Source: an uncultured bacterium (GTDB taxonomy: Bacteria > Cyanobacteriota > Vampirovibrionia > Gastranaerophilales > Gastranaerophilaceae). From it: 64,000 nucleotides of DNA. The stretch is from the NCBI GenBank assembly GCA_949283255.1, contig CASDRS010000005.1:1-64000 (forward strand). The letters run 5' to 3'. The first letter of the stretch is position 1, and each line of letters starts with the position of its first letter. Both the position numbers and the translations under genes were made by a program. Shown piece by piece: positions 1-64,000 of this stretch. Below the pieces are notes generated by a model. It was given only the letters and a program-made list of their open reading frames with translations, was not told the DNA's origin and ran no database searches.

Positions 1-13
1 TTTTTCTTTTTCG

Positions 14-57
14 GTTCACTTTTTCTTTTTTCGTCGCAAAAAAAAGAAAAAGTGAAC
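14..57. repeat. Perfect inverted repeat, hairpin
   Basis: Positions 14-31 and 40-57 are perfect 18-base complementary arms around an 8-base loop. One arm is almost pure T/C and the other pure A/G. It could be the terminator of a gene lying left of the window, since T-rich and A-rich runs flank it, or a dispersed intergenic hairpin. A related structure follows at 110-161. Confidence 0.6.
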
Positions 58-109
58 ATATAAAAATGTTTATTATGAAAAAATAACTTTTTAATTAAAT
101 TTGTTTTGC

Positions 110-161
110 TCATTTTTTCTTCTTTTGTGTCAATGAAAAAATGAACCAAAAAAGAAGAAAA
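110..161. repeat. Two overlapping inverted repeats, alternative hairpins
   Basis: The arm 110-119 pairs with 135-144 (10 bp), while 115-126 pairs with 150-161 (12 bp). The left arms overlap, so only one hairpin can form at a time. The core resembles the arms at 14-57 (a GGTTCA-then-T-run theme on one strand), suggesting two members of one repeat family. Function is unknown. Confidence 0.45.
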
Positions 162-250
162 CCGCAATAGCCAAAAATAATAGCCTTTTAGGTAATAATA
201 TTCTACGTCCCAAACCATATAATTATACATGACCTAATAGGAGAAACACC

Positions 251-814
251 ATGAAAACAAATTTTTTCGTCTACATAATATTATTACTTGCATACCTTGT
301 ATGTGTACAAGCAGCCAAAGCCGAAAATATCCATTTTAACAATGATGTCTATGTACTTAAATCAAGTCAAATTTCCACGGAAAACAAAGGCTATGAAAAT
401 GAATATTTTCAAAATAACGAAACAAAAGACTCTTGGACAAAGATGATAGGTATTTATTATCTTCCCGAAAAAAAAGACCCTATTAACTACGCAAATGACG
501 AAGACAAAAAAATCGAAACAAAAGAAAACGTCGCCCTTATAAAATTTATTGAAAACAAAAAACAAGACAAAGCACTTATAAGCTATCTTGAAAATGGAGA
601 AGAAAACGGTAAAAAGTTCTTTGAATATAACCTTTACAAATACGAAAAACATCCGACAAAAGGCATGATGGTATTACGGTTTGCAAAAAAATATTTTTTC
701 AGAACGAATGAAGAAATAACCAAAATAGGACAAGAGGTGAAAAAGATAAATGATGACCTAATGGAACAGTTCATCATAACATCAATTCCACCTATTGTTG
801 AAAAAAGCATATAA
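251..814 (+). CDS. Secreted protein of unknown function, 187 aa
   Basis: I do not recognise this protein. Residues 1-25 look like a Sec signal peptide: a short basic start, a hydrophobic core and a likely cleavage after the AKA motif. The mature part is hydrophilic and rich in Lys, Glu and Asn, with no obvious catalytic motif or second membrane segment, so a periplasmic or surface location is inferred. The start is supported by AGGAG seven bases upstream of the ATG. It faces the nitrilase-family gene, with only 17 bases between the two stop codons. Confidence 0.7.
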   Translation: MKTNFFVYIILLLAYLVCVQAAKAENIHFNNDVYVLKSSQISTENKGYENEYFQNNETKDSWTKMIGIYYLPEKKDPINYANDEDKKIETKENVALIKFIENKKQDKALISYLENGEENGKKFFEYNLYKYEKHPTKGMMVLRFAKKYFFRTNEEITKIGQEVKKINDDLMEQFIITSIPPIVEKSI

Positions 815-831
815 AATTTTACTAAATAACC

Positions 832-1644
832 CTATTCCATCTCGGCGACAGGATAAAGTCGTTTAAAATCTCTTACGATAGACAAATCAATTTCAGCGTA
901 AACACCTGATTCATAAGTATCACATCCAGCAACAACAGCCCCGACAGGGTCACAAATCATTGAATTTCCGATACTCAAGACATTATTTTCGCCCATCCCG
1001 ACAAGGTTAGCTGTTACAAAATATACAAGATTTTCAGCGGCTCTACACATATTCATTCCCTGCCAAGTTTTAACAAAATCGTCTTTAGCCTTTTCTGAAA
1101 ACGCAGACAATGTAGACCACGCAGAAGGTGATACAATTATTTCCGCACCTTTTTTAATAAGCTCTCTATAAAGCATAGGGAATTTTATATCAAAACAAAC
1201 ACTTATCCCAACTTTTGCAAAATCCAAATCAACAACAAGTGTCTCATTTCCAGGAGTTAAGTATTTATCTTCATTTCCGCCCGCAAAGTTATACAAGTGT
1301 TTTTTTCTGTATTTTCCAACAACTTCGCCCAATCTATTGATAACAAAGCAAGTATTATAACGTTTCCCGTCAACAAGTTCTATAACAGTCCCCGCAACGA
1401 TATTAGTATTATATCTTTTTGCAGTTTCTTTTAACTGGCAAATAATCTCCCCGCCATTTTCATCTTCAGGTGAATTTATAAACTCTTTATCGCAAATACC
1501 TGTTGTAAAGAATTCCGGCAGCACAACCAAATCCAAGTTATTATCACCATATTGATGAATAATTTCTTCGGCTTTTTCCATATTTGCCTGCTTATCGCCT
1601 AATATAGGGTTAAATTGAACACTTAAAATTCCTGCTGTTGTCAT
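832..1644 (-). CDS. Carbon-nitrogen hydrolase (nitrilase superfamily)
   Basis: This 270-residue cytoplasmic enzyme belongs to the nitrilase/amidase superfamily, which hydrolyses non-peptide C-N bonds. The catalytic triad is visible in order: Glu44 in the LPEFF motif, Lys114 in YRKKHL, and Cys150 in SVCFDIKFP. The length fits a single-domain amidase (omega-amidase, N-carbamoylputrescine amidase or deaminated-glutathione amidase type), but the substrate cannot be read from the sequence. AGGAG lies about nine bases upstream of the ATG. It is transcribed divergently from the secreted-protein gene at 1724. Confidence 0.85.
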   Translation of the reverse strand: MTTAGILSVQFNPILGDKQANMEKAEEIIHQYGDNNLDLVVLPEFFTTGICDKEFINSPEDENGGEIICQLKETAKRYNTNIVAGTVIELVDGKRYNTCFVINRLGEVVGKYRKKHLYNFAGGNEDKYLTPGNETLVVDLDFAKVGISVCFDIKFPMLYRELIKKGAEIIVSPSAWSTLSAFSEKAKDDFVKTWQGMNMCRAAENLVYFVTANLVGMGENNVLSIGNSMICDPVGAVVAGCDTYESGVYAEIDLSIVRDFKRLYPVAEME

Positions 1645-1723
1645 TTACGCTTTCTCCTCTTTTTTGATAATTATATCATAGAATATTATAGTATAATATA
1701 TTTTGTAAAAAGGGAAGCGCATT

Positions 1724-2335
1724 ATGAAAAAAATATTATTTATTCTGGGACTTACAATACTTTCAATAGCACCGGCATTTGCAATTAATGAAGAACTTTT
1801 AGACGGAGCTCAGGTAAAGTATTCGCCACAAAACAAAATCTGGACCGTAGTAGGTAATAATCCTGAATACATAATATATACTAAAAAAACGACATCAGGC
1901 ACAGGCTCTTATTCGGAGTATTACACATTGGATAAAACAGAACCCGAATTTGTCCTAAGCTCCAACTATGAATTTGTCCGCAACGGAAAACTGATTGCCG
2001 TAATCAATAAAGATCTGAAATTTGCCCAAGTCATAAACAAAAATGGCAAAATTCACGAGAAAGAATTAAGTAAAGGTGAAATCGAAAAACTTTTCCCTGA
2101 CACAAAGATAATAAAAATTTCTTCATTCAAAAAACACAAAATAACATTAAAGCCAAAAAAATTTCCACAGCAATATCTGCTATGGAACAATACCGACAAG
2201 AACTTTCATAAATATTCCATCACGCCATACAACACTGACAGACCATACATCAATGGGTCATTCAGAGTCGACAAGGAAGGAGAATTTATATTCTCACACT
2301 TCGGTAAAGATCCTTACAAAATTATTATCAAATAG
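1724..2335 (+). CDS. Secreted protein of unknown function, 203 aa
   Basis: Residues 1-20 form a clear signal peptide ending in PAFA, so the protein is exported. The remainder is rich in Lys, Tyr and Asn, and no family or catalytic motif is recognised. AGGGA upstream of the ATG serves as ribosome binding site. TATAAT-like sequences lie at 1687-1697, within the short divergent spacer shared with the nitrilase-family gene. Alternating hydrophobic and charged stretches suggest a beta-rich fold, but that is only an impression. Confidence 0.7.
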   Translation: MKKILFILGLTILSIAPAFAINEELLDGAQVKYSPQNKIWTVVGNNPEYIIYTKKTTSGTGSYSEYYTLDKTEPEFVLSSNYEFVRNGKLIAVINKDLKFAQVINKNGKIHEKELSKGEIEKLFPDTKIIKISSFKKHKITLKPKKFPQQYLLWNNTDKNFHKYSITPYNTDRPYINGSFRVDKEGEFIFSHFGKDPYKIIIK

Positions 2336-2340
2336 CAAAC

Positions 2341-2550
2341 TTATTTTTTCTTTATCTCAAGCTTAAACCCAAGATAGTCCAAAATTTCTTGAACAGTCTG
2401 AAATCTTATACGCTTTTGATTGAAAGCATAAGACAGACCGCTCTCTGCAGGGACATCGAATTTTTCATCCCGCATTTTTCGAGCCAGCTTGCGCATTGAT
2501 AAACCTTTTCTTAACAGTATAATTTGTATTTCTTCTTTAATATCCAACAT
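2341..2550 (-). CDS. Small helix-turn-helix-like protein, 69 aa
   Basis: This short basic protein has the pattern of a Cro/XRE-type HTH: an alpha-helical start with an LSMRKLARKM segment (turn and first helix), then a SGLSYAFNQKR segment that could be the recognition helix, and an EILDYLGFKLEI ending typical of small Cro-like regulators. A DNA-binding role is inferred from this pattern only. It ends five bases from the stop of the convergent secreted-protein gene. The ribosome binding site is weak (a G-run about 13 bases before the ATG). Confidence 0.6.
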   Translation of the reverse strand: MLDIKEEIQIILLRKGLSMRKLARKMRDEKFDVPAESGLSYAFNQKRIRFQTVQEILDYLGFKLEIKKK

Positions 2551-2634
2551 AACAAAAGTGTAGCCCCCTTTTCATAAGAAGACAAATAAATTTAGCAATG
2601 ACGCATATAAAACTATATTCTACGAAAATAATGC

Positions 2635-4596
2635 TCAATTATTAAGAAGGAAATTGTATTTTTCCTCAAACGTAGTTTTATTAAAATTAATACCTGATGC
2701 GATAATAGGGTGCCTGTATTCAGTTTTATTGATAGAACGGGCATCTACAATCGGAGACGGTGGAAGAATAGTCCACTTATACACCGCATAAGACATTCTT
2801 CTAAAGAATTTTTCCAGCCATTCCATCTTCTGCTCCCTTGATACAGGTTCGCTCTTTTCATATAAAAATTCAACATCAATCATATCAGCGATAGTCTGAT
2901 GTAAATTTTCAACTCTCCAAATTACTTCGTCCAAAAATTCATACGGCATCAAAGCCTCTTCCGCAAGAAGCGGTTTGCCTGTTTTTGGATTAATAGCAAG
3001 TTCAGCCCCCGGACGTTTATCAATAATTGATTGAGGAATAGCATCTTTTTGCTCACGATTCTTGTTCATCCATCTTGCAAGCGCAAACAATTTCGTCTTT
3101 GTAACATCTGCAATAGGTGCAAAACCGCCTGACATATCGCCGTTTATTGTCGCATATCCCATATAAGCCTCAGACTTGTCCGAAGTTGCAATACTCAAAC
3201 ATTTTTCAAACTCGTTTGCAACTCCCCATAATATTGTTGCACGAGCTCTAGCCTGAATATTATCATTAGTGAAAGAATTTTTATAACGGCAATTCCAACT
3301 TTTTTCCATCTCACCGAATAGACTGTCAAACTTACTGCGCGTAACATCAAACATATCTTTTATCGGCTCTTCAATAAAGTTTATGCCTAAATTCTCCGCC
3401 AACTCTTTTGCATCGTTTTTACTTTCAGAACTTGTAATTCTAGACGGCATACTAATCCCGAAAACATTTTCACTTCCAAGAGCATCCGCTAACAATACAG
3501 CACAAACAGTAGAATCTAAACCGCCAGACAAACCTAATACAGCACGCTTAAACCCTGTCTTTTTAAAATAATCTCTTATAGACTGAACAATAGTTAAATA
3601 AGTTCGCTCCAAATCAGGTTCATGATCTAAGCTGAAAGCCTTTTGAGAATTCAATGTTTTCTCTAACCCTCTTGGTAAAGGATTAATCTGCCCGTCTTTA
3701 TCTTCAACATTAACAATAAAAAATTGTTCCGCATAAGACTTTGCCATAGCAGTCAAATTTCCATCAGCATCATAAACTCTGCTTGCCCCCTCAAAAGACA
3801 AACAATCTCCTGACCCTACCTGATTTACATAAACGATAGGCGTATGATACTTCTTAGCCGCAAAAGACAACATATTATGCTTTAACTGCTCCTTTTTCGC
3901 TCTGGTAATAGAAGAAGAACAATTAATCAAAAAGTCAGGTTTCTGCTCTTTTACAACAACTTCAACAGGGTCAACGGCATACAAATTTTTGTCGAAAAAG
4001 TCGAAATCATTCCAACCATCTTCACAAACAATTATTCCTGCAGTTTTATTTCCTATCTTAGTAACTCTGGAACCGCTATCGACTTTTGCACTTTCAAAAT
4101 ATCTGTAATCATTAAACTCTGCATAATTTGGAAGAAGCGTTTTCTTCACAACACTCTCAACCTTACCATCTGCCAACACGGCAACAGAATTGTAATAATT
4201 TTTTCCAACCTTATCTTTGTTAAAATCAACAAATCCGATTATAACCTTTGTTTTTTTAGTAAACTTTGCAAGAGCTTCCAACCACTCAAGATTTTCCTCA
4301 ACAACAATAGGAAATCTATCGATAAAATCTCCGATAGGATACCCTACCAAAAAAAGCTCAGGAAAAACAATCGCACTAACATTTAATCTGTTTGCCCACT
4401 TTATCCATTTAAGAGCTTTCTGTGCATTATATTTAACGTTACCGACAATAGGATTTGCCTGTGCCAGCACAATTGAACCTGACGGCAATATTTTGCGCAA
4501 CTCAGAAGCGATTGAGTTTCTTTCATCATTTGATAAATTATCCAATTCCAAATCTTTATCTATAATATCCGCTAATTCGTAAATCTTCTTATTCAT
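2635..4596 (-). CDS. nadE: Glutamine-dependent NAD+ synthetase
   Basis: The enzyme converts nicotinic acid adenine dinucleotide to NAD+ using glutamine and ATP, the last step of NAD synthesis. The N-terminal half is a nitrilase-type glutaminase domain, with Glu80 in VFPELF and the nucleophile in the IIVCEDGWN motif. The C-terminal half is the ATP-pyrophosphatase synthetase domain, with the SGGLDST loop near residues 354-361. At 653 residues it matches the long, two-domain form. It works with quinolinate synthase nadA at 55707 in the same pathway. It is a single gene, divergent from the GNAT gene at 4694. Confidence 0.95.
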   Translation of the reverse strand: MNKKIYELADIIDKDLELDNLSNDERNSIASELRKILPSGSIVLAQANPIVGNVKYNAQKALKWIKWANRLNVSAIVFPELFLVGYPIGDFIDRFPIVVEENLEWLEALAKFTKKTKVIIGFVDFNKDKVGKNYYNSVAVLADGKVESVVKKTLLPNYAEFNDYRYFESAKVDSGSRVTKIGNKTAGIIVCEDGWNDFDFFDKNLYAVDPVEVVVKEQKPDFLINCSSSITRAKKEQLKHNMLSFAAKKYHTPIVYVNQVGSGDCLSFEGASRVYDADGNLTAMAKSYAEQFFIVNVEDKDGQINPLPRGLEKTLNSQKAFSLDHEPDLERTYLTIVQSIRDYFKKTGFKRAVLGLSGGLDSTVCAVLLADALGSENVFGISMPSRITSSESKNDAKELAENLGINFIEEPIKDMFDVTRSKFDSLFGEMEKSWNCRYKNSFTNDNIQARARATILWGVANEFEKCLSIATSDKSEAYMGYATINGDMSGGFAPIADVTKTKLFALARWMNKNREQKDAIPQSIIDKRPGAELAINPKTGKPLLAEEALMPYEFLDEVIWRVENLHQTIADMIDVEFLYEKSEPVSREQKMEWLEKFFRRMSYAVYKWTILPPSPIVDARSINKTEYRHPIIASGINFNKTTFEEKYNFLLNN

Positions 4597-4681
4597 AAAA
4601 ATGTCCTTATCTTTCTCTCTATTTTAGCAAAAAAAAGAAAAAAATACTTTATTAAGCTGAATTCACAAAAAATTTTCGTAA

Positions 4682-4687
4682 TATATT
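4682..4687 (+). promoter_or_regulatory. -10 box placed for a leaderless mRNA
   Basis: TATATT ends seven positions before the ATG at 4694, so transcription would begin at or next to the start codon. No Shine-Dalgarno sequence is present. The -35 region is weak (TTCACA at 4662-4667 with a short 14-base spacer). Confidence 0.4.
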
Positions 4688-4693
4688 AGTAAT

Positions 4694-5185
4694 ATGATAA
4701 ATTTTATTGAGATTAAAAAAGATAATATTAAACCTCTTGCCGAACTTGCTGATAGAATCTGGCATGAATATTGGGGCATAATTCTTTCACCTGAGCAAAT
4801 AGACTATATGGTAAAGAATTTTCAATCGGAAGAAGCAATAAAAGAGCAGTATGAAAATGAAAAATACACATACTACTTTATTAATAAAGACGGAGAAAAT
4901 ATAGGTTACTTCGGAATTTCTGAAAAAGAAAATTACCTCTTTTTATCAAAATTATATATTGCAAAAGACTTCCGCTCGCAAGGTATCGGCAGACAAGCGT
5001 TTGAAAAAATAAAAGAAATCGCAAAAGAAAAACACTACAAAGAAATCCAACTAACAGTCAATAAATATAACAAAAACACCATCATCGCATACGACAAATG
5101 GGGTTTCAAAAATATTGACGCAGTAGTAACCGATATCGGCTCAGGGTTTGTAATGGACGATTATATTATGAGCTATACCCTTTAA
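4694..5185 (+). CDS. GNAT-family N-acetyltransferase
   Basis: This 163-residue protein has the GNAT fold signature: a beta-strand ending in FLSKLYIAKDFRSQGIGRQAF, where RSQGIG is the acetyl-CoA pyrophosphate-binding loop (consensus Q/R-x-x-G-x-G/A), followed by the NTIIAYDKWGF motif typical of motif B. It should transfer an acetyl group from acetyl-CoA to a small-molecule or protein amine, but the substrate is not evident. The gene stands alone, and its start appears leaderless, since no ribosome binding site precedes the ATG. Confidence 0.85.
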   Translation: MINFIEIKKDNIKPLAELADRIWHEYWGIILSPEQIDYMVKNFQSEEAIKEQYENEKYTYYFINKDGENIGYFGISEKENYLFLSKLYIAKDFRSQGIGRQAFEKIKEIAKEKHYKEIQLTVNKYNKNTIIAYDKWGFKNIDAVVTDIGSGFVMDDYIMSYTL

Positions 5186-5249
5186 AATTTCTTAATAAAT
5201 ACCCCATGAAAAAACTTCCTTGCTATTATAGAGAAAACAAGGATAAAAA

Positions 5250-6368
5250 ATGCGGATTATAGCAATTAATAATATTCCATATTTTACTCAAAACAGATAC
5301 AATGCTCCCGTAAATTCGGCAAAACATCTTGCACCCACAACACAAAATCAGATGCCGGATATCTTTATAAAAAGTCCGGAAGTAACCTTTTGTGCGAACA
5401 CCTCAGCAGGGAATCCGCTAAAAAGGCTCAGAAATATTTCGTGCCCGTATTATGGGACAAAAATGTTATCAGGAGCACTTATCCATAGGGTTGAACAGAG
5501 ACTTGACCAAGCCCCGACTATAGGCGAAGCAGTTGAAGTTTTGTCACATTACACCGAATATATGCAAAAAACAGAGCGTGCAATGTATGAAAAATTCAAA
5601 AATTATTCAAAAGAGTTTCCTCAAAAAACGCTCCCGCAATACCTGCAAGAATTATATAATGACAGTCTGACAAAACTAAAACTGGAAGAATTTTTTGTTC
5701 TTGACGATGTAGATTATCTCTCAAGAGGGCTAACCCCTGAAACAGCTTTTGCATTAAGGGGGAAAATCACAAGATGTCGAGAAGTAATATTGCAAAACAA
5801 TCAGGAAGATACATTTAAGAGAAAAACTTTACTAAACTCTCTTGACGAAATAAAGCTAAAACCTGAAGAAAAAGAGTTGTTTGAAAAAATTAAAGATAAA
5901 GCGCTATACCTGCCAACATCAGGAAGCAGTGAAAACGCCTTTGTCGTAAAATACGCAAACCGCTCTCATCAAGAAATTGCGAAACGTATATTAAGAGCAT
6001 CCGTTGCAACAATAGAACATATCAAACCTGATTCTTTGGGCGGTGAAAACAAATTGAGCAATTTTATTCTTGCATCCTCAAGCGCAAACAGTTACAGATC
6101 AAATATGCCACTAGACAAATACATTGAAATGTTCCCGGATATTCCGGCAAATTGTCAAAAATATATTAACGAAATAATTACCTGCATCCATAGAGGAGCA
6201 CTTAGAGGGAATGAAACATATCCATACGAAGTAAAAAAGACATTAAAAAAAGAATCTAATGGCAAAATCATTTTAGATTTATCACGCTATAAATATACTG
6301 AAGGGAAAGCAATAAGAAAAGTAACAAGATATCTGGAAAACAAACACAAAAAAAGAACCAATGACTAA
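5250..6368 (+). CDS. HNH-like protein, metal site degenerate, 372 aa
   Basis: The C-terminal part carries an HNH-type core: EHIKP at residues 256-260, then GGENKLSN and a SANSYRSN segment, the spacing of the EHxxP...GGxN...N pattern of HNH nucleases. The zinc ligands of classical HNH proteins seem lost: an N-terminal CPYYG replaces the usual CPYCG, and the second cysteine pair is serine-rich. The protein may be an inactive or altered nuclease. The N-terminus (MRIIAI... then VTFCAN near residue 49) shares a signature with three other proteins of the window. A weak AAGGA precedes the ATG. The 3' end overlaps a terminator hairpin. Confidence 0.6.
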   Translation: MRIIAINNIPYFTQNRYNAPVNSAKHLAPTTQNQMPDIFIKSPEVTFCANTSAGNPLKRLRNISCPYYGTKMLSGALIHRVEQRLDQAPTIGEAVEVLSHYTEYMQKTERAMYEKFKNYSKEFPQKTLPQYLQELYNDSLTKLKLEEFFVLDDVDYLSRGLTPETAFALRGKITRCREVILQNNQEDTFKRKTLLNSLDEIKLKPEEKELFEKIKDKALYLPTSGSSENAFVVKYANRSHQEIAKRILRASVATIEHIKPDSLGGENKLSNFILASSSANSYRSNMPLDKYIEMFPDIPANCQKYINEIITCIHRGALRGNETYPYEVKKTLKKESNGKIILDLSRYKYTEGKAIRKVTRYLENKHKKRTND

Positions 6369-6384
6369 AGCCATTGGTTCTTTT
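6351..6384. terminator. Bidirectional terminator between HNH-like gene and gap
   Basis: Thirteen-base arms, 6351-6363 and 6372-6384, enclose an 8-base loop. The outer ends are A-run and T-run, so it can work for both convergent genes. The left arm lies in the last codons of the HNH-like gene. Confidence 0.85.
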
Positions 6385-6404
6385 AAGATTAATCACTTAT
6401 CAGA

Positions 6405-7415
<1,011 letters not shown>

Positions 7416-7587
7416 TTACTCCTTCTTATTCTGTAAATCTTATTTAACATGACTTTTATATCACCAAAAAAAAAACTAATCAAGTGGTGAAACCCATGTC
7501 AAATGTTAAGAAAAAGTTAATTCTTTAAAGCTATTGAAACTTTTTTATAACTGTGTAATGCTTAGTAACGAACAAAGGGATAAAACA

Positions 7588-7962
7588 ATGCAAGTAACAA
7601 AAATCACAGTCAGCCCGAATTTTGGGAACGCAAACATTATCAATCAAAAAAGGCATTCAATCCTAGATGAAATCCACGATAGAACCAAGAACTCCTCAGA
7701 TATGACAGATACAATTGTCGTTCCGAGAACAATATTCAAGGGCTATTTGGGGATTATGGCAGGCACAACACTTGCCACGATAGGGTCGTTTATGACATCC
7801 AAATTTCCAAAAACAGGGAAAACAATTAGTGCAGCAGGGCTTCTTACTTCGCTATACGGAACATGGGCATTTGTAAGACCATTTATACTGAAAGATGCTC
7901 CCGGAGTTGAGCACCACAAGGAAGCTCAAGACGCAATGACAAAATCAACAGGAATATCATAA
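7588..7962 (+). CDS. Small membrane protein with lineage-type N-terminus, 124 aa
   Basis: I do not recognise a family. An upstream in-frame start exists at 7534, but the ATG at 7588 is preceded by AAAGGGA at a good distance and begins the MQVTKI... sequence, so it is preferred. Residues about 57-75 and 80-100 form two hydrophobic, glycine-rich segments separated by a basic turn, suggesting a membrane hairpin. The N-terminal pattern (MQVTKI, then PNFGN) resembles those of the proteins starting at 5250, 45453 and 58763. The gene overlaps the convergent cyclo-ligase gene by 37 bases. Confidence 0.6.
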   Translation: MQVTKITVSPNFGNANIINQKRHSILDEIHDRTKNSSDMTDTIVVPRTIFKGYLGIMAGTTLATIGSFMTSKFPKTGKTISAAGLLTSLYGTWAFVRPFILKDAPGVEHHKEAQDAMTKSTGIS

Positions 7963-8435
7963 TCCTCAACAGGTAAAGAATCTACCAGAAGCTCCTTAAA
8001 TACAGGAGCTATAGTTTTTGCTCTGTTGAATTTTGCCAAAAACCTGTCATAAAATCCACCACCATATCCGAGTCGATAATTATTTTTATCAACAGCAAGA
8101 GCTGGAACAATTATTAAATCCAGAATACTGCCATCTACAGGATTTGAACAAGGCTCATATATATTCAGCTCAGATTTTTCAAAATCACCATTATTTGGAC
8201 AAACAAGCATATTTTCCCCATCAACTTTCGGAAAATAGAAATTTTTACCGTCTGTATCCATCAAGTCGAGAAGATTAATCTCGTATCTTGTCGGATAAAA
8301 CAGCATTACATTTTTAGAATTAATAAATGCAGGATGTTTCCTAATTTTCTCAAGAATACTTTTGCTTGCACTCTCACGATCAAGCAGCTTCCTTTTGTTT
8401 TTTATTTCAATCCTCAAGGCAGTTTTATTTTCCAT
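7926..8435 (-). CDS. 5-formyltetrahydrofolate cyclo-ligase
   Basis: This 169-residue enzyme converts 5-formyl-THF to 5,10-methenyl-THF with ATP, recycling the storage folate. The family signature is clear: an N-terminal basic IEIKNKRK segment, MLFYPTRYEINL in the middle, and the ATP/Mg loop RLGYGGGFYDRFL near residues 122-134. It links to folate metabolism with folC at 18516. Its start codon lies 23 bases from that of cobO on the other strand, with no ribosome binding site, suggesting a leaderless transcript from a shared bidirectional promoter. Confidence 0.92.
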   Translation of the reverse strand: MENKTALRIEIKNKRKLLDRESASKSILEKIRKHPAFINSKNVMLFYPTRYEINLLDLMDTDGKNFYFPKVDGENMLVCPNNGDFEKSELNIYEPCSNPVDGSILDLIIVPALAVDKNNYRLGYGGGFYDRFLAKFNRAKTIAPVFKELLVDSLPVEDYDIPVDFVIAS

Positions 8436-8470
8436 AAATTTATTATATAATAACAGCTATGGAAAATAAA
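8424..8470. promoter_or_regulatory. Symmetrical divergent promoter with TATAAT both ways
   Basis: The 23-base spacer holds TATAAT at 8446-8451 on the plus strand and an overlapping TATAAT on the minus strand. Each ends 6-7 bases before its start codon. The first 12 bases of both genes are identical and form a 12-bp inverted repeat (8424-8435 and 8459-8470). Neither gene has a Shine-Dalgarno sequence. Confidence 0.5.
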
Positions 8471-9037
8471 TGCACTAACAATCTCGTAAACCCTAATTGG
8501 GATAAACACGGATATATTCAAGTTTACACAGGCAACGGCAAGGGTAAAACAACTGCATCGCTGGGGCTTGCGATGAGAGCACTTGGAAGATGCTGGAAAG
8601 TCCTTATTATAATGTTTACAAAAGGCGGAGACGACTACGGAGAACTTTACTCATTCCGAAATCTTTCTCCGGAAATTGCAGAAAATTTGACAATAATTCA
8701 AGCCGGCTTGGATAGGATTGTATATGCTGACAACAAATCAGAAGAAGACAAAAAAGCTATCCAAAAAGGTTGGGAACTTGCGAAAAAAGCAATTCAAAAT
8801 GACGAATACAACCTCATCATTTTGGATGAAGCAAATATCGCAATTGATCTTGGGTTTATCGATTTGAACGAGATGATTAGCGTTCTAAAAAACAAACCTG
8901 AAGAAATGGAAATAGTATTGACCGGACGAAACGCAAAAACTGAAATTATCGACATTGCGCATCTAGTATCCGAAATCCAGCCTAAAAAGCATTATTGGGA
9001 CACAGGAGTTATGGCAAGAAAGGGCATTGAATATTAA
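8459..9037 (+). CDS. cobO: Cob(I)yrinic acid a,c-diamide adenosyltransferase
   Basis: This CobO/BtuR-type enzyme transfers the adenosyl group of ATP to the cobalt of corrinoids to make adenosylcobalamin. The modified P-loop GNGKGKTTASLG is at residues 25-36, and ILDEAN is the Walker-B-like motif. The usual C-terminal segment around EIQPKKHYWDTGVMARKGIEY is intact. Length (192) is normal. No other B12 gene is nearby, so corrinoid salvage is as likely as full synthesis. Transcription likely starts at the ATG itself. Confidence 0.93.
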   Translation: MENKCTNNLVNPNWDKHGYIQVYTGNGKGKTTASLGLAMRALGRCWKVLIIMFTKGGDDYGELYSFRNLSPEIAENLTIIQAGLDRIVYADNKSEEDKKAIQKGWELAKKAIQNDEYNLIILDEANIAIDLGFIDLNEMISVLKNKPEEMEIVLTGRNAKTEIIDIAHLVSEIQPKKHYWDTGVMARKGIEY

Positions 9038-9046
9038 CTAACCCCC

Positions 9047-9074
9047 TTGATATTATACAAATTTCAACTATAAT
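9047..9074 (+). promoter_or_regulatory. Promoter of the NTF2-like/lspA operon
   Basis: TTGATA (9047-9052), a 16-base spacer and TATAAT (9069-9074) form a good sigma-70 promoter. Initiation about seven bases on falls at the ATG at 9082, so the first gene is probably leaderless. Confidence 0.6.
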
Positions 9075-9081
9075 AATGAGT

Positions 9082-9975
9082 ATGAAGAGAGTAATATTAA
9101 CAATATTGAGCTTAGCTGTTATAACAAGCGTAAACATGCCTGCACAAGCAGGATTTATTGCTGATAAAAAAGCTCAAATCCAACAAGCAAGAATAGAAAA
9201 AAATTGTTATAAAGATATTGAAAATCTTTTTGCTAAACAAGATGAATATGCTTCAAAATATGATGTTGAGAACCTAAAAAGTTTATATGGTGACAATTTT
9301 ATAAACAATGACGGATACAACAAGGAAGTATATTTCAGCTTAGTAAAAGAAACTTGGGAAACATATCCGGATATAACATACAAAACAAAAATAAAAGATA
9401 TAAAGCTGAACGGTAATTATGCAACCGTAGAGACATACGAAACAGCAGTTGCTACAACCAGTGCAGATGAAGATCTTATTAATGATATTGGAGAATTAAA
9501 TTCTTTTTCAAATTGCAGATATCATTTGGAAAAGCTTTCAGAGCATTGGGTTATCACAGGAGAAGATGTGCTGGATGAATATTCCACACTAAGATATGGC
9601 GCTGCAAGATTTGTCAAAATGGACTTATCATCTCCGTCATTTGTTAGTGCGGGCAGTCCATACACAGCAACATTAAAAATAGATTTGCCTCCTGAGAATA
9701 TTGTAATAGCTTCAATTAACAGAGAAAAAATCGTAAATCCGGCACCAAGACCTGAAGAAAAATACAGAAGACTTCCTGAAGAACAGGTTTTGGAAAGAGT
9801 TTTCACGGCAAACGAGGACAACTTGAATGAATATAACGTTGTATCTATCGGCTTAACTCAAGCTGAACCAATATCAGATGAGGATGTTCGAATTTTTATG
9901 AACGGATTAGCATTCATAATGACAAGAGTTAACGTTGTTCCAAAAAATAATTTTGCTAAGGTTGGAGAAAAATAA
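9082..9975 (+). CDS. Secreted NTF2/SnoaL-like protein
   Basis: The preferred start is the second ATG (9082), where a leaderless message would begin; an ATG at 9076 gives two extra residues. A signal peptide with likely cleavage after AQA is followed by a region at about residues 35-160 with the helix-rich start, KSLYGDNFINNDG loop and beta-sheet pattern of SnoaL/NTF2-like domains. The second half is unrecognised. It leads an operon with lspA, an rluD-like gene and a LapA-like gene, each joined by a one-base TAATG overlap. A periplasmic role is inferred. Confidence 0.65.
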   Translation: MKRVILTILSLAVITSVNMPAQAGFIADKKAQIQQARIEKNCYKDIENLFAKQDEYASKYDVENLKSLYGDNFINNDGYNKEVYFSLVKETWETYPDITYKTKIKDIKLNGNYATVETYETAVATTSADEDLINDIGELNSFSNCRYHLEKLSEHWVITGEDVLDEYSTLRYGAARFVKMDLSSPSFVSAGSPYTATLKIDLPPENIVIASINREKIVNPAPRPEEKYRRLPEEQVLERVFTANEDNLNEYNVVSIGLTQAEPISDEDVRIFMNGLAFIMTRVNVVPKNNFAKVGEK

Positions 9976-10439
9976 TGAATAATAAATTAAGCAAAATAAT
10001 ATATTTTCTTGTATGCTTCATATTCTTTTTAATTTCGGATTTATATTTAACAAAAATTTTATACGAAAACATAACTCGAGGCTTTGCTTTTTCAAGTAAA
10101 GTAGTTGCTTTAACGTTTGTAAAAAATACGGGAGCCGCATTCAATATTCTCCCTAATGCGAGAGAATTCTTGATTATATTATCCGTTGTTGTAATAACAC
10201 TATTGATTTTGTACGTTATAAGACACCTTAAATCAATATGGATGAAAGAAATTTTCTTCATATCGCTTTTATGTGCAGGTATTGCAGGAAATTTACACGA
10301 AAGAATTGTACTGGGTTATGTAAGAGACTTTTTTGAATTAAAATTTGTTCATTTCCCTGTATTCAATATTTCAGACATCTTCATTAATATAGCAGTCATT
10401 GTACTTATCATAATAATATTAGTAAAGAAGACTAAATAA
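9975..10439 (+). CDS. lspA: Lipoprotein signal peptidase (signal peptidase II)
   Basis: This integral membrane aspartic protease cleaves signal peptides of prolipoproteins. Four hydrophobic segments are visible in 154 residues. The family motifs are present: NTGAAFNI, and the two regions holding the catalytic aspartates, GYVRDFF and FNISDI. One oddity is that the conserved NLxDR motif reads NLHER, an Asp-to-Glu change outside the catalytic pair. The start overlaps the upstream stop (TAATG), implying translational coupling. A candidate lipoprotein substrate is the ABC transporter binding protein at 58907. Confidence 0.92.
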   Translation: MNNKLSKIIYFLVCFIFFLISDLYLTKILYENITRGFAFSSKVVALTFVKNTGAAFNILPNAREFLIILSVVVITLLILYVIRHLKSIWMKEIFFISLLCAGIAGNLHERIVLGYVRDFFELKFVHFPVFNISDIFINIAVIVLIIIILVKKTK

Positions 10440-11347
10440 TGATATACATAGCAGACGAAAATGATGACGGGAAAAGACTGGACTCTAGAATTTCAGAAAT
10501 TTTAGAAGGGATTTCACGTTCAAAAATCCAAACCCAAATTAAGTCAGGAAAAGTTTTGGTAAACGGAGAAGCAAAAAAAGCTTCCTATCAAATAAAAGAA
10601 AATGACAAAATAGAAATAACCCCGATAGAAGATACAGAAAAAATAAAAATTGAACCTGAAAACATTCCGCTTGAAATTGTATATGAAGATGAAGATATGT
10701 GCGTTGTGAACAAACCTTCCGGCATGCTAACGCACCCGACAAACAACGAAAAAAGCGGAACTCTCGTAAACGCACTATTATACAAATTTGGGCAAAACTT
10801 ATCCGATATAAACGGAGAATTTAGACGAGGAATATTACACCGTCTGGACAGAAATACCTCAGGACTCTTGATGATAGCAAAGAATAATAAAATTCACGAA
10901 TATCTTGCAAATGAGATTAAAGAGCACCACATAACAAAAAGATACAGAGCTATTGTAAAAGGCGTAATTGAAAAAGATGAAGAAATAAATCTTCCGATAG
11001 GCAGAAATCCTAAACAACCGCATAAAATGATGGTTACACCTGATGGGAAAGAGAGCCGAACAATAGTAAAAGTTATAAAAAGATTTAAAGAAGCAACAGC
11101 AGTTGAACTGACTCTTATAACAGGAAGAACCCACCAGATAAGAGTTCACATGAGCCATATCGGGCATCCTGTATACAACGATACTTTGTATGGAGCAGGC
11201 AAGGGAAAAGTAACAACTGAAGAACAAGTTTTGCAATCTTTTTATTTAAGATTTACAAAACCGAATAATAATGAGATAATAACATTGGAGATACCTCCTG
11301 ATGAAAAATATAACAAAGTACTTAGATATTTTGAGGGGAAAAAATAA
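10439..11347 (+). CDS. rluD: RluA/RluD-family pseudouridine synthase
   Basis: The enzyme isomerises uridines to pseudouridine in rRNA. Residues about 12-70 form an S4 RNA-binding domain (SRSKIQTQIKSGKVLVNG). The catalytic domain follows, with the signature HRLDRNTSGLLM holding the catalytic Asp, and a TGRTHQIRVH motif further on. Length 302 is typical of RluD-type proteins, but the exact target uridines cannot be told from sequence alone. Its start overlaps the stop of lspA by one base, the common lspA-rluD pairing of bacteria. Confidence 0.92.
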   Translation: MIYIADENDDGKRLDSRISEILEGISRSKIQTQIKSGKVLVNGEAKKASYQIKENDKIEITPIEDTEKIKIEPENIPLEIVYEDEDMCVVNKPSGMLTHPTNNEKSGTLVNALLYKFGQNLSDINGEFRRGILHRLDRNTSGLLMIAKNNKIHEYLANEIKEHHITKRYRAIVKGVIEKDEEINLPIGRNPKQPHKMMVTPDGKESRTIVKVIKRFKEATAVELTLITGRTHQIRVHMSHIGHPVYNDTLYGAGKGKVTTEEQVLQSFYLRFTKPNNNEIITLEIPPDEKYNKVLRYFEGKK

Positions 11348-11727
11348 TGAAATTAATTTTACAAATAATGGCATTCCTTGCACTTTTCGGAATAATCTAC
11401 ATAGTTATTCTAAACGGTAATGATTCAATTACATTACAATTATGGGCACCGCAATACGATGCCGTTTCACAAAGCGTATACCACACGACAAAAACATTAA
11501 ATTTGGCATTCTTTATTTTAAGCATACTGGGAGCCGGATTGTTTGTTGGAGTTTGTGCGGTTGTACCATTTTACTTAGCTCAAACAGAAAAACTTTTTGC
11601 ATATAAAAGAGAACTTGAAAAAAGTTCAGTAAAAACAGACAGCAGTACATCGCAAGTTAAAGTTTTACAAGCAAAAGTTGAAGTCCTTGAAAAAGCACTA
11701 AAAGATGCGCTTAATAACAGATATTAA
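11347..11727 (+). CDS. LapA-domain-like membrane protein
   Basis: The 126-residue protein has two hydrophobic segments (about residues 3-22 and 52-80) linked by a loop with TLQLWAPQY, the arrangement of the LapA/DUF1049 domain, in which a short strand follows the first helix. The tail (about residues 84-124) is a predicted coiled coil rich in Lys, Glu and Leu. LapA-type proteins help in envelope assembly in proteobacteria; the role here is unknown. It is the last gene of the operon and is coupled to the rluD-like gene by TAATG. Confidence 0.6.
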   Translation: MKLILQIMAFLALFGIIYIVILNGNDSITLQLWAPQYDAVSQSVYHTTKTLNLAFFILSILGAGLFVGVCAVVPFYLAQTEKLFAYKRELEKSSVKTDSSTSQVKVLQAKVEVLEKALKDALNNRY

Positions 11728-11760
11728 ATTAAATTAAATAAAATTTAAACGTTAAACAAA

Positions 11761-11794
11761 AGTAAGCGGCGAGATAATAATCTCGCCGCTTACT
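11761..11794. terminator. Strong hairpin terminator between convergent genes
   Basis: A 15-bp perfect stem (11761-11775 with 11780-11794) closes on a four-base loop. On the minus strand it is followed by TTTTGTTT, so it best fits termination of the gene at 11798-12619; on the plus strand it has no T-run. Confidence 0.85.
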
Positions 11795-11797
11795 GCA

Positions 11798-12619
11798 TTA
11801 TTCAAACATTTCGTCTTCGGAAGCATATTTTCCGACGAGTTCTCCTTCTGCATTATATTTTTCAATACTGCCATCAGGATGAGTGATTGTTACAAAACCG
11901 ACTTCACTACCCATAAATTTGTGATCATGGTATATTTTGGTACCATCTTTTAGGGTATACAATCTTGAGCCGCCATCACGGTAAGTATCAACACTTTGAA
12001 TTTGACCATTCAAAAAGTTTGAAACTGCCGCATCAAAAACTTCCAAACCGGCACTATTTCCGGCAGAAACATGTGAGCTTATGGTATTCAGCCCCTTTGT
12101 CAATTCCGAACCGTTTTTAATATCATATTCTGCAACAAGTCCGTTTATCTCTTCGAGCTTAGCAGCTTTAGCTTTTGTTTTTGCAATCTCCTCTGCTTGA
12201 ATTTCAGCTCTAGTCTTTGTATTTTGATATACATATTGAATTTCTTTATCTGTCGCTTGATAAATACCGCCTTTTTTACCTGTAGAAAATTCCCCATCCA
12301 TCAGGAATAACTCTCTATCAGTAAATGTATCTTTGGATAAATCCGCATCTAAAAGTGTCATCAATGTTTTAAGCTCTTTTTCGCTGACATTTTGAGCATC
12401 TCCATCCATACTTAAAATAGCATCAAATTTCTTTTTACCTTCAGCATTTAATTGTTTATATGCTTTTTTAAATAAAGAATTCTTTTTTAATTCATCAACA
12501 GAAATACTTGTTCTATCACCAAGAATCTGAGTTGTCTTTTCAGACAATTTTGCTTGATACTCTTTATCCTTCACTGCATCTCCCATGCCGGCAAGAGCAC
12601 CATTGATGTACATTGGCAT
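11798..12619 (-). CDS. Unknown protein beside the export operon, 273 aa
   Basis: I do not recognise this protein. It has no signal peptide and is highly charged. Residues about 66-105 contain two Asp-rich loops (SMDGDAQNVSEKEL and DADLSKDTFTDREL) that resemble degenerate EF-hands. Residues about 135-165 are a Lys/Glu/Ala coiled coil. The C-terminus has short repeats of the YTLKDGTKIYHDH and THPDGSIEKYNAEGE kind, possibly beta-strands. A perfect AGGAGG precedes the ATG by seven bases, implying efficient translation. It follows fliR on the same strand 80 bases on, so it may be an exported substrate or an independent gene. Confidence 0.6.
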   Translation of the reverse strand: MPMYINGALAGMGDAVKDKEYQAKLSEKTTQILGDRTSISVDELKKNSLFKKAYKQLNAEGKKKFDAILSMDGDAQNVSEKELKTLMTLLDADLSKDTFTDRELFLMDGEFSTGKKGGIYQATDKEIQYVYQNTKTRAEIQAEEIAKTKAKAAKLEEINGLVAEYDIKNGSELTKGLNTISSHVSAGNSAGLEVFDAAVSNFLNGQIQSVDTYRDGGSRLYTLKDGTKIYHDHKFMGSEVGFVTITHPDGSIEKYNAEGELVGKYASEDEMFE

Positions 12620-12699
12620 ATTAATACCTCCTCTCGTGTTTATATAAATATATAAATTTTGAACGCCTAAAAATTGACCTGCTTTACAAAATTGTTACA

Positions 12700-13488
12700 T
12701 TAAAATATATTTGCATACCCTAAGAAGTAATCACTGATAATATTTAAGAGCATAGGCATAATCCAACACAAAATCGCGGCACCGAATACAGGCTTAAATA
12801 AGAAACTTAATTGGAAAACGTTAACCTGAGGAGCAGTCTTAGAAATTACACCAAGAATAATATCCTGCCCCAATGTTGCAAGCAAAACCGGAGAGGCAAT
12901 TTGCAATCCCATATACAAAACATTTGATGACATTTTTATCAAATAATCCATATTAACAATCTTTGCTAACGGTAATGAAGTTGCATAAAGCGGAAATATC
13001 TCAAAACTTCTCAACAACGCCTTTATTAACCAATAAACACCGCCAAGCTCGATAAAAATCAACAATCCTAAAAGTGAGAACAGTTTTGTTAAAATTGATA
13101 CCTGAGAAGAAGTTGTCGGATCCAAAACCATAGCAGAAGACAACCCCATCTGCATATTAATCATATCAGCCCCAGCCTCAATTGCAATCAAAATCAACTG
13201 AGCCATATAACCGATAATTGCCCCGACAACAAAGTTTAAAATAATAGACAAAAGCATAGAATCTTGAGCATTTTTAGCCACATTAACAGGCGGCTGAACA
13301 AGACAAACAAGAATAACCGTAAACATAAGTGCAAGAGCAATCTTTACCATACCTGGGATTTCTTTTCTGTTAAATACAGGCGAAAATCTAAAAAATCCGA
13401 TTATACGAGAAAAGACATAAATGCCTGACAAAAGAGAGGCATTTAACTGAGGAAAAAGTTTTGCAAGTTCAATATAAAACCCATCCAT
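12700..13488 (-). CDS. fliR: Flagellar-type export membrane protein FliR
   Basis: FliR is part of the FliPQR export gate of the flagellar (type III) secretion machine in the inner membrane. The 262-residue protein has the expected hydrophobic segments and FliR features: an N-terminal RIIGFFRFSPVF segment, GAIIGYMAQLILIAIEAGADMINMQMGL in the middle (given here as positions about 90-117), and DIILGVISKTAPQVNVFQLSFLFK near the end (about 206-229). The gene is last in the fliOPQR order, 10 bases after fliQ, so co-transcription is near certain. Confidence 0.93.
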   Translation of the reverse strand: MDGFYIELAKLFPQLNASLLSGIYVFSRIIGFFRFSPVFNRKEIPGMVKIALALMFTVILVCLVQPPVNVAKNAQDSMLLSIILNFVVGAIIGYMAQLILIAIEAGADMINMQMGLSSAMVLDPTTSSQVSILTKLFSLLGLLIFIELGGVYWLIKALLRSFEIFPLYATSLPLAKIVNMDYLIKMSSNVLYMGLQIASPVLLATLGQDIILGVISKTAPQVNVFQLSFLFKPVFGAAILCWIMPMLLNIISDYFLGYANIF

Positions 13489-13498
13489 AAATTTTCTC

Positions 13499-13990
13499 CT
13501 ACCTTCTGTTTATAGTCCTTGCTTCAAGCAAATCAGGCTGAGGATTTGCACTTCTGTTTGATCTTATATTTCTAATTCTTTCAGACTTGTCAATATAAGG
13601 GACTTTTCCCGGATTTTTCATAATATAGTCAATATCAGAATCAACCTTGAACTTTTGAGGGGCTAACCCGCCATAAGTTGAAGTGTATCTGTTATAATCA
13701 GCAGCAAGTACATAAGTGTCATTTTTAGGAACAATATTAAAAGCAAGAGCCATACCATCCGTAAACAGATTAGTTAAAAGTCTGATAAATCCGAACCCAC
13801 CGATGACAATAACAAGGAATACACCTAAAATTTTAGGAGCAGCAGCAATTGTCTGTTCCTGAACCTGAGTTACGGCCTGCAAAATACCGACTACAAGACC
13901 GATACCGGCAGCAACCAAAACGCAAGGCATAGAAATCGCCAACATTACTAAGAATCCTTTTGCCAAATATTCTGCTAAAATTTCAACCAT
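13499..13990 (-). CDS. fliQ: Export protein FliQ with a long C-terminal tail
   Basis: Residues 1-88 match FliQ, a two-helix subunit of the export gate: a first helix, the GILQAVTQVQEQTIAAAPK loop, then a second helix rich in Val, Ile and Phe. Typical FliQ ends near residue 90. Here about 75 further hydrophilic residues follow, with several Tyr, Arg and Asn and a basic end (IRNIRSNRS...NRR). The tail has no membrane segment and no motif I know. The extension is in frame, with no sign of frameshift, and the gene sits correctly between fliP and fliR. Confidence 0.9.
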   Translation of the reverse strand: MVEILAEYLAKGFLVMLAISMPCVLVAAGIGLVVGILQAVTQVQEQTIAAAPKILGVFLVIVIGGFGFIRLLTNLFTDGMALAFNIVPKNDTYVLAADYNRYTSTYGGLAPQKFKVDSDIDYIMKNPGKVPYIDKSERIRNIRSNRSANPQPDLLEARTINRR

Positions 13991-14003
13991 AACTCACCCT
14001 CAA

Positions 14004-14648
14004 CTAGTTGTAACTTGTAACCAATCCCTGAACTATCAGAGCCCAGCCGTCTACCGCAATAAATATCAAAAGCTTAAACGGTAAAGAAATAATTGTTGGA
14101 GATAACATAAACATACCGAGTGCTAACAGGATATTTGCAACAACAAGGTCTAAAACAATAAACGGAACAAATATAACAAACCCTATTTCAAAAGCCGTCT
14201 TAAGTTCACTCATAATATAAGCAGGAGCAACTTCCCAGATGGTGATTTCATCAGGATTTGCAGGCGCTTTCTTCTTGGTTAATTCAATAAAAAATGCCAG
14301 ATCAGACTCTCTTGTTTGCTTCATCATAAATTCTTTAAGAGGTTTTGACCCTTCATTAATTGCCATTATAATATTCTGGTTTTGTTGATAAGGAACACTC
14401 CCCATATCGTACATTTTTTGGAATGTAGGCCCCATAGTAAAAAATGTCAAAATCATAGACAAACCTACAATTACGATTGAAGGAGGTACAGATTGAGTAC
14501 CTAATGCTGTTTTCAACATTGAAAATACAATTACAAATCTCAAAAAACTTGTCATACAGCAAAATACCAACGGTATCAGAGAAAATACCGTCATAACAAT
14601 CAATAATTGTAATACAGGGTTTATATCCTTAATAACGCTTTCCATCAT
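14004..14648 (-). CDS. fliP: Flagellar-type export membrane protein FliP
   Basis: FliP forms most of the export gate pore. The 214-residue protein shows the family motifs SFLRFVIVFSMLKTALGTQSVPP near residues 33-55, the periplasmic stretch of about 80 residues with FMMKQTRESDL, and the C-terminal EIGFVIFVPFIVLDLVVANILLALGM segment (about 151-176). Unlike many FliP proteins it lacks an N-terminal signal peptide, as T3SS homologues do. It follows fliO by five bases and precedes fliQ by 13. Confidence 0.94.
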   Translation of the reverse strand: MMESVIKDINPVLQLLIVMTVFSLIPLVFCCMTSFLRFVIVFSMLKTALGTQSVPPSIVIVGLSMILTFFTMGPTFQKMYDMGSVPYQQNQNIIMAINEGSKPLKEFMMKQTRESDLAFFIELTKKKAPANPDEITIWEVAPAYIMSELKTAFEIGFVIFVPFIVLDLVVANILLALGMFMLSPTIISLPFKLLIFIAVDGWALIVQGLVTSYN

Positions 14649-14653
14649 ATCCT

Positions 14654-15136
14654 CTATTCATTAATTTTATACAACATATTTTGTAAAACTTTACTGCTTT
14701 TATTAACTTTATTCTTCTTAGCAAAATCAACAATAACCGGAATATCATCTACACTTTGAGTATTTTCCGCATTATTGGCAGAGACAGCAAAATTCTCAGC
14801 GAATTGAGATTTAGAAGGGACTCTGTCATAAAGCTCATCTACAATATGAGAATTTTCTTCTTTTTTATCAATCACACTATTATTTGAATCCAATTTTGCG
14901 ATAAAAGAGGTTTTGTCCATATCTGAAGACAAAAGAAATCTCTCATTTCCGGCACGAACAACATATAACATTTTTCTCGCACCCATAGGCAAAGTTTCTT
15001 CAACCTTCAAAAAATTACTTTTTTGAAGCCCAATCCCGCCATTTTGAGCAAACTTTTGATATACCATCAAAGCAAAAAAGATAAGCCCCAACATGGCCAT
15101 AGTATATATTGCAAAATTAGCTAAATAACTACCCAT
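14654..15136 (-). CDS. fliO: FliO-like export assembly protein
   Basis: One membrane helix (about residues 5-27) is followed by the small FliO cytoplasmic domain, recognisable by LKVEETLPMGARKMLYVVRAG and ERFLLSS. FliO helps FliP assemble into the flagellar export gate and is absent from injectisome systems, so its presence favours a flagellar origin for this operon. Residues about 80-160 are hydrophilic and variable. Identification rests on the pattern plus the position immediately before fliP. Confidence 0.8.
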   Translation of the reverse strand: MGSYLANFAIYTMAMLGLIFFALMVYQKFAQNGGIGLQKSNFLKVEETLPMGARKMLYVVRAGNERFLLSSDMDKTSFIAKLDSNNSVIDKKEENSHIVDELYDRVPSKSQFAENFAVSANNAENTQSVDDIPVIVDFAKKNKVNKSSKVLQNMLYKINE

Positions 15137-15165
15137 AATTAATTACCTCAATCCCAATTCATCTA

Positions 15166-16398
15166 CTAAATATCTTCATCTTCCAGTTCAAAATCGCTGT
15201 AATCAAATTCCTCTTCCTCATTAGAAGGTGCAGCCTCAGGCTGTTCCGGAGCAGGAGCTCCTTGAGCCGGAATATCATCTCCTATATTATCTTCGGAAAT
15301 ATCTGCAGCAGGTGCAGGAGCCGGAGCTCCAACATTTTGAATTTGACCAGGATTTTGGATACCAACAGGAACATCCTCACCTTTTTCTTGATTAATTCCC
15401 TGTATTTTTACACCGTATCTGTCATTTACGATAACAAGCTCACCATATCCGATAACTTTATTCTCTACCCTGAGACTAACTTTATTATCATATAGAGCTG
15501 CTACGTCTACTACCAGACCTTCTTCAATTTTTTTCAAGTCGCCGAGAGAAATTTTTACAGGATTTAATTCAGCATACATATCAACTTCTATGCTGTCCCA
15601 TAAATTTTTAGCTTCCGCTTCATTTCCCATCTCGTTTCCTCCGTTATTTTCATCAAATGGTACTTCTAAATCCATATTCGGATTAATTAAGACCGTCTTA
15701 ACTTCATCCAAAATATGTAACATCAAGTTATCAAGTTTACTGTCTTCCAACACAACAATATCGCCGGCTTCAAGACCTTTTAAATCTTTTACGGTAAATC
15801 TGGTTTTACCTATTTCAATATAAGCTTCCGTATGACATTTATAAAAGTCGCTATACTCAAACTTATCACCGGTACTTTGAACTTTTTGAGGATTCAATCT
15901 GCCGTCAGGAACGGAAACAATGAACTTTCCTGCAGCTTTTGCTTCTTCATCACGAATAACAAAAGTCAAGTGAGTTATATCAAAATTTGTTCTTACAAAA
16001 TTAACCACTGGCGGCGGCTCTAAAAATTGAGCCATAATTTTGTAAACATAATCATTAAACCCTGTCAAAACCTGAGCTTCCAGATCAGTAAGCTTATTTA
16101 TATTAAAACCACGTCCGGATTTACCCAAACCTTTGTTCAAAAGCATAGCAACTGCGCTCTCAGACATTCTCAAAAACATATCATAAAACTTGTCAATCTT
16201 AATTTTGGTTACATAATAAGCTTCCTTCGCCTGCAACAGATTGATGTTGCGACTTACTCCGATAAGTTCGCAACGTAGTCCAGGTTGAAAGAAGCCATCG
16301 CTTGATTTTTGCAGCGCAATTGGGAATAGCTTCTTAAACCAGTCATATTCCTCAAACAATACATCTGCTGTTTCTATTTTTGTTTTTGCTTTTCCCAA
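15166..16398 (-). CDS. Tandem-SpoA (FliM/FliN/SctQ-like) C-ring protein
   Basis: The 410-residue protein heads the fliOPQR operon, the place where fliN or sctQ usually lies. Two SpoA-type modules are visible: about residues 190-245 (KTRFTVKDLKGLEAGDIVVLED) and about 272-336 (NPVKISLGDLKKIEEGLVVDV... then GYGELVIVNDRYGVKI), the second typical of FliN. The N-terminal 180 residues are unassigned and lack the LSQxEIDALL motif by which FliM binds CheY. The C-terminal 70 residues are a Pro/Ala/Glu-rich acidic linker. It could replace both FliM and FliN, or act like SctQ. Confidence 0.75.
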   Translation of the reverse strand: MGKAKTKIETADVLFEEYDWFKKLFPIALQKSSDGFFQPGLRCELIGVSRNINLLQAKEAYYVTKIKIDKFYDMFLRMSESAVAMLLNKGLGKSGRGFNINKLTDLEAQVLTGFNDYVYKIMAQFLEPPPVVNFVRTNFDITHLTFVIRDEEAKAAGKFIVSVPDGRLNPQKVQSTGDKFEYSDFYKCHTEAYIEIGKTRFTVKDLKGLEAGDIVVLEDSKLDNLMLHILDEVKTVLINPNMDLEVPFDENNGGNEMGNEAEAKNLWDSIEVDMYAELNPVKISLGDLKKIEEGLVVDVAALYDNKVSLRVENKVIGYGELVIVNDRYGVKIQGINQEKGEDVPVGIQNPGQIQNVGAPAPAPAADISEDNIGDDIPAQGAPAPEQPEAAPSNEEEEFDYSDFELEDEDI

Positions 16399-16461
16399 GT
16401 TTTTATCCCTTTAAACAAGTCTGTTGAGTTATCCCCATAAATACAATAAATTATTTGCATG

Positions 16462-16467
16462 AGTATA
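16462..16467 (-). promoter_or_regulatory. Possible extended -10 for the export operon
   Basis: On the minus strand a TATACT hexamer with an upstream TG (TGTTATACT) lies about 64 bases before the start of the tandem-SpoA gene. No convincing -35 accompanies it. The spacer 16399-16621 holds no gene. Confidence 0.3.
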
Positions 16468-16621
16468 ACATCAACCTTTTAATGTATTTTTTTCAAAAAT
16501 CAACAAAAAATGTATATTATTCACAGGATTTTTAAGGATTAAAATTTAAAAATATCATTCTATTATTTGAAAAGATTTTTGTTTTTGATACCATAAAGGT
16601 AATAAGAAGGAGTAACCGACA

Positions 16622-17845
16622 ATGGTAGAGATAAGACAAGAATTTATAGATCAAGCAAAAAAACTTAGCCGCAGCACGGAAGTATTACCGGGCGGGATTG
16701 AAGAATTAGCCGTAAAATTACAACACGCACACGATACAAATACCCCTTTAAGAGTGAAACTAGGAATGGATCCGACACGTCCGGATTTGCATTTGGGACA
16801 CACTGTTGTAATGAGAAAAATCAGAGAATTTCAAAAGCTTGGACATAAAATTGTCTTAATTGTCGGCGGTGCAACAGCTATGGTAGGAGATCCGTCAGGC
16901 AAATCTGAAACAAGACCTTCTCTTACAAAAGAACAAGTTGAAGAAAACGCAAAATCCTATTTTGAACAAATGTCAAAAGTCGTAGACGTTGACAAAGCAG
17001 AAGTTGTAAACAACGCAGATTGGCTTCATAAAATGAGCTTTGTTGATCTTTTAAAATTAGCTGCACAAATTACTGTAGCTCAAATGATGACAAGAGACGA
17101 TTTTGCAAAGCGCTATGCAGAAGGAAGACCGATTTCCGTACATGAATTTTTCTACCCGCTTATGCAGGCTTATGATTCCGTTGTTGTTGATGCTGATATC
17201 GAGCTAGGCGGAACCGATCAAAGATTTAACACTCTTTTAGGTCGTGACATACAATCAGCATACGGCAAAAAATACCCTCAAATGGTTATGTTGTTGCCAT
17301 TGTTAGAAGGTACTGACGGGGTTGTAAAAATGTCTAAAACATATCCTGAACATTGTATTTCACTAACAGACAGTGCAAAAGATATGTTTGGCAAATTAAT
17401 GAGTATTCCTGACACATTAATTACAAGATATTATGAATTACTGACTGATATATCTGATGAGGATTTGAAAAAAATAGATGAACAAATCAAATCCAATTCC
17501 GTAAACCCTAGAGACATCAAGCTAAATCTTGCTCACACAATTACGGAAGAATACCACGGCAAAGATGGCGCGGATAAAGCTCAAGAAGAATTTATCAATG
17601 TAGTTTCAAATAAAGGAATTCCTGAAGATATAGAAGAGGTAAAAGTCGAAGATAATAAAAACATTATTGATCTTCTAGTAGATTTGAAATTTGTACAAAG
17701 CAGAGGAGAAGGCAAGAGATTAATCCAAGGCGGCGGAGTAAAAATTGACGGCGAAAAGATTGCCGATATGGCTTATACCGTAAAGATATCTGACCCTGTA
17801 ATATTACAGGCAGGAAAGAGAAAATTTGCAAAACTCATAAAATAA
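16622..17845 (+). CDS. tyrS: Tyrosyl-tRNA synthetase
   Basis: This class I synthetase charges tRNA-Tyr. The HIGH-type motif HLGH is at about residues 58-61 (DPTRPDLHLGHTVV), and the KMSKT signature follows near residue 239. An S4-like C-terminal domain (DLLVDLKFVQSRGEGKRLIQGGGVKIDG) completes the 407-residue protein. AAGGAG upstream of the ATG marks the start, with a weak TTGAAA-N16-TACCAT promoter at 16567-16594. It heads a three-gene run with cysE and folC. Confidence 0.96.
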   Translation: MVEIRQEFIDQAKKLSRSTEVLPGGIEELAVKLQHAHDTNTPLRVKLGMDPTRPDLHLGHTVVMRKIREFQKLGHKIVLIVGGATAMVGDPSGKSETRPSLTKEQVEENAKSYFEQMSKVVDVDKAEVVNNADWLHKMSFVDLLKLAAQITVAQMMTRDDFAKRYAEGRPISVHEFFYPLMQAYDSVVVDADIELGGTDQRFNTLLGRDIQSAYGKKYPQMVMLLPLLEGTDGVVKMSKTYPEHCISLTDSAKDMFGKLMSIPDTLITRYYELLTDISDEDLKKIDEQIKSNSVNPRDIKLNLAHTITEEYHGKDGADKAQEEFINVVSNKGIPEDIEEVKVEDNKNIIDLLVDLKFVQSRGEGKRLIQGGGVKIDGEKIADMAYTVKISDPVILQAGKRKFAKLIK

Positions 17846-17855
17846 GGTAAATAAA

Positions 17856-18509
17856 ATGTTTAGCGTAATAAAGCGTGGAATAACAAAAGTTAAAGAAGAC
17901 ATTCAGGTAATTTATGATAAGGACCCTGCAGCTGACAACCTTCTTGAGGTAATCTTGTGTTATCCGGGGTTACACGCGCTTATAGCATACAGATTTGCCC
18001 ATCGCTTATACAAGTGGCACATTCCTCTTATCCCGCGCATAATTTCATATATAACAAGAATTATTACGGGAATAGAGATTCATCCTGCCGCCAAAATTGG
18101 AAGAAGATTTTTCATTGACCACGGCGAAGGTGTTGTAATCGGAGCAACTACGATAATTGGAGATGATGTATTGATTTACCAGCAAGTTACATTGGGCGGG
18201 ACAGGAAAAGAGCACGGAAAACGTCACCCAACACTTGGTAACGGAGTAATTGTCGGAGCTGGAGCAAAGGTTTTAGGAAACATAACACTTGGTGATTACG
18301 TAAGAGTAGGAGCCGGTTCTGTTGTAGTTGAAGATGTACCTGAGTATTCCACAGTTGTCGGAATTCCTGGAAGAATTGTCAGACGCAAGATTAAAGATAA
18401 AAATGGAGTTCTAATGCATAACAGAATTCCTGACCCGATAAAATGTGAACTAAACAGATTAAAATATGAAGTACAAGATTTGAGAGAAAAAATCGAATCA
18501 GGGAAGTAA
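17856..18509 (+). CDS. cysE: Serine O-acetyltransferase
   Basis: The enzyme acetylates serine with acetyl-CoA, the first step of cysteine synthesis. The hexapeptide-repeat left-handed beta-helix runs from about residue 70 to 170 (IHPAAKIGRRFFIDHGEGVVIG onward), with the active-site His in FIDHGEG and the TLGGTGKEHGKRHP loop. The 217-residue length matches the short EpsC/cyanobacterial form. It starts 10 bases after tyrS and ends 6 bases before folC, so all three are probably co-transcribed. Confidence 0.93.
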   Translation: MFSVIKRGITKVKEDIQVIYDKDPAADNLLEVILCYPGLHALIAYRFAHRLYKWHIPLIPRIISYITRIITGIEIHPAAKIGRRFFIDHGEGVVIGATTIIGDDVLIYQQVTLGGTGKEHGKRHPTLGNGVIVGAGAKVLGNITLGDYVRVGAGSVVVEDVPEYSTVVGIPGRIVRRKIKDKNGVLMHNRIPDPIKCELNRLKYEVQDLREKIESGK

Positions 18510-18515
18510 TTTATC

Positions 18516-19682
18516 ATGGAAAAGACATATAACGATGCTGTAAAACTTTTATCTTCTCAAGGAAAGTTTTATATAAACTTGGGATTGGAGAGAATTTCAG
18601 CAATTTTAGAACTTATCGGAAACCCGCAGGACAATCTGAAATGTATACACGTGGCAGGAACAAACGGTAAAGGCTCTGTATGCGCAATAATTGCTTCAAT
18701 ACTAAAAGAAGCAGGGATAAAAACAGGGTTATATACAAGCCCGCACATATATAAATACACAGAAAGAATAAAAATAAATAATAAAGATATCTCTGATACA
18801 GAATTTGCAAAATACATTTTCGACATTTCAGAACTCGCTGATAAGAATAAAATTCACCTGACAGAATTTGAACTTTTGACAGCCGTTATGTTCAAATACT
18901 TTTCAGATAACAAAGTAGAAGTTGCAGTTTTAGAAACAGGTCTTGGCGGAAGATTTGATGCAACAAACGTCATAAAATCAAATCTTTGTGCAATAATTAC
19001 ACATATTGATCTGGATCACACGGACAGACTTGGAGATACAAAAGAAAAAATAGCATTCGAAAAAGCCGGAATAATCAAACCAAACTGTCCTGTAATTACG
19101 TATGAGGGCTACGAAGCAATAAAAGACAAGGCTGATGAGTGCAACTCTCTTTTTATGCTAATAGCACCTTTTGAAGATACAACAGAACTAGCTTTAAAAG
19201 GAACATACCAACAAGAAAACCTCTCACTTGCACTTGCGGCAATAAAATTAGTTTTCCCGCAAATTTCGCAAGAAACTATAAAAAAAGGACTCAACAACGT
19301 AAAACATCCTTATAGATTTGAATACCTACAAGACAGGAATATTTTGGTTGACGGGGCGCACAATCCTAACGGAGCCTCAGCTTTAAAAGAGAGTTTAGAC
19401 CTTTATTTTCCTGATAAAAGGCGACGTTACATTTTCGGATGTCTTACAACAAAAGATTACCCTAAAATGATGCAGATACTATTTGAAAAAGATGACGAAA
19501 TTTATCTAAACCATTTTTCACATCAAAAATCAGCAACATTTGAAGAACTGAAAAAAGCTTGTCCATTTCCTGCTAAAGAATTTCATACTCTTGATGAAAT
19601 AGACCTAAATGACGGCAAATTAACAATAATTTGCGGATCATTTTATATGATTAACGAAGTTCTAAAAAGAGAAGAAGCCTAA
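18516..19682 (+). CDS. folC: Folylpolyglutamate / dihydrofolate synthase
   Basis: FolC adds glutamate to dihydropteroate and then polyglutamate tails to folates. The ATP-binding loop HVAGTNGKGSV is near residues 44-54. Also present are the YTSPH motif, the VLETGLGGRFDATN Mg-binding segment and the C-terminal DGAHNPNG motif of the Mur ligase-like family. Length 388 is slightly short, as in many AT-rich bacteria. It is the last gene of the tyrS-cysE-folC run and converges on the glycosyltransferase gene with a 19-base gap. Confidence 0.94.
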   Translation: MEKTYNDAVKLLSSQGKFYINLGLERISAILELIGNPQDNLKCIHVAGTNGKGSVCAIIASILKEAGIKTGLYTSPHIYKYTERIKINNKDISDTEFAKYIFDISELADKNKIHLTEFELLTAVMFKYFSDNKVEVAVLETGLGGRFDATNVIKSNLCAIITHIDLDHTDRLGDTKEKIAFEKAGIIKPNCPVITYEGYEAIKDKADECNSLFMLIAPFEDTTELALKGTYQQENLSLALAAIKLVFPQISQETIKKGLNNVKHPYRFEYLQDRNILVDGAHNPNGASALKESLDLYFPDKRRRYIFGCLTTKDYPKMMQILFEKDDEIYLNHFSHQKSATFEELKKACPFPAKEFHTLDEIDLNDGKLTIICGSFYMINEVLKREEA

Positions 19683-19701
19683 AAATTTCAGCATTAGAAA
19701 G

Positions 19702-21273
19702 CTACTTATTAGACTCTTGTTTTTTGCTTTCATTAATCATATCAGCAATAATATTATTCAACTTAGAAGGAGTGAAGGCCGAACAAGTATTCCAAACAAG
19801 TGTAGGCTTAGGTTCGCCTAAAGATGGGCTTGGATACTCACTGTCACAATATCCTCTCAACATATTTGTAGTTCCGTCAACACAAGGCTTGAAGTGAGAA
19901 CAGCAGTTGCAAATTCTCAAGATAAAACCATAATCATCCAATTTTAATTTCAACTCTTGAAGAGCATCAATCATTCTCAAATGAGCTGACGTTGTATAAG
20001 TTTTATTTTTATAAATAAATCTGATTTTTGAAAGTCCGTCTTTTACAATAAATTCCAATTTACAATTCAAATTATTTTTGCCGACAGTAACAATTACGTC
20101 AACAACGAACTTTTCAGAGTTTTTATTTTCATCTTCCCTGTTCAAAATTTTATTAACAACAAATCTGATAGGAGGGAAATTTGCAACAATATGACAAATC
20201 GAATAAATCGGATACAAACACAAATACCCTATTTCTTTAACCGTCATCTTCGCATTAATCAAACTCAAACCAAAAGCAACAATCAAAGCCAAAAAGCTCA
20301 AAGATACAATCTTAAAATCAACCATAAAATGGTATGACAAAGAATGTTTCAAAAGCCCTGCATATATAATTAATAACAACCAAATGTTTGGATATAGCAA
20401 AGATAGTGCGTGTTCAGTAAACACAAAGTTTTTAGAAAACAACTGTGGAATACAATTTTTAAACAAATTCAATCGGTAAGAAATTCTTGGTTTTCTAAAA
20501 ACATAATTAGCAGGATGAACAATAGTCTGAACATTCGGATTATAAGTACATCTGCATCTAATCTTTGACAATAACAAACTGTATTTCAGTTCAGAATCAA
20601 TATTTTTAAAATCTACATCACCGATTTCTTTAACGATAGAACGCTTAATGATAAAAACACCTGAATCAGCAAGAGAAGCAAGCCCAAACAAAGAACGAGC
20701 ACGTCTCAAAAAATTCATGTGATATTTTTGATAAGCAGCCTTTACACGGTCAACGATGCCCAAACAATCGATTTCAATAACAGTCTCACCGCTTATTACA
20801 TTTTCTTTTTTCAATGCAGCATTAACTATAGATAAAAAATTGTTTGCGATACTTCTGTCCGCATCCAAAAATACGTAAGAATCGATATAATCATTATCGG
20901 AAAGCTTTTCTAAAAGAGTAGCTATAGCTTGATCTTTACCGATAGTACCAACACCTTTAATATCAATAACATGTATAAAATTTTCTTCCACAAACAAATC
21001 TGCAGAACCATCAGTACAGTTATCCAGAAGAACAAAAACCCTGAATTTATTAATAGGATAATCTTGAGACTTTAACTCTCGAATTAAATTTGCCAAAGTT
21101 TTTTTGTTATTATGCGCATACACAACAACAGCAAGATTTTCCTTATCTTCGTAAGACGAATAACGCAGTTCTTTTCTGAATGGGGTATCATTCAAATTTC
21201 TAAGCGACAACGCTAAAAAATAAAGTGTGTAAATCGCTACAAAGATATATAAAACATTAAGTATAAATTCCAT
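19702..21273 (-). CDS. Glycosyltransferase family 2 with cysteine-rich tail
   Basis: The N-terminal membrane helix (residues 3-24) is followed by a GT2 domain: VVVYAHNNKKTL start, LLDNCTDGS, and the FLDADRS metal-binding DxD motif near residue 140. Several hydrophobic segments lie at about 300-370, as in membrane processive GT2 enzymes. The C-terminal 150 residues form a separate region that ends in a cluster C-N-C-C-x4-C, then GYC and NTC, which could bind a metal. The acceptor is unknown; the place after murG suggests cell-envelope work. GGAG supports the start. Confidence 0.8.
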   Translation of the reverse strand: MEFILNVLYIFVAIYTLYFLALSLRNLNDTPFRKELRYSSYEDKENLAVVVYAHNNKKTLANLIRELKSQDYPINKFRVFVLLDNCTDGSADLFVEENFIHVIDIKGVGTIGKDQAIATLLEKLSDNDYIDSYVFLDADRSIANNFLSIVNAALKKENVISGETVIEIDCLGIVDRVKAAYQKYHMNFLRRARSLFGLASLADSGVFIIKRSIVKEIGDVDFKNIDSELKYSLLLSKIRCRCTYNPNVQTIVHPANYVFRKPRISYRLNLFKNCIPQLFSKNFVFTEHALSLLYPNIWLLLIIYAGLLKHSLSYHFMVDFKIVSLSFLALIVAFGLSLINAKMTVKEIGYLCLYPIYSICHIVANFPPIRFVVNKILNREDENKNSEKFVVDVIVTVGKNNLNCKLEFIVKDGLSKIRFIYKNKTYTTSAHLRMIDALQELKLKLDDYGFILRICNCCSHFKPCVDGTTNMLRGYCDSEYPSPSLGEPKPTLVWNTCSAFTPSKLNNIIADMINESKKQESNK

Positions 21274-21345
21274 AGCTATTCTCCTATGGTTACATTTTAG
21301 TTAAAATATGTTAAAAATTCCATCATTGTTAATAAATGTTTAGAG

Positions 21346-22446
21346 TTAAATGCTTTTCAACTGTTCGACAATTTTCTGAACACCATCATATTTAGCAAGT
21401 CTCAAAGCATTTTTCTGAAGTTCAGCGAGCTTACTTTTATTATTTATTAAGCCTTCAACTAATTCTCCCAGACGCAACTCGTCAGTATCGGAATCTTCCA
21501 AATAAAGAGAAGCACCGTTTTTTACCATAAACTTAGCATTTTTGCGTTGATGATCCGCCGCCGCATGAGGATAAGGTATCAAAATAGAAGCGACACCTGC
21601 CGCCTCAAGCTCAGATAAACTCAATGAGCCGGCACGTGAAATTGCAATATCAGACGCCTTCAAAACAGTAACCATATCGTCAAAATAAGGTCTGATAACT
21701 AAATTTTTATCACTTTCATACTCAGGATAAATCCGAATTAATTGCTCAATAACTCTTTCAAAATTCTTTTTTCCTGTCTGAAATATAACTTGCAAATCGT
21801 ATTCAACGCTAAATTTTTTCAACAATTCAACAACCGCATCATTAATAGCTCGTGCACCCTGAGATCCACCCATAATGCAAAGAGTCAATTTATTCTGCAA
21901 CCCCATATTTTTCCTTGCATCTTCTTTTGACAAAGTTTTAAACTGAGGTCTTATCGGATTTCCGTTTACATAGAAATTTTTATTATTAATAAATTTTTCA
22001 GCGCTTTCAAACGCAACAGACACAATAGTCGCATGTGGAGCAAGTTTTCTTGTAACAAGTCCGGGCTGAGCATCACAATCGTGCATCATATAAGGTTTTC
22101 CAAGAATCCTTGCCGCAATCATAATAGGCGCAGAAACATATCCACCCGTTCCGAAAACCGCATCCGGCTTATACTTTAAAATATACCCAACAGACTTTAC
22201 AACAGCAAGTCCGAGTTGAAAAGTCCATTTAATCAAATCAAAACCCAAATGTCTCGGCATCCCATGAACATTAACAGGTAAAAACTTATAACCTTTTGAA
22301 GCCACAATATCATACTCCAAATTTTTAGGGTTACCAATATAATAAATGTTTTGACCGTCCTTAACCAACTCATCCGCAACTGCAACAGCAGGATAAATAT
22401 GACCGCCGGTTCCCCCTCCTGTAATGAAATAAGTTCGTTTAGACAT
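21346..22446 (-). CDS. murG: UDP-GlcNAc:lipid-I N-acetylglucosaminyltransferase
   Basis: MurG makes lipid II from lipid I at the inner face of the membrane. Visible motifs are the N-terminal GGGTGGHIYPA loop and the MGGSQGARAIN UDP-GlcNAc region, then SRAGSLSLSELEAAGVASILIPYPHA near the C-terminus (about residues 268-293). The ATG at 22446 is preferred to the one at 22455 because AAGGA lies nine bases ahead. It overlaps the end of ftsW by eight bases, the last gene in murF-mraY-murD-ftsW-murG order. Confidence 0.95.
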   Translation of the reverse strand: MSKRTYFITGGGTGGHIYPAVAVADELVKDGQNIYYIGNPKNLEYDIVASKGYKFLPVNVHGMPRHLGFDLIKWTFQLGLAVVKSVGYILKYKPDAVFGTGGYVSAPIMIAARILGKPYMMHDCDAQPGLVTRKLAPHATIVSVAFESAEKFINNKNFYVNGNPIRPQFKTLSKEDARKNMGLQNKLTLCIMGGSQGARAINDAVVELLKKFSVEYDLQVIFQTGKKNFERVIEQLIRIYPEYESDKNLVIRPYFDDMVTVLKASDIAISRAGSLSLSELEAAGVASILIPYPHAAADHQRKNAKFMVKNGASLYLEDSDTDELRLGELVEGLINNKSKLAELQKNALRLAKYDGVQKIVEQLKSI

Positions 22447-23626
22447 TTTCAACATTCCTTATTTTCTTAATTCTTTTCTTAGATATGTTAAGCAAAATTC
22501 CAATCATACAAAGTGACACAATTAAAGAAGAACCGCCATAACTTATAAACGGCAACGGAACACCTGTTGTCGGGAAGAAAGAACTTGCAACACTAATATT
22601 CAAAAATGCTTGAAATCCGATTGAAAAAGTTATTCCGACAGCAAGAAGTTTTCCAAACATATCAGGGCATCTGGACGCAATTATAAAACCTCTGTGAATT
22701 AAAGTCCAGAAAAGTCCGATAATCAAAACACATCCGACCCAACCCATTTCCTCGGCAATAATAGCGAAAATAAAGTCCGTATGACATTCAGGAAGATAAG
22801 AGAGTTTTTGTATAGAACCTCCATATCCGACCCCTGTAAGTCCGCCGGAAGCAAAAGCAATCAAAGACTGAATAATATTATATCCGGCACCCTGAGGATC
22901 CAATTCCGGATGCTGCCAAGTTGTAATACGCTGCATCTGATAAGGTTTAATAATAGTAGTTGCCGCAACAATTATCGAAAATATACCGGCCCCCAAACAG
23001 CTGAAAAACAATTTTAAAGACCCGCCTGCACTGAGAAACATTACAACAGAAGTCGTTAACAGCAAAATTACCATAGACAAGTTAGGCTGTGTAAAAATTA
23101 AACCTAACATGATAATAATCGGAATAAACGCTGACATCCATTTTGTTTGATCAAACAAATCAGCATCTTTTCTCAAAGCCGTAGCCAACATCAAAACAAC
23201 GGCAGGCTTTGCAAACTCAGACGGCTGAAGTTGAAAACCGATAATATTAATCCAACGTTTTGCACCGTTTACCGTAACGCCGAGCGGAGTAAAGTCAACT
23301 AAAATCAGCAATACAATAATTACTCCCGCAAAAATCATATTCCAATCGGCAAGTTTTTTATAATCATAATTCGTAAAGAACTTCAAACCAATGAAACCCA
23401 CAACGAAACATATTAATTGCTTAAACAAAAATTGAGCAGGATTTCCACCCTCTTCCAAGCACTTTGGTGCGGAAGCCGAAAATATAGCCAAAAAACCGAT
23501 TATCACAAGGAAAGCAACCGTAATAAGCAAAGCTTTATCCGGAGCTGATGTAATAACACTTTGAATATGACGTTTATGATCGTCGGCATATTTATCTTGC
23601 AATCTATCCGATCTTCGATAAGACAT
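22439..23626 (-). CDS. ftsW: FtsW lipid II polymerase / SEDS protein
   Basis: FtsW is a membrane glycosyltransferase of the divisome. About ten hydrophobic segments follow a hydrophilic head. SEDS motifs include NGAKRWINIIGFQLQPSEFAKP (about residues 118-139), the FAIIAEEMGW loop and the C-terminal GVPLPFISYGGSSL. The start is uncertain: in-frame ATGs lie at 23683, 23656 and 23626. The last is chosen since a GAGGAAGGG lies upstream and it limits the overlap with murD to 23 bases. ftsW and rodA are hard to separate, but the cluster points to FtsW. Confidence 0.9.
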   Translation of the reverse strand: MSYRRSDRLQDKYADDHKRHIQSVITSAPDKALLITVAFLVIIGFLAIFSASAPKCLEEGGNPAQFLFKQLICFVVGFIGLKFFTNYDYKKLADWNMIFAGVIIVLLILVDFTPLGVTVNGAKRWINIIGFQLQPSEFAKPAVVLMLATALRKDADLFDQTKWMSAFIPIIIMLGLIFTQPNLSMVILLLTTSVVMFLSAGGSLKLFFSCLGAGIFSIIVAATTIIKPYQMQRITTWQHPELDPQGAGYNIIQSLIAFASGGLTGVGYGGSIQKLSYLPECHTDFIFAIIAEEMGWVGCVLIIGLFWTLIHRGFIIASRCPDMFGKLLAVGITFSIGFQAFLNISVASSFFPTTGVPLPFISYGGSSLIVSLCMIGILLNISKKRIKKIRNVENV

Positions 23627-24959
23627 CTTCTTTGAAAACCCTTCCTCTTTCTTCATATCCGCTAAACATATCAAAACTTGCACAAGCCGGAGACAACAAA
23701 ACTACATCAGGCTTAAGTTCAATAGACTTATCAACAGCACTCTGCATAGAGTCTTCACGATAAATATTGTCAAACCCGTTTTTGCGCAAATTTTCTTCAA
23801 ACCTGTCAGAAGCCTCGCCAATTAAAATAACACTTGTAATATGCTTATTAACAGCATCACAGAACTCTGTCAAATCAGTCAACTTATCACGACCGCCGGC
23901 AATTAACGCAACATTACAGTTATTAAAAGAATCTATAGCAACCAATGACGCTTCAGGATTTGTAGCTTTTGAATCGTTATAAAAAGTTATTCCGTCTTTA
24001 CTTGCAAACTTTTCAAGCCTATGTTCAGGAACCTTAAACGAAATGATAGACTTTTTAATATCTTCGTTAGAAATACCCTCGATTTTTGCACAAATTATTG
24101 CACACTCTGCATTTTGCCAATTATGTTCACCGATAAACGGGCACTCATCAACGGCAATAATCTTCTCCTCAACTCCATCACGTTTAAAACAAATAAACCC
24201 ATCCTTCACATAAGAACAATTTTCGCCAACTTCATCTCCGAATAGGAAAACTTCACCAGCAGCCTGCTTAGAAAATTCCAAAAGCTTTTTATCTTTAGCA
24301 TTTAAAACAGAAAAAGCAGGATTTTGAGGAGACTTAAAAATTCTAGCCTTAGCCTCAAAATAATTCTCCAAAGTCTTGTGCCAAGTTATATGATCAGGCG
24401 TAAAATTCGTGAACACGGAAATCTGAGGCTGAAAAGCAGGCGAATATGCCAACTGAAATGATGAGCACTCACAAACAAAATAGTCAATACTTTCATCATC
24501 AACGATATCGCAAGGAGGTTCACCGTAGTTTCCGCAAGGCTCAGCCTTATATTCACTGCTCAAAATATGAGCGGTCAAAGCTGTCGTAGTAGTTTTGCCG
24601 TTAGTTCCAGTGATTGCAATAAAAGGTTTTTCTGTTTGAGAAAAAGCCAACTCAACTTCTGAAATAACATGAGTTTTTCTTTCTTTAAGTTTCAACATAA
24701 CCTCAGAATCCAAAGGTACACTAGGGCTTGTAACAGCCAAATATACATCCTTTAAAAATTCATCAGAATGCCCGCCGGTTTCAACTTTTATACCCATATT
24801 TTTGAGTTCATCAATCAACTGAGCATCTTTGTCCTTAGCGGGGCTATATTCTGTCAAATAAACATCTGCCCCATGCCTGTTCAAAAATTTAGCAGCAGCA
24901 ACTCCGCTCTTTGACAAACCAATTACCAAAACTTTTTTATCGAACCAGTGTATTAACAT
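23604..24959 (-). CDS. murD: UDP-MurNAc-L-alanine:D-glutamate ligase
   Basis: MurD adds D-glutamate to UDP-MurNAc-L-Ala in the cytoplasm. The N-terminal Rossmann-like domain starts VLVIGLSKSGVAAA. The ATP loop AITGTNGKTTTT lies near residues 114-125, and the DSKATNPEAS motif near residue 330 marks the Mur ligase C-terminal domains. Length 451 is normal. The start overlaps the stop of mraY (TAATG), so the two are translationally coupled. Confidence 0.95.
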   Translation of the reverse strand: MLIHWFDKKVLVIGLSKSGVAAAKFLNRHGADVYLTEYSPAKDKDAQLIDELKNMGIKVETGGHSDEFLKDVYLAVTSPSVPLDSEVMLKLKERKTHVISEVELAFSQTEKPFIAITGTNGKTTTTALTAHILSSEYKAEPCGNYGEPPCDIVDDESIDYFVCECSSFQLAYSPAFQPQISVFTNFTPDHITWHKTLENYFEAKARIFKSPQNPAFSVLNAKDKKLLEFSKQAAGEVFLFGDEVGENCSYVKDGFICFKRDGVEEKIIAVDECPFIGEHNWQNAECAIICAKIEGISNEDIKKSIISFKVPEHRLEKFASKDGITFYNDSKATNPEASLVAIDSFNNCNVALIAGGRDKLTDLTEFCDAVNKHITSVILIGEASDRFEENLRKNGFDNIYREDSMQSAVDKSIELKPDVVLLSPACASFDMFSGYEERGRVFKEDVLSKIG

Positions 24960-25939
24960 TAAATTATACCTTTCATAGTCAAATAGAATAATACTAAAGC
25001 TATTGTAGAAAGCACGGCAGAAGTTATAGCAAAAACAGTAACGACTTTCTTTTCACTCCAACCGCAAAGCTCAAAATGGTGATGAATAGGAGCCATTTTA
25101 AAAACTCTCTTACCGGTAGTTTTGAAACTTGTAACCTGAATAATTACAGATAAAGTTTCGCAAACAAAAATTCCGCCAAGGAAAATCAGTAAAAACTCAA
25201 ACTTACCGATAACAGCGAGAGTTCCAAGCAATCCGCCAATAGCCAATGAACCTGTATCACCCATAAAAACTTCAGCCTTAGGCTTGTTATACTTCAAAAA
25301 TCCAAACAAAGCCCCTGCAACCGCAGCAGCAATAATAGCCACATCATTGTAACCGCTGTAAAGAGAGATAACAGAAGCACCTGCAAACGCAAACACACCT
25401 GTAGAAGCAGCCAAACCATCCAAACCATCGGTTAAATTATACGCATTTGAAGCACCAGTAATTACAAAAACCGCAAAAAACGGATACAACCACTTCAAAT
25501 CTATTGAATAACTGCATACAGAAAAAATTGTACTGTCAGGATTAGTAATCATAACATAAATAGTAGGCAAAAGAGCTATAGCAATCTGCCTCAACAGCTT
25601 GCCTCTCGGAGACAAACCATCGTTTGCGTGTCCTCTTAATTTTATAAAATCATCCTGAAATCCTGCAAATGTATAGAATAACAATGTAATCATTATAATA
25701 AGTGCAGCATTATCAAATCTCTGCGCCAAAAATAAAGTTATAACAGAAGCTATCAAAACAGCCAATACTATAAAAACACCGCCAGTAGTCGGAGTACCTT
25801 CCTTTTTCATATGAGATTCAGGAGCACAATCTTTAACATACTGACCAATCATTTTCTTTTTCAAAAAATCTATATATGGCACGCCAAACAAAAGACATAA
25901 TATCATTGAAAGCAAAAATGCCACCGCTACCATAATCAT
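24959..25939 (-). CDS. mraY: Phospho-MurNAc-pentapeptide transferase
   Basis: MraY moves phospho-MurNAc-pentapeptide onto undecaprenyl phosphate to form lipid I. The 326-residue membrane protein has the family motifs KKEGTPTTGG, FQDDFIKL, the AYNLTDGLDGLA loop with catalytic Asp residues, EVFMGDTGS, and the HHHFELCGW-type motif near the C-terminus (MAPIHHHFE). It overlaps the murF stop by an ATGA-type junction. Confidence 0.96.
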   Translation of the reverse strand: MIMVAVAFLLSMILCLLFGVPYIDFLKKKMIGQYVKDCAPESHMKKEGTPTTGGVFIVLAVLIASVITLFLAQRFDNAALIIMITLLFYTFAGFQDDFIKLRGHANDGLSPRGKLLRQIAIALLPTIYVMITNPDSTIFSVCSYSIDLKWLYPFFAVFVITGASNAYNLTDGLDGLAASTGVFAFAGASVISLYSGYNDVAIIAAAVAGALFGFLKYNKPKAEVFMGDTGSLAIGGLLGTLAVIGKFEFLLIFLGGIFVCETLSVIIQVTSFKTTGKRVFKMAPIHHHFELCGWSEKKVVTVFAITSAVLSTIALVLFYLTMKGII

Positions 25940-27276
25940 ACCTTAATTTCTCCCTTAAGCTTTTCAATTATCTCTTCAAACTTCATAGAACGAGAAGCTT
26001 TTAAGAATATTGTAGTACCTACATCTACATTATCAATAATATATCTTGAAACTTCCTCATTATTTTCAAAATTCTTTACAAACTTAGCCTTACCTTCAAG
26101 CGCATCGGAAATATTTTTTGCCAAATCTCCGACAGTAAAGACTACCAAATCCTTACACTCAGGCAACTTCGAAAGATACTCTCCGACACCCTTATGGAAC
26201 AATGCGGAATCATCACCTAACTCTCCCATATTACCTAAAACAACAAGAGGATTTTTATACATTTTCATAAACGTTGAAACGGAAGCCTTCATTGATTCAG
26301 GGTTTGCGTTATAACTGTCATTAATTACGGAATAACCGCTTATATTTTCCATTTCCCAACGTTTTTCAATAGGTTTGTACTTCTTAAGCCCGCACTTAAT
26401 TTCTTCATAACTCATTCCGAGATGTTCCGCCAAAATAATTGCAGAAAGAGAATTCTCAACGTTATAATCACCCTCTATACTAAGCTCATATTCAAGCCCT
26501 TTATAAATAAATCTTGAATATGCAGGGCGCCTTTCCAAAATTTCAGCATCGGCAAGCTCAAAATAAACTTTTTCACCATTGAAATTTACAAACTTTTTAA
26601 TACGTTCGTTATTTTGAGCAATAAACACACCGTCTTTTTTCAAATAATCAGCAATTTCACATTTTGCCTTTGCAATATTATCTAAACTTCCAAGTCTTCC
26701 GATATGGGCAGAGCCGGCATTTGTGATAATTGCAAAATCAGGCTCTGAATACTTCGACAAAAGCTCAATTTCACCAAAACCTCTCATCCCCATCTCGACA
26801 ATTAAAACCTCAGTATCCTCAGGCATAGTCATCAAAGTTTCACAAAAACCTATTTCGTTATTATGGTTAGAAAAAGTCTTATGAGTCTTAAACTTTTCGC
26901 TCATAACCGAATAAACAATCTCTTTTGTAGTAGTCTTGCCTGAACTGCCGGTTATTGCAACAACCTTCGGATTAAACTTTCTCCTCAGGAAATTTGCAAG
27001 TTGTAAATAAGCAGTCTTTGTATCCTTAACCTTTAAAACCAACTTTGCGTTGTCAGGATACTCCTCTCTTGAAATAAAACAACCTTCAGCACCGCTTTCA
27101 ATCGCTTTATCCAAAAAATTTTCGCCGTCAAAACTTTCACCCTTCAGCGGAAGATAAATTTCTCCGCCGGTAATCTTTCTCGTATCGGTAGAAATTGTAA
27201 AAAACTCCTTCTCCGTAGTATTTTTAACAATTTCAGCACCAGTTGCCCTAACAAATTCTTCTAAATTAAACATCAT
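25936..27276 (-). CDS. murF: UDP-MurNAc-tripeptide:D-Ala-D-Ala ligase
   Basis: MurF adds D-Ala-D-Ala to complete the pentapeptide. The ATP loop AITGSSGKTTTKE is near residues 95-107. HNNEIGFCETLM, GMRGFGEI and the C-terminal VINDSYNANPESM motif are all present. The ATG at 27276 (MMFNLEEF) is preferred over an upstream ATG at 27315, whose extra 13 residues are a low-complexity Phe/Leu stretch, but no strong ribosome site decides. It leads the murF-mraY-murD-ftsW-murG operon. Confidence 0.94.
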   Translation of the reverse strand: MMFNLEEFVRATGAEIVKNTTEKEFFTISTDTRKITGGEIYLPLKGESFDGENFLDKAIESGAEGCFISREEYPDNAKLVLKVKDTKTAYLQLANFLRRKFNPKVVAITGSSGKTTTKEIVYSVMSEKFKTHKTFSNHNNEIGFCETLMTMPEDTEVLIVEMGMRGFGEIELLSKYSEPDFAIITNAGSAHIGRLGSLDNIAKAKCEIADYLKKDGVFIAQNNERIKKFVNFNGEKVYFELADAEILERRPAYSRFIYKGLEYELSIEGDYNVENSLSAIILAEHLGMSYEEIKCGLKKYKPIEKRWEMENISGYSVINDSYNANPESMKASVSTFMKMYKNPLVVLGNMGELGDDSALFHKGVGEYLSKLPECKDLVVFTVGDLAKNISDALEGKAKFVKNFENNEEVSRYIIDNVDVGTTIFLKASRSMKFEEIIEKLKGEIKV

Positions 27277-27384
27277 ACTTAAATTATATTTCAAACAAAA
27301 AAAGAAGAGAAACAATTTAATATTTTTTAACTAGTTAAACACTCCTAAAAATCAGGGAAAATTCTTAATATATATTAATACTAC

Positions 27385-27413
27385 TTGACAGTAAGACTTG
27401 AGCAGGGCATAAT
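27385..27413 (+). promoter_or_regulatory. Strong promoter of rplU-rpmA
   Basis: TTGACA (27385-27390), a 17-base spacer and CATAAT (27408-27413). The predicted start leaves a leader of about 115 bases before rplU. Confidence 0.7.
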
Positions 27414-27419
27414 CATGAT

Positions 27420-27534
27420 ACGTGTATTACAATAGGTAACTCGTTTGATAAAATCTGACCCCTGAAAAGCATACACTAATTGCCGAATCAGAAACACGGT
27501 CCGATTACGAAACCTAAAATGAAAGGAAAAACAA
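27420..27534 (+). promoter_or_regulatory. Long leader of rplU, possible L21 autoregulatory RNA
   Basis: The untranslated leader contains at least one long-range helix, GTGTAT (27422-27427) with ATACAC (27471-27476). L21 leaders with autoregulatory structures are known in Firmicutes; whether this one is homologous cannot be told by eye. Confidence 0.35.
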
Positions 27535-27888
27535 ATGTACGCAATAGTTGAAACAGGCGGAAAACAATATCCTGTAGAAGAAGGACGTTACGTTGATATC
27601 GAGTTGTTAGACGCTGAAAATGATGCAAAAGTAACTTTCGACAAGATTGTTATGTTAGTAAACGGCAAGAAGTCAAAAGTTGGACAACCTTATGTAACAG
27701 GAGCTTCTGTAGAAGGTACTGTTGTTAAACATGACAAAGCTAAGAAAATTATTGTTTTCAAGCAAAGACCTAAAAAAGGTTACAGAAAAAAACAAGGTCA
27801 CAGACAATGTTTTACAAGAGTAATGATTAACAAAATCAGAACTTCAGCAAAGAAATCAGCTTCTAACGAAGAAACAGCAGAAGCATAG
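27535..27888 (+). CDS. rplU: Ribosomal protein bL21
   Basis: This 117-residue large-subunit protein begins [17 protein letters not shown], the canonical bL21 start, and contains the [19 protein letters not shown]-binding stretch near residues 75-90. A 14-residue Lys/Ser/Ala/Glu tail follows the core. AAAGGAAAAACAA precedes the ATG. It pairs with rpmA 32 bases downstream, the universal bacterial arrangement; no Prp-type protease gene lies between them. Confidence 0.97.
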
Positions 27889-27920
27889 TTAACGAAAGTA
27901 ATTAACAAGGAGAAATAAAA

Positions 27921-28175
27921 ATGGCACATAAGAAAGGTATGGGATCTACCCGTAACGGTCGTGACTCCGAAGCGAAACGTCTTGGCGTAAAGAGATTCAG
28001 CGGCGAAATCGTTAAGGCAGGAAACATTCTTGTTCGTCAAAGAGGAACAAAAATTCACCCTGGTAACAACGTAGGTATCGGCTCTGATGATACTTTATAT
28101 GCTATTATCGACGGACAGGTTAAATTTGAACCACACAGACGTGATCGCAAACAGGTTAGCGTTTACGCGGTATAG
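27921..28175 (+). CDS. rpmA: Ribosomal protein bL27
   Basis: The 84-residue protein starts [20 protein letters not shown], the standard mature bL27 N-terminus that reaches the peptidyl transferase centre. It lacks the cleaved N-terminal extension found in Firmicutes, consistent with the absence of a prp gene between rplU and rpmA. AAGGAG precedes the start. The operon ends at the hairpin 28201-28234. Confidence 0.97.
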
Positions 28176-28200
28176 TTATCGAAAATAAAAAAAAATCAAT

Positions 28201-28234
28201 AAAAAACGGGCGATTTTAAATCGTCCGTTTTTTT
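28201..28234. terminator. Terminator after rpmA, bidirectional
   Basis: Sixteen-base arms around a short A/T loop with one G-T pair. One flank is an A-run and the other a T-run, so it works for rpmA and for the small gene 28266-28421 on the other strand. Confidence 0.88.
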
Positions 28235-28265
28235 AGCTCTCTATTCTTAAAACTTATGCGCAGAA

Positions 28266-28421
28266 TTATTTGACCACTGCGAACTTGGTCTTAATACCAG
28301 CCTCTGAAGAAATGCTTCGGGCTGCTGTAACCGCCATAGAACGGCGTTTTCTCGCTCCTCTTAATATGAATTCCACACTGTCACAAATATTTGACGATGG
28401 GGATTTAATCTTTTTCAACAT
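28266..28421 (-). CDS. Small basic protein, 51 aa
   Basis: This gene is under 60 codons. The minus strand reads ATG with AGGAG eight bases upstream, then 51 codons to TAA, ending just before the terminator at 28201-28234. The protein starts MLKKIKSPSSNICDSVEF, carries the basic run RGARKRRSM in the middle and ends KTKFAVVK. It is strongly basic, with one cysteine and no membrane helix, suggesting nucleic-acid or ribosome binding, but I recognise no family. Its ribosome binding site lies inside a 14-bp hairpin (28427-28481). Confidence 0.6.
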   Translation of the reverse strand: MLKKIKSPSSNICDSVEFILRGARKRRSMAVTAARSISSEAGIKTKFAVVK

Positions 28422-28426
28422 ATATA

Positions 28427-28481
28427 AATTCTCCTGTTATTTTCTGATTACATAAAATTAATCGGACATAACAGGAGAATT
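28427..28481 (-). promoter_or_regulatory. Hairpin masking the ribosome binding site
   Basis: Perfect 14-base arms, 28427-28440 and 28468-28481, enclose 27 bases that can pair further (GATTA with TAATC). On the minus strand the 3' arm contains the AACAGGAG ribosome site of the 51-residue gene, and the 5' arm is its exact complement. No T-run follows, so it is not a usual terminator. It suggests translational control. Confidence 0.6.
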
Positions 28482-28513
28482 CTTTAATAAATTAACTTTA
28501 TTTGTAACAAATT

Positions 28514-29557
28514 TTAAACATTTCGCCAAGGCTTAACAAGGAATTTAATAGCCTTGCCCTCGATATGCTGCTGCATAGCATACTCAATATCCTCAAGCCC
28601 AATCGTATCAGTGATAAGTTTTTCAACTTCAACTTCTCCTGACGCTATATAATTAAGAGCCATACGGAAATACTTAGGAGTATGGTGGAAAACACTCATC
28701 AACTTAATATCGCCATAGTGCATTCTGGTCGTATCAAAAGTCACGGTAGAACCGGATTTACAACCGCCAAAGAAGTGAACGGTACCCCCCGGACGAACAC
28801 AGGCAAAAATTCTTTCCCAAATTTCAGGCAACCCTACACATTCAACAGCAACATCAAGTCCTTTATTTTCTTCTGTGAACGATTTAAAAATTTTCTCAGG
28901 GTTAGGATATTTTTTCAAATCTACAATTTCATCAGCGTGAGAAAATTCTTCAGCCATTTTCAACTTAAGCGGATTTCTCCCAGCCACAATTACTCTTGCA
29001 CCCTTAAGTTTTGCCAAACGAGCGAACATCAACCCTATAGGGCCTATTCCAATAATTCCTACTGTATCGCCTTCTTTTATATCGGTTCTTTCTACCCCGT
29101 GAACAACATTTGCTAAAGGCTCAGAAAAAGCCGCCTTATCAAAACTCAAGGAATTTGGCAATATAACCGTATTTTTTTCCGTAATTCTTGCAGGAACAGT
29201 AATATACTCAGCATAAGCTCCATTTAACAAATCCAAATTCTCACAAAGGTTATACTCGCCTCTTCTGCAATAAAAACATTTACCGCAAGGTGCTGAGTTA
29301 GCGCAAACTACTCTATCACCAACCTTAACATTAGTAACACCGTGTCCGACTCTATCAACAATTCCGGCGAATTCATGCCCGAACCCTGACGGAATACTTT
29401 TTATCAGAACAGGATGACCACGCCTAAAAGTTTTAACATCAGTTCCGCAAGTAAGAGCAGACATAATTTTTACGACAATTTCACCTTCTTCAGGCGGTTT
29501 AACCATCACGTTTTCTAACTTAATATTCTGAGGTCCGTAATACTGAATTGCGCGCAT
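28514..29557 (-). CDS. Zinc-dependent medium-chain alcohol dehydrogenase
   Basis: This 347-residue member of the MDR superfamily resembles threonine/sorbitol dehydrogenases. The catalytic zinc ligands are in TCGTDVKTF and GFGHEF; the structural zinc site is CGKCFYCRRGEYNLC (about residues 92-106). The NAD(P) loop is GIIGIGPIGLMFARL. It oxidises an alcohol or polyol with NAD(P)+; the substrate is not evident. It follows another MDR gene by 15 bases, which suggests a two-step pathway or paired subunits. Confidence 0.88.
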   Translation of the reverse strand: MRAIQYYGPQNIKLENVMVKPPEEGEIVVKIMSALTCGTDVKTFRRGHPVLIKSIPSGFGHEFAGIVDRVGHGVTNVKVGDRVVCANSAPCGKCFYCRRGEYNLCENLDLLNGAYAEYITVPARITEKNTVILPNSLSFDKAAFSEPLANVVHGVERTDIKEGDTVGIIGIGPIGLMFARLAKLKGARVIVAGRNPLKLKMAEEFSHADEIVDLKKYPNPEKIFKSFTEENKGLDVAVECVGLPEIWERIFACVRPGGTVHFFGGCKSGSTVTFDTTRMHYGDIKLMSVFHHTPKYFRMALNYIASGEVEVEKLITDTIGLEDIEYAMQQHIEGKAIKFLVKPWRNV

Positions 29558-29572
29558 ATAATTAAATTCCCT

Positions 29573-30559
29573 TTACACATGTTTTATTGCAATATAAGCC
29601 TTCATAATCCTATTTGCTATCGTATCATCGAAAGCTTTTTGTATATCTTTAAACTCATATTGAGTAGAAATACCCTTTACATTTACCTTTCCATCTCTCA
29701 AAAGTTCCAAAGAATCTTTCAAATCCTGAGGAGAAGGCGAGTAACTGCCAAGAACAGTAAGTTCTCTGTAATAAATTTCGTTATTAGGATATCCGAAATT
29801 TTGAGGAGTGCTTGAAAATACCAGAATGGTTCCACCATTTCTAACAGCCTTCAATGCAGTATCAATAGCCTTATCAGCACCTGATGTCATAAACACAGCA
29901 TCAGCCTCAACTCTTTGAGGCAAATCACTCACTTTAAAAGCATCAATCCCAAGATTTCTCAAAAAATCAATACGTTCCTGAATTAAATCACAACCGATAA
30001 CATCCATTCCAAAAGCGTTAAGAGCCTGAGACATAAGAACACCTATAGACCCCAAGCCGATAACCAAAACAGTTGAACCTTTCATAAGCTTTGCTCTTTT
30101 AACAGCCCTTACACAGCAGCCTAAAGGCTCATAGAAGGAAGCTTCAATCTCAGAAAGATTTTCCGGAATAAGATAAGCAACATTTTGCAAATGCTCTTCA
30201 GAAACATAAACAAGCTCGCTAAATCCGCCAGGTCTGATATTAGTACCCTTAAAATGAGTACACATCGAAACATTTCCGCTCAAGCAATACTTACACTTAC
30301 CACAAGGGATATGATGAGACGTTATAATTTTATCCCCTACTTTAAAATTTGTATTTGATCTTATCTCAACAATCTCAGCAACAATTTCATGCCCCAAGAC
30401 AGTTCCGTCAGGAGAAATATGTTCTCTCAACTTTACGATATCGGACCCGCACAAACCGCAGCCCAAAACCCTTACTATAGCTCCGTCTTTATCATCTAAT
30501 GTAATATCCGGAACTTCTTTTAACACAATTTTATTTTTTTCAATAACAGCTGTTTTCAT
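29573..30559 (-). CDS. Zinc-dependent medium-chain dehydrogenase
   Basis: The second MDR protein of the pair, 328 residues. Zinc ligands appear in GCGLCGSDIVKL (catalytic) and LGHEI, with the structural site CGKCKYCLSGNVSMC. The cofactor loop is VLVIGLGSIGVLMSQA. The sequence is only distantly similar to its neighbour. The start has GAGGAAG about ten bases ahead. The gene is transcribed first of the two. It is divergent from the GNAT-like gene at 30632, with 72 bases between starts. Confidence 0.87.
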   Translation of the reverse strand: MKTAVIEKNKIVLKEVPDITLDDKDGAIVRVLGCGLCGSDIVKLREHISPDGTVLGHEIVAEIVEIRSNTNFKVGDKIITSHHIPCGKCKYCLSGNVSMCTHFKGTNIRPGGFSELVYVSEEHLQNVAYLIPENLSEIEASFYEPLGCCVRAVKRAKLMKGSTVLVIGLGSIGVLMSQALNAFGMDVIGCDLIQERIDFLRNLGIDAFKVSDLPQRVEADAVFMTSGADKAIDTALKAVRNGGTILVFSSTPQNFGYPNNEIYYRELTVLGSYSPSPQDLKDSLELLRDGKVNVKGISTQYEFKDIQKAFDDTIANRIMKAYIAIKHV

Positions 30560-30596
30560 AAATCAATCACTTCCTCAAATAATTTTATCATAAATC

Positions 30597-30625
30597 TTGC
30601 GAATAAACAAAAATAAATATATAAT
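30597..30625 (+). promoter_or_regulatory. Promoter giving a leaderless mRNA
   Basis: TTGCGA (30597-30602), a 17-base spacer and TATAAT (30620-30625), then six bases to the ATG at 30632. The predicted initiation base is the start codon itself, and no Shine-Dalgarno sequence is present. Confidence 0.6.
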
Positions 30626-30631
30626 ATATAT

Positions 30632-31618
30632 ATGGCAAGGATTAAGCAGCTAAATTGTTTTGATATCCCTAAAATCAGAAAAATGACTGAATATTTAGGG
30701 AGTGATGACAGTGATCGTTTTGCAAAAGAAATGCAAAGCGAGGCAGTACGTGTTATCCACAAGCTTGTACCATTAAAATATAAATTTTTACCTGAATCCT
30801 ATATTTATTTGGAAAAAGATGAAATCCTCGGTATGATTACAATATTGCCGACAATGGGAAACCCTTATAAAATAAACATTACAAGATTAATTTTCCAAAA
30901 CAATCTTTATGATGTCGGCAAACAGTTGGTAGACTTTGTACTTGCCAGATACGGCGCAAAAGGAGCAACCTCATTTTCGGTAACAATTGATGCTTCACAT
31001 GAAGAATTATTTGATTTATTTTTAAACCAATGCGGGTTCAGACATTGTTCTTCCGAAAACCTATGGAAAATTGAAAATTTTAGTACCGAAGGTATTTATC
31101 CCGCTAAATTCAGAGTTTGCCAAAATTCAGATGCCAAAAAAGTAAGCGACTTATACAACGGGGAGTTAAACACTCTGTATAAACCTTCACTTATAAGAAT
31201 TAAGACAGAATTTAAAGAACCGTTTTTTGAGGGAATAACAAACTTCTACAAAAACAGATATGTTCTGGAAGAGCCTTCGCACCATCGAATTATCGCATAT
31301 ATGTCAATTACAACAACAGATAATACAAACTTTATTCTGGATCTTACAACAAACAACGGGTACGAAATCCCTTACGATGAAATTTTAGCTTTTGCTATTA
31401 ACGAAATTGCCTCTAAAAAATCTTATTTTTATACATTTATAAAACAGAAAAAATATACAAAGACCTCAGAAAAATTTGAAGAATACTTAAAAAGTAAAAA
31501 CTTTCACTGCATCCAAACACAAAATGTTCTTGTCAAAGATTTATACAGACCTATAAGACAAAAAGAAAATGTTCTCCAAGTATTTTTGTTTGGAGAAAAC
31601 GGCATTGCCATTAACTAA
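30632..31618 (+). CDS. GNAT-like protein of unknown substrate, 328 aa
   Basis: The first 150 residues have the layout of a GNAT acetyltransferase: a start MARIKQLNCFDIPKIRKM resembling the first GNAT helix, a central sheet (YIYLEKDEILGMITILP), and a C-terminal FDLFLNQCGFRHCSS stretch like motif B. The Q/R-x-x-G-x-G loop is not evident, so acetyl-CoA binding is unsure. Residues 150-328 may be a second related domain. The gene starts without a leader. It converges on the gene at 31657 with a terminator between. Confidence 0.55.
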   Translation: MARIKQLNCFDIPKIRKMTEYLGSDDSDRFAKEMQSEAVRVIHKLVPLKYKFLPESYIYLEKDEILGMITILPTMGNPYKINITRLIFQNNLYDVGKQLVDFVLARYGAKGATSFSVTIDASHEELFDLFLNQCGFRHCSSENLWKIENFSTEGIYPAKFRVCQNSDAKKVSDLYNGELNTLYKPSLIRIKTEFKEPFFEGITNFYKNRYVLEEPSHHRIIAYMSITTTDNTNFILDLTTNNGYEIPYDEILAFAINEIASKKSYFYTFIKQKKYTKTSEKFEEYLKSKNFHCIQTQNVLVKDLYRPIRQKENVLQVFLFGENGIAIN

Positions 31619-31652
31619 AAAAGCGAACCTCTTTTAAAGATTCGCTTTTATA
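31616..31652. terminator. Bidirectional terminator
   Basis: AAAAGCGAA (31619-31627) pairs with TTCGCTTTT (31641-31649). It is flanked by an A-run and a T-run and lies between two convergent genes. Confidence 0.8.
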
Positions 31653-31656
31653 AGAC

Positions 31657-32508
31657 TTATTCTTCTCCGACTCTCTTACCACTGCCGGCATCACCGTCGT
31701 GCTGTCTGAGGACAGGTCTGTTGCCATCCATTTCACAACGATAGATATTGCCCTTTGTAAACGTTTGTGCAGCGCCTGATCTTGTCGTACATTTTGTACA
31801 TACATATTTAAGGTCTTCACCTTCGCTACCTTCAAGCTTTTTGAATGTATAAATATTGCCTGAAGCTGTCGTAATTGTGAACTCTTTAGGAGCTTTATTT
31901 TCTTCAGAATCCTTTTGAGTTACCTTTACTGTACCCTTAATAGGCTGAGTCTTATCATTACCGTTTGCGTCAACATCTCTACAATCAGTATTGAAAGCTA
32001 CATTCCAATTAAATGTATCAGGAGTGTTTTCTTTAGGTGGCTCCTCTTTTTTAGCTGCAGCCGGAGGTTCTTGTTCTTTAACCTTATCCTTATCTGCTAA
32101 CTGTTTCTGTAAGTCACTTACCTGATCCTGTAAATCTTTTATTTGGTCAAGGTAGTTGGAATTATCCGGCGGCTGTGTAGTTCCTTTTTCTTCAGGTACT
32201 ACAGGGGTTTCTTTCTTTTTACCTGCACCGAACAAATTCAAAAGACCACCCAATAGAGCAGTTCCAAATCCTGTCCATTCTAACCAGCTTGGTTTTGCAT
32301 TACCACAGTCAGACGGGCCATACGTATAACTAGCCCAAGCATCACCCCAGCCTCTATATGTAGTTTGAGGGCCATAAAAATTATTTTGGATATAGGTATT
32401 ATTGTTGTTACCTAATCTAACACCGTTCCACTGCCCAGGACGAAATGCCTGCCTTGACATTGGCCTTGATAATCTTGTTTGACCTGTAATTCTATCGCTT
32501 GGTGTCAT
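31657..32508 (-). CDS. Unknown protein with coiled coil, 283 aa
   Basis: I recognise no family. The N-terminal 70 residues are Arg/Asn/Gly/Tyr-rich (NNNNTYIQNNFYGPQ). A short glycine-rich hydrophobic segment (WTGFGTALLGGLLNLFG, about 79-95) may touch the membrane. Residues about 118-145 form a coiled coil (LDQIKDLQDQVSDLQKQLADK), followed by a Lys/Glu/Pro linker. The C-terminal domain (about 165-283) is beta-like with paired cysteines (CTKCTT). GAGG precedes the ATG. It could be a surface or structural protein of the lineage, but that is a guess. Confidence 0.55.
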   Translation of the reverse strand: MTPSDRITGQTRLSRPMSRQAFRPGQWNGVRLGNNNNTYIQNNFYGPQTTYRGWGDAWASYTYGPSDCGNAKPSWLEWTGFGTALLGGLLNLFGAGKKKETPVVPEEKGTTQPPDNSNYLDQIKDLQDQVSDLQKQLADKDKVKEQEPPAAAKKEEPPKENTPDTFNWNVAFNTDCRDVDANGNDKTQPIKGTVKVTQKDSEENKAPKEFTITTASGNIYTFKKLEGSEGEDLKYVCTKCTTRSGAAQTFTKGNIYRCEMDGNRPVLRQHDGDAGSGKRVGEE

Positions 32509-32586
32509 GCTTCGACCTCTTTTTTACTCTCTTGTATATATAAAGTATATACTATTTAAATAATTGCTATTTTAGTTTACATGTGC

Positions 32587-32614
32587 TTTACATTTGTTTA
32601 CAATTGACTATAAT
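32587..32614 (+). promoter_or_regulatory. Promoter-like sequence facing the R3H-ATPase gene
   Basis: TTTACA (32587-32592), a 16-base spacer and TATAAT (32609-32614) on the plus strand. There is no plus-strand gene downstream; a transcript would run into the hairpin at 32630-32654 and then antisense into the ATPase gene. Confidence 0.35.
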
Positions 32615-32629
32615 AAGCTAGGGGTAATA

Positions 32630-32654
32630 AAAAGCCGGTTTTTAAGCCGGCCGG
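32630..32654 (-). terminator. Terminator of the R3H-ATPase gene
   Basis: On the minus strand GCCGG and CCGGC enclose an A-rich loop and are followed by TTTTTATT, 24-48 bases after the stop codon of the ATPase gene. Confidence 0.65.
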
Positions 32655-32677
32655 ATTTGACAAATTAAACTTATTCT

Positions 32678-34312
32678 TTAACTGATTTTTTTATTAAAAT
32701 CTTGGCCTCCGACAATTTTTAGGTGCCTATTTTCACCTTCACCTATACTTTTACTTGTCAGATTATGCTGTTCGACAAGCTCATGCTGAAGCTTCCTTAT
32801 CTGCTGGTTCTGCGGCTGCAATTCTATATGCTCAGCTCCTGCCAATATTTTATTTATTGCAGCTTTTGCCTCATCAAGAGCTCTTTCTGCATCATCATAA
32901 TATCCTTGAAGCGTCTCAGAAGCCTCTGTAATCTGTAATGCATCTTTTAAGACTTTTTGTATTTGTGCCATTGAGTTTGTTTTTACATAGAATATCTGCA
33001 ACCTATAATCATTTGCAGTACTCAAGACCTTAGCACCGCCTTTTGCAAAGTTTTTGTGCGCAATTACAATATCAGCCTCATCCAAATTCCTTGTAATTTC
33101 TGCATTCAAATCAAGTCGTTCTATAACTTTTTCAACAATAGTCCTAGAAACCGCATACAAGTATATACGCTTGAAATTCTTAACTTCATCTACATATTTT
33201 TGTCTTGAGAAAGAATATTTCAAGCTTTCTGATGGGTTAATTTTTTGTTCAAGAGCATTAATCTGCTCAGTCAAAGAAGGCTCTGGCTTAGCTTCATATT
33301 TTTCAACATTGTTTTGAACCGAATGTTCATCATAAGTCTTATCAACTTTTCTGATTTCAGGTCTAATCGGCCAACCTCTTAAAATATAATCGACAGCCTC
33401 AGCAGTGTCTTTGTATACAGCCAAAGTATTTCTGTCAAGAATTTCTATAACAATATCAAATGTTGGCTGTTTTTCTCTTTCCAATACTGTCTTTTGTGAT
33501 GCACGACGCCTTGCCTCATCATCACCCAAAGTAACAGATTGGATACCGCCAACCAAATCTGACAATGTCGGGTTCTTTATTAAACTTTCCAAAGAATTTC
33601 CGTGTGCTGTTGCGATTAACATAACACCACGTTCAGCTATCGTTCTTGCCGCCTGAGCTTCTTCTTCAGTACCTATTTCATCAACCACAATGACCTCAGG
33701 TGTATGGTTTTCAACCGCTTCTATCATGATATCTTTTTGATACTGTGGTTGAGATACCTGCATTCTTCTGGCATGACCAATCGCAGGATGCGGTGTATCA
33801 CCGTCTCCGGCAATTTCGTTTGACGTATCTACGACTACAACTCTTTTTCCGAGCTCATCAGCTACCAGTCTTGAAATTTCTCTTAATTTTGTAGTTTTAC
33901 CAACACCCGGACGGCCCAAGAACAATATGCTCTTGCCCATCATACAAAAGTCCTTTATACAAGCAATTGTCCCCGTAACAACTCTACCAATTCTGCAAGT
34001 AAGACCAATAATTTTCCCTTGTCTGTTCCTTATTGCACTTATTCTGTGGAGTGTTCCGGGGATCCCTGAACGATTATCCGAAGTAAAATCTTGAATTCGC
34101 TGCGTTATATAAGATATATCCTCATCAACAACAACTTCCGACCCTAAATACTCGATCTTACCTCCCGAATGTCGAATCTCAGGGGTTCGCCCTATGTCCA
34201 GAACAATTTCAATAACGTCCTCCATCTGGTCATAGGTCAAGTGCTTCTTAACCTTGTCCGGCAAGACCGCCATCAACCGGTCTAAATCGTTCTGAAATTG
34301 TAAGTTACTCAT
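32678..34312 (-). CDS. R3H-domain AAA ATPase, Ycf45 type
   Basis: The 544-residue protein has a SpoIIIAA-like AAA ATPase domain: Walker A GRPGVGKTTKLREI near residues 131-144 and Walker B VIVVDEIGTEEEAQAA near 207-222. The C-terminal R3H domain (RKLQHELVEQHNLTSKSIG, then RHLKIVG) would bind single-stranded nucleic acid. This architecture is that of Ycf45, kept in cyanobacteria and algal plastids, and is the best taxonomic clue in the window. Its function is unknown. An extended -10 (TGG TATAAT) lies upstream on the minus strand. Confidence 0.88.
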   Translation of the reverse strand: MSNLQFQNDLDRLMAVLPDKVKKHLTYDQMEDVIEIVLDIGRTPEIRHSGGKIEYLGSEVVVDEDISYITQRIQDFTSDNRSGIPGTLHRISAIRNRQGKIIGLTCRIGRVVTGTIACIKDFCMMGKSILFLGRPGVGKTTKLREISRLVADELGKRVVVVDTSNEIAGDGDTPHPAIGHARRMQVSQPQYQKDIMIEAVENHTPEVIVVDEIGTEEEAQAARTIAERGVMLIATAHGNSLESLIKNPTLSDLVGGIQSVTLGDDEARRRASQKTVLEREKQPTFDIVIEILDRNTLAVYKDTAEAVDYILRGWPIRPEIRKVDKTYDEHSVQNNVEKYEAKPEPSLTEQINALEQKINPSESLKYSFSRQKYVDEVKNFKRIYLYAVSRTIVEKVIERLDLNAEITRNLDEADIVIAHKNFAKGGAKVLSTANDYRLQIFYVKTNSMAQIQKVLKDALQITEASETLQGYYDDAERALDEAKAAINKILAGAEHIELQPQNQQIRKLQHELVEQHNLTSKSIGEGENRHLKIVGGQDFNKKIS

Positions 34313-34724
34313 TTTCTTATGCCTTTCTCTATTTTGCTATATCTATATATGACAAAATAATTATTGGCTCTTTAGTGGTTATATGTTTCTCAACTATCTC
34401 CACTTATATTATACCACTTTTTCAAAAAATTCCCTCAATCTATAGTACTACATTAGTAGCAATCTTTACAAAACTTTACATTCTGGCAACCGTAAAAGTG
34501 TTGATATGACACACTTTTGGAGATTACAGCATTTAATTTATGAGAAAAATACTCTAAATAAACTCTCGATTTTACAAAATATAAGAATTTTTCAAATTCA
34601 CATTTCTTCATAAAGTTCTGAAATTTCATATATTTATACTAGCCTTTTTAAAAAAAAATGTTATATAATATAGGCAAGGTTTTTATTAAATATATATAAT
34701 AAATAAGAATAGAAGGGTATTAAA
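34313..34724. other. Intergenic region, 412 bases, divergent promoters
   Basis: This AT-rich spacer separates two divergent genes. I find no open reading frame with a ribosome site and no RNA gene. On the minus strand a TATAAT with an upstream TG lies near 34415, serving the ATPase gene. On the plus strand TATAAT at 34664-34669 serves the TPR gene at 34725. A short AAAAGTGT...ACACTTTT inverted repeat lies at about 34494-34519. Confidence 0.5.
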
Positions 34725-35855
34725 ATGAGTAAAAACAAAGCGATTACAGCCGCAGTTATGATAATGTTATTTATGACATACGGAGCCGCAAATGCCGTAC
34801 CGTCAGGACCTTTTGGATATGATTTACAAAAGGATATGCACAGAGATGAGCAACCAAAGCAGGAAAAAGAACAGAAAAAGGATGATAACAAAGCAAATAA
34901 GACTCAAACTGTTCCTGTAAAACCTACAAATGCAAAACAATTTTACTCATTTGTACCAATGAAAGATTTATACGCTACTAATATTGATACCGGAGTATAC
35001 TACTCCAACCCAACAATCAAAAGTGCAATTGCAAAATACAAAAAAAGAAATTATACAGGCTGTTTACAGGAATTATATTCATATATAAAGAAACATCCTA
35101 GCGATGCTTATGCATACTATTATATGGGAATGGCATACTCAAGAGTTGGTGAAAACACTATCGCTCAAAAGTGCTATCAAAAAGCAATCAACTGTAATGC
35201 CAAAGGAAAATTGTTGGAACAATCACTTAAAGGTAGAGACTGTATAACAGGTGGAGTATACTGCCACGCATTCGATGCAAATCCTGTTTTAGACAATGTT
35301 GATCCGCTTGATGCATTTATTAATGCACCATACACAGGCAACGGATTCTCACCTGAATTGCAACAACAATATAAACAACAACAATTAAATAACTTACAAA
35401 AACAAATAAACAGAAAAGATAATCTTAACGAAAGTGATATTGATCAAATTGAAGAAATTCAAGGTGATCACTCAAGTTATATTGGTGAAAAACTTGCAAT
35501 GGCAGCAAATGTAGATTCTGAGCCGACTGATTCAGAAGTATTGGAAGCAATAGATGTATTAAAACGTGCAGGACTTAATATAAACACTTCTGCAGGAAAT
35601 GATACTTCTTCTGCAACAGCAAACCAAGCTCAGACAACCAATCCTGCATCATTTGTTCCAAACCCTGAAATGCAACAAATAAATATGCTGCTTGGAAATG
35701 GCAACAACAACAATGACCAATTTATGAATATGTTGCCATATATGATGAACGCAAACAACAACGGTCAAAAGATTGATCCGCAAGTTATTCAGTCAGTTAT
35801 GACAAATTCAATGCTTAACAGTTTGAACAATATGAGCACAAATGACAATAAATAA
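34725..35855 (+). CDS. Secreted TPR protein with Asn/Gln-rich end, 376 aa
   Basis: A signal peptide (residues 1-24, ending ANA) is followed by a charged Lys/Glu linker. Residues about 100-165 hold TPR-like helices (YTGCLQELYSYIKKHPSDAYAYYYMGMAYSRVG and AQKCYQKAI), which bind proteins. The rest is rich in Asn, Gln and Met, with repeated NNNN runs, likely unstructured. It should lie outside the cytoplasm. AGAAGGG precedes the ATG. Its 3' end overlaps the following gene by 14 bases. Confidence 0.7.
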   Translation: MSKNKAITAAVMIMLFMTYGAANAVPSGPFGYDLQKDMHRDEQPKQEKEQKKDDNKANKTQTVPVKPTNAKQFYSFVPMKDLYATNIDTGVYYSNPTIKSAIAKYKKRNYTGCLQELYSYIKKHPSDAYAYYYMGMAYSRVGENTIAQKCYQKAINCNAKGKLLEQSLKGRDCITGGVYCHAFDANPVLDNVDPLDAFINAPYTGNGFSPELQQQYKQQQLNNLQKQINRKDNLNESDIDQIEEIQGDHSSYIGEKLAMAANVDSEPTDSEVLEAIDVLKRAGLNINTSAGNDTSSATANQAQTTNPASFVPNPEMQQINMLLGNGNNNNDQFMNMLPYMMNANNNGQKIDPQVIQSVMTNSMLNSLNNMSTNDNK

Positions 35856-36456
35856 TGTTTTATACGAAAAAGCTAAAGAAGAAATGTTGACAGCTTCAGG
35901 CGAAGACTGTCAACATTTTTTTGTTAAAAACAACTGTTTATTGGAATTAGGATATTGGGAATTACTACACGAAAACCCGACTAAGGCAGATAAAATTTTC
36001 AAAAAGATCTGTGATTCAGATATCAGAGCGAGCTGGGGACTATTTATCTCTGCACTCGCCAGAGGAGAAGTAAGAGATTACCCGACATACTTCGAATTAA
36101 GAAATTTTTTAGAGATAGATTTAAATATATTTTTAACATACTGCTTAGGAGACTATGTTGAAAACATAATAAAATATGCAGACTGGCTATACACTATAAA
36201 CCCTGAAGTCCACAAGTTCATAGGAAGAGTATTTTTAAAAAACGGGTTTGAAGAATACGGTTTATTTTTTCTAAATCGAGCTAAAGACTACTTTTTTACA
36301 GACCCAGAGCTTCACTACTTACTTGCTGAATATTACGCACAAAACAATGACACAGAAAAAACAAAAGTTGCTATTAAAGATTGCTTAAATATACTTCCGG
36401 GCTACTATCCGGCTCTGGCACTGCAAGAAAAATTAAAATTAAATTGCAAAGAATAA
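35842..36456 (+). CDS. TPR-like cytoplasmic protein, 204 aa
   Basis: The protein has no signal peptide. It is all-helical in appearance, with helix pairs resembling TPR units (LELGYWELLHENPTKADKIFKKIC, about residues 30-53, and ELHYLLAEYYAQNNDTEKTKVAI, about 165-187). It is translated from an ATG within the end of the secreted TPR gene, suggesting coupling and a shared process, but one partner is exported and the other not. Function is unknown. Confidence 0.65.
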   Translation: MTINNVLYEKAKEEMLTASGEDCQHFFVKNNCLLELGYWELLHENPTKADKIFKKICDSDIRASWGLFISALARGEVRDYPTYFELRNFLEIDLNIFLTYCLGDYVENIIKYADWLYTINPEVHKFIGRVFLKNGFEEYGLFFLNRAKDYFFTDPELHYLLAEYYAQNNDTEKTKVAIKDCLNILPGYYPALALQEKLKLNCKE

Positions 36457-36505
36457 ATGTTTGTGCTACACTTGTATTACTTTTAAACCCCTAAGGAGAA
36501 TTAAG

Positions 36506-37555
36506 ATGATTATTATAATGGAACGCAATGCCACAAAGGTACAAATACAGCGTGTAATTGACTTTTTAAAAGATAACGATTTTCAAGTCAGACATAATAC
36601 TGGCGAAGTTCACACAGTTATTGATGCCTTAGGTGACAAAACGACCATAACTCCAGGCAGACTTGCCGCTTTTGAGGGTGTAAAAGAAGTAAAAATTATA
36701 AGAGAACCTTTTAGGTTAGCATCAAGAGACAGGAAGCCGGAAGATACCGTTATAGAATTCAAAAACGGCGTAAAAATTGGAGGAGGGAATAAACCTGTTG
36801 CAATAGTAGGGCCTTGCTCTGTTGAAGCCGACTATGAAGGATTACTAGAAATTGCGACAGCCGCAAAAGAAATGGGCTGCGAATTTTTAAGAGGTGGCGC
36901 ATTTAAGCCAAGAACTTCTCCATACGACTTTCAAGGATATGGTGAAAAGGCTTTGCAATTTTTAAAACGTGCAAGCGAAGCTACAGGCTTGCTTGTCGTA
37001 AGCGAAGTAATGGATGCAAGTGATCTTCCGATGATGCTTGATTACGTTGACGTTTTACAAGTAGGGGCAAGAAATGTACAGAATTTCAAGCTTCTTCATG
37101 CAGTCGGCAAATGCAACAAGCCGGTTATATTAAAAAGAGGCTTGGCAAGCACAATAAGAGAATTTCTTTTAGCCGCAGAACATATTATGTATCAAGGTAA
37201 TATGCAAGTAATCCTTTGCGAAAGAGGTATCAGGAGTTTTGACAGCGCATTTACACGTAACGTTATGGATATAGCATCAATCCCTGTCATCAAAAAATAC
37301 TCACATCTACCTGTAATAGTAGATCCAAGCCACGGAACAGGACAACGTTATTTAATTGAACCTATGGCAAAAGCAGGCTTAGTTGTCGGAGCAGACGGTG
37401 TTATGATAGAGATACATAATGATCCGGAAAACGCGCTCTCTGACGGTAAACAAAGTTTGCCATTACCTATGTTTAGAGAAGTGATGGGCAGAATCAACAA
37501 ATTCAACGAGCTGATTAAAGAGGATAGGCAACACCAAGCGGCTAATACAATCTAA
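36506..37555 (+). CDS. aroF: 3-deoxy-7-phosphoheptulonate (DAHP) synthase
   Basis: The enzyme condenses phosphoenolpyruvate with erythrose 4-phosphate, the first shikimate step. Residues 1-70 form the N-terminal ferredoxin-like regulatory domain (Thermotoga/Bacillus type), which suggests feedback control. The catalytic barrel has the motifs [23 protein letters not shown] and [10 protein letters not shown]. An upstream start at 36461 exists, but AAGGAG lies just before the ATG at 36506, giving 349 residues. It is probably monocistronic. Confidence 0.94.
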
Positions 37556-37639
37556 TGATATACAAACTATACATATTGACGGAATTTAGAGAACATGCTA
37601 GTATTATGGTAAGGTAATATTATCTACTAGGAGCATAGA

Positions 37640-38263
37640 ATGAAGAAGTTTGTAATAAGTTTGGCTGCAGTTTTAGCATTAGGAATTGGTCAGAATGTTA
37701 TGGCAAAAACAGTGCCTGTAACAGCACTTACACCATTTAACAATACAAATCCGCCTGCAGAAATAGCAGTAAAAATAGGAAGTAACATCCAAGTAACAGA
37801 TGATATTGTCCTATTCGAAGGTTTTACAGTAAAAGGTAAATTGGTTCTTCAGAACGGGATTTTAGCATTTGTACCGTATAGCTTTATAAACATTCACAAT
37901 GAAGAAGCTCAGTTTGAACCACAAACTTACGGAACTTTTTCAGGTTTTGTAAATAACAGCCAAATTGTTCCTGTAGCACCCGGCACAGCAGTTACAGTAA
38001 ACCCTGGTCAGATGTTCGTTTTGAACTTTAAAGACGTTATACCAAAGAAAGTAGAAATGCCTCAAAACGTTACTGATTCAGCATCAACTATAGTAATAAA
38101 TACTATGGAGCCTGCTACAGTAGAATCTCAAAAGCCTTTTGCAAAATCGCTTCCTGGAATTCCTGTAACAGATTTAGGCACAATGGACTCTACTAATCAG
38201 TATAATCCGGCTATGCCATTACAAAACATTTTAAAAGACCGTAACAGCGAATTTCTAAGATAA
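37640..38263 (+). CDS. Secreted protein, ALTPF paralogue 1
   Basis: A signal peptide (residues 1-22, MAKT) precedes VPVTALTPFNNTNPPAE. The same V-x-ALTPF-x-T-x-NP pattern starts the mature part of the next gene, so the two are paralogues. After it comes a beta-rich stretch (DDIVLFEGFTVKGKLV). The end is Pro/Ala/Thr-rich. I do not recognise a function; a periplasmic or outer-surface role is inferred. TAGGAG precedes the ATG. Confidence 0.7.
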   Translation: MKKFVISLAAVLALGIGQNVMAKTVPVTALTPFNNTNPPAEIAVKIGSNIQVTDDIVLFEGFTVKGKLVLQNGILAFVPYSFINIHNEEAQFEPQTYGTFSGFVNNSQIVPVAPGTAVTVNPGQMFVLNFKDVIPKKVEMPQNVTDSASTIVINTMEPATVESQKPFAKSLPGIPVTDLGTMDSTNQYNPAMPLQNILKDRNSEFLR

Positions 38264-38274
38264 AAGAGGAACTT

Positions 38275-38949
38275 ATGCTAAAGAAAATTATTTTTGGATG
38301 TATCGGATTACTTTTTGCATCCCCGGTTTTGGCTGTTACGATGAAAGTCGAAGCTCTTACTCCGTTTTCGACAGAAAACCCTCAGCCTGCGATGAGAGTT
38401 AAGCTGCTTGATGATTGTGCACTGTCAGATACGTTGGTTTTATTAAAGGGCGATGTTTTATCAGGGAAAACAACAGATGTTGTTTCACCCAAAAGATTAA
38501 AAAGAGATGCTACATTCTCATTTATACCTGAAACATACACCGACACAACAGGTATAACTCACAACATAGAAAGTGAGTTTAAAGGAAAATACTCATTACC
38601 TATAGATAAAAAAGATTTAGCTAAAAATGCATCCCTAACCGTAGGCAGTTACTTTGTAAAGGGTTTGAGCCTCGGTTACAACGCAATTGAGGGAGCCGTA
38701 AAAAATGAAGAAGGAAACCGTTTTAAATCTTCTGCAGTAAATGTATATGAAAACACACCTTTTTCATACGTAGAAACAGGAAACGAACTAAATATTCTAA
38801 CAGGAGATATCTTTTTCCTAAAATTCAAGACTCAAAAATCTGATGATGACGAAGAGGTTGAACAAGAAAATATCTCAGAGCCCCAAGATTATAACGAAAC
38901 AACACCATCAACGGCAGAACCGGCAGTTATACCTCAACAGTTGCCATAA
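38275..38949 (+). CDS. Secreted protein, ALTPF paralogue 2
   Basis: This 224-residue protein has a signal peptide (about residues 1-20, ending VLA) and the MKVEALTPFSTENPQP start shared with the previous gene, then DDCALSDTLVLLKGDVLSGKTTDVV, matching DDIVLFEGFTVKG in the paralogue. Its middle region (about residues 90-150) has an insertion not seen there. A GAGG lies before the ATG, 12 bases after the upstream stop. Its last 23 bases overlap the antisense small gene at 38927. Function is unknown. Confidence 0.7.
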   Translation: MLKKIIFGCIGLLFASPVLAVTMKVEALTPFSTENPQPAMRVKLLDDCALSDTLVLLKGDVLSGKTTDVVSPKRLKRDATFSFIPETYTDTTGITHNIESEFKGKYSLPIDKKDLAKNASLTVGSYFVKGLSLGYNAIEGAVKNEEGNRFKSSAVNVYENTPFSYVETGNELNILTGDIFFLKFKTQKSDDDEEVEQENISEPQDYNETTPSTAEPAVIPQQLP

Positions 38950-39070
38950 GGGCGCCGTCACCTTCTAAAATAATTTCTTTTTCAATATCATCTTCAAGAA
39001 CAATTATTTTAGTCTTGTTCTGTCCATTTTCGGTAAAATTAGCTATTTCCTTTATTTTCAGGTCGCCCAT
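38927..39070 (-). CDS. Small acidic protein, 47 aa
   Basis: The minus strand has AAAGGAG seven bases before an ATG, then 47 codons to TAA. The protein starts MGDLKIKEIANFTENGQNK, has a central TKIIVLEDDIEKEIILEGDG segment and ends ALMATVEV. It is acidic, with a probable beta-hairpin, and no family is recognised. A consensus promoter lies just upstream. It overlaps the end of the secreted paralogue 2 by 23 bases on the other strand. Confidence 0.65.
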   Translation of the reverse strand: MGDLKIKEIANFTENGQNKTKIIVLEDDIEKEIILEGDGALMATVEV

Positions 39071-39091
39071 CTCTATACTCCTTTTGTTACC

Positions 39092-39120
39092 ATTATAGCA
39101 GATTTATGAGAGGTTTTCAA
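39092..39120 (-). promoter_or_regulatory. Consensus promoter of the 47-aa gene
   Basis: On the minus strand TTGAAA (39115-39120), a spacer of exactly 17 bases and TATAAT (39092-39097). The leader is about 15-20 bases before the ATG at 39070. Confidence 0.75.
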
Positions 39121-39181
39121 GGGATAAAAACCCTGTAAACGACATTTTTTGCGGGTTTGTAACAAAAATTCAACATAAAAT

Positions 39182-39210
39182 TTGCAGAAAAACTTTTTTT
39201 GTGCTAGATT
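39182..39210 (+). promoter_or_regulatory. Promoter of rpsB
   Basis: TTGCAG (39182-39187), 17 bases, then TAGATT (39205-39210). The message would carry a leader of about 160 bases before rpsB. Confidence 0.5.
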
Positions 39211-39252
39211 ATGGTTGGTTAAATATGTTTGATAGGTTTGCCCTAGTCCGGT

Positions 39253-39322
39253 AAATCTGCGAACAAAGAACCAGACAAGTGATTTAATATCACTAAATAC
39301 ACTGGCTTTTAAAAACAGATTT
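39253..39322 (+). promoter_or_regulatory. Structured leader of rpsB
   Basis: Three nested helices: AAATCTG (39253-39259) with CAGATTT (39316-39322), CCAG (39271-39274) with CTGG (39302-39305), and AGTGAT (39278-39283) with ATCACT (39289-39294). The structure stands 40-50 bases before the rpsB ribosome site. S2-binding autoregulatory leaders are known in other bacteria; homology is not shown here. Confidence 0.45.
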
Positions 39323-39377
39323 TAAGGATGGAACTTTTTAACCCGTAGTACAACAAGTAATTATAAGGAGAAAACCG

Positions 39378-40160
39378 ATGCCAGTAGCATCAATGATTGA
39401 ACTTTTGGAAGCAGGTGTACACTTCGGACACCAAACACAAAGATGGAACCCTAAAATGAAACCGTACATTTACGGTGCAAGAAACGGGATTTACGTTATA
39501 GATTTGCGTAAAACAACAGATTTGTTGGATGAAGCTTATGCAGTTGTAAGAGAATTCGCTGCTCGCAATAAAAACATCTTATTCGTTGGTACAAAAAAAC
39601 AAGCTGCTGAAGTTGTAGCTGAAGAAGCTAAACGTTCAGGCGCTTATTACATCAACAGAAGATGGTTAGGCGGTATGTTAACAAACTTTGACACTATTCG
39701 TTCAAGAGTTAACAAGCTTAAAGAATTAGAAGAATTCATGAATTCAGGTCACGCTGAAAAATTACCTAAGAAAGAAATCGCTCAATTAAACAGACAATTA
39801 GGTAAATTAAGCAAGACTTTAGGCGGTATCAAGGATATGAGAGGTTTGCCTGATTTAATCTTTATTATCGACCAAGGCAAAGAACTTATCGCTATTCAAG
39901 AAGCTAACAAACTTGGTATCCCTGTTATCTGCTTAGCTGATACAAATGCTAATCCGGATGGAATCAACTACATTATTCCTGGTAACGATGATGCAATTCG
40001 TTCTATCAAGTTGATTACATCAAAACTTGCTGACGCAGTTTTGGAAGGAAAGCAATTGAGAGAAAACAACGCTAACCAAAAAGCTAAAATTGAAGAAATT
40101 AAAGCTGAAGACGCAGGCGTTGTTGAAGAAGCAAAAGAAGCAGAAAAAACTGAAGAATAA
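39378..40160 (+). CDS. rpsB: Ribosomal protein uS2
   Basis: This 260-residue small-subunit protein carries the signature [23 protein letters not shown] near its start (about residues 9-31), [26 protein letters not shown] and [12 protein letters not shown], with a Glu/Ala/Lys tail. AAGGAG precedes the ATG. rpsB is paired with tsf downstream, the near-universal bacterial order. Codon use is strongly biased, typical of high expression. Confidence 0.97.
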
Positions 40161-40177
40161 AATTGTAAGTCTTTAAC

Positions 40178-40243
40178 AAAAAGTTGAGACGTTAAATGTG
40201 CTGAAAATTAAATATCAAATCAGACTTTAGCGTCTCAACTTTT
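40178..40243 (+). terminator. Hairpin between rpsB and tsf
   Basis: Arms 40178-40191 and 40231-40243 share a 13-bp perfect core (AAAAGTTGAGACG with its complement) and extend with a G-U pair. A short T-run follows. It may act as an attenuator or processing site setting the tsf level relative to rpsB. Confidence 0.6.
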
Positions 40244-40271
40244 ATAAAGGCAGAAATAAAGGAGAGAATAA

Positions 40272-41135
40272 ATGAATATTACAGCTCAAATGGTAAAAGA
40301 ACTTCGTGATAAGACCGGCGCAGGTATGATGGATGCTAAAAAAGCATTGGTTGAAACTGACGGTGATATGGAAAAAGCGATAGAAGTTCTTCGTCAAAAA
40401 GGTATGGCTTCTGCAGATAAGAAAATGGGCAGAATTGCGGCAGAAGGTTTGATTGCTTCAGCTGTTACAGATACTTGTGGAGCAATGGTTGAAGTTAACT
40501 GTGAAACAGACTTCGTAGCTAAAAACGAAGAATTTAAAGAACTTGCAAAATGCTTAGCTGAAGGCGTTGCTGAAAAGAACCCTGCTGATGTTGATGCATT
40601 CTTAAATTCAAATTGTCCAAAATGCGGCAAAGCAATTTCTGAAGTTATCAAAGAAAAGATTGCTTCTATCGGAGAAAAAATCACTTTCAGAAGATTTGTT
40701 CGCTACGAAGGCAACACAGCTACTTACATTCACAACGGAAAAATCGGTGTATTAATCCAAACAGATAAAAAAGATGCTGAATTGATGAATGACATTTGTC
40801 TTCACATCGCATCAAGCGCACCTGAATTTATTTCAAGATCTGAAATTCCTCAATCAGTTATCGATCACGAAACTGAAATCGAAATGGGTAAAGAAGATCT
40901 TCAAAAGAAACCTGAAGCAATCAGAGCTAAAATTGTTGAAGGTCGTGTAAACAAGCTTATGTCTCACAGATGCTTGCTTGAACAACCATTTATCAAAAAT
41001 CCTGACATAACTGTTGGACAGTTAATTGAAGGTAAATTGACTATTAAAGCATTCACAAGATATATGCTTGGTGAAGGTATTGAAAAGAAACAAGAAAACT
41101 TCGCTGAAGAAGTTATGAGCCAAGTTAAAGGCTAA
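40272..41135 (+). CDS. tsf: Elongation factor Ts
   Basis: EF-Ts recycles EF-Tu by exchanging GDP for GTP. The N-terminal TS-N domain reads MVKELRDKTGAGMMDAKKAL; the TDFVAKNEEF motif follows near residue 80. The dimerisation domain contains a Cys pair (CPKCG, about residues 117-121) that may bind zinc, an uncommon feature in EF-Ts. The C-terminus has GEGIEKKQENFAEEV. AAGGAG lies seven bases before the ATG. Confidence 0.96.
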   Translation: MNITAQMVKELRDKTGAGMMDAKKALVETDGDMEKAIEVLRQKGMASADKKMGRIAAEGLIASAVTDTCGAMVEVNCETDFVAKNEEFKELAKCLAEGVAEKNPADVDAFLNSNCPKCGKAISEVIKEKIASIGEKITFRRFVRYEGNTATYIHNGKIGVLIQTDKKDAELMNDICLHIASSAPEFISRSEIPQSVIDHETEIEMGKEDLQKKPEAIRAKIVEGRVNKLMSHRCLLEQPFIKNPDITVGQLIEGKLTIKAFTRYMLGEGIEKKQENFAEEVMSQVKG

Positions 41136-41163
41136 GTTCTTTTTCAAATACAATTAATAATTC

Positions 41164-41198
41164 AAAAGGGATGATTTTAAAAATCATCCCTTTTGTTT
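41164..41198. terminator. Terminator after tsf
   Basis: AAAAGGGATGATTTT and its complement AATCATCCCTTTT form a 13-bp stem, followed by GTTTTAT. It is bidirectional and also ends the minus-strand gene at 41230. Confidence 0.88.
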
Positions 41199-41229
41199 TA
41201 TATATTTATATTTCACAATCCTAATATTT

Positions 41230-44200
41230 TTATTTACTTACAAGCTCTAGCTTTGTACCAACTTCAGATTTGTCTTTTTGCTTATAACCAACAGGAGAGA
41301 TATGATATTGAGGATTATACAAAACTCTTCTGTTACCACAGAAAGACACTTTATTTTTTCTGGCTTTCTTCACTTTCTGCATAAACTCCTTATCTCTTTG
41401 CTTAAGTTCATCAGAAGCACTATACAAAGTTAAAGTATTATCTCTTAAGACAATAGGTTGGCTACGATCTTTATGTGCAAGATAATAATTATCCTGTCCG
41501 CCATCTTGATATACATAGTACTTGTCGTTTTCATCATTAGCATTGATAAATTCCTGTCCAGGAGTCAACCCGCCTGCCAGACCTGCAAAATCATCAACAC
41601 GACTCAAGTTAATCTGATTGTTATCAAGATAAACCGGAGATTTACTTGGGTCAGAATACTTGTCATAAGTATGAGAAGTTCCTGCAACATTGAACAATGA
41701 AACAACTGCATTTCCGTCAGGTGCATATCTCAACAAACCTGAAACCTGATATCCGCTGCCATTTTGCATAGGTAACAAGAATGGTGCACCGTCATTCATT
41801 GCGTGTAAAGCTGGTCTTGAACGCAATAGTTTTACATTATCTTCATTTTCTTTATGACGTTTTATAAACGGATACTTATCAACCCATTCATGGTGAACTG
41901 CAGCACGGTTCTTAAGATACATATTCTTAGTTTTTGTCTCATAACCTGTAGAACCGAAATCATCACCGGCATAAGTTGTCGGAATACCCGGCAAGTTTAT
42001 CAAGAACTTATCCATAGGCAGTGAATTTGCAAGAGCCGGATCAAGAGCTTTTTCAAAAACTTCAGCTCTTAATCTCTCAATCAAATCATCTGACAACCCT
42101 GTAGATGGAGCCAAATATTTCATTACGATATTTATGACTTTTTGAAGTTCTTCTATACCAAAATTATCAGCTTCGAAAGTTTTGTTTTCATATCTACCGC
42201 TAACAAGCTTAGCAACAATAGTTTTCACAGACTCATACATTTTATTACGTTGATCAGGCGTAATAAGAGTTCTACCCTTGTCGTCTTTTGTATTAGCCAT
42301 AACATCAAGAGCTTTGTAGAAAGCCGATCTTAAAGACTCACCGCGAGCAACAGCCTTTGAACTTATATATGAAAAATCTGTACTGTCAGTCATTGAACGA
42401 GTTACATCGTTCGGACTGAATACTTCAGGATGCAAAACTGCATAAGCACGCTTCCTGTATTCAAATTGGTTTATATCATTCAAATCTGCATAGAACAAGC
42501 CCATATCCATAGATAATACATGCAAAATTCTAGGCTTATCATGGTTATCAACGAATGTATAAGATTTTAAAACCGATTCATAAGGTCCGGAATATAAAAA
42601 TTCTTCACCGCCACGGCCCTTTTTCAACAGGTTATTTATCATATATCCTTGGTTTTCACCATTATCTCTACCGTTTTCTCCGAGCTTTCCGAATATACCG
42701 GCTACGGATGTAAAGAAGAAATTATAATTTGCAGTTGCAGTTATACCTGTTTCTCTAAGGAATTTCTTTACAATATCATTCCTAAAGTAATATGGAGCAT
42801 TAGAATTTTCTTCCTTATAATATACAAATCTGTCAGAATTTCTACCTTCTCCAAGCTTGTGCAAATCATATTCATCAGTAATTTCCGCAACAATATAAGA
42901 GTTAGGATTTTCTTTATAAATCGCATTAGTTGCATTCTTCCAAAAATCAATTACCTGATTCCAGTTATCTTCAAACAAGTCATTATGATTTCTTAAAGAA
43001 TCCATATCTGAAACATCTTTTGCAGCATCAAATCTGAAATCCAATCCGCCTTTAGCTCTATCAACAATCATTTCAGCCATCTTAAAGCTTGTAAGGTTTG
43101 TACCCTCAATCATCTTGTATAGAGCATTTGCAAGTTTTTTCTTATCTGAATCAGAGATATTTTTTATACCTGAATTTAATTTTGAAACAAGAGCATCAGC
43201 ATCGTGTTTTTGAGAAATACTTGTGATACCCAAGCTCTTTAATGAAGAACGCCTTGACGCATCATAATCATAGATAATACCACCATTTTTCTCATCAATT
43301 GAGTACTTAAGATCAGGTACCAAACCTTTCATAACAGCAAACTTTGCAATCTCTTGAGTTAATAATGGTAAAACATATTTACCATAAGGTGAAGTATCAT
43401 CAAAGTTATTTAATTTTAAATCTGCAGGAAGACGCTTATTAACATCTGATAAAACATCCTTTGCAAAATCAAACATTGTATCAGTGTACATGTGAGTAGT
43501 TTTGTTATAAATACCCTCATACTCTTTTAACAAATGAGGATTTTTCTTAAGAAGCATGTCCATACGAGACTTGCCGATTTGATCAGGCTTTGTTGCTCTC
43601 TTTGTAATATATGGCGTACTGAACAATGAAAGAATATCCTTACCTAATTCTGCACTTTCAAGAGGAAAATCCATTAACCCGTCCAGTACAGTAGCATGCA
43701 TATTCTCAACAGAATCCATTCCGTGAAGAGCATAATCCCCAGTCTGAACATTAGAAATCAATTCTTCATTCAAATCATAAGAAAGTTTCTCAGGAAGAGT
43801 CTTATCCGAGATTTTGCTCTTAATCATTTTTAGAGCCTTTTCAGGATTATGTTCATCTATATTTTTAAGAGCTTGAGCAGTATACAAGTTCAAAATTTGA
43901 TTTGTCTTTCTGGTCCAATATCTTACGGAAGATACCGCATAATCTTGAACTTCACAGTTCTTACGCTGCATATTTTTTATTGCAGACTGCCTGTCTTCCA
44001 AAGGCAAATGCATAACATCTTCTATATCTGCGTTTGAAAGTGTGTAGTGGAATTTTGCCATATCAACGTTGGCATCCCAAGTATAAAAACCACCTTCAAA
44101 TTTATTATCATATTCAAAATTTTCGAATTTTGTAAGCAATCTTGTTGCTTCGTAAGAATTAATCGAAATATTCTTTTTAGTCTTGCTTACATACTCATTA

Positions 44201-45453
44201 AACAGTTTCACATTTTTCTTATACTCATCAGGATCAATCGGGAACGAATATGTTACTAAAGTGTCATTGTGAGTACCGTTGTGCAAAACATCAATCCCTG
44301 TAGCAGGCTTATCATAACCCTCTATCAAAGGAGAACCATCCTTCTTTTGAGAATCACTAACCTGATTTATATTGTAAACCTGAACATAAGTAGGTCTCTT
44401 AGGATCATACTTACAAGGTTTTAAAACTATTTTGCCATGTTCGTTTTGAACAGGAATGAAAGGAGCATTTACAAGCTTGTGGCGGATAAAATAGTCACGT
44501 TTACCGAAAACCCCAAGCTTTGCAGACATATCCTTCAAGCTGTCAGCCTTAAACCAATTAAAAAATACGTTATCGGTACCGTATTTCAAAAGGCTTTCAA
44601 AATGAATACCGCTCAAACCTTCAGAAGTAATTGCAGCATCAGATACAAGGTTCTTACCTTTTGCAAATAATTTTTGTTGAATTCTAGCATAAGTCTGCAT
44701 ATTGTCTATAGCGTTAGAAAACTGAAAACCGCTTTCCAACCAATAGAAATGTCTGCTTGTACGATCACCTGTTGCAAATGGTAATAAAAATATTTTTGAA
44801 TACGGATCCAACTCTCCGGAATCAATAGCATGTTCTAAGCCAGCTGCAGTACCGCCTATTTGATTAGCAAAATCTTTAGTTGCATCCAATCCGACTTGAG
44901 CATTAGGATTTGGAACAATCTTATGGTCTTTATCATAAACCCATCTTACATCATAGTTATCAGTACCAATCAATATTGCAGCACCTGCATCAGCAGAAGT
45001 CGCACCGCTCGGCACAACTAGATTGTATATTTTATGACCGTCACGCCTATTATTATTTTCCACGTAACTTTCATCCAAAAGGTCTCCTGCATCAACTTTA
45101 TACATAGGTATGGCATTAGGATACCCGATAGGCTTTAATTGATATTGATAAGCAAACGGTTGACGCTCAGCTAAACGATAAGCGTAATTAAGGTCTATTT
45201 TGTTATCGCCGGGATTTAACTTAATAAGATCAGCATCATCCTCATAATTGTGTAAAACTTCCCCAAGTTTATAATCACCATTTTCGTCAGGGATTACTGA
45301 AGCTAACTGGAGATAACACTCATAACGTTTAGAATCAAAAGGGTAACTAAAGTTATAATATTTTTCCCCATATTCATCTTTTTTAACTTCGAACCCGCCA
45401 AAAGACGGTTTTTTATGCACACTCAACCTGTTATCAATATTACTTATTCTCAC
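41230..45453 (-). CDS. Giant GH13 alpha-amylase-like protein, 1407 aa
   Basis: The protein lacks a signal peptide. Its C-terminal half carries the GH13 motifs: GLDFRFDAAKDV with nucleophile Asp809, VAEITDE with acid/base Glu857, FVDNHDKPRI with Asp972, and PGIPTTYAGDDFG, so an active alpha-glucan hydrolase or transferase is likely. The N-terminal 500 residues are unassigned and may include carbohydrate-binding regions. The start codon is GTG with AAGGAG seven bases ahead. Both ends carry the lineage-type sequence (PSFGG near residue 17, VSFCGN near residue 1370). The length, two to three times that of usual amylases, is unusual. Confidence 0.75.
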   Translation of the reverse strand: MRISNIDNRLSVHKKPSFGGFEVKKDEYGEKYYNFSYPFDSKRYECYLQLASVIPDENGDYKLGEVLHNYEDDADLIKLNPGDNKIDLNYAYRLAERQPFAYQYQLKPIGYPNAIPMYKVDAGDLLDESYVENNNRRDGHKIYNLVVPSGATSADAGAAILIGTDNYDVRWVYDKDHKIVPNPNAQVGLDATKDFANQIGGTAAGLEHAIDSGELDPYSKIFLLPFATGDRTSRHFYWLESGFQFSNAIDNMQTYARIQQKLFAKGKNLVSDAAITSEGLSGIHFESLLKYGTDNVFFNWFKADSLKDMSAKLGVFGKRDYFIRHKLVNAPFIPVQNEHGKIVLKPCKYDPKRPTYVQVYNINQVSDSQKKDGSPLIEGYDKPATGIDVLHNGTHNDTLVTYSFPIDPDEYKKNVKLFNEYVSKTKKNISINSYEATRLLTKFENFEYDNKFEGGFYTWDANVDMAKFHYTLSNADIEDVMHLPLEDRQSAIKNMQRKNCEVQDYAVSSVRYWTRKTNQILNLYTAQALKNIDEHNPEKALKMIKSKISDKTLPEKLSYDLNEELISNVQTGDYALHGMDSVENMHATVLDGLMDFPLESAELGKDILSLFSTPYITKRATKPDQIGKSRMDMLLKKNPHLLKEYEGIYNKTTHMYTDTMFDFAKDVLSDVNKRLPADLKLNNFDDTSPYGKYVLPLLTQEIAKFAVMKGLVPDLKYSIDEKNGGIIYDYDASRRSSLKSLGITSISQKHDADALVSKLNSGIKNISDSDKKKLANALYKMIEGTNLTSFKMAEMIVDRAKGGLDFRFDAAKDVSDMDSLRNHNDLFEDNWNQVIDFWKNATNAIYKENPNSYIVAEITDEYDLHKLGEGRNSDRFVYYKEENSNAPYYFRNDIVKKFLRETGITATANYNFFFTSVAGIFGKLGENGRDNGENQGYMINNLLKKGRGGEEFLYSGPYESVLKSYTFVDNHDKPRILHVLSMDMGLFYADLNDINQFEYRKRAYAVLHPEVFSPNDVTRSMTDSTDFSYISSKAVARGESLRSAFYKALDVMANTKDDKGRTLITPDQRNKMYESVKTIVAKLVSGRYENKTFEADNFGIEELQKVINIVMKYLAPSTGLSDDLIERLRAEVFEKALDPALANSLPMDKFLINLPGIPTTYAGDDFGSTGYETKTKNMYLKNRAAVHHEWVDKYPFIKRHKENEDNVKLLRSRPALHAMNDGAPFLLPMQNGSGYQVSGLLRYAPDGNAVVSLFNVAGTSHTYDKYSDPSKSPVYLDNNQINLSRVDDFAGLAGGLTPGQEFINANDENDKYYVYQDGGQDNYYLAHKDRSQPIVLRDNTLTLYSASDELKQRDKEFMQKVKKARKNKVSFCGNRRVLYNPQYHISPVGYKQKDKSEVGTKLELVSK

Positions 45454-45574
45454 ACGAGTACTCCTTACTACTACGCTTATAAACGTTGTGAAGATGAATT
45501 TTTGCTAATTAAACATCCTATATTAAGAAATTTTTACATAAATATACGTCTGTTTACATATTTATTACAAAAGA

Positions 45575-45602
45575 TTGCTATTTTGTTTTTTAATTTTATA
45601 AT
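45575..45602 (+). promoter_or_regulatory. Promoter of ahcY
   Basis: TTGCTA (45575-45580), a 16-base spacer and TATAAT (45597-45602). The leader contains two TGTACA palindromes six bases apart, at about 45615-45632, which could form a small hairpin or an operator. Confidence 0.55.
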
Positions 45603-45604
45603 AA

Positions 45605-46924
<1,320 letters not shown>

Positions 46925-46943
46925 TTTATCAAATTAAATTACA

Positions 46944-46983
46944 TAAAAAAATATCCGAATCAGAAGGTTCGGATATTTTTTTT
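46944..46983. terminator. Bidirectional terminator between ahcY and ferredoxin
   Basis: ATATCCGAA (46951-46959) pairs with TTCGGATAT (46968-46976), flanked by A- and T-runs on both sides. Confidence 0.88.
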
Positions 46984-47006
46984 ATTATATTGATTGTTAA
47001 ACTAAA

Positions 47007-47183
47007 CTATTCAACAACAATAGCGCCAACAGGGCAAGCTTCAGCAGCTTCTTTAACGCAATCTTCGTTAGCAGCAACAGCTGATTCATCAACTACAGCT
47101 TTATCTTCAATAGAAAATACTGCATCACAAATTGATTCACAAGCACCGCAAGCGATACAATCGTCAGTAATTTTTACACTCAT
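47007..47183 (-). CDS. Single-cluster [4Fe-4S] ferredoxin, 58 aa
   Basis: The minus strand encodes 58 residues starting MSVKITDDCIACGACES, with AAGGAG upstream. Cys9, Cys12, Cys15 and Cys50 (in the CPVGAI motif) should bind one [4Fe-4S] cluster. Cys19 and Cys42 match the disulphide pair of Thermotoga-type ferredoxins. It is an electron carrier, fitting an anaerobic lifestyle. The gene is monocistronic, bounded by the terminator at 46944-46983. Confidence 0.95.
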   Translation of the reverse strand: MSVKITDDCIACGACESICDAVFSIEDKAVVDESAVAANEDCVKEAAEACPVGAIVVE

Positions 47184-47251
47184 TTTAGTTCTCCTTTTAC
47201 TTTAATACAATCCATGAATTTCTTCACAGATCAAATTATACAACAAACAAA

Positions 47252-48430
47252 TTAGAATATCCAGTCTTTAATAAAATTAGCCACATTGTCGAATCCGATA
47301 AGAGTACCCAGATCTAACCCTTTGTCTGATTTGTCATAAACAAGTACAGGAACTTTTTCTCTGGTATGATCAGTACCCTCAACACAAGGATCACAACCGT
47401 GATCCGCTGTTATTATAAGCATATCATCATCATTCATAGCCTCAACTATGGCTGGGATATAAGAATCAATCTCTTCTATTGCCCTTCCATAACCTGCAGG
47501 ATCATTACGATGACCATAAAGCATATCGGTATCAACAAGATTTGTAAAGATTAGATCAAAATCCGCAAACTTTTTCTGACTGCTATCAGGATAAACCATC
47601 TTTTCCAAATCTAATTCGCCCTTAACAGCCTTTAACGTCAATTCCAAGCCCTCTTTATTAGAACCTGTATGAACAGCATGGGTAATTCCTGATTTTGAAA
47701 AAATATCTTCTATTTTCCCAATACCAATGACTCGTCCGCCTTTATCTTTTATTTCATTTAAAAGCGTATGTTTTGGAACCATAGAATAATCTCTTCTGTC
47801 TTTAGAAATTCTGGTAGGTTTGCCGTCAACAACTTTATAAGGTCGAGCAATAACTCTTGAGACGTTATAATTTCCCTCGTCCAAAATACGTCTTGCTGTA
47901 GTACACCATTTATATAGAGTTTCCAAAGGAATTAAATCAGTATCAAGCGCGATTTGGAATACACTGTCAGCACTTGTATAAACTATCGGGAATTTTGTTT
48001 TATGATGTTCATCATTCAATTTTTCTATAATAGCAGTACCGCTGGCAGGGATATTAGCAAGCACACCACCGCAGCCAGTTTCTTCGACAAACTTATCTAT
48101 CAACTCTTTTGGAAATCCGTGAGGAAATGTTGCAAAAGGTTTCTCGTTAATAAGTCCCATAAATTCCCAATGACCTGTTGTAGTATCTTTTCCTTTAGAC
48201 TTTTCAATCATAGTACCGTATTTTGCAACAGGTGAATTTGTCTTAGAAATACCCATAAAATCCTGAATATTTCCTAACCCGAATTTTGCTAAATTAGGAA
48301 CGTTAAGTCCCTTATTATATTCACAAACATGTTTTAAAGTATTGCACTCAGGGACATCTCCGAAATCTCTGCAATCGTCCATTGCACCAATACCCATAGA
48401 ATCTATAACAACAACTATAGCTCTTTTCAT
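47252..48430 (-). CDS. deoB: Phosphopentomutase
   Basis: DeoB interconverts ribose 1- and 5-phosphate (and deoxyribose) in nucleoside salvage. The alkaline-phosphatase-fold metal sites are visible: VVVIDSMGIGAMDDC at the start, the DTTTGHWEFMG region, then VDTDMLYGHRNDP, ITADHGCDP and DHTREKVPVLV. The ATG at 48430 has GAGG upstream, giving 392 residues, and is preferred over 48484. It is divergent from alaS. Confidence 0.95.
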   Translation of the reverse strand: MKRAIVVVIDSMGIGAMDDCRDFGDVPECNTLKHVCEYNKGLNVPNLAKFGLGNIQDFMGISKTNSPVAKYGTMIEKSKGKDTTTGHWEFMGLINEKPFATFPHGFPKELIDKFVEETGCGGVLANIPASGTAIIEKLNDEHHKTKFPIVYTSADSVFQIALDTDLIPLETLYKWCTTARRILDEGNYNVSRVIARPYKVVDGKPTRISKDRRDYSMVPKHTLLNEIKDKGGRVIGIGKIEDIFSKSGITHAVHTGSNKEGLELTLKAVKGELDLEKMVYPDSSQKKFADFDLIFTNLVDTDMLYGHRNDPAGYGRAIEEIDSYIPAIVEAMNDDDMLIITADHGCDPCVEGTDHTREKVPVLVYDKSDKGLDLGTLIGFDNVANFIKDWIF

Positions 48431-48592
48431 AATATTAACCCTCATTTCTACATCCATTGTAACATAAATTATACACTTGGACATAACATTTTTGAAACAA
48501 ACAAAGAAAACATAACTCGGACAAATTGCATATCAATTATGTTTAATATATAATCAATGCATAGTGAAATAACGAATAAGGATTAGAAGATT

Positions 48593-51190
48593 ATGCTAGG
48601 CGGAAATGAGATTAGAGATTTATATTTAAACTATTTTAGAGATAAACATCAGCACACAATTGTAGAAAGTTCAAGTCTTGTGCCTGATAACCCGACAGTA
48701 TTATTAACTACAGCGGGTATGTTGCAATTTTTACCGATATTTTTGGGAATACAAAAATCGCCATACGATCCGGCAAGAGCGACCTCATGCCAGAAATGCG
48801 CAAGAGCGGGCGGTAAAGATTCAGATATCGAAAATGTAGGAAGAACTCCACGCCACCATACATTCTTTGAAATGCTTGGGAATTTCTCATTTGGAGACTA
48901 CTACAAAAAAGAAGTTATTCCTTGGGCTTGGGAATTTGTAACAGAAGTTTTGAAACTTGATAAGTCAAGACTATGGATAACAATATATGAAACAGATGAC
49001 GAAGCATTCAACATCTGGAGAAGCGTTGGTGTTCCGGCAGAAAGAATAATCAGAAAAGGTAAGAAAGATAATTTCTGGGGCCCTCCTGGAGCATCAGGAT
49101 CTTGCGGACCTTGTTCAGAAATTCACTATGACCTTGGAGAAGAATACAAGTGTAATGACCCTAGAGGTTGCGGAATAGATACATGTGAATGCGACAGATG
49201 GGTTGAAATTTGGAATTTGGTATTTACAGAATTGTATCAAGATGAAGAAGGAAATCAATCACCACTTGGCAAGAAAAACGTTGATACCGGAATGGGCTTA
49301 GAACGTATTGCGATGGTATGTCAGGGTGTTGCTTCAACATTTGAAACAGACCTGTTAAAACCGATATTGGACAAAGTCTCCGAAATGTCAGGAGTTCCAT
49401 ATAAGAAATCTGAAAAAACAGATATTTCGCTAAGAATAATTACTGACCACGCAAGATGCGTAACATTCCTTATTTCAGACGGAGTAATCCCTGGAAATGA
49501 AGGAAGAAGCTATGTTCTTAGAATGATATTAAGAAGAGCTCTAAGACACGGGAAAATTCTTGGTATGGAATTGCCTTTCCTATACAAACTCGTTGATACG
49601 GTTATCGAACTTTACGGGAAAGCTTATCCTGACCTTGTTAAGAACAGAACTAAAATTATTGACACAATAAAGAAAGAAGAAGAAAGGTTTGGCAAAACTC
49701 TTGATAGAGGATACAAACTATTAAATGAGTTCATTGAAAACAAAAAAGATATTGACGGTGAAAGCGCATTCAAACTATATGACACCTTCGGATTTCCTCT
49801 GGAACTTTCAAAAGAGATTGCAGAAGAAAACGGACTCAATATAGATGAAGAAGGCTTTAAGAAAGCTATGCAAGAGCAAAAAGACAGAGCAAAAGCTGCA
49901 ACTGCTAAAATAAGCGTAACCGGCGATATGAAATACGCAAAAGTTGAAGAACAAGTAGGCTCAACAGACTTTGTCGGATACGACAAAAACGAATGCGAAG
50001 CCAAAATTCTTACAACAATAGAAGGCGACGGATACACCGACATCATACTTGATAAAACTCCATTCTATGCAGAATGCGGCGGACAAGTCGGTGATAGCGG
50101 ATATATTGAAAATGAGAACTTAAAAGCCGAAGTATTAACAACATTCAAGGTTAATAAACTATTTGTACACCGTGCAAAAATCATTAACGGCGAAATCAAT
50201 ATTGGTGAAACAGTAAAAGCTGTAATTGATTTAGACCGCAGAGAAGAAATAAGAATTCACCATACATCAGCTCACCTTCTACAAGCAGCATTAATCAAAG
50301 TGTTGGGCGATGAAGTTAAGCAAGCAGGTTCTCAAGTAGACGAAAATCAGATGAGATTTGACTTTACATTCTCAAGAGCAGTAACACCGGAAGAGTTAGA
50401 CAAAGTCGAAAAAATCATGAATGATTGGGTCTGCGAAGCATTACCTGTAACAACAGAAGTAATGGATATAGAAAGGGCCAAATTAACAGGAGCAACAGCT
50501 CTGTTTGGCGAAAAATATGATGACATTGTAAGAGTTGTATCTATAGGAAATGACCCTTGTATTTCAAAAGAATTCTGTGCAGGTACACATGCAAGAAATA
50601 CAAAAGATTTGCGCTTAGTTAAGATTGCAACTGAAGGTGCAATATCAGCAGGCACAAGACGTATCGAACTTGTAGTCGGCAAAGCTGCATTTAACTTTAT
50701 GAATGCAAAAGTTAAAGAAATAGATAAACTTTCACAAATGTTTAAAACACATTACGATGAAGTTTACGAAAGAGTGGAAAAACTTGCAACAGAAAACAAA
50801 GAACTTCAAAAAGAAATAGAAAAATTGCAAGAAGAAAATGCCCGCTCTAAATTTGCAACATTCGTATCAAAAGCACAGGATATTGCAGGTGGAAAGTTGT
50901 TTATTTCTAAAATAACTAACGTAAAACCTGCAGCATTAAAAGTTGGCTTGGAATTTTTGTCACAAAGACTTGGCGAAAGCATCATTGTACTTGCGTCTGA
51001 CAAAACTGTAACAGTAAAAGTTTCAGACAGCTTTGTAAAAAATGGCGTAAATGCAGGCAAAATAGTTGGTGAAATTGCAAGAGCAACGGGTGCAAACGGA
51101 GGCGGAAGACCTAATTTTGCACAAGGCGGAATAAAAGATGCTTCAAAATTGGATGATATTTTACCAAAAATTGAAGCTGAATTAAAATAA
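48593..51190 (+). CDS. alaS: Alanyl-tRNA synthetase
   Basis: This class II synthetase charges tRNA-Ala. The N-terminal catalytic core (RDLYLNYFRDKHQH, then KNVDTGMGLERIAM) is followed by the editing domain with the zinc-binding HHTSAHLL and CAGTHA motifs, a coiled coil at about residues 725-760 and the DHHA1 C-terminal domain ending GGRPNFAQGG. Length 865 is typical. It is followed by a 15-bp stem terminator. Confidence 0.97.
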   Translation: MLGGNEIRDLYLNYFRDKHQHTIVESSSLVPDNPTVLLTTAGMLQFLPIFLGIQKSPYDPARATSCQKCARAGGKDSDIENVGRTPRHHTFFEMLGNFSFGDYYKKEVIPWAWEFVTEVLKLDKSRLWITIYETDDEAFNIWRSVGVPAERIIRKGKKDNFWGPPGASGSCGPCSEIHYDLGEEYKCNDPRGCGIDTCECDRWVEIWNLVFTELYQDEEGNQSPLGKKNVDTGMGLERIAMVCQGVASTFETDLLKPILDKVSEMSGVPYKKSEKTDISLRIITDHARCVTFLISDGVIPGNEGRSYVLRMILRRALRHGKILGMELPFLYKLVDTVIELYGKAYPDLVKNRTKIIDTIKKEEERFGKTLDRGYKLLNEFIENKKDIDGESAFKLYDTFGFPLELSKEIAEENGLNIDEEGFKKAMQEQKDRAKAATAKISVTGDMKYAKVEEQVGSTDFVGYDKNECEAKILTTIEGDGYTDIILDKTPFYAECGGQVGDSGYIENENLKAEVLTTFKVNKLFVHRAKIINGEINIGETVKAVIDLDRREEIRIHHTSAHLLQAALIKVLGDEVKQAGSQVDENQMRFDFTFSRAVTPEELDKVEKIMNDWVCEALPVTTEVMDIERAKLTGATALFGEKYDDIVRVVSIGNDPCISKEFCAGTHARNTKDLRLVKIATEGAISAGTRRIELVVGKAAFNFMNAKVKEIDKLSQMFKTHYDEVYERVEKLATENKELQKEIEKLQEENARSKFATFVSKAQDIAGGKLFISKITNVKPAALKVGLEFLSQRLGESIIVLASDKTVTVKVSDSFVKNGVNAGKIVGEIARATGANGGGRPNFAQGGIKDASKLDDILPKIEAELK

Positions 51191-51206
51191 ACGAAATTGA
51201 TTATTA

Positions 51207-51240
51207 GCAAAAAGTTGGATAGCACTATCCAACTTTTTGC
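51207..51240 (+). terminator. Terminator after alaS
   Basis: Arms 51207-51221 and 51226-51240 are perfect 15-base complements around a four-base loop, with A- and T-runs within the stem. Confidence 0.85.
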
Positions 51241-51264
51241 ATTAAATGATAAAAACAAGAAAAG

Positions 51265-51912
51265 ATGAAGAGTTTTTTAATCGGATTACTTGACTGGATA
51301 TACAAAAAGAAGTGCTACTTCTGCAAGAGCTCAAAAGAATGTGTTAAAATGTGTTCTTCTTGTTACGATACAATGGAACACTTGCCCCTCAAAGTAACAC
51401 GAATAATTGACGGCAAGAAAGTATACTGCGCAGGAGTATACGAAAAAACTCTTCAAAAACTGATTCGAGGTCTAAAATACCACAACCAAAAAGATTTAGC
51501 CCATTATCTTGCAAAATTTATGGCTGAATATTGGAACAAAACAGAATCAGGAACAGATTTTCAGGTCGTACCTACTCCAATATATTTTAAACGCCTAAAA
51601 AAGAGAAAATACAATCATATGGAACTTGTTGGAGAAGAATTTGCAACACTGGCGGAGCTAGAATATAATCCCAATTTGATAACAAGAATAAAGGATACCA
51701 AACCTCAATACAACTTAAATAAAACAGAGCGCGAAAAAAATTTAAAAAATGCATTTGAGGTTCACCCCGAAAATCTCAAGTCCGGCAAAATTTTGCTTAT
51801 AGACGATATATGTACAACAGGCTCAACATTTGAAGAGATGATACGAGAATTGCAAAAGCATAACATTAATGATATAGTCTGTTTTGCGGCGACAACGCCA
51901 TTTGGAGAGTAA
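51265..51912 (+). CDS. ComF-like phosphoribosyltransferase
   Basis: The 215-residue protein has the ComFC layout: an N-terminal zinc finger with two cysteine pairs (CYFCKSSKECVKMCSSCYD, about residues 13-31), a middle VPTPIYFKRLKKRKYNHMELVGEEF, and the PRPP-binding motif ILLIDDICTTGSTFEEM near residues 175-191. ComF-family proteins act in DNA uptake or nucleotide metabolism; here its function is not shown. It ends directly at the start of the next gene, with no intervening base. Confidence 0.85.
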   Translation: MKSFLIGLLDWIYKKKCYFCKSSKECVKMCSSCYDTMEHLPLKVTRIIDGKKVYCAGVYEKTLQKLIRGLKYHNQKDLAHYLAKFMAEYWNKTESGTDFQVVPTPIYFKRLKKRKYNHMELVGEEFATLAELEYNPNLITRIKDTKPQYNLNKTEREKNLKNAFEVHPENLKSGKILLIDDICTTGSTFEEMIRELQKHNINDIVCFAATTPFGE

Positions 51913-52242
51913 ATGATTTTACAAGAATTTTCAAATTACCTAAAACAATTTAACGAAGATATTACTCAAAACAAAACCAGTGCAACAAAAATTCTATGCG
52001 ACTGGATAAAAGCTATTATAAACAAAAACCCAAAAACACACGTTGAAAAAATTGTACACAAAGAAATTATGCTGGCCCAAAACAAAGTAGGAGATTTCTT
52101 GATAGTAGGGAAATCCGAAAGCGGAAGAGTCCTTGTAAATGCCCTATACAACTTTGCCCTAAGCTATGAAAACTTCTTAATGAGCAGATGGCTTGAAAAC
52201 AAAAAACCAAAAGATTTTAAGATAGGCAATCAGGACAATTAA
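51913..52242 (+). CDS. Unknown protein, 109 aa
   Basis: The ATG begins the base after the stop of the ComF-like gene, so the two are likely co-translated. The protein is helical and moderately basic, with no membrane segment, cysteine motif or known signature. I do not recognise it. Its link with the ComF-like gene suggests a shared but unidentified role. Confidence 0.6.
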   Translation: MILQEFSNYLKQFNEDITQNKTSATKILCDWIKAIINKNPKTHVEKIVHKEIMLAQNKVGDFLIVGKSESGRVLVNALYNFALSYENFLMSRWLENKKPKDFKIGNQDN

Positions 52243-52323
52243 ATATATACTAACGGTTAATTTTAAATAATTATTGTTGTTTCTAAAATAATTCTAACTA
52301 AACGAGAAAGAAGGAGAGTTAAA

Positions 52324-53187
52324 ATGAATACAACAATATTTCAAGCACCTGTATGCAAACTAAAAGAACTAAATAATCTGTTTATAGAATTAACCGCCCA
52401 CAACTGTAATCAGCACTGCAAACACTGCTATATTGACTTTCCGATAACTAAAAAAGTAAAAGACTTTATCTCAATTGACACAATAAAAAAAGCACTAAAT
52501 GATACAGTAAACGAAAATATTCAATGCATATACCTGACAGGTGCAGAACCAATGACCCACCCAGATTTTAACAGTATTCTAAGACTCTGCTTAAAAAGAG
52601 CAAACGTGTGTATCTGTACGAATGGTAGCTTCATAAATGAAAAAAAAGCCCGTTTTTTAAAACGAGTAGAAGACGAAAGTAATTATGAAATTATATTCAG
52701 ACTAAGCATAGATCATTATGATGAGCTTAAAAATGACGAAATAAGAAGCAGAGGCTCATACCGACAAGTAATGCACGCCGTTAAACACTTAGTAAAATAC
52801 GATTTCAACCCAATATTGAGTATTACAAATTACTATAATGAGGACGAAAATGTATTAAAGGAAGAATTCAAAAAGATTTTGGCAAAAAACGGATTTGCAG
52901 CACAAGACAGAAACATCATAATAAACAAATGGCATAACAAAAATCTTAAATCAACTGATGAGGACATAGACTACAACTACACCACTCTGGATTGCGAATA
53001 TGGAAGAGTGCTAACAACAAAGGGGATTTATAGCTGTCCGTTCTTGTCGAACGATCACAGAGGCAGATGCGGCTCAGATTTTCAAGATTTTTCACACAAA
53101 ACAAATCTGGAAACTCCATACTGTAACACCTGTCTTAAAAATAAAAGACAGGTGTTTGGAATAAACTTTTCAGATTTCAATAATTAA
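52324..53187 (+). CDS. Radical SAM protein with SPASM-like end
   Basis: The 287-residue protein carries the [4Fe-4S] motif C-x3-C-x2-C (Cys28, Cys32, Cys35) that binds S-adenosylmethionine, followed by the IYLTGAEPMTHPDF glycine-type motif. The C-terminal cysteines (CPFLSNDHRGRC and YCNTCLK) look like an auxiliary-cluster or SPASM/twitch region. SPASM enzymes often modify peptides, but no precursor gene is seen nearby. AAGGAG precedes the ATG. A 12-bp hairpin lies within its last codons. Confidence 0.85.
   Translation: MNTTIFQAPVCKLKELNNLFIELTAHNCNQHCKHCYIDFPITKKVKDFISIDTIKKALNDTVNENIQCIYLTGAEPMTHPDFNSILRLCLKRANVCICTNGSFINEKKARFLKRVEDESNYEIIFRLSIDHYDELKNDEIRSRGSYRQVMHAVKHLVKYDFNPILSITNYYNEDENVLKEEFKKILAKNGFAAQDRNIIINKWHNKNLKSTDEDIDYNYTTLDCEYGRVLTTKGIYSCPFLSNDHRGRCGSDFQDFSHKTNLETPYCNTCLKNKRQVFGINFSDFNN
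53125..53156. terminator. Hairpin inside the end of the radical SAM gene
   Basis: Perfect 12-base arms (53125-53136 and 53145-53156) enclose an 8-base A-rich loop, in coding sequence just before two convergent stop codons only two bases apart. It may serve as a bidirectional terminator despite a weak T-run. Confidence 0.45.
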
Positions 53188-53189
53188 TA

Positions 53190-53807
53190 CTAAACCTTTT
53201 CAGCATATAACTTAACTTGAAGATTAATCAACAATATAGTCTTATTCTTCTGATAAGGAACAATCTCAACCTTTGCAATATCCAAGTAATGTTCATGCTT
53301 ATACAACTCTTTCATAAAATTTTTAAAGTTAGTATAAGTAGCAATCATTTCCATATCTAATTTACATACAGAATATTTGCTGGCATTACCTTTGACAAAA
53401 TTATCATCCTGCGGATCATAAGTATACTTAACAGAACGAGTCTTAATAGCATTAGCAGTAATTGACGACAAAATTTCATTAAACTCTGAAGCAATAATAG
53501 ACTCAGTATCCATACCGGCTTCTAATGGTCTAAACAAACTCTTTCCAACACCTTCAAGGCCAGACTCAGCCGCATTGGTCTTAGGGACCTTAGCTTTAAG
53601 CTCTTCTAAAGTACGTTCTTTATCAGAATAAGAAGCCATTTGAGTCTTATAATCATTATTAATCGAAACAAATTCAGAAATTTTAGGAACAACTTGTGTT
53701 GCAAACAAATACACAACCATCACTAAAACCAAACCTGCTAAAAGGATAGGTGTTTTCAAGACTGTTAATACGTCGTTGCTATTATTTTCTTTATTTTCTT
53801 CTGCCAT
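53190..53807 (-). CDS. PilO-like pilus assembly protein
   Basis: One N-terminal membrane helix (about residues 18-37) is followed by a coiled coil (NNDYKTQMASYSDKERTLEELKAKV) and a small alpha/beta domain ending in paired beta-strands (YKHEHYLDIAKVEIVPY). This is the PilO layout, an inner-membrane platform of type IV pili or type II secretion. The upstream neighbour on the same strand, 28 bases away, is a PilM-PilN-like fusion, which strongly supports the call. The family is weakly conserved, so it remains an inference. Confidence 0.7.
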   Translation of the reverse strand: MAEENKENNSNDVLTVLKTPILLAGLVLVMVVYLFATQVVPKISEFVSINNDYKTQMASYSDKERTLEELKAKVPKTNAAESGLEGVGKSLFRPLEAGMDTESIIASEFNEILSSITANAIKTRSVKYTYDPQDDNFVKGNASKYSVCKLDMEMIATYTNFKNFMKELYKHEHYLDIAKVEIVPYQKNKTILLINLQVKLYAEKV

Positions 53808-53835
53808 TATATGATTCCTTATACCTTATTAATTA

Positions 53836-55599
53836 TTATTGTATTGGCTGCTGACTCAACAAGCCTGACTGAGGCGGTTGATTATTATTAGAAGCCTTAT
53901 TTTGTGACTTTTTATCATTTTTATCGTTTTTATTGTTTTTGTCGTCATTTTTTGCATCACCATTTTCATCGCCGTCTTGAGTTACGGCATTTAACAATGC
54001 GCTTAACTGGTCTTCACTCATATTAGTAATTTCAAAACTATATCCGGAATTAGCAGCTCCTGCTACAGCATCATCAACAGAAGATGAAACCATTTCTAAT
54101 TTTTGAAGTCTCAACCTTGTACCAAGCAAAGAGTCTCTCATATTCTTAAAGAATACATATACATCCTCAACATTTGAAGAAACGCCCTTCAAATCTACAA
54201 GACCGTCACCTTGTGTCATAAAATATGTCAACCAAACAGTCTTAGGAATAGCATCCCCAGCTGCAACATAATTCATTAATTTTGAGCGATTTGCTTTTAC
54301 ACCATTTTCAACTTCTTTTTTCAAGTTAAAGACAGAAGCTGATTGAGATTCCTTATATTTTGCAATTTCAGAATCAATATTTTTAATATCAGCATTAACG
54401 GTATCCAATTTACCCTGCGTAACATCCATCATTTTTGGGATAATAACATAGGATATTAACATAATTGGGATTAACAATACCAAAGCACCCAATCCGACTA
54501 ACTTCATAGCGGCATTAGCTGTAAGTGTAATCTCTTTTTCACCGATATTAAAAGTACAAGTAGGTTCCACTCCTACAGCACTTGCAGTACCAGGGAACTG
54601 AATATGTAAAGGATAATCCGAAGAATCCGCCAAAGCCGTACCAACAGCTTGTAGCGAAATTTTAGATGCATAGTTTGGCAATACATTCAATCCAACCGGA
54701 ATTATAGAATCCTGTTTTTTAAACGAGTTGTTTTCCAACACAGTAACAGAACTTTGACTCTGCAACTTAGAAGCTAATAATGAAGCACTAACCTGATCCG
54801 TATCAGACAATATAAATAAGTAATTAGCAGGACAACTCATTAAAGCAATTTGAGCTGATTGGTTAATCGCATTATAAATCTCATCACCTTCAAAAGACTT
54901 AACTGCTAAAGGTTCTTCATAATAATCAACAATATTTTTACCGGACAGTGTAACGATAGAATACCCTGCGGCATTAACAATCATTAAATTCCAAGTAGTA
55001 TTTGGCTGCATTTGAGTCTGAGTAAACCCAGCAAAATCTAAAGCTCTTAAAGTAGAAGTTAAGGAGTTTTCAACCCCGATCAGGTTTGCACCCAACGAAG
55101 CTAACGCATCACCCATAGCGGAAATTACAGATTTTTGTATCGCAGTGTAAAGAATTTGTCTTGATTCGTTACCTTGACCTTGTCCTTGACCTTGAGCATT
55201 AGTTGCAGAAGGGACATCTTGCCAAGCAATAGCAGGCTCGGCACGACGAAAAATGTATGCTTGTTCAACTTCTGACTGGATACCGCCAGTAATAGAAGAA
55301 TCAGGCAATAATAACGGGAATTGCATCAACCCGAAAGATACTAGGGGCATACTCATTACAACTTCACATTTAGGATCAATACCCAACTCTTCGAACATCT
55401 CTTGGACATTATTTTTAAAAGCATCGTAATCCGCTATATCTCTAGTAGCTTCATCATATACCAAATCTCTAACCGCATAACTCGAAACTGAATTTGAGGT
55501 CAAATCAAGCTGTATCATTTCCAAGCCAATACCAGGAGTCACTGAAAGATACACTCTTGGCTTAGCACCACCGACTGACAAATTTCCTAAAAAACTCAT
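53836..55599 (-). CDS. PilM-PilN fusion protein
   Basis: Residues about 1-330 have the actin-like PilM pattern: VYLSVTPGIGLEMIQL start, VVMSMPLVSFGLMQFPL, a VEQAY segment, a low-complexity GQGQGQGN insert, and a second subdomain (LMIVNAAGYSIVTLSG). After a linker, one membrane helix at about residues 364-386 and a coiled coil followed by a small domain match PilN, which normally is a separate gene. PilM recruits PilN to the membrane through a short PilN peptide; fusion would make this permanent. The C-terminus is Asn/Lys/Asp-rich. Confidence 0.75.
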   Translation of the reverse strand: MSFLGNLSVGGAKPRVYLSVTPGIGLEMIQLDLTSNSVSSYAVRDLVYDEATRDIADYDAFKNNVQEMFEELGIDPKCEVVMSMPLVSFGLMQFPLLLPDSSITGGIQSEVEQAYIFRRAEPAIAWQDVPSATNAQGQGQGQGNESRQILYTAIQKSVISAMGDALASLGANLIGVENSLTSTLRALDFAGFTQTQMQPNTTWNLMIVNAAGYSIVTLSGKNIVDYYEEPLAVKSFEGDEIYNAINQSAQIALMSCPANYLFILSDTDQVSASLLASKLQSQSSVTVLENNSFKKQDSIIPVGLNVLPNYASKISLQAVGTALADSSDYPLHIQFPGTASAVGVEPTCTFNIGEKEITLTANAAMKLVGLGALVLLIPIMLISYVIIPKMMDVTQGKLDTVNADIKNIDSEIAKYKESQSASVFNLKKEVENGVKANRSKLMNYVAAGDAIPKTVWLTYFMTQGDGLVDLKGVSSNVEDVYVFFKNMRDSLLGTRLRLQKLEMVSSSVDDAVAGAANSGYSFEITNMSEDQLSALLNAVTQDGDENGDAKNDDKNNKNDKNDKKSQNKASNNNQPPQSGLLSQQPIQ

Positions 55600-55706
55600 A
55601 TTCTTCTTATCCTGTGTAACTAATTCCTATTTTTATTATACAATATATTTTATAGAGAACGCAAATTTAACAAAAATTTACACTAAATGGAGGAGAATTC
55701 CAAAAT

Positions 55707-56615
55707 ATGAACGATATTATAACAAAGATAAAAGAATTAAAGAGAGAAAAAAATGCAGTAATATTAGCACACTGCTATCAGAACGCAGAAATCGATGAAG
55801 TTGCGGACTTCGTTGGAGATTCACTTTACCTCAGCCAGCAAGCAGCAAAAACCGATGCAAGTATTATTGTATTTGCGGGAGTATTTTTCATGGCTCAAAC
55901 CGCAAAAATGTTAAACCCTACAAAGAAAGTTCTCCTACCAAGAAAAGAATCCGGCTGTTTAATGGCAGACATGATTAATTTAGATCAACTAAGAGAATTC
56001 AAAGCAAAGCATCCGAATATTCCAACTGTTTGCTATATAAATTCAACAGCAGAAGTAAAAACCGAATGTGATATTTGTTGCACAAGCTCAAATGCACTAA
56101 AGATAGTAAAAAGCCTTAACGAGAAAGAAATTTTATTTGTACCTGACAACTATTTGGGCAAATGGGTAGAGAGCAAGCTTGATAATGTAAAAATAACCAC
56201 ATACAACGGATTTTGCCCGACACACTTAAAGATAAAACCTGAAGATATAATCCACGCAAAAGAAAAATATCCACAAGCGAAAGTTCTTGCTCATCCGGAA
56301 TGTTCTCAGGAAGTAACAAAACTCGCAGACTATGTCGGCAGCACAACAGGTATAATGAAATATGCTATTGAAAATCCTGCAAAACAATTTATTATTGCAA
56401 CAGAAAAAGGTGTTGTAGACAGATTAAAAAGGGATTATCCTGAAAAAGAATTTATCCTTGTAAAGCCTGATATCATTTGTCAAAATATGAAATGGCATAC
56501 ATTAGAGGATATTTATAATTCATTAAAATATGAACAATACGAAATTGATGTAGACAAAGACACAATACAAAAAGGTGTCAGATGTATAGAAAGAATGCTT
56601 GAGGTTTCAGCATAA
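55707..56615 (+). CDS. nadA: Quinolinate synthase
   Basis: NadA condenses iminoaspartate with dihydroxyacetone phosphate to quinolinate in NAD synthesis. The family motifs HCYQNAEIDEVADFVGDS (about residues 21-38), VFFMAQTAKML and HPECSQEV are present, with cysteines near residues 84, 171 and 197 in positions expected for the [4Fe-4S] cluster. The length of 302 is normal. AGGAGGAG-type sequence precedes the start. Its stop overlaps the rlmB start (TAATG). Its product leads to the NadE substrate made elsewhere. Confidence 0.93.
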   Translation: MNDIITKIKELKREKNAVILAHCYQNAEIDEVADFVGDSLYLSQQAAKTDASIIVFAGVFFMAQTAKMLNPTKKVLLPRKESGCLMADMINLDQLREFKAKHPNIPTVCYINSTAEVKTECDICCTSSNALKIVKSLNEKEILFVPDNYLGKWVESKLDNVKITTYNGFCPTHLKIKPEDIIHAKEKYPQAKVLAHPECSQEVTKLADYVGSTTGIMKYAIENPAKQFIIATEKGVVDRLKRDYPEKEFILVKPDIICQNMKWHTLEDIYNSLKYEQYEIDVDKDTIQKGVRCIERMLEVSA

Positions 56616-57352
56616 TGGATAACATAATTTACGGCAAAAACTCGGTAATGGAAGCTCTCATATCAGGAGACAGAGAAATCAACAAAATTCTGATATCAAA
56701 GAACTTGCACAACGACTCAAAACTAAACAAAATAAAAGAACTTGCACAAAAAGAAGGTATAATTTATCAATTTGTAGCAAAAGAGAAATTTCAGCCATAT
56801 GCAGAATTTAACCATCAGGGAATAATTGCGCTTGTATCTCCTATTGAATATGCGGATCTTGACGATTTCTTGTCACAACCTCACGAAAACGATTCGCTAA
56901 TAATTCTTGACGGTATAGAAGACTCGCATAACCTTGGAGCAATAATAAGAACAGCGGTATGTGCAGGCGTGAGCGGAATAATCATTCCGTCAAGAAGAAA
57001 CGTTCAAGTCAATTCAATAGTAGAAAAAACAAGCGCAGGCGCAATAAATCACATTCCTATAATAAAAGTCAATAGCCTGACAAGCGCGGTCGACAAGTTA
57101 AAAAAAACAAACTGGTGGATAATTGCAACAGACGCAAGTGCAAAAGATAATTATTACGATATAGATTACAACAACATGAATTTTGCAATTATAATGGGCG
57201 CAGAACATGCAGGAGTATCAAAATCACTTTTAAAAGCTTCTGATTATACGGTAAAAATACCTATGTTAAAAGACTTTAATTCTCTTAACGTATCGAATGC
57301 CCTTGCGGTAATTATATTTGAGGCAGTTCGCCAAAAATTAACCGCCAAATAA
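56615..57352 (+). CDS. rlmB: 23S rRNA 2'-O-ribose methyltransferase, RlmB type
   Basis: This TrmH/SPOUT-family enzyme methylates the ribose of a 23S rRNA guanosine with S-adenosylmethionine. The N-terminal substrate-binding domain (MDNIIYGKNSVMEAL) is followed by the knotted SPOUT domain: LDGIEDSHNLGAIIRTA, the RNVQVNSIVEKTSAGA segment, IIMGAEHAGVS and the C-terminal IPMLKDFNSLNVSNALAVIIFEA (about residues 215-237). Length 245 fits. It is translationally coupled to nadA. Confidence 0.92.
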   Translation: MDNIIYGKNSVMEALISGDREINKILISKNLHNDSKLNKIKELAQKEGIIYQFVAKEKFQPYAEFNHQGIIALVSPIEYADLDDFLSQPHENDSLIILDGIEDSHNLGAIIRTAVCAGVSGIIIPSRRNVQVNSIVEKTSAGAINHIPIIKVNSLTSAVDKLKKTNWWIIATDASAKDNYYDIDYNNMNFAIIMGAEHAGVSKSLLKASDYTVKIPMLKDFNSLNVSNALAVIIFEAVRQKLTAK

Positions 57353-57415
57353 ATTTACAAAAAGACATTTTGTTGCAAAGCATATATAATACAAACAGGA
57401 TGGGGAGCATTTATT

Positions 57416-58420
57416 ATGAAGAAAGAATTTGAAAAACTCGGACTCATGACTGACGAAATTTCTGATGAAGGAATTGATTTTGCAAGTTTGCAAGCTGAAG
57501 ACGATGACGACGATGATGTCCTTCATTCAGTAGAAGACCCGAAAGTTCAAGAGAGCTTATCATCGGTAAATTCTGATGACAGCGTAAAAATTTACTTGCA
57601 ACAAATAGGTAAAATACCGCTTTTATCAAGCGAGCAAGAACACGACGTAGCAAAAAAGATTTATGAAACCCAAAGTGATTTTTACAAAAACGTCCTTGTT
57701 AACGCAAATTTGCGACTTGTGGTAAGTATCGCAAAAAAATACATTGGCAGAGGACTGTCATTTTTGGACTTAATCCAGGAAGGCAACTTAGGCTTGATGA
57801 AAGCTGCAGGAAGATTTGATTACACAAAAGGATATAAATTTTCAACTTATGCAACTTGGTGGATTCAGCAGTCCATAACAAGAGCTATTGCTGATAAAGC
57901 AAGAATAATCAGACTTCCGATACACATGATAGAATCACTCGGAAAAATCAGGAAAGCAACAATTGACCTAACTACAGAGCTCGGACATAACCCGACAAAG
58001 CAAGAGATTGCATACAGGCTTGGAATTTCCGTAAACAAACTTAATTCTATAATTAAGTCTGCACAATCAACAATATCTATGGAAACACCTGCAAATTCCT
58101 CTGATGATTCTTCTAAAATTGCTGATTTTATCGTAGATAATTCTACAATCACACCTGATAGCAGAGTTTCGCAAGAAAACTTGTTTGAAGATATCCAAAA
58201 GATGCTAAATCAGCTCAGCCAAAAGGAAAGAGACGTCCTAATTTTAAGATACGGGCTTGATAATAGCGGAACAAAGAAGACTCTTGACGAAATAGGTTCT
58301 CAATACGGCGTTTCAAGAGAGAGAATCCGCCAAATTGAAAATCGTGCTATTGCAAAATTAAAAAAACTATGCAAAACGAAAAAGCTCACAGTAGGATTAA
58401 AAAACTATTTTGGAGAATAA
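57416..58420 (+). CDS. RNA polymerase sigma-70 factor, primary type
   Basis: The protein shows conserved region 1.2 ([20 protein letters not shown]), region 2 ([53 protein letters not shown]), region 3 and the region 4 helix-turn-helix ([21 protein letters not shown]). These fit the primary or a near-primary sigma factor. Region 1.1 is short and very acidic (a run of Asp near residues 30-36). At 334 residues it is compact. It recognises TTGACA/TATAAT-type promoters such as those seen in this window. GGGGAG precedes the ATG, and a terminator follows. Confidence 0.9.
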
Positions 58421-58450
58421 AAAAAATCCGGTATAAAAACCGGATTTTTT
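58421..58450. terminator. Bidirectional terminator after the sigma factor gene
   Basis: AAAAAATCCGG (58421-58431) pairs with CCGGATTTTTT (58440-58450) around an 8-base loop. It lies between convergent genes. Confidence 0.88.
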
Positions 58451-58763
58451 ATATATTTTTATCAAGAGAATTTTTCGTTTCTTTAATATAAGCCATAGAA
58501 CCGGCAATCAGACCTATCCCGCCATTAATTACCAAAGACAGCTTCAAAGGCGTTTTCATTGATTTAAACAACTTACCAATAAGCCTATCAAGTAAAAATC
58601 CAAATCCAAACCACCCGACAGCGTTAATCGCCCCGGATTGTAAAGGTGTAACCTTAGGAACCTTAATACCGTTATCCTTTAATTCTTTTCGAAGTTCATT
58701 ACCACTTGCATCAGACTTGGATGCTTTTTGTTCTGCCATAAAAGAAATTGGTGATATTTGCAC
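58449..58763 (-). CDS. Small membrane protein with lineage-type N-terminus, 104 aa
   Basis: The start is a GTG at 58763, chosen because AAGGAG lies six bases ahead; the ATG at 58805 is upstream of that ribosome site. The N-terminus then reads MQISPISFMAEQ. A linker rich in Lys, Ser and Asp is followed by two hydrophobic segments (about residues 40-58 and 68-88) around a basic turn (LIGKLFKSMKTPLK). It is membrane-bound, of unknown role. It resembles the protein at 7588 in layout: a signature start plus a two-helix hairpin. Confidence 0.6.
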   Translation of the reverse strand: MQISPISFMAEQKASKSDASGNELRKELKDNGIKVPKVTPLQSGAINAVGWFGFGFLLDRLIGKLFKSMKTPLKLSLVINGGIGLIAGSMAYIKETKNSLDKNI

Positions 58764-58891
58764 AATTTTCTCCTTGTTATTATTAAAAATAAAACACATA
58801 AACAATAAACTTGCGCAAAAGGAATAAAATAATTTATAAATCTTTACGAAAACAATATAACCCGACTAACCTATCCACAAACCGTTATTTA

Positions 58892-58900
58892 TGTTAAAAT
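58892..58900 (+). promoter_or_regulatory. Extended -10 giving a leaderless mRNA
   Basis: TGTTAAAAT (TG, one base, then TAAAAT at 58895-58900) ends six bases before the ATG at 58907. There is no ribosome binding site. Confidence 0.5.
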
Positions 58901-58906
58901 AAGCTT

Positions 58907-60739
58907 ATGAAGAAATTGGGTTGTGTAGTATTAGTCATAATTTTAGCATCATTTTTCTGCGTTAGCTGTCTGCATATAGACAGGCCTGAAGCAACAACGC
59001 AAACTAAACTAAATTCAACACAACATGAACCCATAAACTATCCGAGCCAAAAAAATGTAACAATTAACGGAGAAGACTATCTTCAATCACAAGCGCCTAT
59101 CGGCAAATTTGGCGGAACACTTATAGCTTCCACCATTGGAGAAGGCCCAAAAACTTTTAACCCGTTTAACTCGAAAGATAATATTTCATCCCAACTGTCA
59201 GAGATAATGTATGACGGGCTGCTTTCGACTCATCCTATAACAGGACAGCCTATCCCAAAACTTGCAAAAAGTTTTAAAGTAAACGGTCGAGAATATATTA
59301 TAAACCTTAGACACGGAGCAAAATGGTCTGATGGAGTTCCGATAACCGCAGATGACGTTGTTTTCACTTGGCAGAATATAATTTTTGACGGATTTGGAAA
59401 CACTTCAACAAGAGATTCTATAGTAATAGACGGAAAACTTCCGACAGTTGAAAAAATTGATGAATACACAGTAAAATTTGTTACACCAAAACCTTTTGCA
59501 CCATTTATAAGAATGTTATCAACACCTATTGCACCAAAACACGTTTTTGAACCTGCAGTAAAGAAGGGAAAAGAATATTTTGAAACATTCTTATCAACAA
59601 ACACTCCACCAAAAGAATTTGTAACATCAGGAGCATTCAGACTAAAAGAGTACGTCCCTGCCCAAAGAGCCGTATTTGAAAGAAACCCTAATTATTATGT
59701 TATAAACAAAGATGACCAAAAACTTCCGTATCTTGATAAACTTGTCTACTTAATAGTTGGAGACATAAATAACGAAGTCTTAAAATTCGAAGGTGGAGAA
59801 CTTGATATAATCGGGCTACAGGGTGCAAATGTCGCGAGATTTAAGGAATTGGAAAAACACTCTGATTTTAAAGTTTATAATCTTGGCCCGAACACAGGTA
59901 CAATGTTTGTCTCAATGAACCTTAACACGAGAAAAAATGATAAAGGTGAATATTACGTAAACCCTAAAAAACAAAAGTGGTTTCAGGATAGAAACTTCAG
60001 ACAAGCTGTCGATTACGCAATGGACAGAAAAAATATGGTATTCAATATTGCAAACGGGCTTGGAGCTCCGCTGTTTACAGCAGAAAGTTTGAATTCAATA
60101 TTTTTAAACACAGATTTGCCATCATACGACAGAGACATTGAAAAATCCAAAGAATTGCTAAAAAAATCAGGCTTTTACACAGATAAAAAAGGGAAACTCT
60201 ACGATAAAGAAGGAAATCCTGTAGAATTTGATTTATACACAAACGCAGGAAACACAGAACGAGAAGCCATCGGCGTGATGGTAAAACAAGACCTTGAAGA
60301 TCTGGGGATGAAAGTTAACTTCAAGCCTGTAGAATTTAATACACTAGTAAACAAACTTGTAAACACATACGATTGGGATATGGTAATAATGGGTCTGACA
60401 GGATCTCCGCTTGAGCCAAACGGAGGAAAGAACGTCTGGATGTCAGACGGAACTCTGCACTTATTCAACCAAAGACCCGCAGGATATAACAAAGACGACA
60501 GATTTGATTGGGAAAAACAAATAGATGACTTATATATAAAAGGAGCACTTGCAACAGACTTCAAATCAAGGAAAAAATATTATGATGAATACCAAAAAAT
60601 TGCTTATGAAGAAAAGCCTTTTGTATATATATATTCACCGTTAATAATTTCGGCAATCCGCACAAAGTTTAAGAACATATATCCGTCAATGCTTGGCGGA
60701 CTGACACACAACATTGAGGAAATCTACATAGAGAAATAA
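58907..60739 (+). CDS. Peptide-type ABC transporter, substrate-binding lipoprotein
   Basis: The 610-residue protein is a family 5 (DppA/OppA-like) binding protein. Its N-terminus is a lipoprotein signal with a Cys about residue 21 (VSC, a weak lipobox with Cys at -3), probably cleaved by LspA from this window. The domain starts GGTLIASTIGEGPKTFNPF and contains the signature GAKWSDGVPITADDVVFTWQN near residues 140-160. It binds peptides or other nickel/oligopeptide-class solutes outside the membrane. Two permease genes follow at once, but the ATPase genes are absent here. Confidence 0.9.
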   Translation: MKKLGCVVLVIILASFFCVSCLHIDRPEATTQTKLNSTQHEPINYPSQKNVTINGEDYLQSQAPIGKFGGTLIASTIGEGPKTFNPFNSKDNISSQLSEIMYDGLLSTHPITGQPIPKLAKSFKVNGREYIINLRHGAKWSDGVPITADDVVFTWQNIIFDGFGNTSTRDSIVIDGKLPTVEKIDEYTVKFVTPKPFAPFIRMLSTPIAPKHVFEPAVKKGKEYFETFLSTNTPPKEFVTSGAFRLKEYVPAQRAVFERNPNYYVINKDDQKLPYLDKLVYLIVGDINNEVLKFEGGELDIIGLQGANVARFKELEKHSDFKVYNLGPNTGTMFVSMNLNTRKNDKGEYYVNPKKQKWFQDRNFRQAVDYAMDRKNMVFNIANGLGAPLFTAESLNSIFLNTDLPSYDRDIEKSKELLKKSGFYTDKKGKLYDKEGNPVEFDLYTNAGNTEREAIGVMVKQDLEDLGMKVNFKPVEFNTLVNKLVNTYDWDMVIMGLTGSPLEPNGGKNVWMSDGTLHLFNQRPAGYNKDDRFDWEKQIDDLYIKGALATDFKSRKKYYDEYQKIAYEEKPFVYIYSPLIISAIRTKFKNIYPSMLGGLTHNIEEIYIEK

Positions 60740-60740
60740 C

Positions 60741-61715
60741 ATGCAAATACTAAAATACATATTAAAAAGAATACTTCAATCAATACCGCTGCTAATAATA
60801 GTATCGCTGATAAGCTTTTTCATAATAAGATTAAGCCCTGTAGATCCTCTTGCGGAATTAAGGCTAAACCCTTCAGTCTCACAAGAGACACTCCAAAAAG
60901 AAACCGAACGACTAGGACTGGACAAACCTATTATCGTACAATATGGCAAATGGGCAAAATCGTTTATAAAAGGAGATTTAGGCATAACCTCAAACGGAGA
61001 AAGAGTGAGTACAAAGCTGAAAGAAAGAATACCAAATACTCTTCTTCTCACAACAATAGTAATTTTTCTGACTTGGATTGTGGGTATACCTTTAGGAATT
61101 GCCGCAGCACTTAACTGGAAATCTCCATTGGATAGAATTTTAACGGTATTAACAAGTATCGGAATGGCCATTCCGTCATTCTTCTTTGCGGTTTTATTGT
61201 TAATTTTTGCGGTAAAGACAGGTTGGTTTCCGATTGGCGGACTTACGAGCTCTGATTTTTTGGAAAAAAGTTTGCTTGGACAAGTGTGGGATATAACCCA
61301 TCACTTAATATTACCTGTAACCGTACTCTTTACGCTATCTCTAGCAGGTTTACAAAGACAAATGAGAGCAAATCTGTTAGATGTATTGGATACAGATTAT
61401 ATAAAATTTGCAAGAGCAAAAGGCTTGAGCGAGTTTGACGTAATCTATAAACACGCCTTAAGAAATGCCATCAACCCTATGATAACTTTATTGGGATTTG
61501 AATTTGCGGGATTATTAAGCGGAGCAGCTTTAACAGAATATGTATTTCAATATCCGGGACTCGGACGACTAATATTAGAAGCCGTTATGAGATCAGATAT
61601 TAATCTGGTTATGGCATCTTTAATGATGGGAGCAATTATGCTTATCCTCGGAAACTTAATTGCTGATATTCTCCTAATCATTACAGACCCAAGAATAAGG
61701 AGGTCTAATGTTTAG
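60741..61715 (+). CDS. Peptide-type ABC transporter permease, DppB type
   Basis: The 324-residue protein has about six membrane helices. The N-terminal MLKYILKRILQSIPLLIIVSLISFF-type first helix is followed by the RLSPVDPLAE sequence of the DppB family. The EAA-loop with RAKGLSEFDVIYKHALRNAINPMIT (about residues 227-251) contacts the ATPase. It starts one base after the binding-protein stop. Confidence 0.93.
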   Translation: MQILKYILKRILQSIPLLIIVSLISFFIIRLSPVDPLAELRLNPSVSQETLQKETERLGLDKPIIVQYGKWAKSFIKGDLGITSNGERVSTKLKERIPNTLLLTTIVIFLTWIVGIPLGIAAALNWKSPLDRILTVLTSIGMAIPSFFFAVLLLIFAVKTGWFPIGGLTSSDFLEKSLLGQVWDITHHLILPVTVLFTLSLAGLQRQMRANLLDVLDTDYIKFARAKGLSEFDVIYKHALRNAINPMITLLGFEFAGLLSGAALTEYVFQYPGLGRLILEAVMRSDINLVMASLMMGAIMLILGNLIADILLIITDPRIRRSNV

Positions 61716-62775
61716 AGAAGTTATGCAAAAATTATGGAATGACAAGTTTGCCAGAATTTCGCTCATCGTACTTGGGATAATTTATTTTGCATTATTTTTT
61801 GCAGATTTTATTGCCCCATACACTAAAGATTTTTCGGACAGAACAATGGCATACGTCCCGCCTTCAAAGATTTTTGTAATCGATGAAAATTTTCACCTTT
61901 CAATGCCATACACCTACAATTATATCCGGGAATTTGATAACGATAATTTGCGAATAACATACAAACTTGACCGAAGCCAAAAACACTACATAAAATTATT
62001 CGGAAAAGGACAACCCTACAAATTTTTAGGACTAATTCCGATGAAAAGGCACCTTATAACGACAGATACAAACGGCAGATTATTTTTGCTGGGCGCAGAT
62101 ATCAACGGAAGAGATGTGTTTTCCAGAATACTTTTTGGCGGAAGAATTTCAATGACTATAGGATTTTTGGCACTGTTCGTGTTATTTCCGATAGGTCTAT
62201 TATATGGCGGAATCTCAGGATATTTTGGCGGGATAACAGATACAATTATGATGAGATTTGCCGAAGCTGTTATGTCTATACCAAGTTTTTACCTGTTGAT
62301 AATTTTGGCATCAATTCTACCGAGCGGAATGACAAGCGCTCAAAGATTTATGCTCATCGTAATAATTTTGGCGCTAATCGGCTGGGCAGGATTTGCCAGA
62401 GTCGTAAGAGGAATGGTTTTGTCTGTTAAAAGTCAAGAATTTGTACAGGCTGCAAAATCCATTGGAGCTTCCAGATTAAGAATTATCGTAAAGCACATTC
62501 TCCCTCAGACAACAAGCTTTGTAATAGTTGCAATGACATTATCTGTTCCATCTTACATATTATCAGAATCAGGCCTGAGCTTTTTGGGACTTGGCATTCA
62601 ACAACCTGACGCTAGCTGGGGAAATATGTTAAAAGAAGCTCAAGAATACACAAACATAATTTATCGACCTTGGCTTTTAACACCAGGATTTTTAATTTTT
62701 ATTGCCGTACTTGCCTTTAACGTAATAGGTGATACAATTAGAGATGTGCTTGATCCAAAAAGCAGAAACAGCTAA
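61708..62775 (+). CDS. Peptide-type ABC transporter permease, DppC type
   Basis: The 355-residue protein has the DppC-type N-terminal helix, then a soluble loop of about 90 residues with GADINGRDVFSRILFGGRISM near residues 130-150. The EAA loop QAAKSIGASRLRIIVKHILPQTTSFVI lies near residues 246-272. The C-terminal helices and SGLSFLGLGIQQPDASWG motif are present. It overlaps dppB by eight bases. The ATPases DppD and DppF must be encoded elsewhere. Confidence 0.93.
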   Translation: MFREVMQKLWNDKFARISLIVLGIIYFALFFADFIAPYTKDFSDRTMAYVPPSKIFVIDENFHLSMPYTYNYIREFDNDNLRITYKLDRSQKHYIKLFGKGQPYKFLGLIPMKRHLITTDTNGRLFLLGADINGRDVFSRILFGGRISMTIGFLALFVLFPIGLLYGGISGYFGGITDTIMMRFAEAVMSIPSFYLLIILASILPSGMTSAQRFMLIVIILALIGWAGFARVVRGMVLSVKSQEFVQAAKSIGASRLRIIVKHILPQTTSFVIVAMTLSVPSYILSESGLSFLGLGIQQPDASWGNMLKEAQEYTNIIYRPWLLTPGFLIFIAVLAFNVIGDTIRDVLDPKSRNS

Positions 62776-62792
62776 ACTGAAAGGTTAAAATT

Positions 62793-63518
62793 ATGGAAAA
62801 TCTAATACCACAGTTTGACGTCTCAATTTGCATCCGAATAATATCTTCAGTATTATTAGGCTTTGCCGTCGGGCTTGAGCGTGAAATGACAAACAAGTAC
62901 GCAGGATTAAGAACAAATATTCTTGTTTGCGTCGGAGCTTGCGTTTTTACTTTAATTTCTATTTACGGATTTCCGATGGTATCAGTTACAGGAGATGAAT
63001 TTGGTACTCGAGATACGGCTCGTGTTGCAGCACAGGTTGTAACAGGTATAGGTTTTATAGGTGGTGGTACAGTACTAAGACACGGAGCAACAGTGTTTGG
63101 GCTTACGACAGCTGCTACTTTATGGGCTGTTGCCAGCATCGGGATGGCTTGCGGTGCCGGAATGTATGGGATTGCGCTTGTTACAACATTCTTATCAATC
63201 CTTGTACTTGTATCTGTAAGATTTTTTGAAAAAAATATACTTATTACAAGTACAAAAAATACAATGAGATTGAGAATTGCACTGACTTGTGCTAACGAAA
63301 AATCAAACGAAATTTATGATTTTATACTTGAAAAATACCCGAGACTTCGTGAGATTTCTAAAAAGCAAAGCAAACAGGATGAAAACATTACAAAAATAAA
63401 TGCAGTTATAGATATTAATTCCAAAAATCCTATACAGGCAACTTATAAAGTTTTTAAAAATGTTGGAGGGATAGACTCAATTTCTATTCAGGAGTATAAC
63501 GAACTGATTTGGAAGTAA
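62793..63518 (+). CDS. MgtC/SapB-family membrane protein
   Basis: The 241-residue protein carries the MgtC signature: GLEREMTNKYAGLRTNILVCVGA near residues 25-47 and the GFIGGGTVLRHGATVFGLTTAATLW motif near residues 89-113. Four to five helices are visible, followed by a soluble ACT-like domain of about 90 residues. MgtC proteins support growth at low magnesium or in acid in pathogens; the role in this organism is unknown. It follows the permease gene by 17 bases and overlaps the convergent protease gene by 35. Confidence 0.9.
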   Translation: MENLIPQFDVSICIRIISSVLLGFAVGLEREMTNKYAGLRTNILVCVGACVFTLISIYGFPMVSVTGDEFGTRDTARVAAQVVTGIGFIGGGTVLRHGATVFGLTTAATLWAVASIGMACGAGMYGIALVTTFLSILVLVSVRFFEKNILITSTKNTMRLRIALTCANEKSNEIYDFILEKYPRLREISKKQSKQDENITKINAVIDINSKNPIQATYKVFKNVGGIDSISIQEYNELIWK

Positions 63519-64000
63519 TTCTCGGAAGTTCCAGCTTGATGTTCTGATGGAAAAAATTATATCTTTTCAATTTCCCTATATTATCTAAACTTTCCAGTAA
63601 ATCTTTTGATATAGTTTTCTTTGTAGAATTATTTGAACTTAAATAATTGCTGACCTGCGTATCAACATAATGTTTGCAATCCTTATACGGAACCTTTTCC
63701 CCGATAGAATAAACCAGTTTTAACACAAACAGGTCATTTTCTGTAAGTGATGTATTCCAATTTCCTCTTGCGCACATAACATCATCAGGATTAGGACTAT
63801 GTCCCAGCCCAAAAACATGTCCTAACTCGTGCATTAAAAGATGGTATATTTCATTAGAAGTAAATTCATTTCCATTTGCCTGCTGCACACCTATATTTAT
63901 GGCAAATATATTTAAGGAATTATTCGCTTGTTCACTGTACTGCAATCCTGAATAATTAACCTTTCCCTTTTTCCAGTAAATTTTTATATCTGTGTTTTTT
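63484..64000 (-). CDS. Matrixin-like zinc metalloprotease, 5' end cut by window
   Basis: The visible protein holds the metzincin zinc motif HELGHVFGLGH followed by the PNPDDVM turn (Met-turn: MC), typical of matrixins. The reading frame stays open to the right edge with coding-like residues (IKIYWKKGKVNYSG just before the TTG at 63943), so the true start lies beyond 64000 and any signal peptide is not visible. The C-terminal 60 residues are unassigned. It is probably secreted and cleaves proteins outside the cell. It overlaps the end of the MgtC-family gene on the other strand. Confidence 0.75.
   Translation of the reverse strand, partial: KNTDIKIYWKKGKVNYSGLQYSEQANNSLNIFAINIGVQQANGNEFTSNEIYHLLMHELGHVFGLGHSPNPDDVMCARGNWNTSLTENDLFVLKLVYSIGEKVPYKDCKHYVDTQVSNYLSSNNSTKKTISKDLLESLDNIGKLKRYNFFHQNIKLELPRITSKSVRYTPE

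Follow-up and report, generated by a model that had tools for sequence, protein, structure and literature searches.

In bacteriophage T4, long early RNAs of gene e (lysozyme) form an inhibitory structure, and RNAs started at the late promoter, which do not carry the 5' part of this structure, are well translated; this mechanism is experimentally supported (PMC3014915). The same arrangement was described for T4 soc, 49 and I-TevI, and wherever related phages have a T4-like leader, a late promoter is present at this place (PMC3014915). RNA thermometers of the ROSE and fourU types also present a Shine-Dalgarno sequence (SD) paired in a leader hairpin. The third point of comparison is the FliA regulon of flagellated bacteria. 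The promoters recognised by FliA (sigma-28) have a consensus close to TAAAGTTT-N11-GCCGATAA, and, from a limited literature search, we know of no FliA regulon with a linked ribosome-site hairpin.

The locus analysed here lies in a window of 64,000 nucleotides (the whole stretch of DNA under study), which is part of a 162-kb contig from a 1.82-Mb genome of the Gastranaerophilales, a cyanobacterial order of the gut (Table 1). As in T4 gene e, a ribosome site is located in a hairpin whose upstream strand is found at the promoter of an alternative sigma factor, and the SD-sequestering arm lies upstream of the start deduced from this promoter. The differences are that the sigma factor is a cellular sigma-28, that the gene is chromosomal and encodes a small protein, that the case is known from sequence alone, and that the whole arm is comprised between the -35 and -10 elements. 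With the FliA regulons, the locus shares the promoter consensus, a FliA/WhiG-family sigma factor and flagellar export genes in the genome, but flagellin could not be detected in the window's genus, and a palindrome located upstream, in helical phase, hints at an activator. The stability of the hairpin is far too high for a ROSE or fourU element, and the promoter's own transcript should not include the pairing arm.

Table 1. Features of the 51-codon gene and its surroundings (positions in the window)
Feature	Position	Strand	Basis or remark
Inverted repeat with T-runs	28201..28233	.	Beyond the 51-codon gene
51-codon gene, basic protein, predicted single helix	28266..28421	-	Conserved in relatives
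Downstream hairpin arm ATAACAGGAGAATT, leader	28427..28440	-	Inverted repeat and folding
Shine-Dalgarno AGGAG	28431..28435	-	Within the downstream hairpin arm
Transcription start region (inferred)	28448..28455	-	Typical distance between FliA start and -10
-10 element CCGATTA, sigma-28 promoter	28459..28465	-	No variation at the second C, the G or the A among 51 representatives
Upstream hairpin arm AATTCTCCTGTTAT, -35/-10 spacer of the sigma-28 promoter	28468..28481	-	Inverted repeat and homologue alignment
-35 element TAAAG, sigma-28 (FliA-type) promoter	28482..28486	-	T51 A50 A51 A51 G51 of 51 representatives
Palindrome TTTGTTACAAA	28501..28511	-	Its TTGTTA starts 24 nt upstream of TAAAG
Co-directional alcohol-dehydrogenase-like gene	28514..29557	-	3' end 27 nt before TAAAG

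As the initial annotation had read it, the minus strand carries AACAGGAG-AATTTATAT-ATG and continues for 51 codons up to a stop. Judging from its presence in 49 of the 57 related genomes (12 out of 12 in the window's genus) and from the differences with 12 congeners at codon positions 1, 2 and 3 (75, 52 and 206, respectively), this open reading frame is a genuine gene; the search for the protein in relatives that the annotation had proposed thus gave a positive answer. The product is indeed a small basic protein (12 K/R, 3 D/E, pI 11.1), and the gene is indeed adjoined by ribosomal genes (L21, L27) and two alcohol dehydrogenases. A core, LRGAKKRRSMA, is conserved. AlphaFold predicts one confident helix (residues 14-40, pLDDT 83, pTM 0.50), which is too simple for a fold search. 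No significant profile match was found in Pfam, NCBIfam or PHROGs, and the best match in the PDB, a single chain of mitochondrial uS7, is marginal (E 0.025 over 22 residues). Among 292 genomes sampled evenly across the phylum, we found 123 matches to the protein, all in the order Gastranaerophilales; the other families listed for the class and the phylum gave none. The relatives fetched by the protein carry the labels Candidatus Gastranaerophilales, Melainabacteria or Cyanobacteria, and come from rumen and gut. The protein represents a new family restricted to this order. As a pure guess, its helix might bind nucleic acids or membranes and be needed under sigma-28. Some genomes have additional copies of the gene: G029 (G029:C20, L061) contains a tandem pair in which a sigma-28 promoter precedes each copy, and G214 contains three copies.

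The ribosome site is located in a perfect 14-bp inverted repeat with 27 nt between the arms. The minimum free energy structure lengthens the repeat to 15 bp and pairs the loop (GATTA/TAATC), and no T-run follows the hairpin on its 3' side; on these points our analysis agrees with the initial annotation. Folded as a single RNA, the region reaches -25.6 kcal/mol, against -11.7 for shuffled sequences (sd 2.5, z -5.5), and none of 200 dinucleotide shuffles was as stable. Opening AGGAG is predicted to cost 15.0 kcal/mol when the RNA contains both arms and 1.6 kcal/mol when it begins at the inferred sigma-28 start, which was set for this calculation 12 nt past the first C of CCGAT.

We then aligned the upstream regions of the homologues. 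The sequence of the hairpin arm is not conserved, while TAAAG and CCGATA, separated by 15 or 16 nt, are; the blocks follow each other in the order TAAAG, CCGATA, a TGTAAT block, the Shine-Dalgarno and the start codon. From 51 representatives, one per cluster after clustering by promoter spacer, the distance between TAAAG and the -10 is 16 nt in 42 and 15 nt in 9. The pattern TAAAGTTTN12-13CCGATAA was found 124 times in the 57 related genomes, where it precedes many genes, against 2 times for the reversed-pattern control; a pattern with a 14-nt gap returned noise, the right gap being 15-16 nt. Moreover, the genome of the window (G000) encodes a FliA/WhiG-family sigma factor (238.6 bits for an NCBIfam cut-off of 189.6), and 51 of the 57 genomes have one above this cut-off. 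The 51-codon gene is thus almost certainly preceded by a sigma-28 (FliA-type) promoter. Given the positions of its two elements, the upstream arm of the hairpin is the promoter spacer, and an RNA started by sigma-28 should therefore lack this arm: although the exact start is deduced from the promoter, any start 3' of the -10 leaves the upstream arm out of the RNA.

A real sigma-28 promoter could nevertheless contain a functionless hairpin, i.e. an inverted repeat arisen by chance or by mutation (for instance by template switching) and ignored by selection. Inverted repeats are plentiful in AT-rich intergenic DNA, strong hairpins at the spacer position also occur at a few ordinary promoters (z down to -11), and the strong hairpin is missing in many relatives. 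What this explanation has to face is an excess of pairing between spacer and leader. For each locus, we exchanged the promoter spacer for those of the other loci and refolded the sequence. Over 49 loci, the summed energy was -493 with the native spacers and -395 with the exchanged ones (sd 14.5), and none of 5000 permutations was as good; the effect was found in the genus (p 0.0), in the other family members (p 0.0022) and in the rest (p 0.0004). The result was replicated with 59 previously unused loci from a scan of GTDB contigs (-486 vs. -406, sd 15.5, 0 out of 5000). With the 51 cluster representatives, the Z of the energy is -7.9 and that of the SD opening cost +5.8 (-5.8 and +3.9, respectively, when the genus of the window is removed), values to be read with the facts that the loci are homologous rather than independent, that such crude clustering lowers this dependence but does not remove it, and that the spacers are short. 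At least three bases of the SD are paired with bases upstream of the start in 32 of these 51 representatives, so that the pairing is retained, as a tendency, despite the change in sequence, as in the T4 system.

Shuffling the spacers gave a control for composition. The mean z is -1.14 in the family; 146 ordinary genes from these genomes average -0.24 (Mann-Whitney p 2.7e-4), and the replication set -0.83. With -0.22, the 75 other sigma-28 promoters are similar to ordinary genes, which led us to reject the idea that sigma-28 promoters generally carry such a hairpin. The mean extra SD cost is 2.6 kcal/mol in the family, against 1.2 in ordinary genes and 0.7 at the other sigma-28 promoters. As the latter show a weaker trend in the same direction in the exchange test, they may have some of the effect in common with the family. 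Thus, the arm drifts across the order, and a leader finds a better pairing partner in its native spacer than in the spacers of other genomes, which is what the initial annotation had proposed to look for. A recurrent spacer-leader complementarity across the order is likely real, as a statistical tendency and not in every relative. Many relatives show little pairing (e.g. L006, L007, L021, L065) and a good minority none, the window being the extreme case; the lock is therefore not obligatory. Since the excess pairing survives the exchange, shuffling, out-of-sample and clustered tests, and exceeds that of ordinary genes and of the other sigma-28 promoters, we consider a functionless hairpin less likely than a functional one; it is the most serious of the alternatives.

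The region upstream of the -35 offers another explanation. TTGTTA, followed after 18 nt by TAAAGA, could be a housekeeping promoter overlapping the sigma-28 promoter, giving an mRNA with part of the arm; the two promoters would then produce locked and open isoforms. About half of the matches indeed have TTGTWA 23-25 nt upstream of TAAAG, which suits a -35 element with a spacing of 17-19 nt. TAAAGA is however poor as a -10, and TTGTWA is also found at 33-35 and 44-45 nt, including at other sigma-28 promoters. In total, these three distances account for 45 of 46 matches in the family representatives and, for TTGTWA or the palindrome, for 19 of 22 at the other sigma-28 promoters. In the genome, 22 sites match the palindrome TTTGTWACAAA, with 1 match for the control, and the distances of the palindrome from sigma-28 -35 elements differ by one helical turn. 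Such placements, shared with other sigma-28 promoters, point to an activator of sigma-28 promoters, for which the palindrome of the window is a probable predicted site. An overlapping housekeeping promoter therefore appears improbable.

Least probable of all is an RNA switch in the gene's own mRNA, as the initial annotation had proposed, and its suggested triggers (temperature, a protein or an antisense RNA) are not supported. The arms would indeed sequester the ribosome site if both were transcribed, but the upstream arm occupies the spacer of a conserved promoter, arm sequence and leader length vary freely, and no match attained the Rfam gathering score, which sets aside a known Rfam cis-regulator. 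Against an RNA thermometer, AGGAG is predicted to be unpaired with a probability of 0.0002 at 37-42 C and of 0.015 at 80 C, so that the SD would stay closed up to this temperature. What stands of this proposal is that an RNA with both arms would have a locked ribosome site; the switch is better read as a choice of promoter than as melting or ligand binding.

We then considered which RNAs could enter from upstream. In relatives, the neighbours of the 51-aa gene are often conserved, its common site being between L21-L27 and the dehydrogenase pair. In the genus of the window, the orientation of the gene is flipped: it is co-directional with the dehydrogenases and not with L27 (window 27535-30559 compared with L280, L308 and L314). 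Promoter and gene therefore appear to have been inverted together as one unit. The dehydrogenase gene that precedes the promoter is on the same strand and ends close to TAAAG, and a terminator scan recognised none between the two; read-through is therefore plausible, and this gene is a possible source of such RNA. The hairpin itself was considered as an intrinsic terminator of the upstream gene and rejected, as it has no T-run and was not found by the scan. On the other side, the inverted repeat beyond the 51-codon gene, which the simple scan did not list, probably acts as a bidirectional terminator, serving both the 51-codon gene and rpmA.

On balance, we favour a lock based on the choice of promoter, in which the 16-nt spacer of the sigma-28 promoter is exactly complementary to the leader of the gene, ribosome site included. 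An RNA started upstream, by read-through from the dehydrogenase gene or from another upstream promoter, would contain both arms, form the 14-15-bp hairpin and stay untranslated. An RNA started by sigma-28 would begin 3' of the first arm, so that its ribosome site would be open and translated. The net effect would be a double lock tying the 51-aa protein to active sigma-28. For promoter DNA that is not transcribed but is complementary to a ribosome site, the simplest function is the silencing of RNAs coming from upstream, and we hold with moderate confidence that this is the purpose of the pairing. This reading predicts stronger pairing where the upstream gene is co-directional and unterminated. 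A first pass gave a null result (p 0.41 and 0.18). When genes were called more strictly, the means lay in the expected direction (3.8 kcal/mol vs. 2.2 for divergent and 2.5 for terminated contexts), with one-sided p values of about 0.02-0.03 against divergent or all other loci and 0.10 against terminated co-directional ones; as an exploratory comparison of related loci, it is suggestive only.

Finally, we looked at sigma-28 itself in these bacteria. In the genus of the window, FliA is above the cut-off in 12 of 13 genomes, the exception being an 84% complete genome, and flagellin (PF00669) was detected in none of the 13, against 28 of 57 relatives. Sigma-28 promoters are nevertheless abundant, and FliA may serve another export system in this genus. 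The window also carries FliO/P/Q/R and a FliN-like gene (12700-16398). Other genes with sigma-28 promoters (L118, L125, L196, L207, L220 and others) include recurrent families with no assigned identity, among them proteins of about 220-490 aa with the N-terminus MGMAASQARFLxLTAR and an acidic protein of 54-55 aa, MKTITPxNxTAA.

We propose, tentatively and short of an even chance, that selection across the order keeps the complementarity between sigma-28 spacer and ribosome site with no fixed sequence, as a promoter-encoded lock that would tell legitimate from illegitimate transcripts of a single small gene, in gut bacteria that carry FliA and in part lack flagellin. If this is true, a single stretch of DNA would be both the promoter spacer for a dedicated sigma factor and a translational lock for RNA coming from upstream, and the logic of phage T4 lysozyme would extend to a cellular regulon. 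The complementarity of spacer and leader is a test that needs nothing but sequence and is applicable to every alternative-sigma regulon. For the Gastranaerophilales, a small protein strictly confined to the order and placed under FliA, in bacteria with no flagellin, would offer a route into the role of FliA there.
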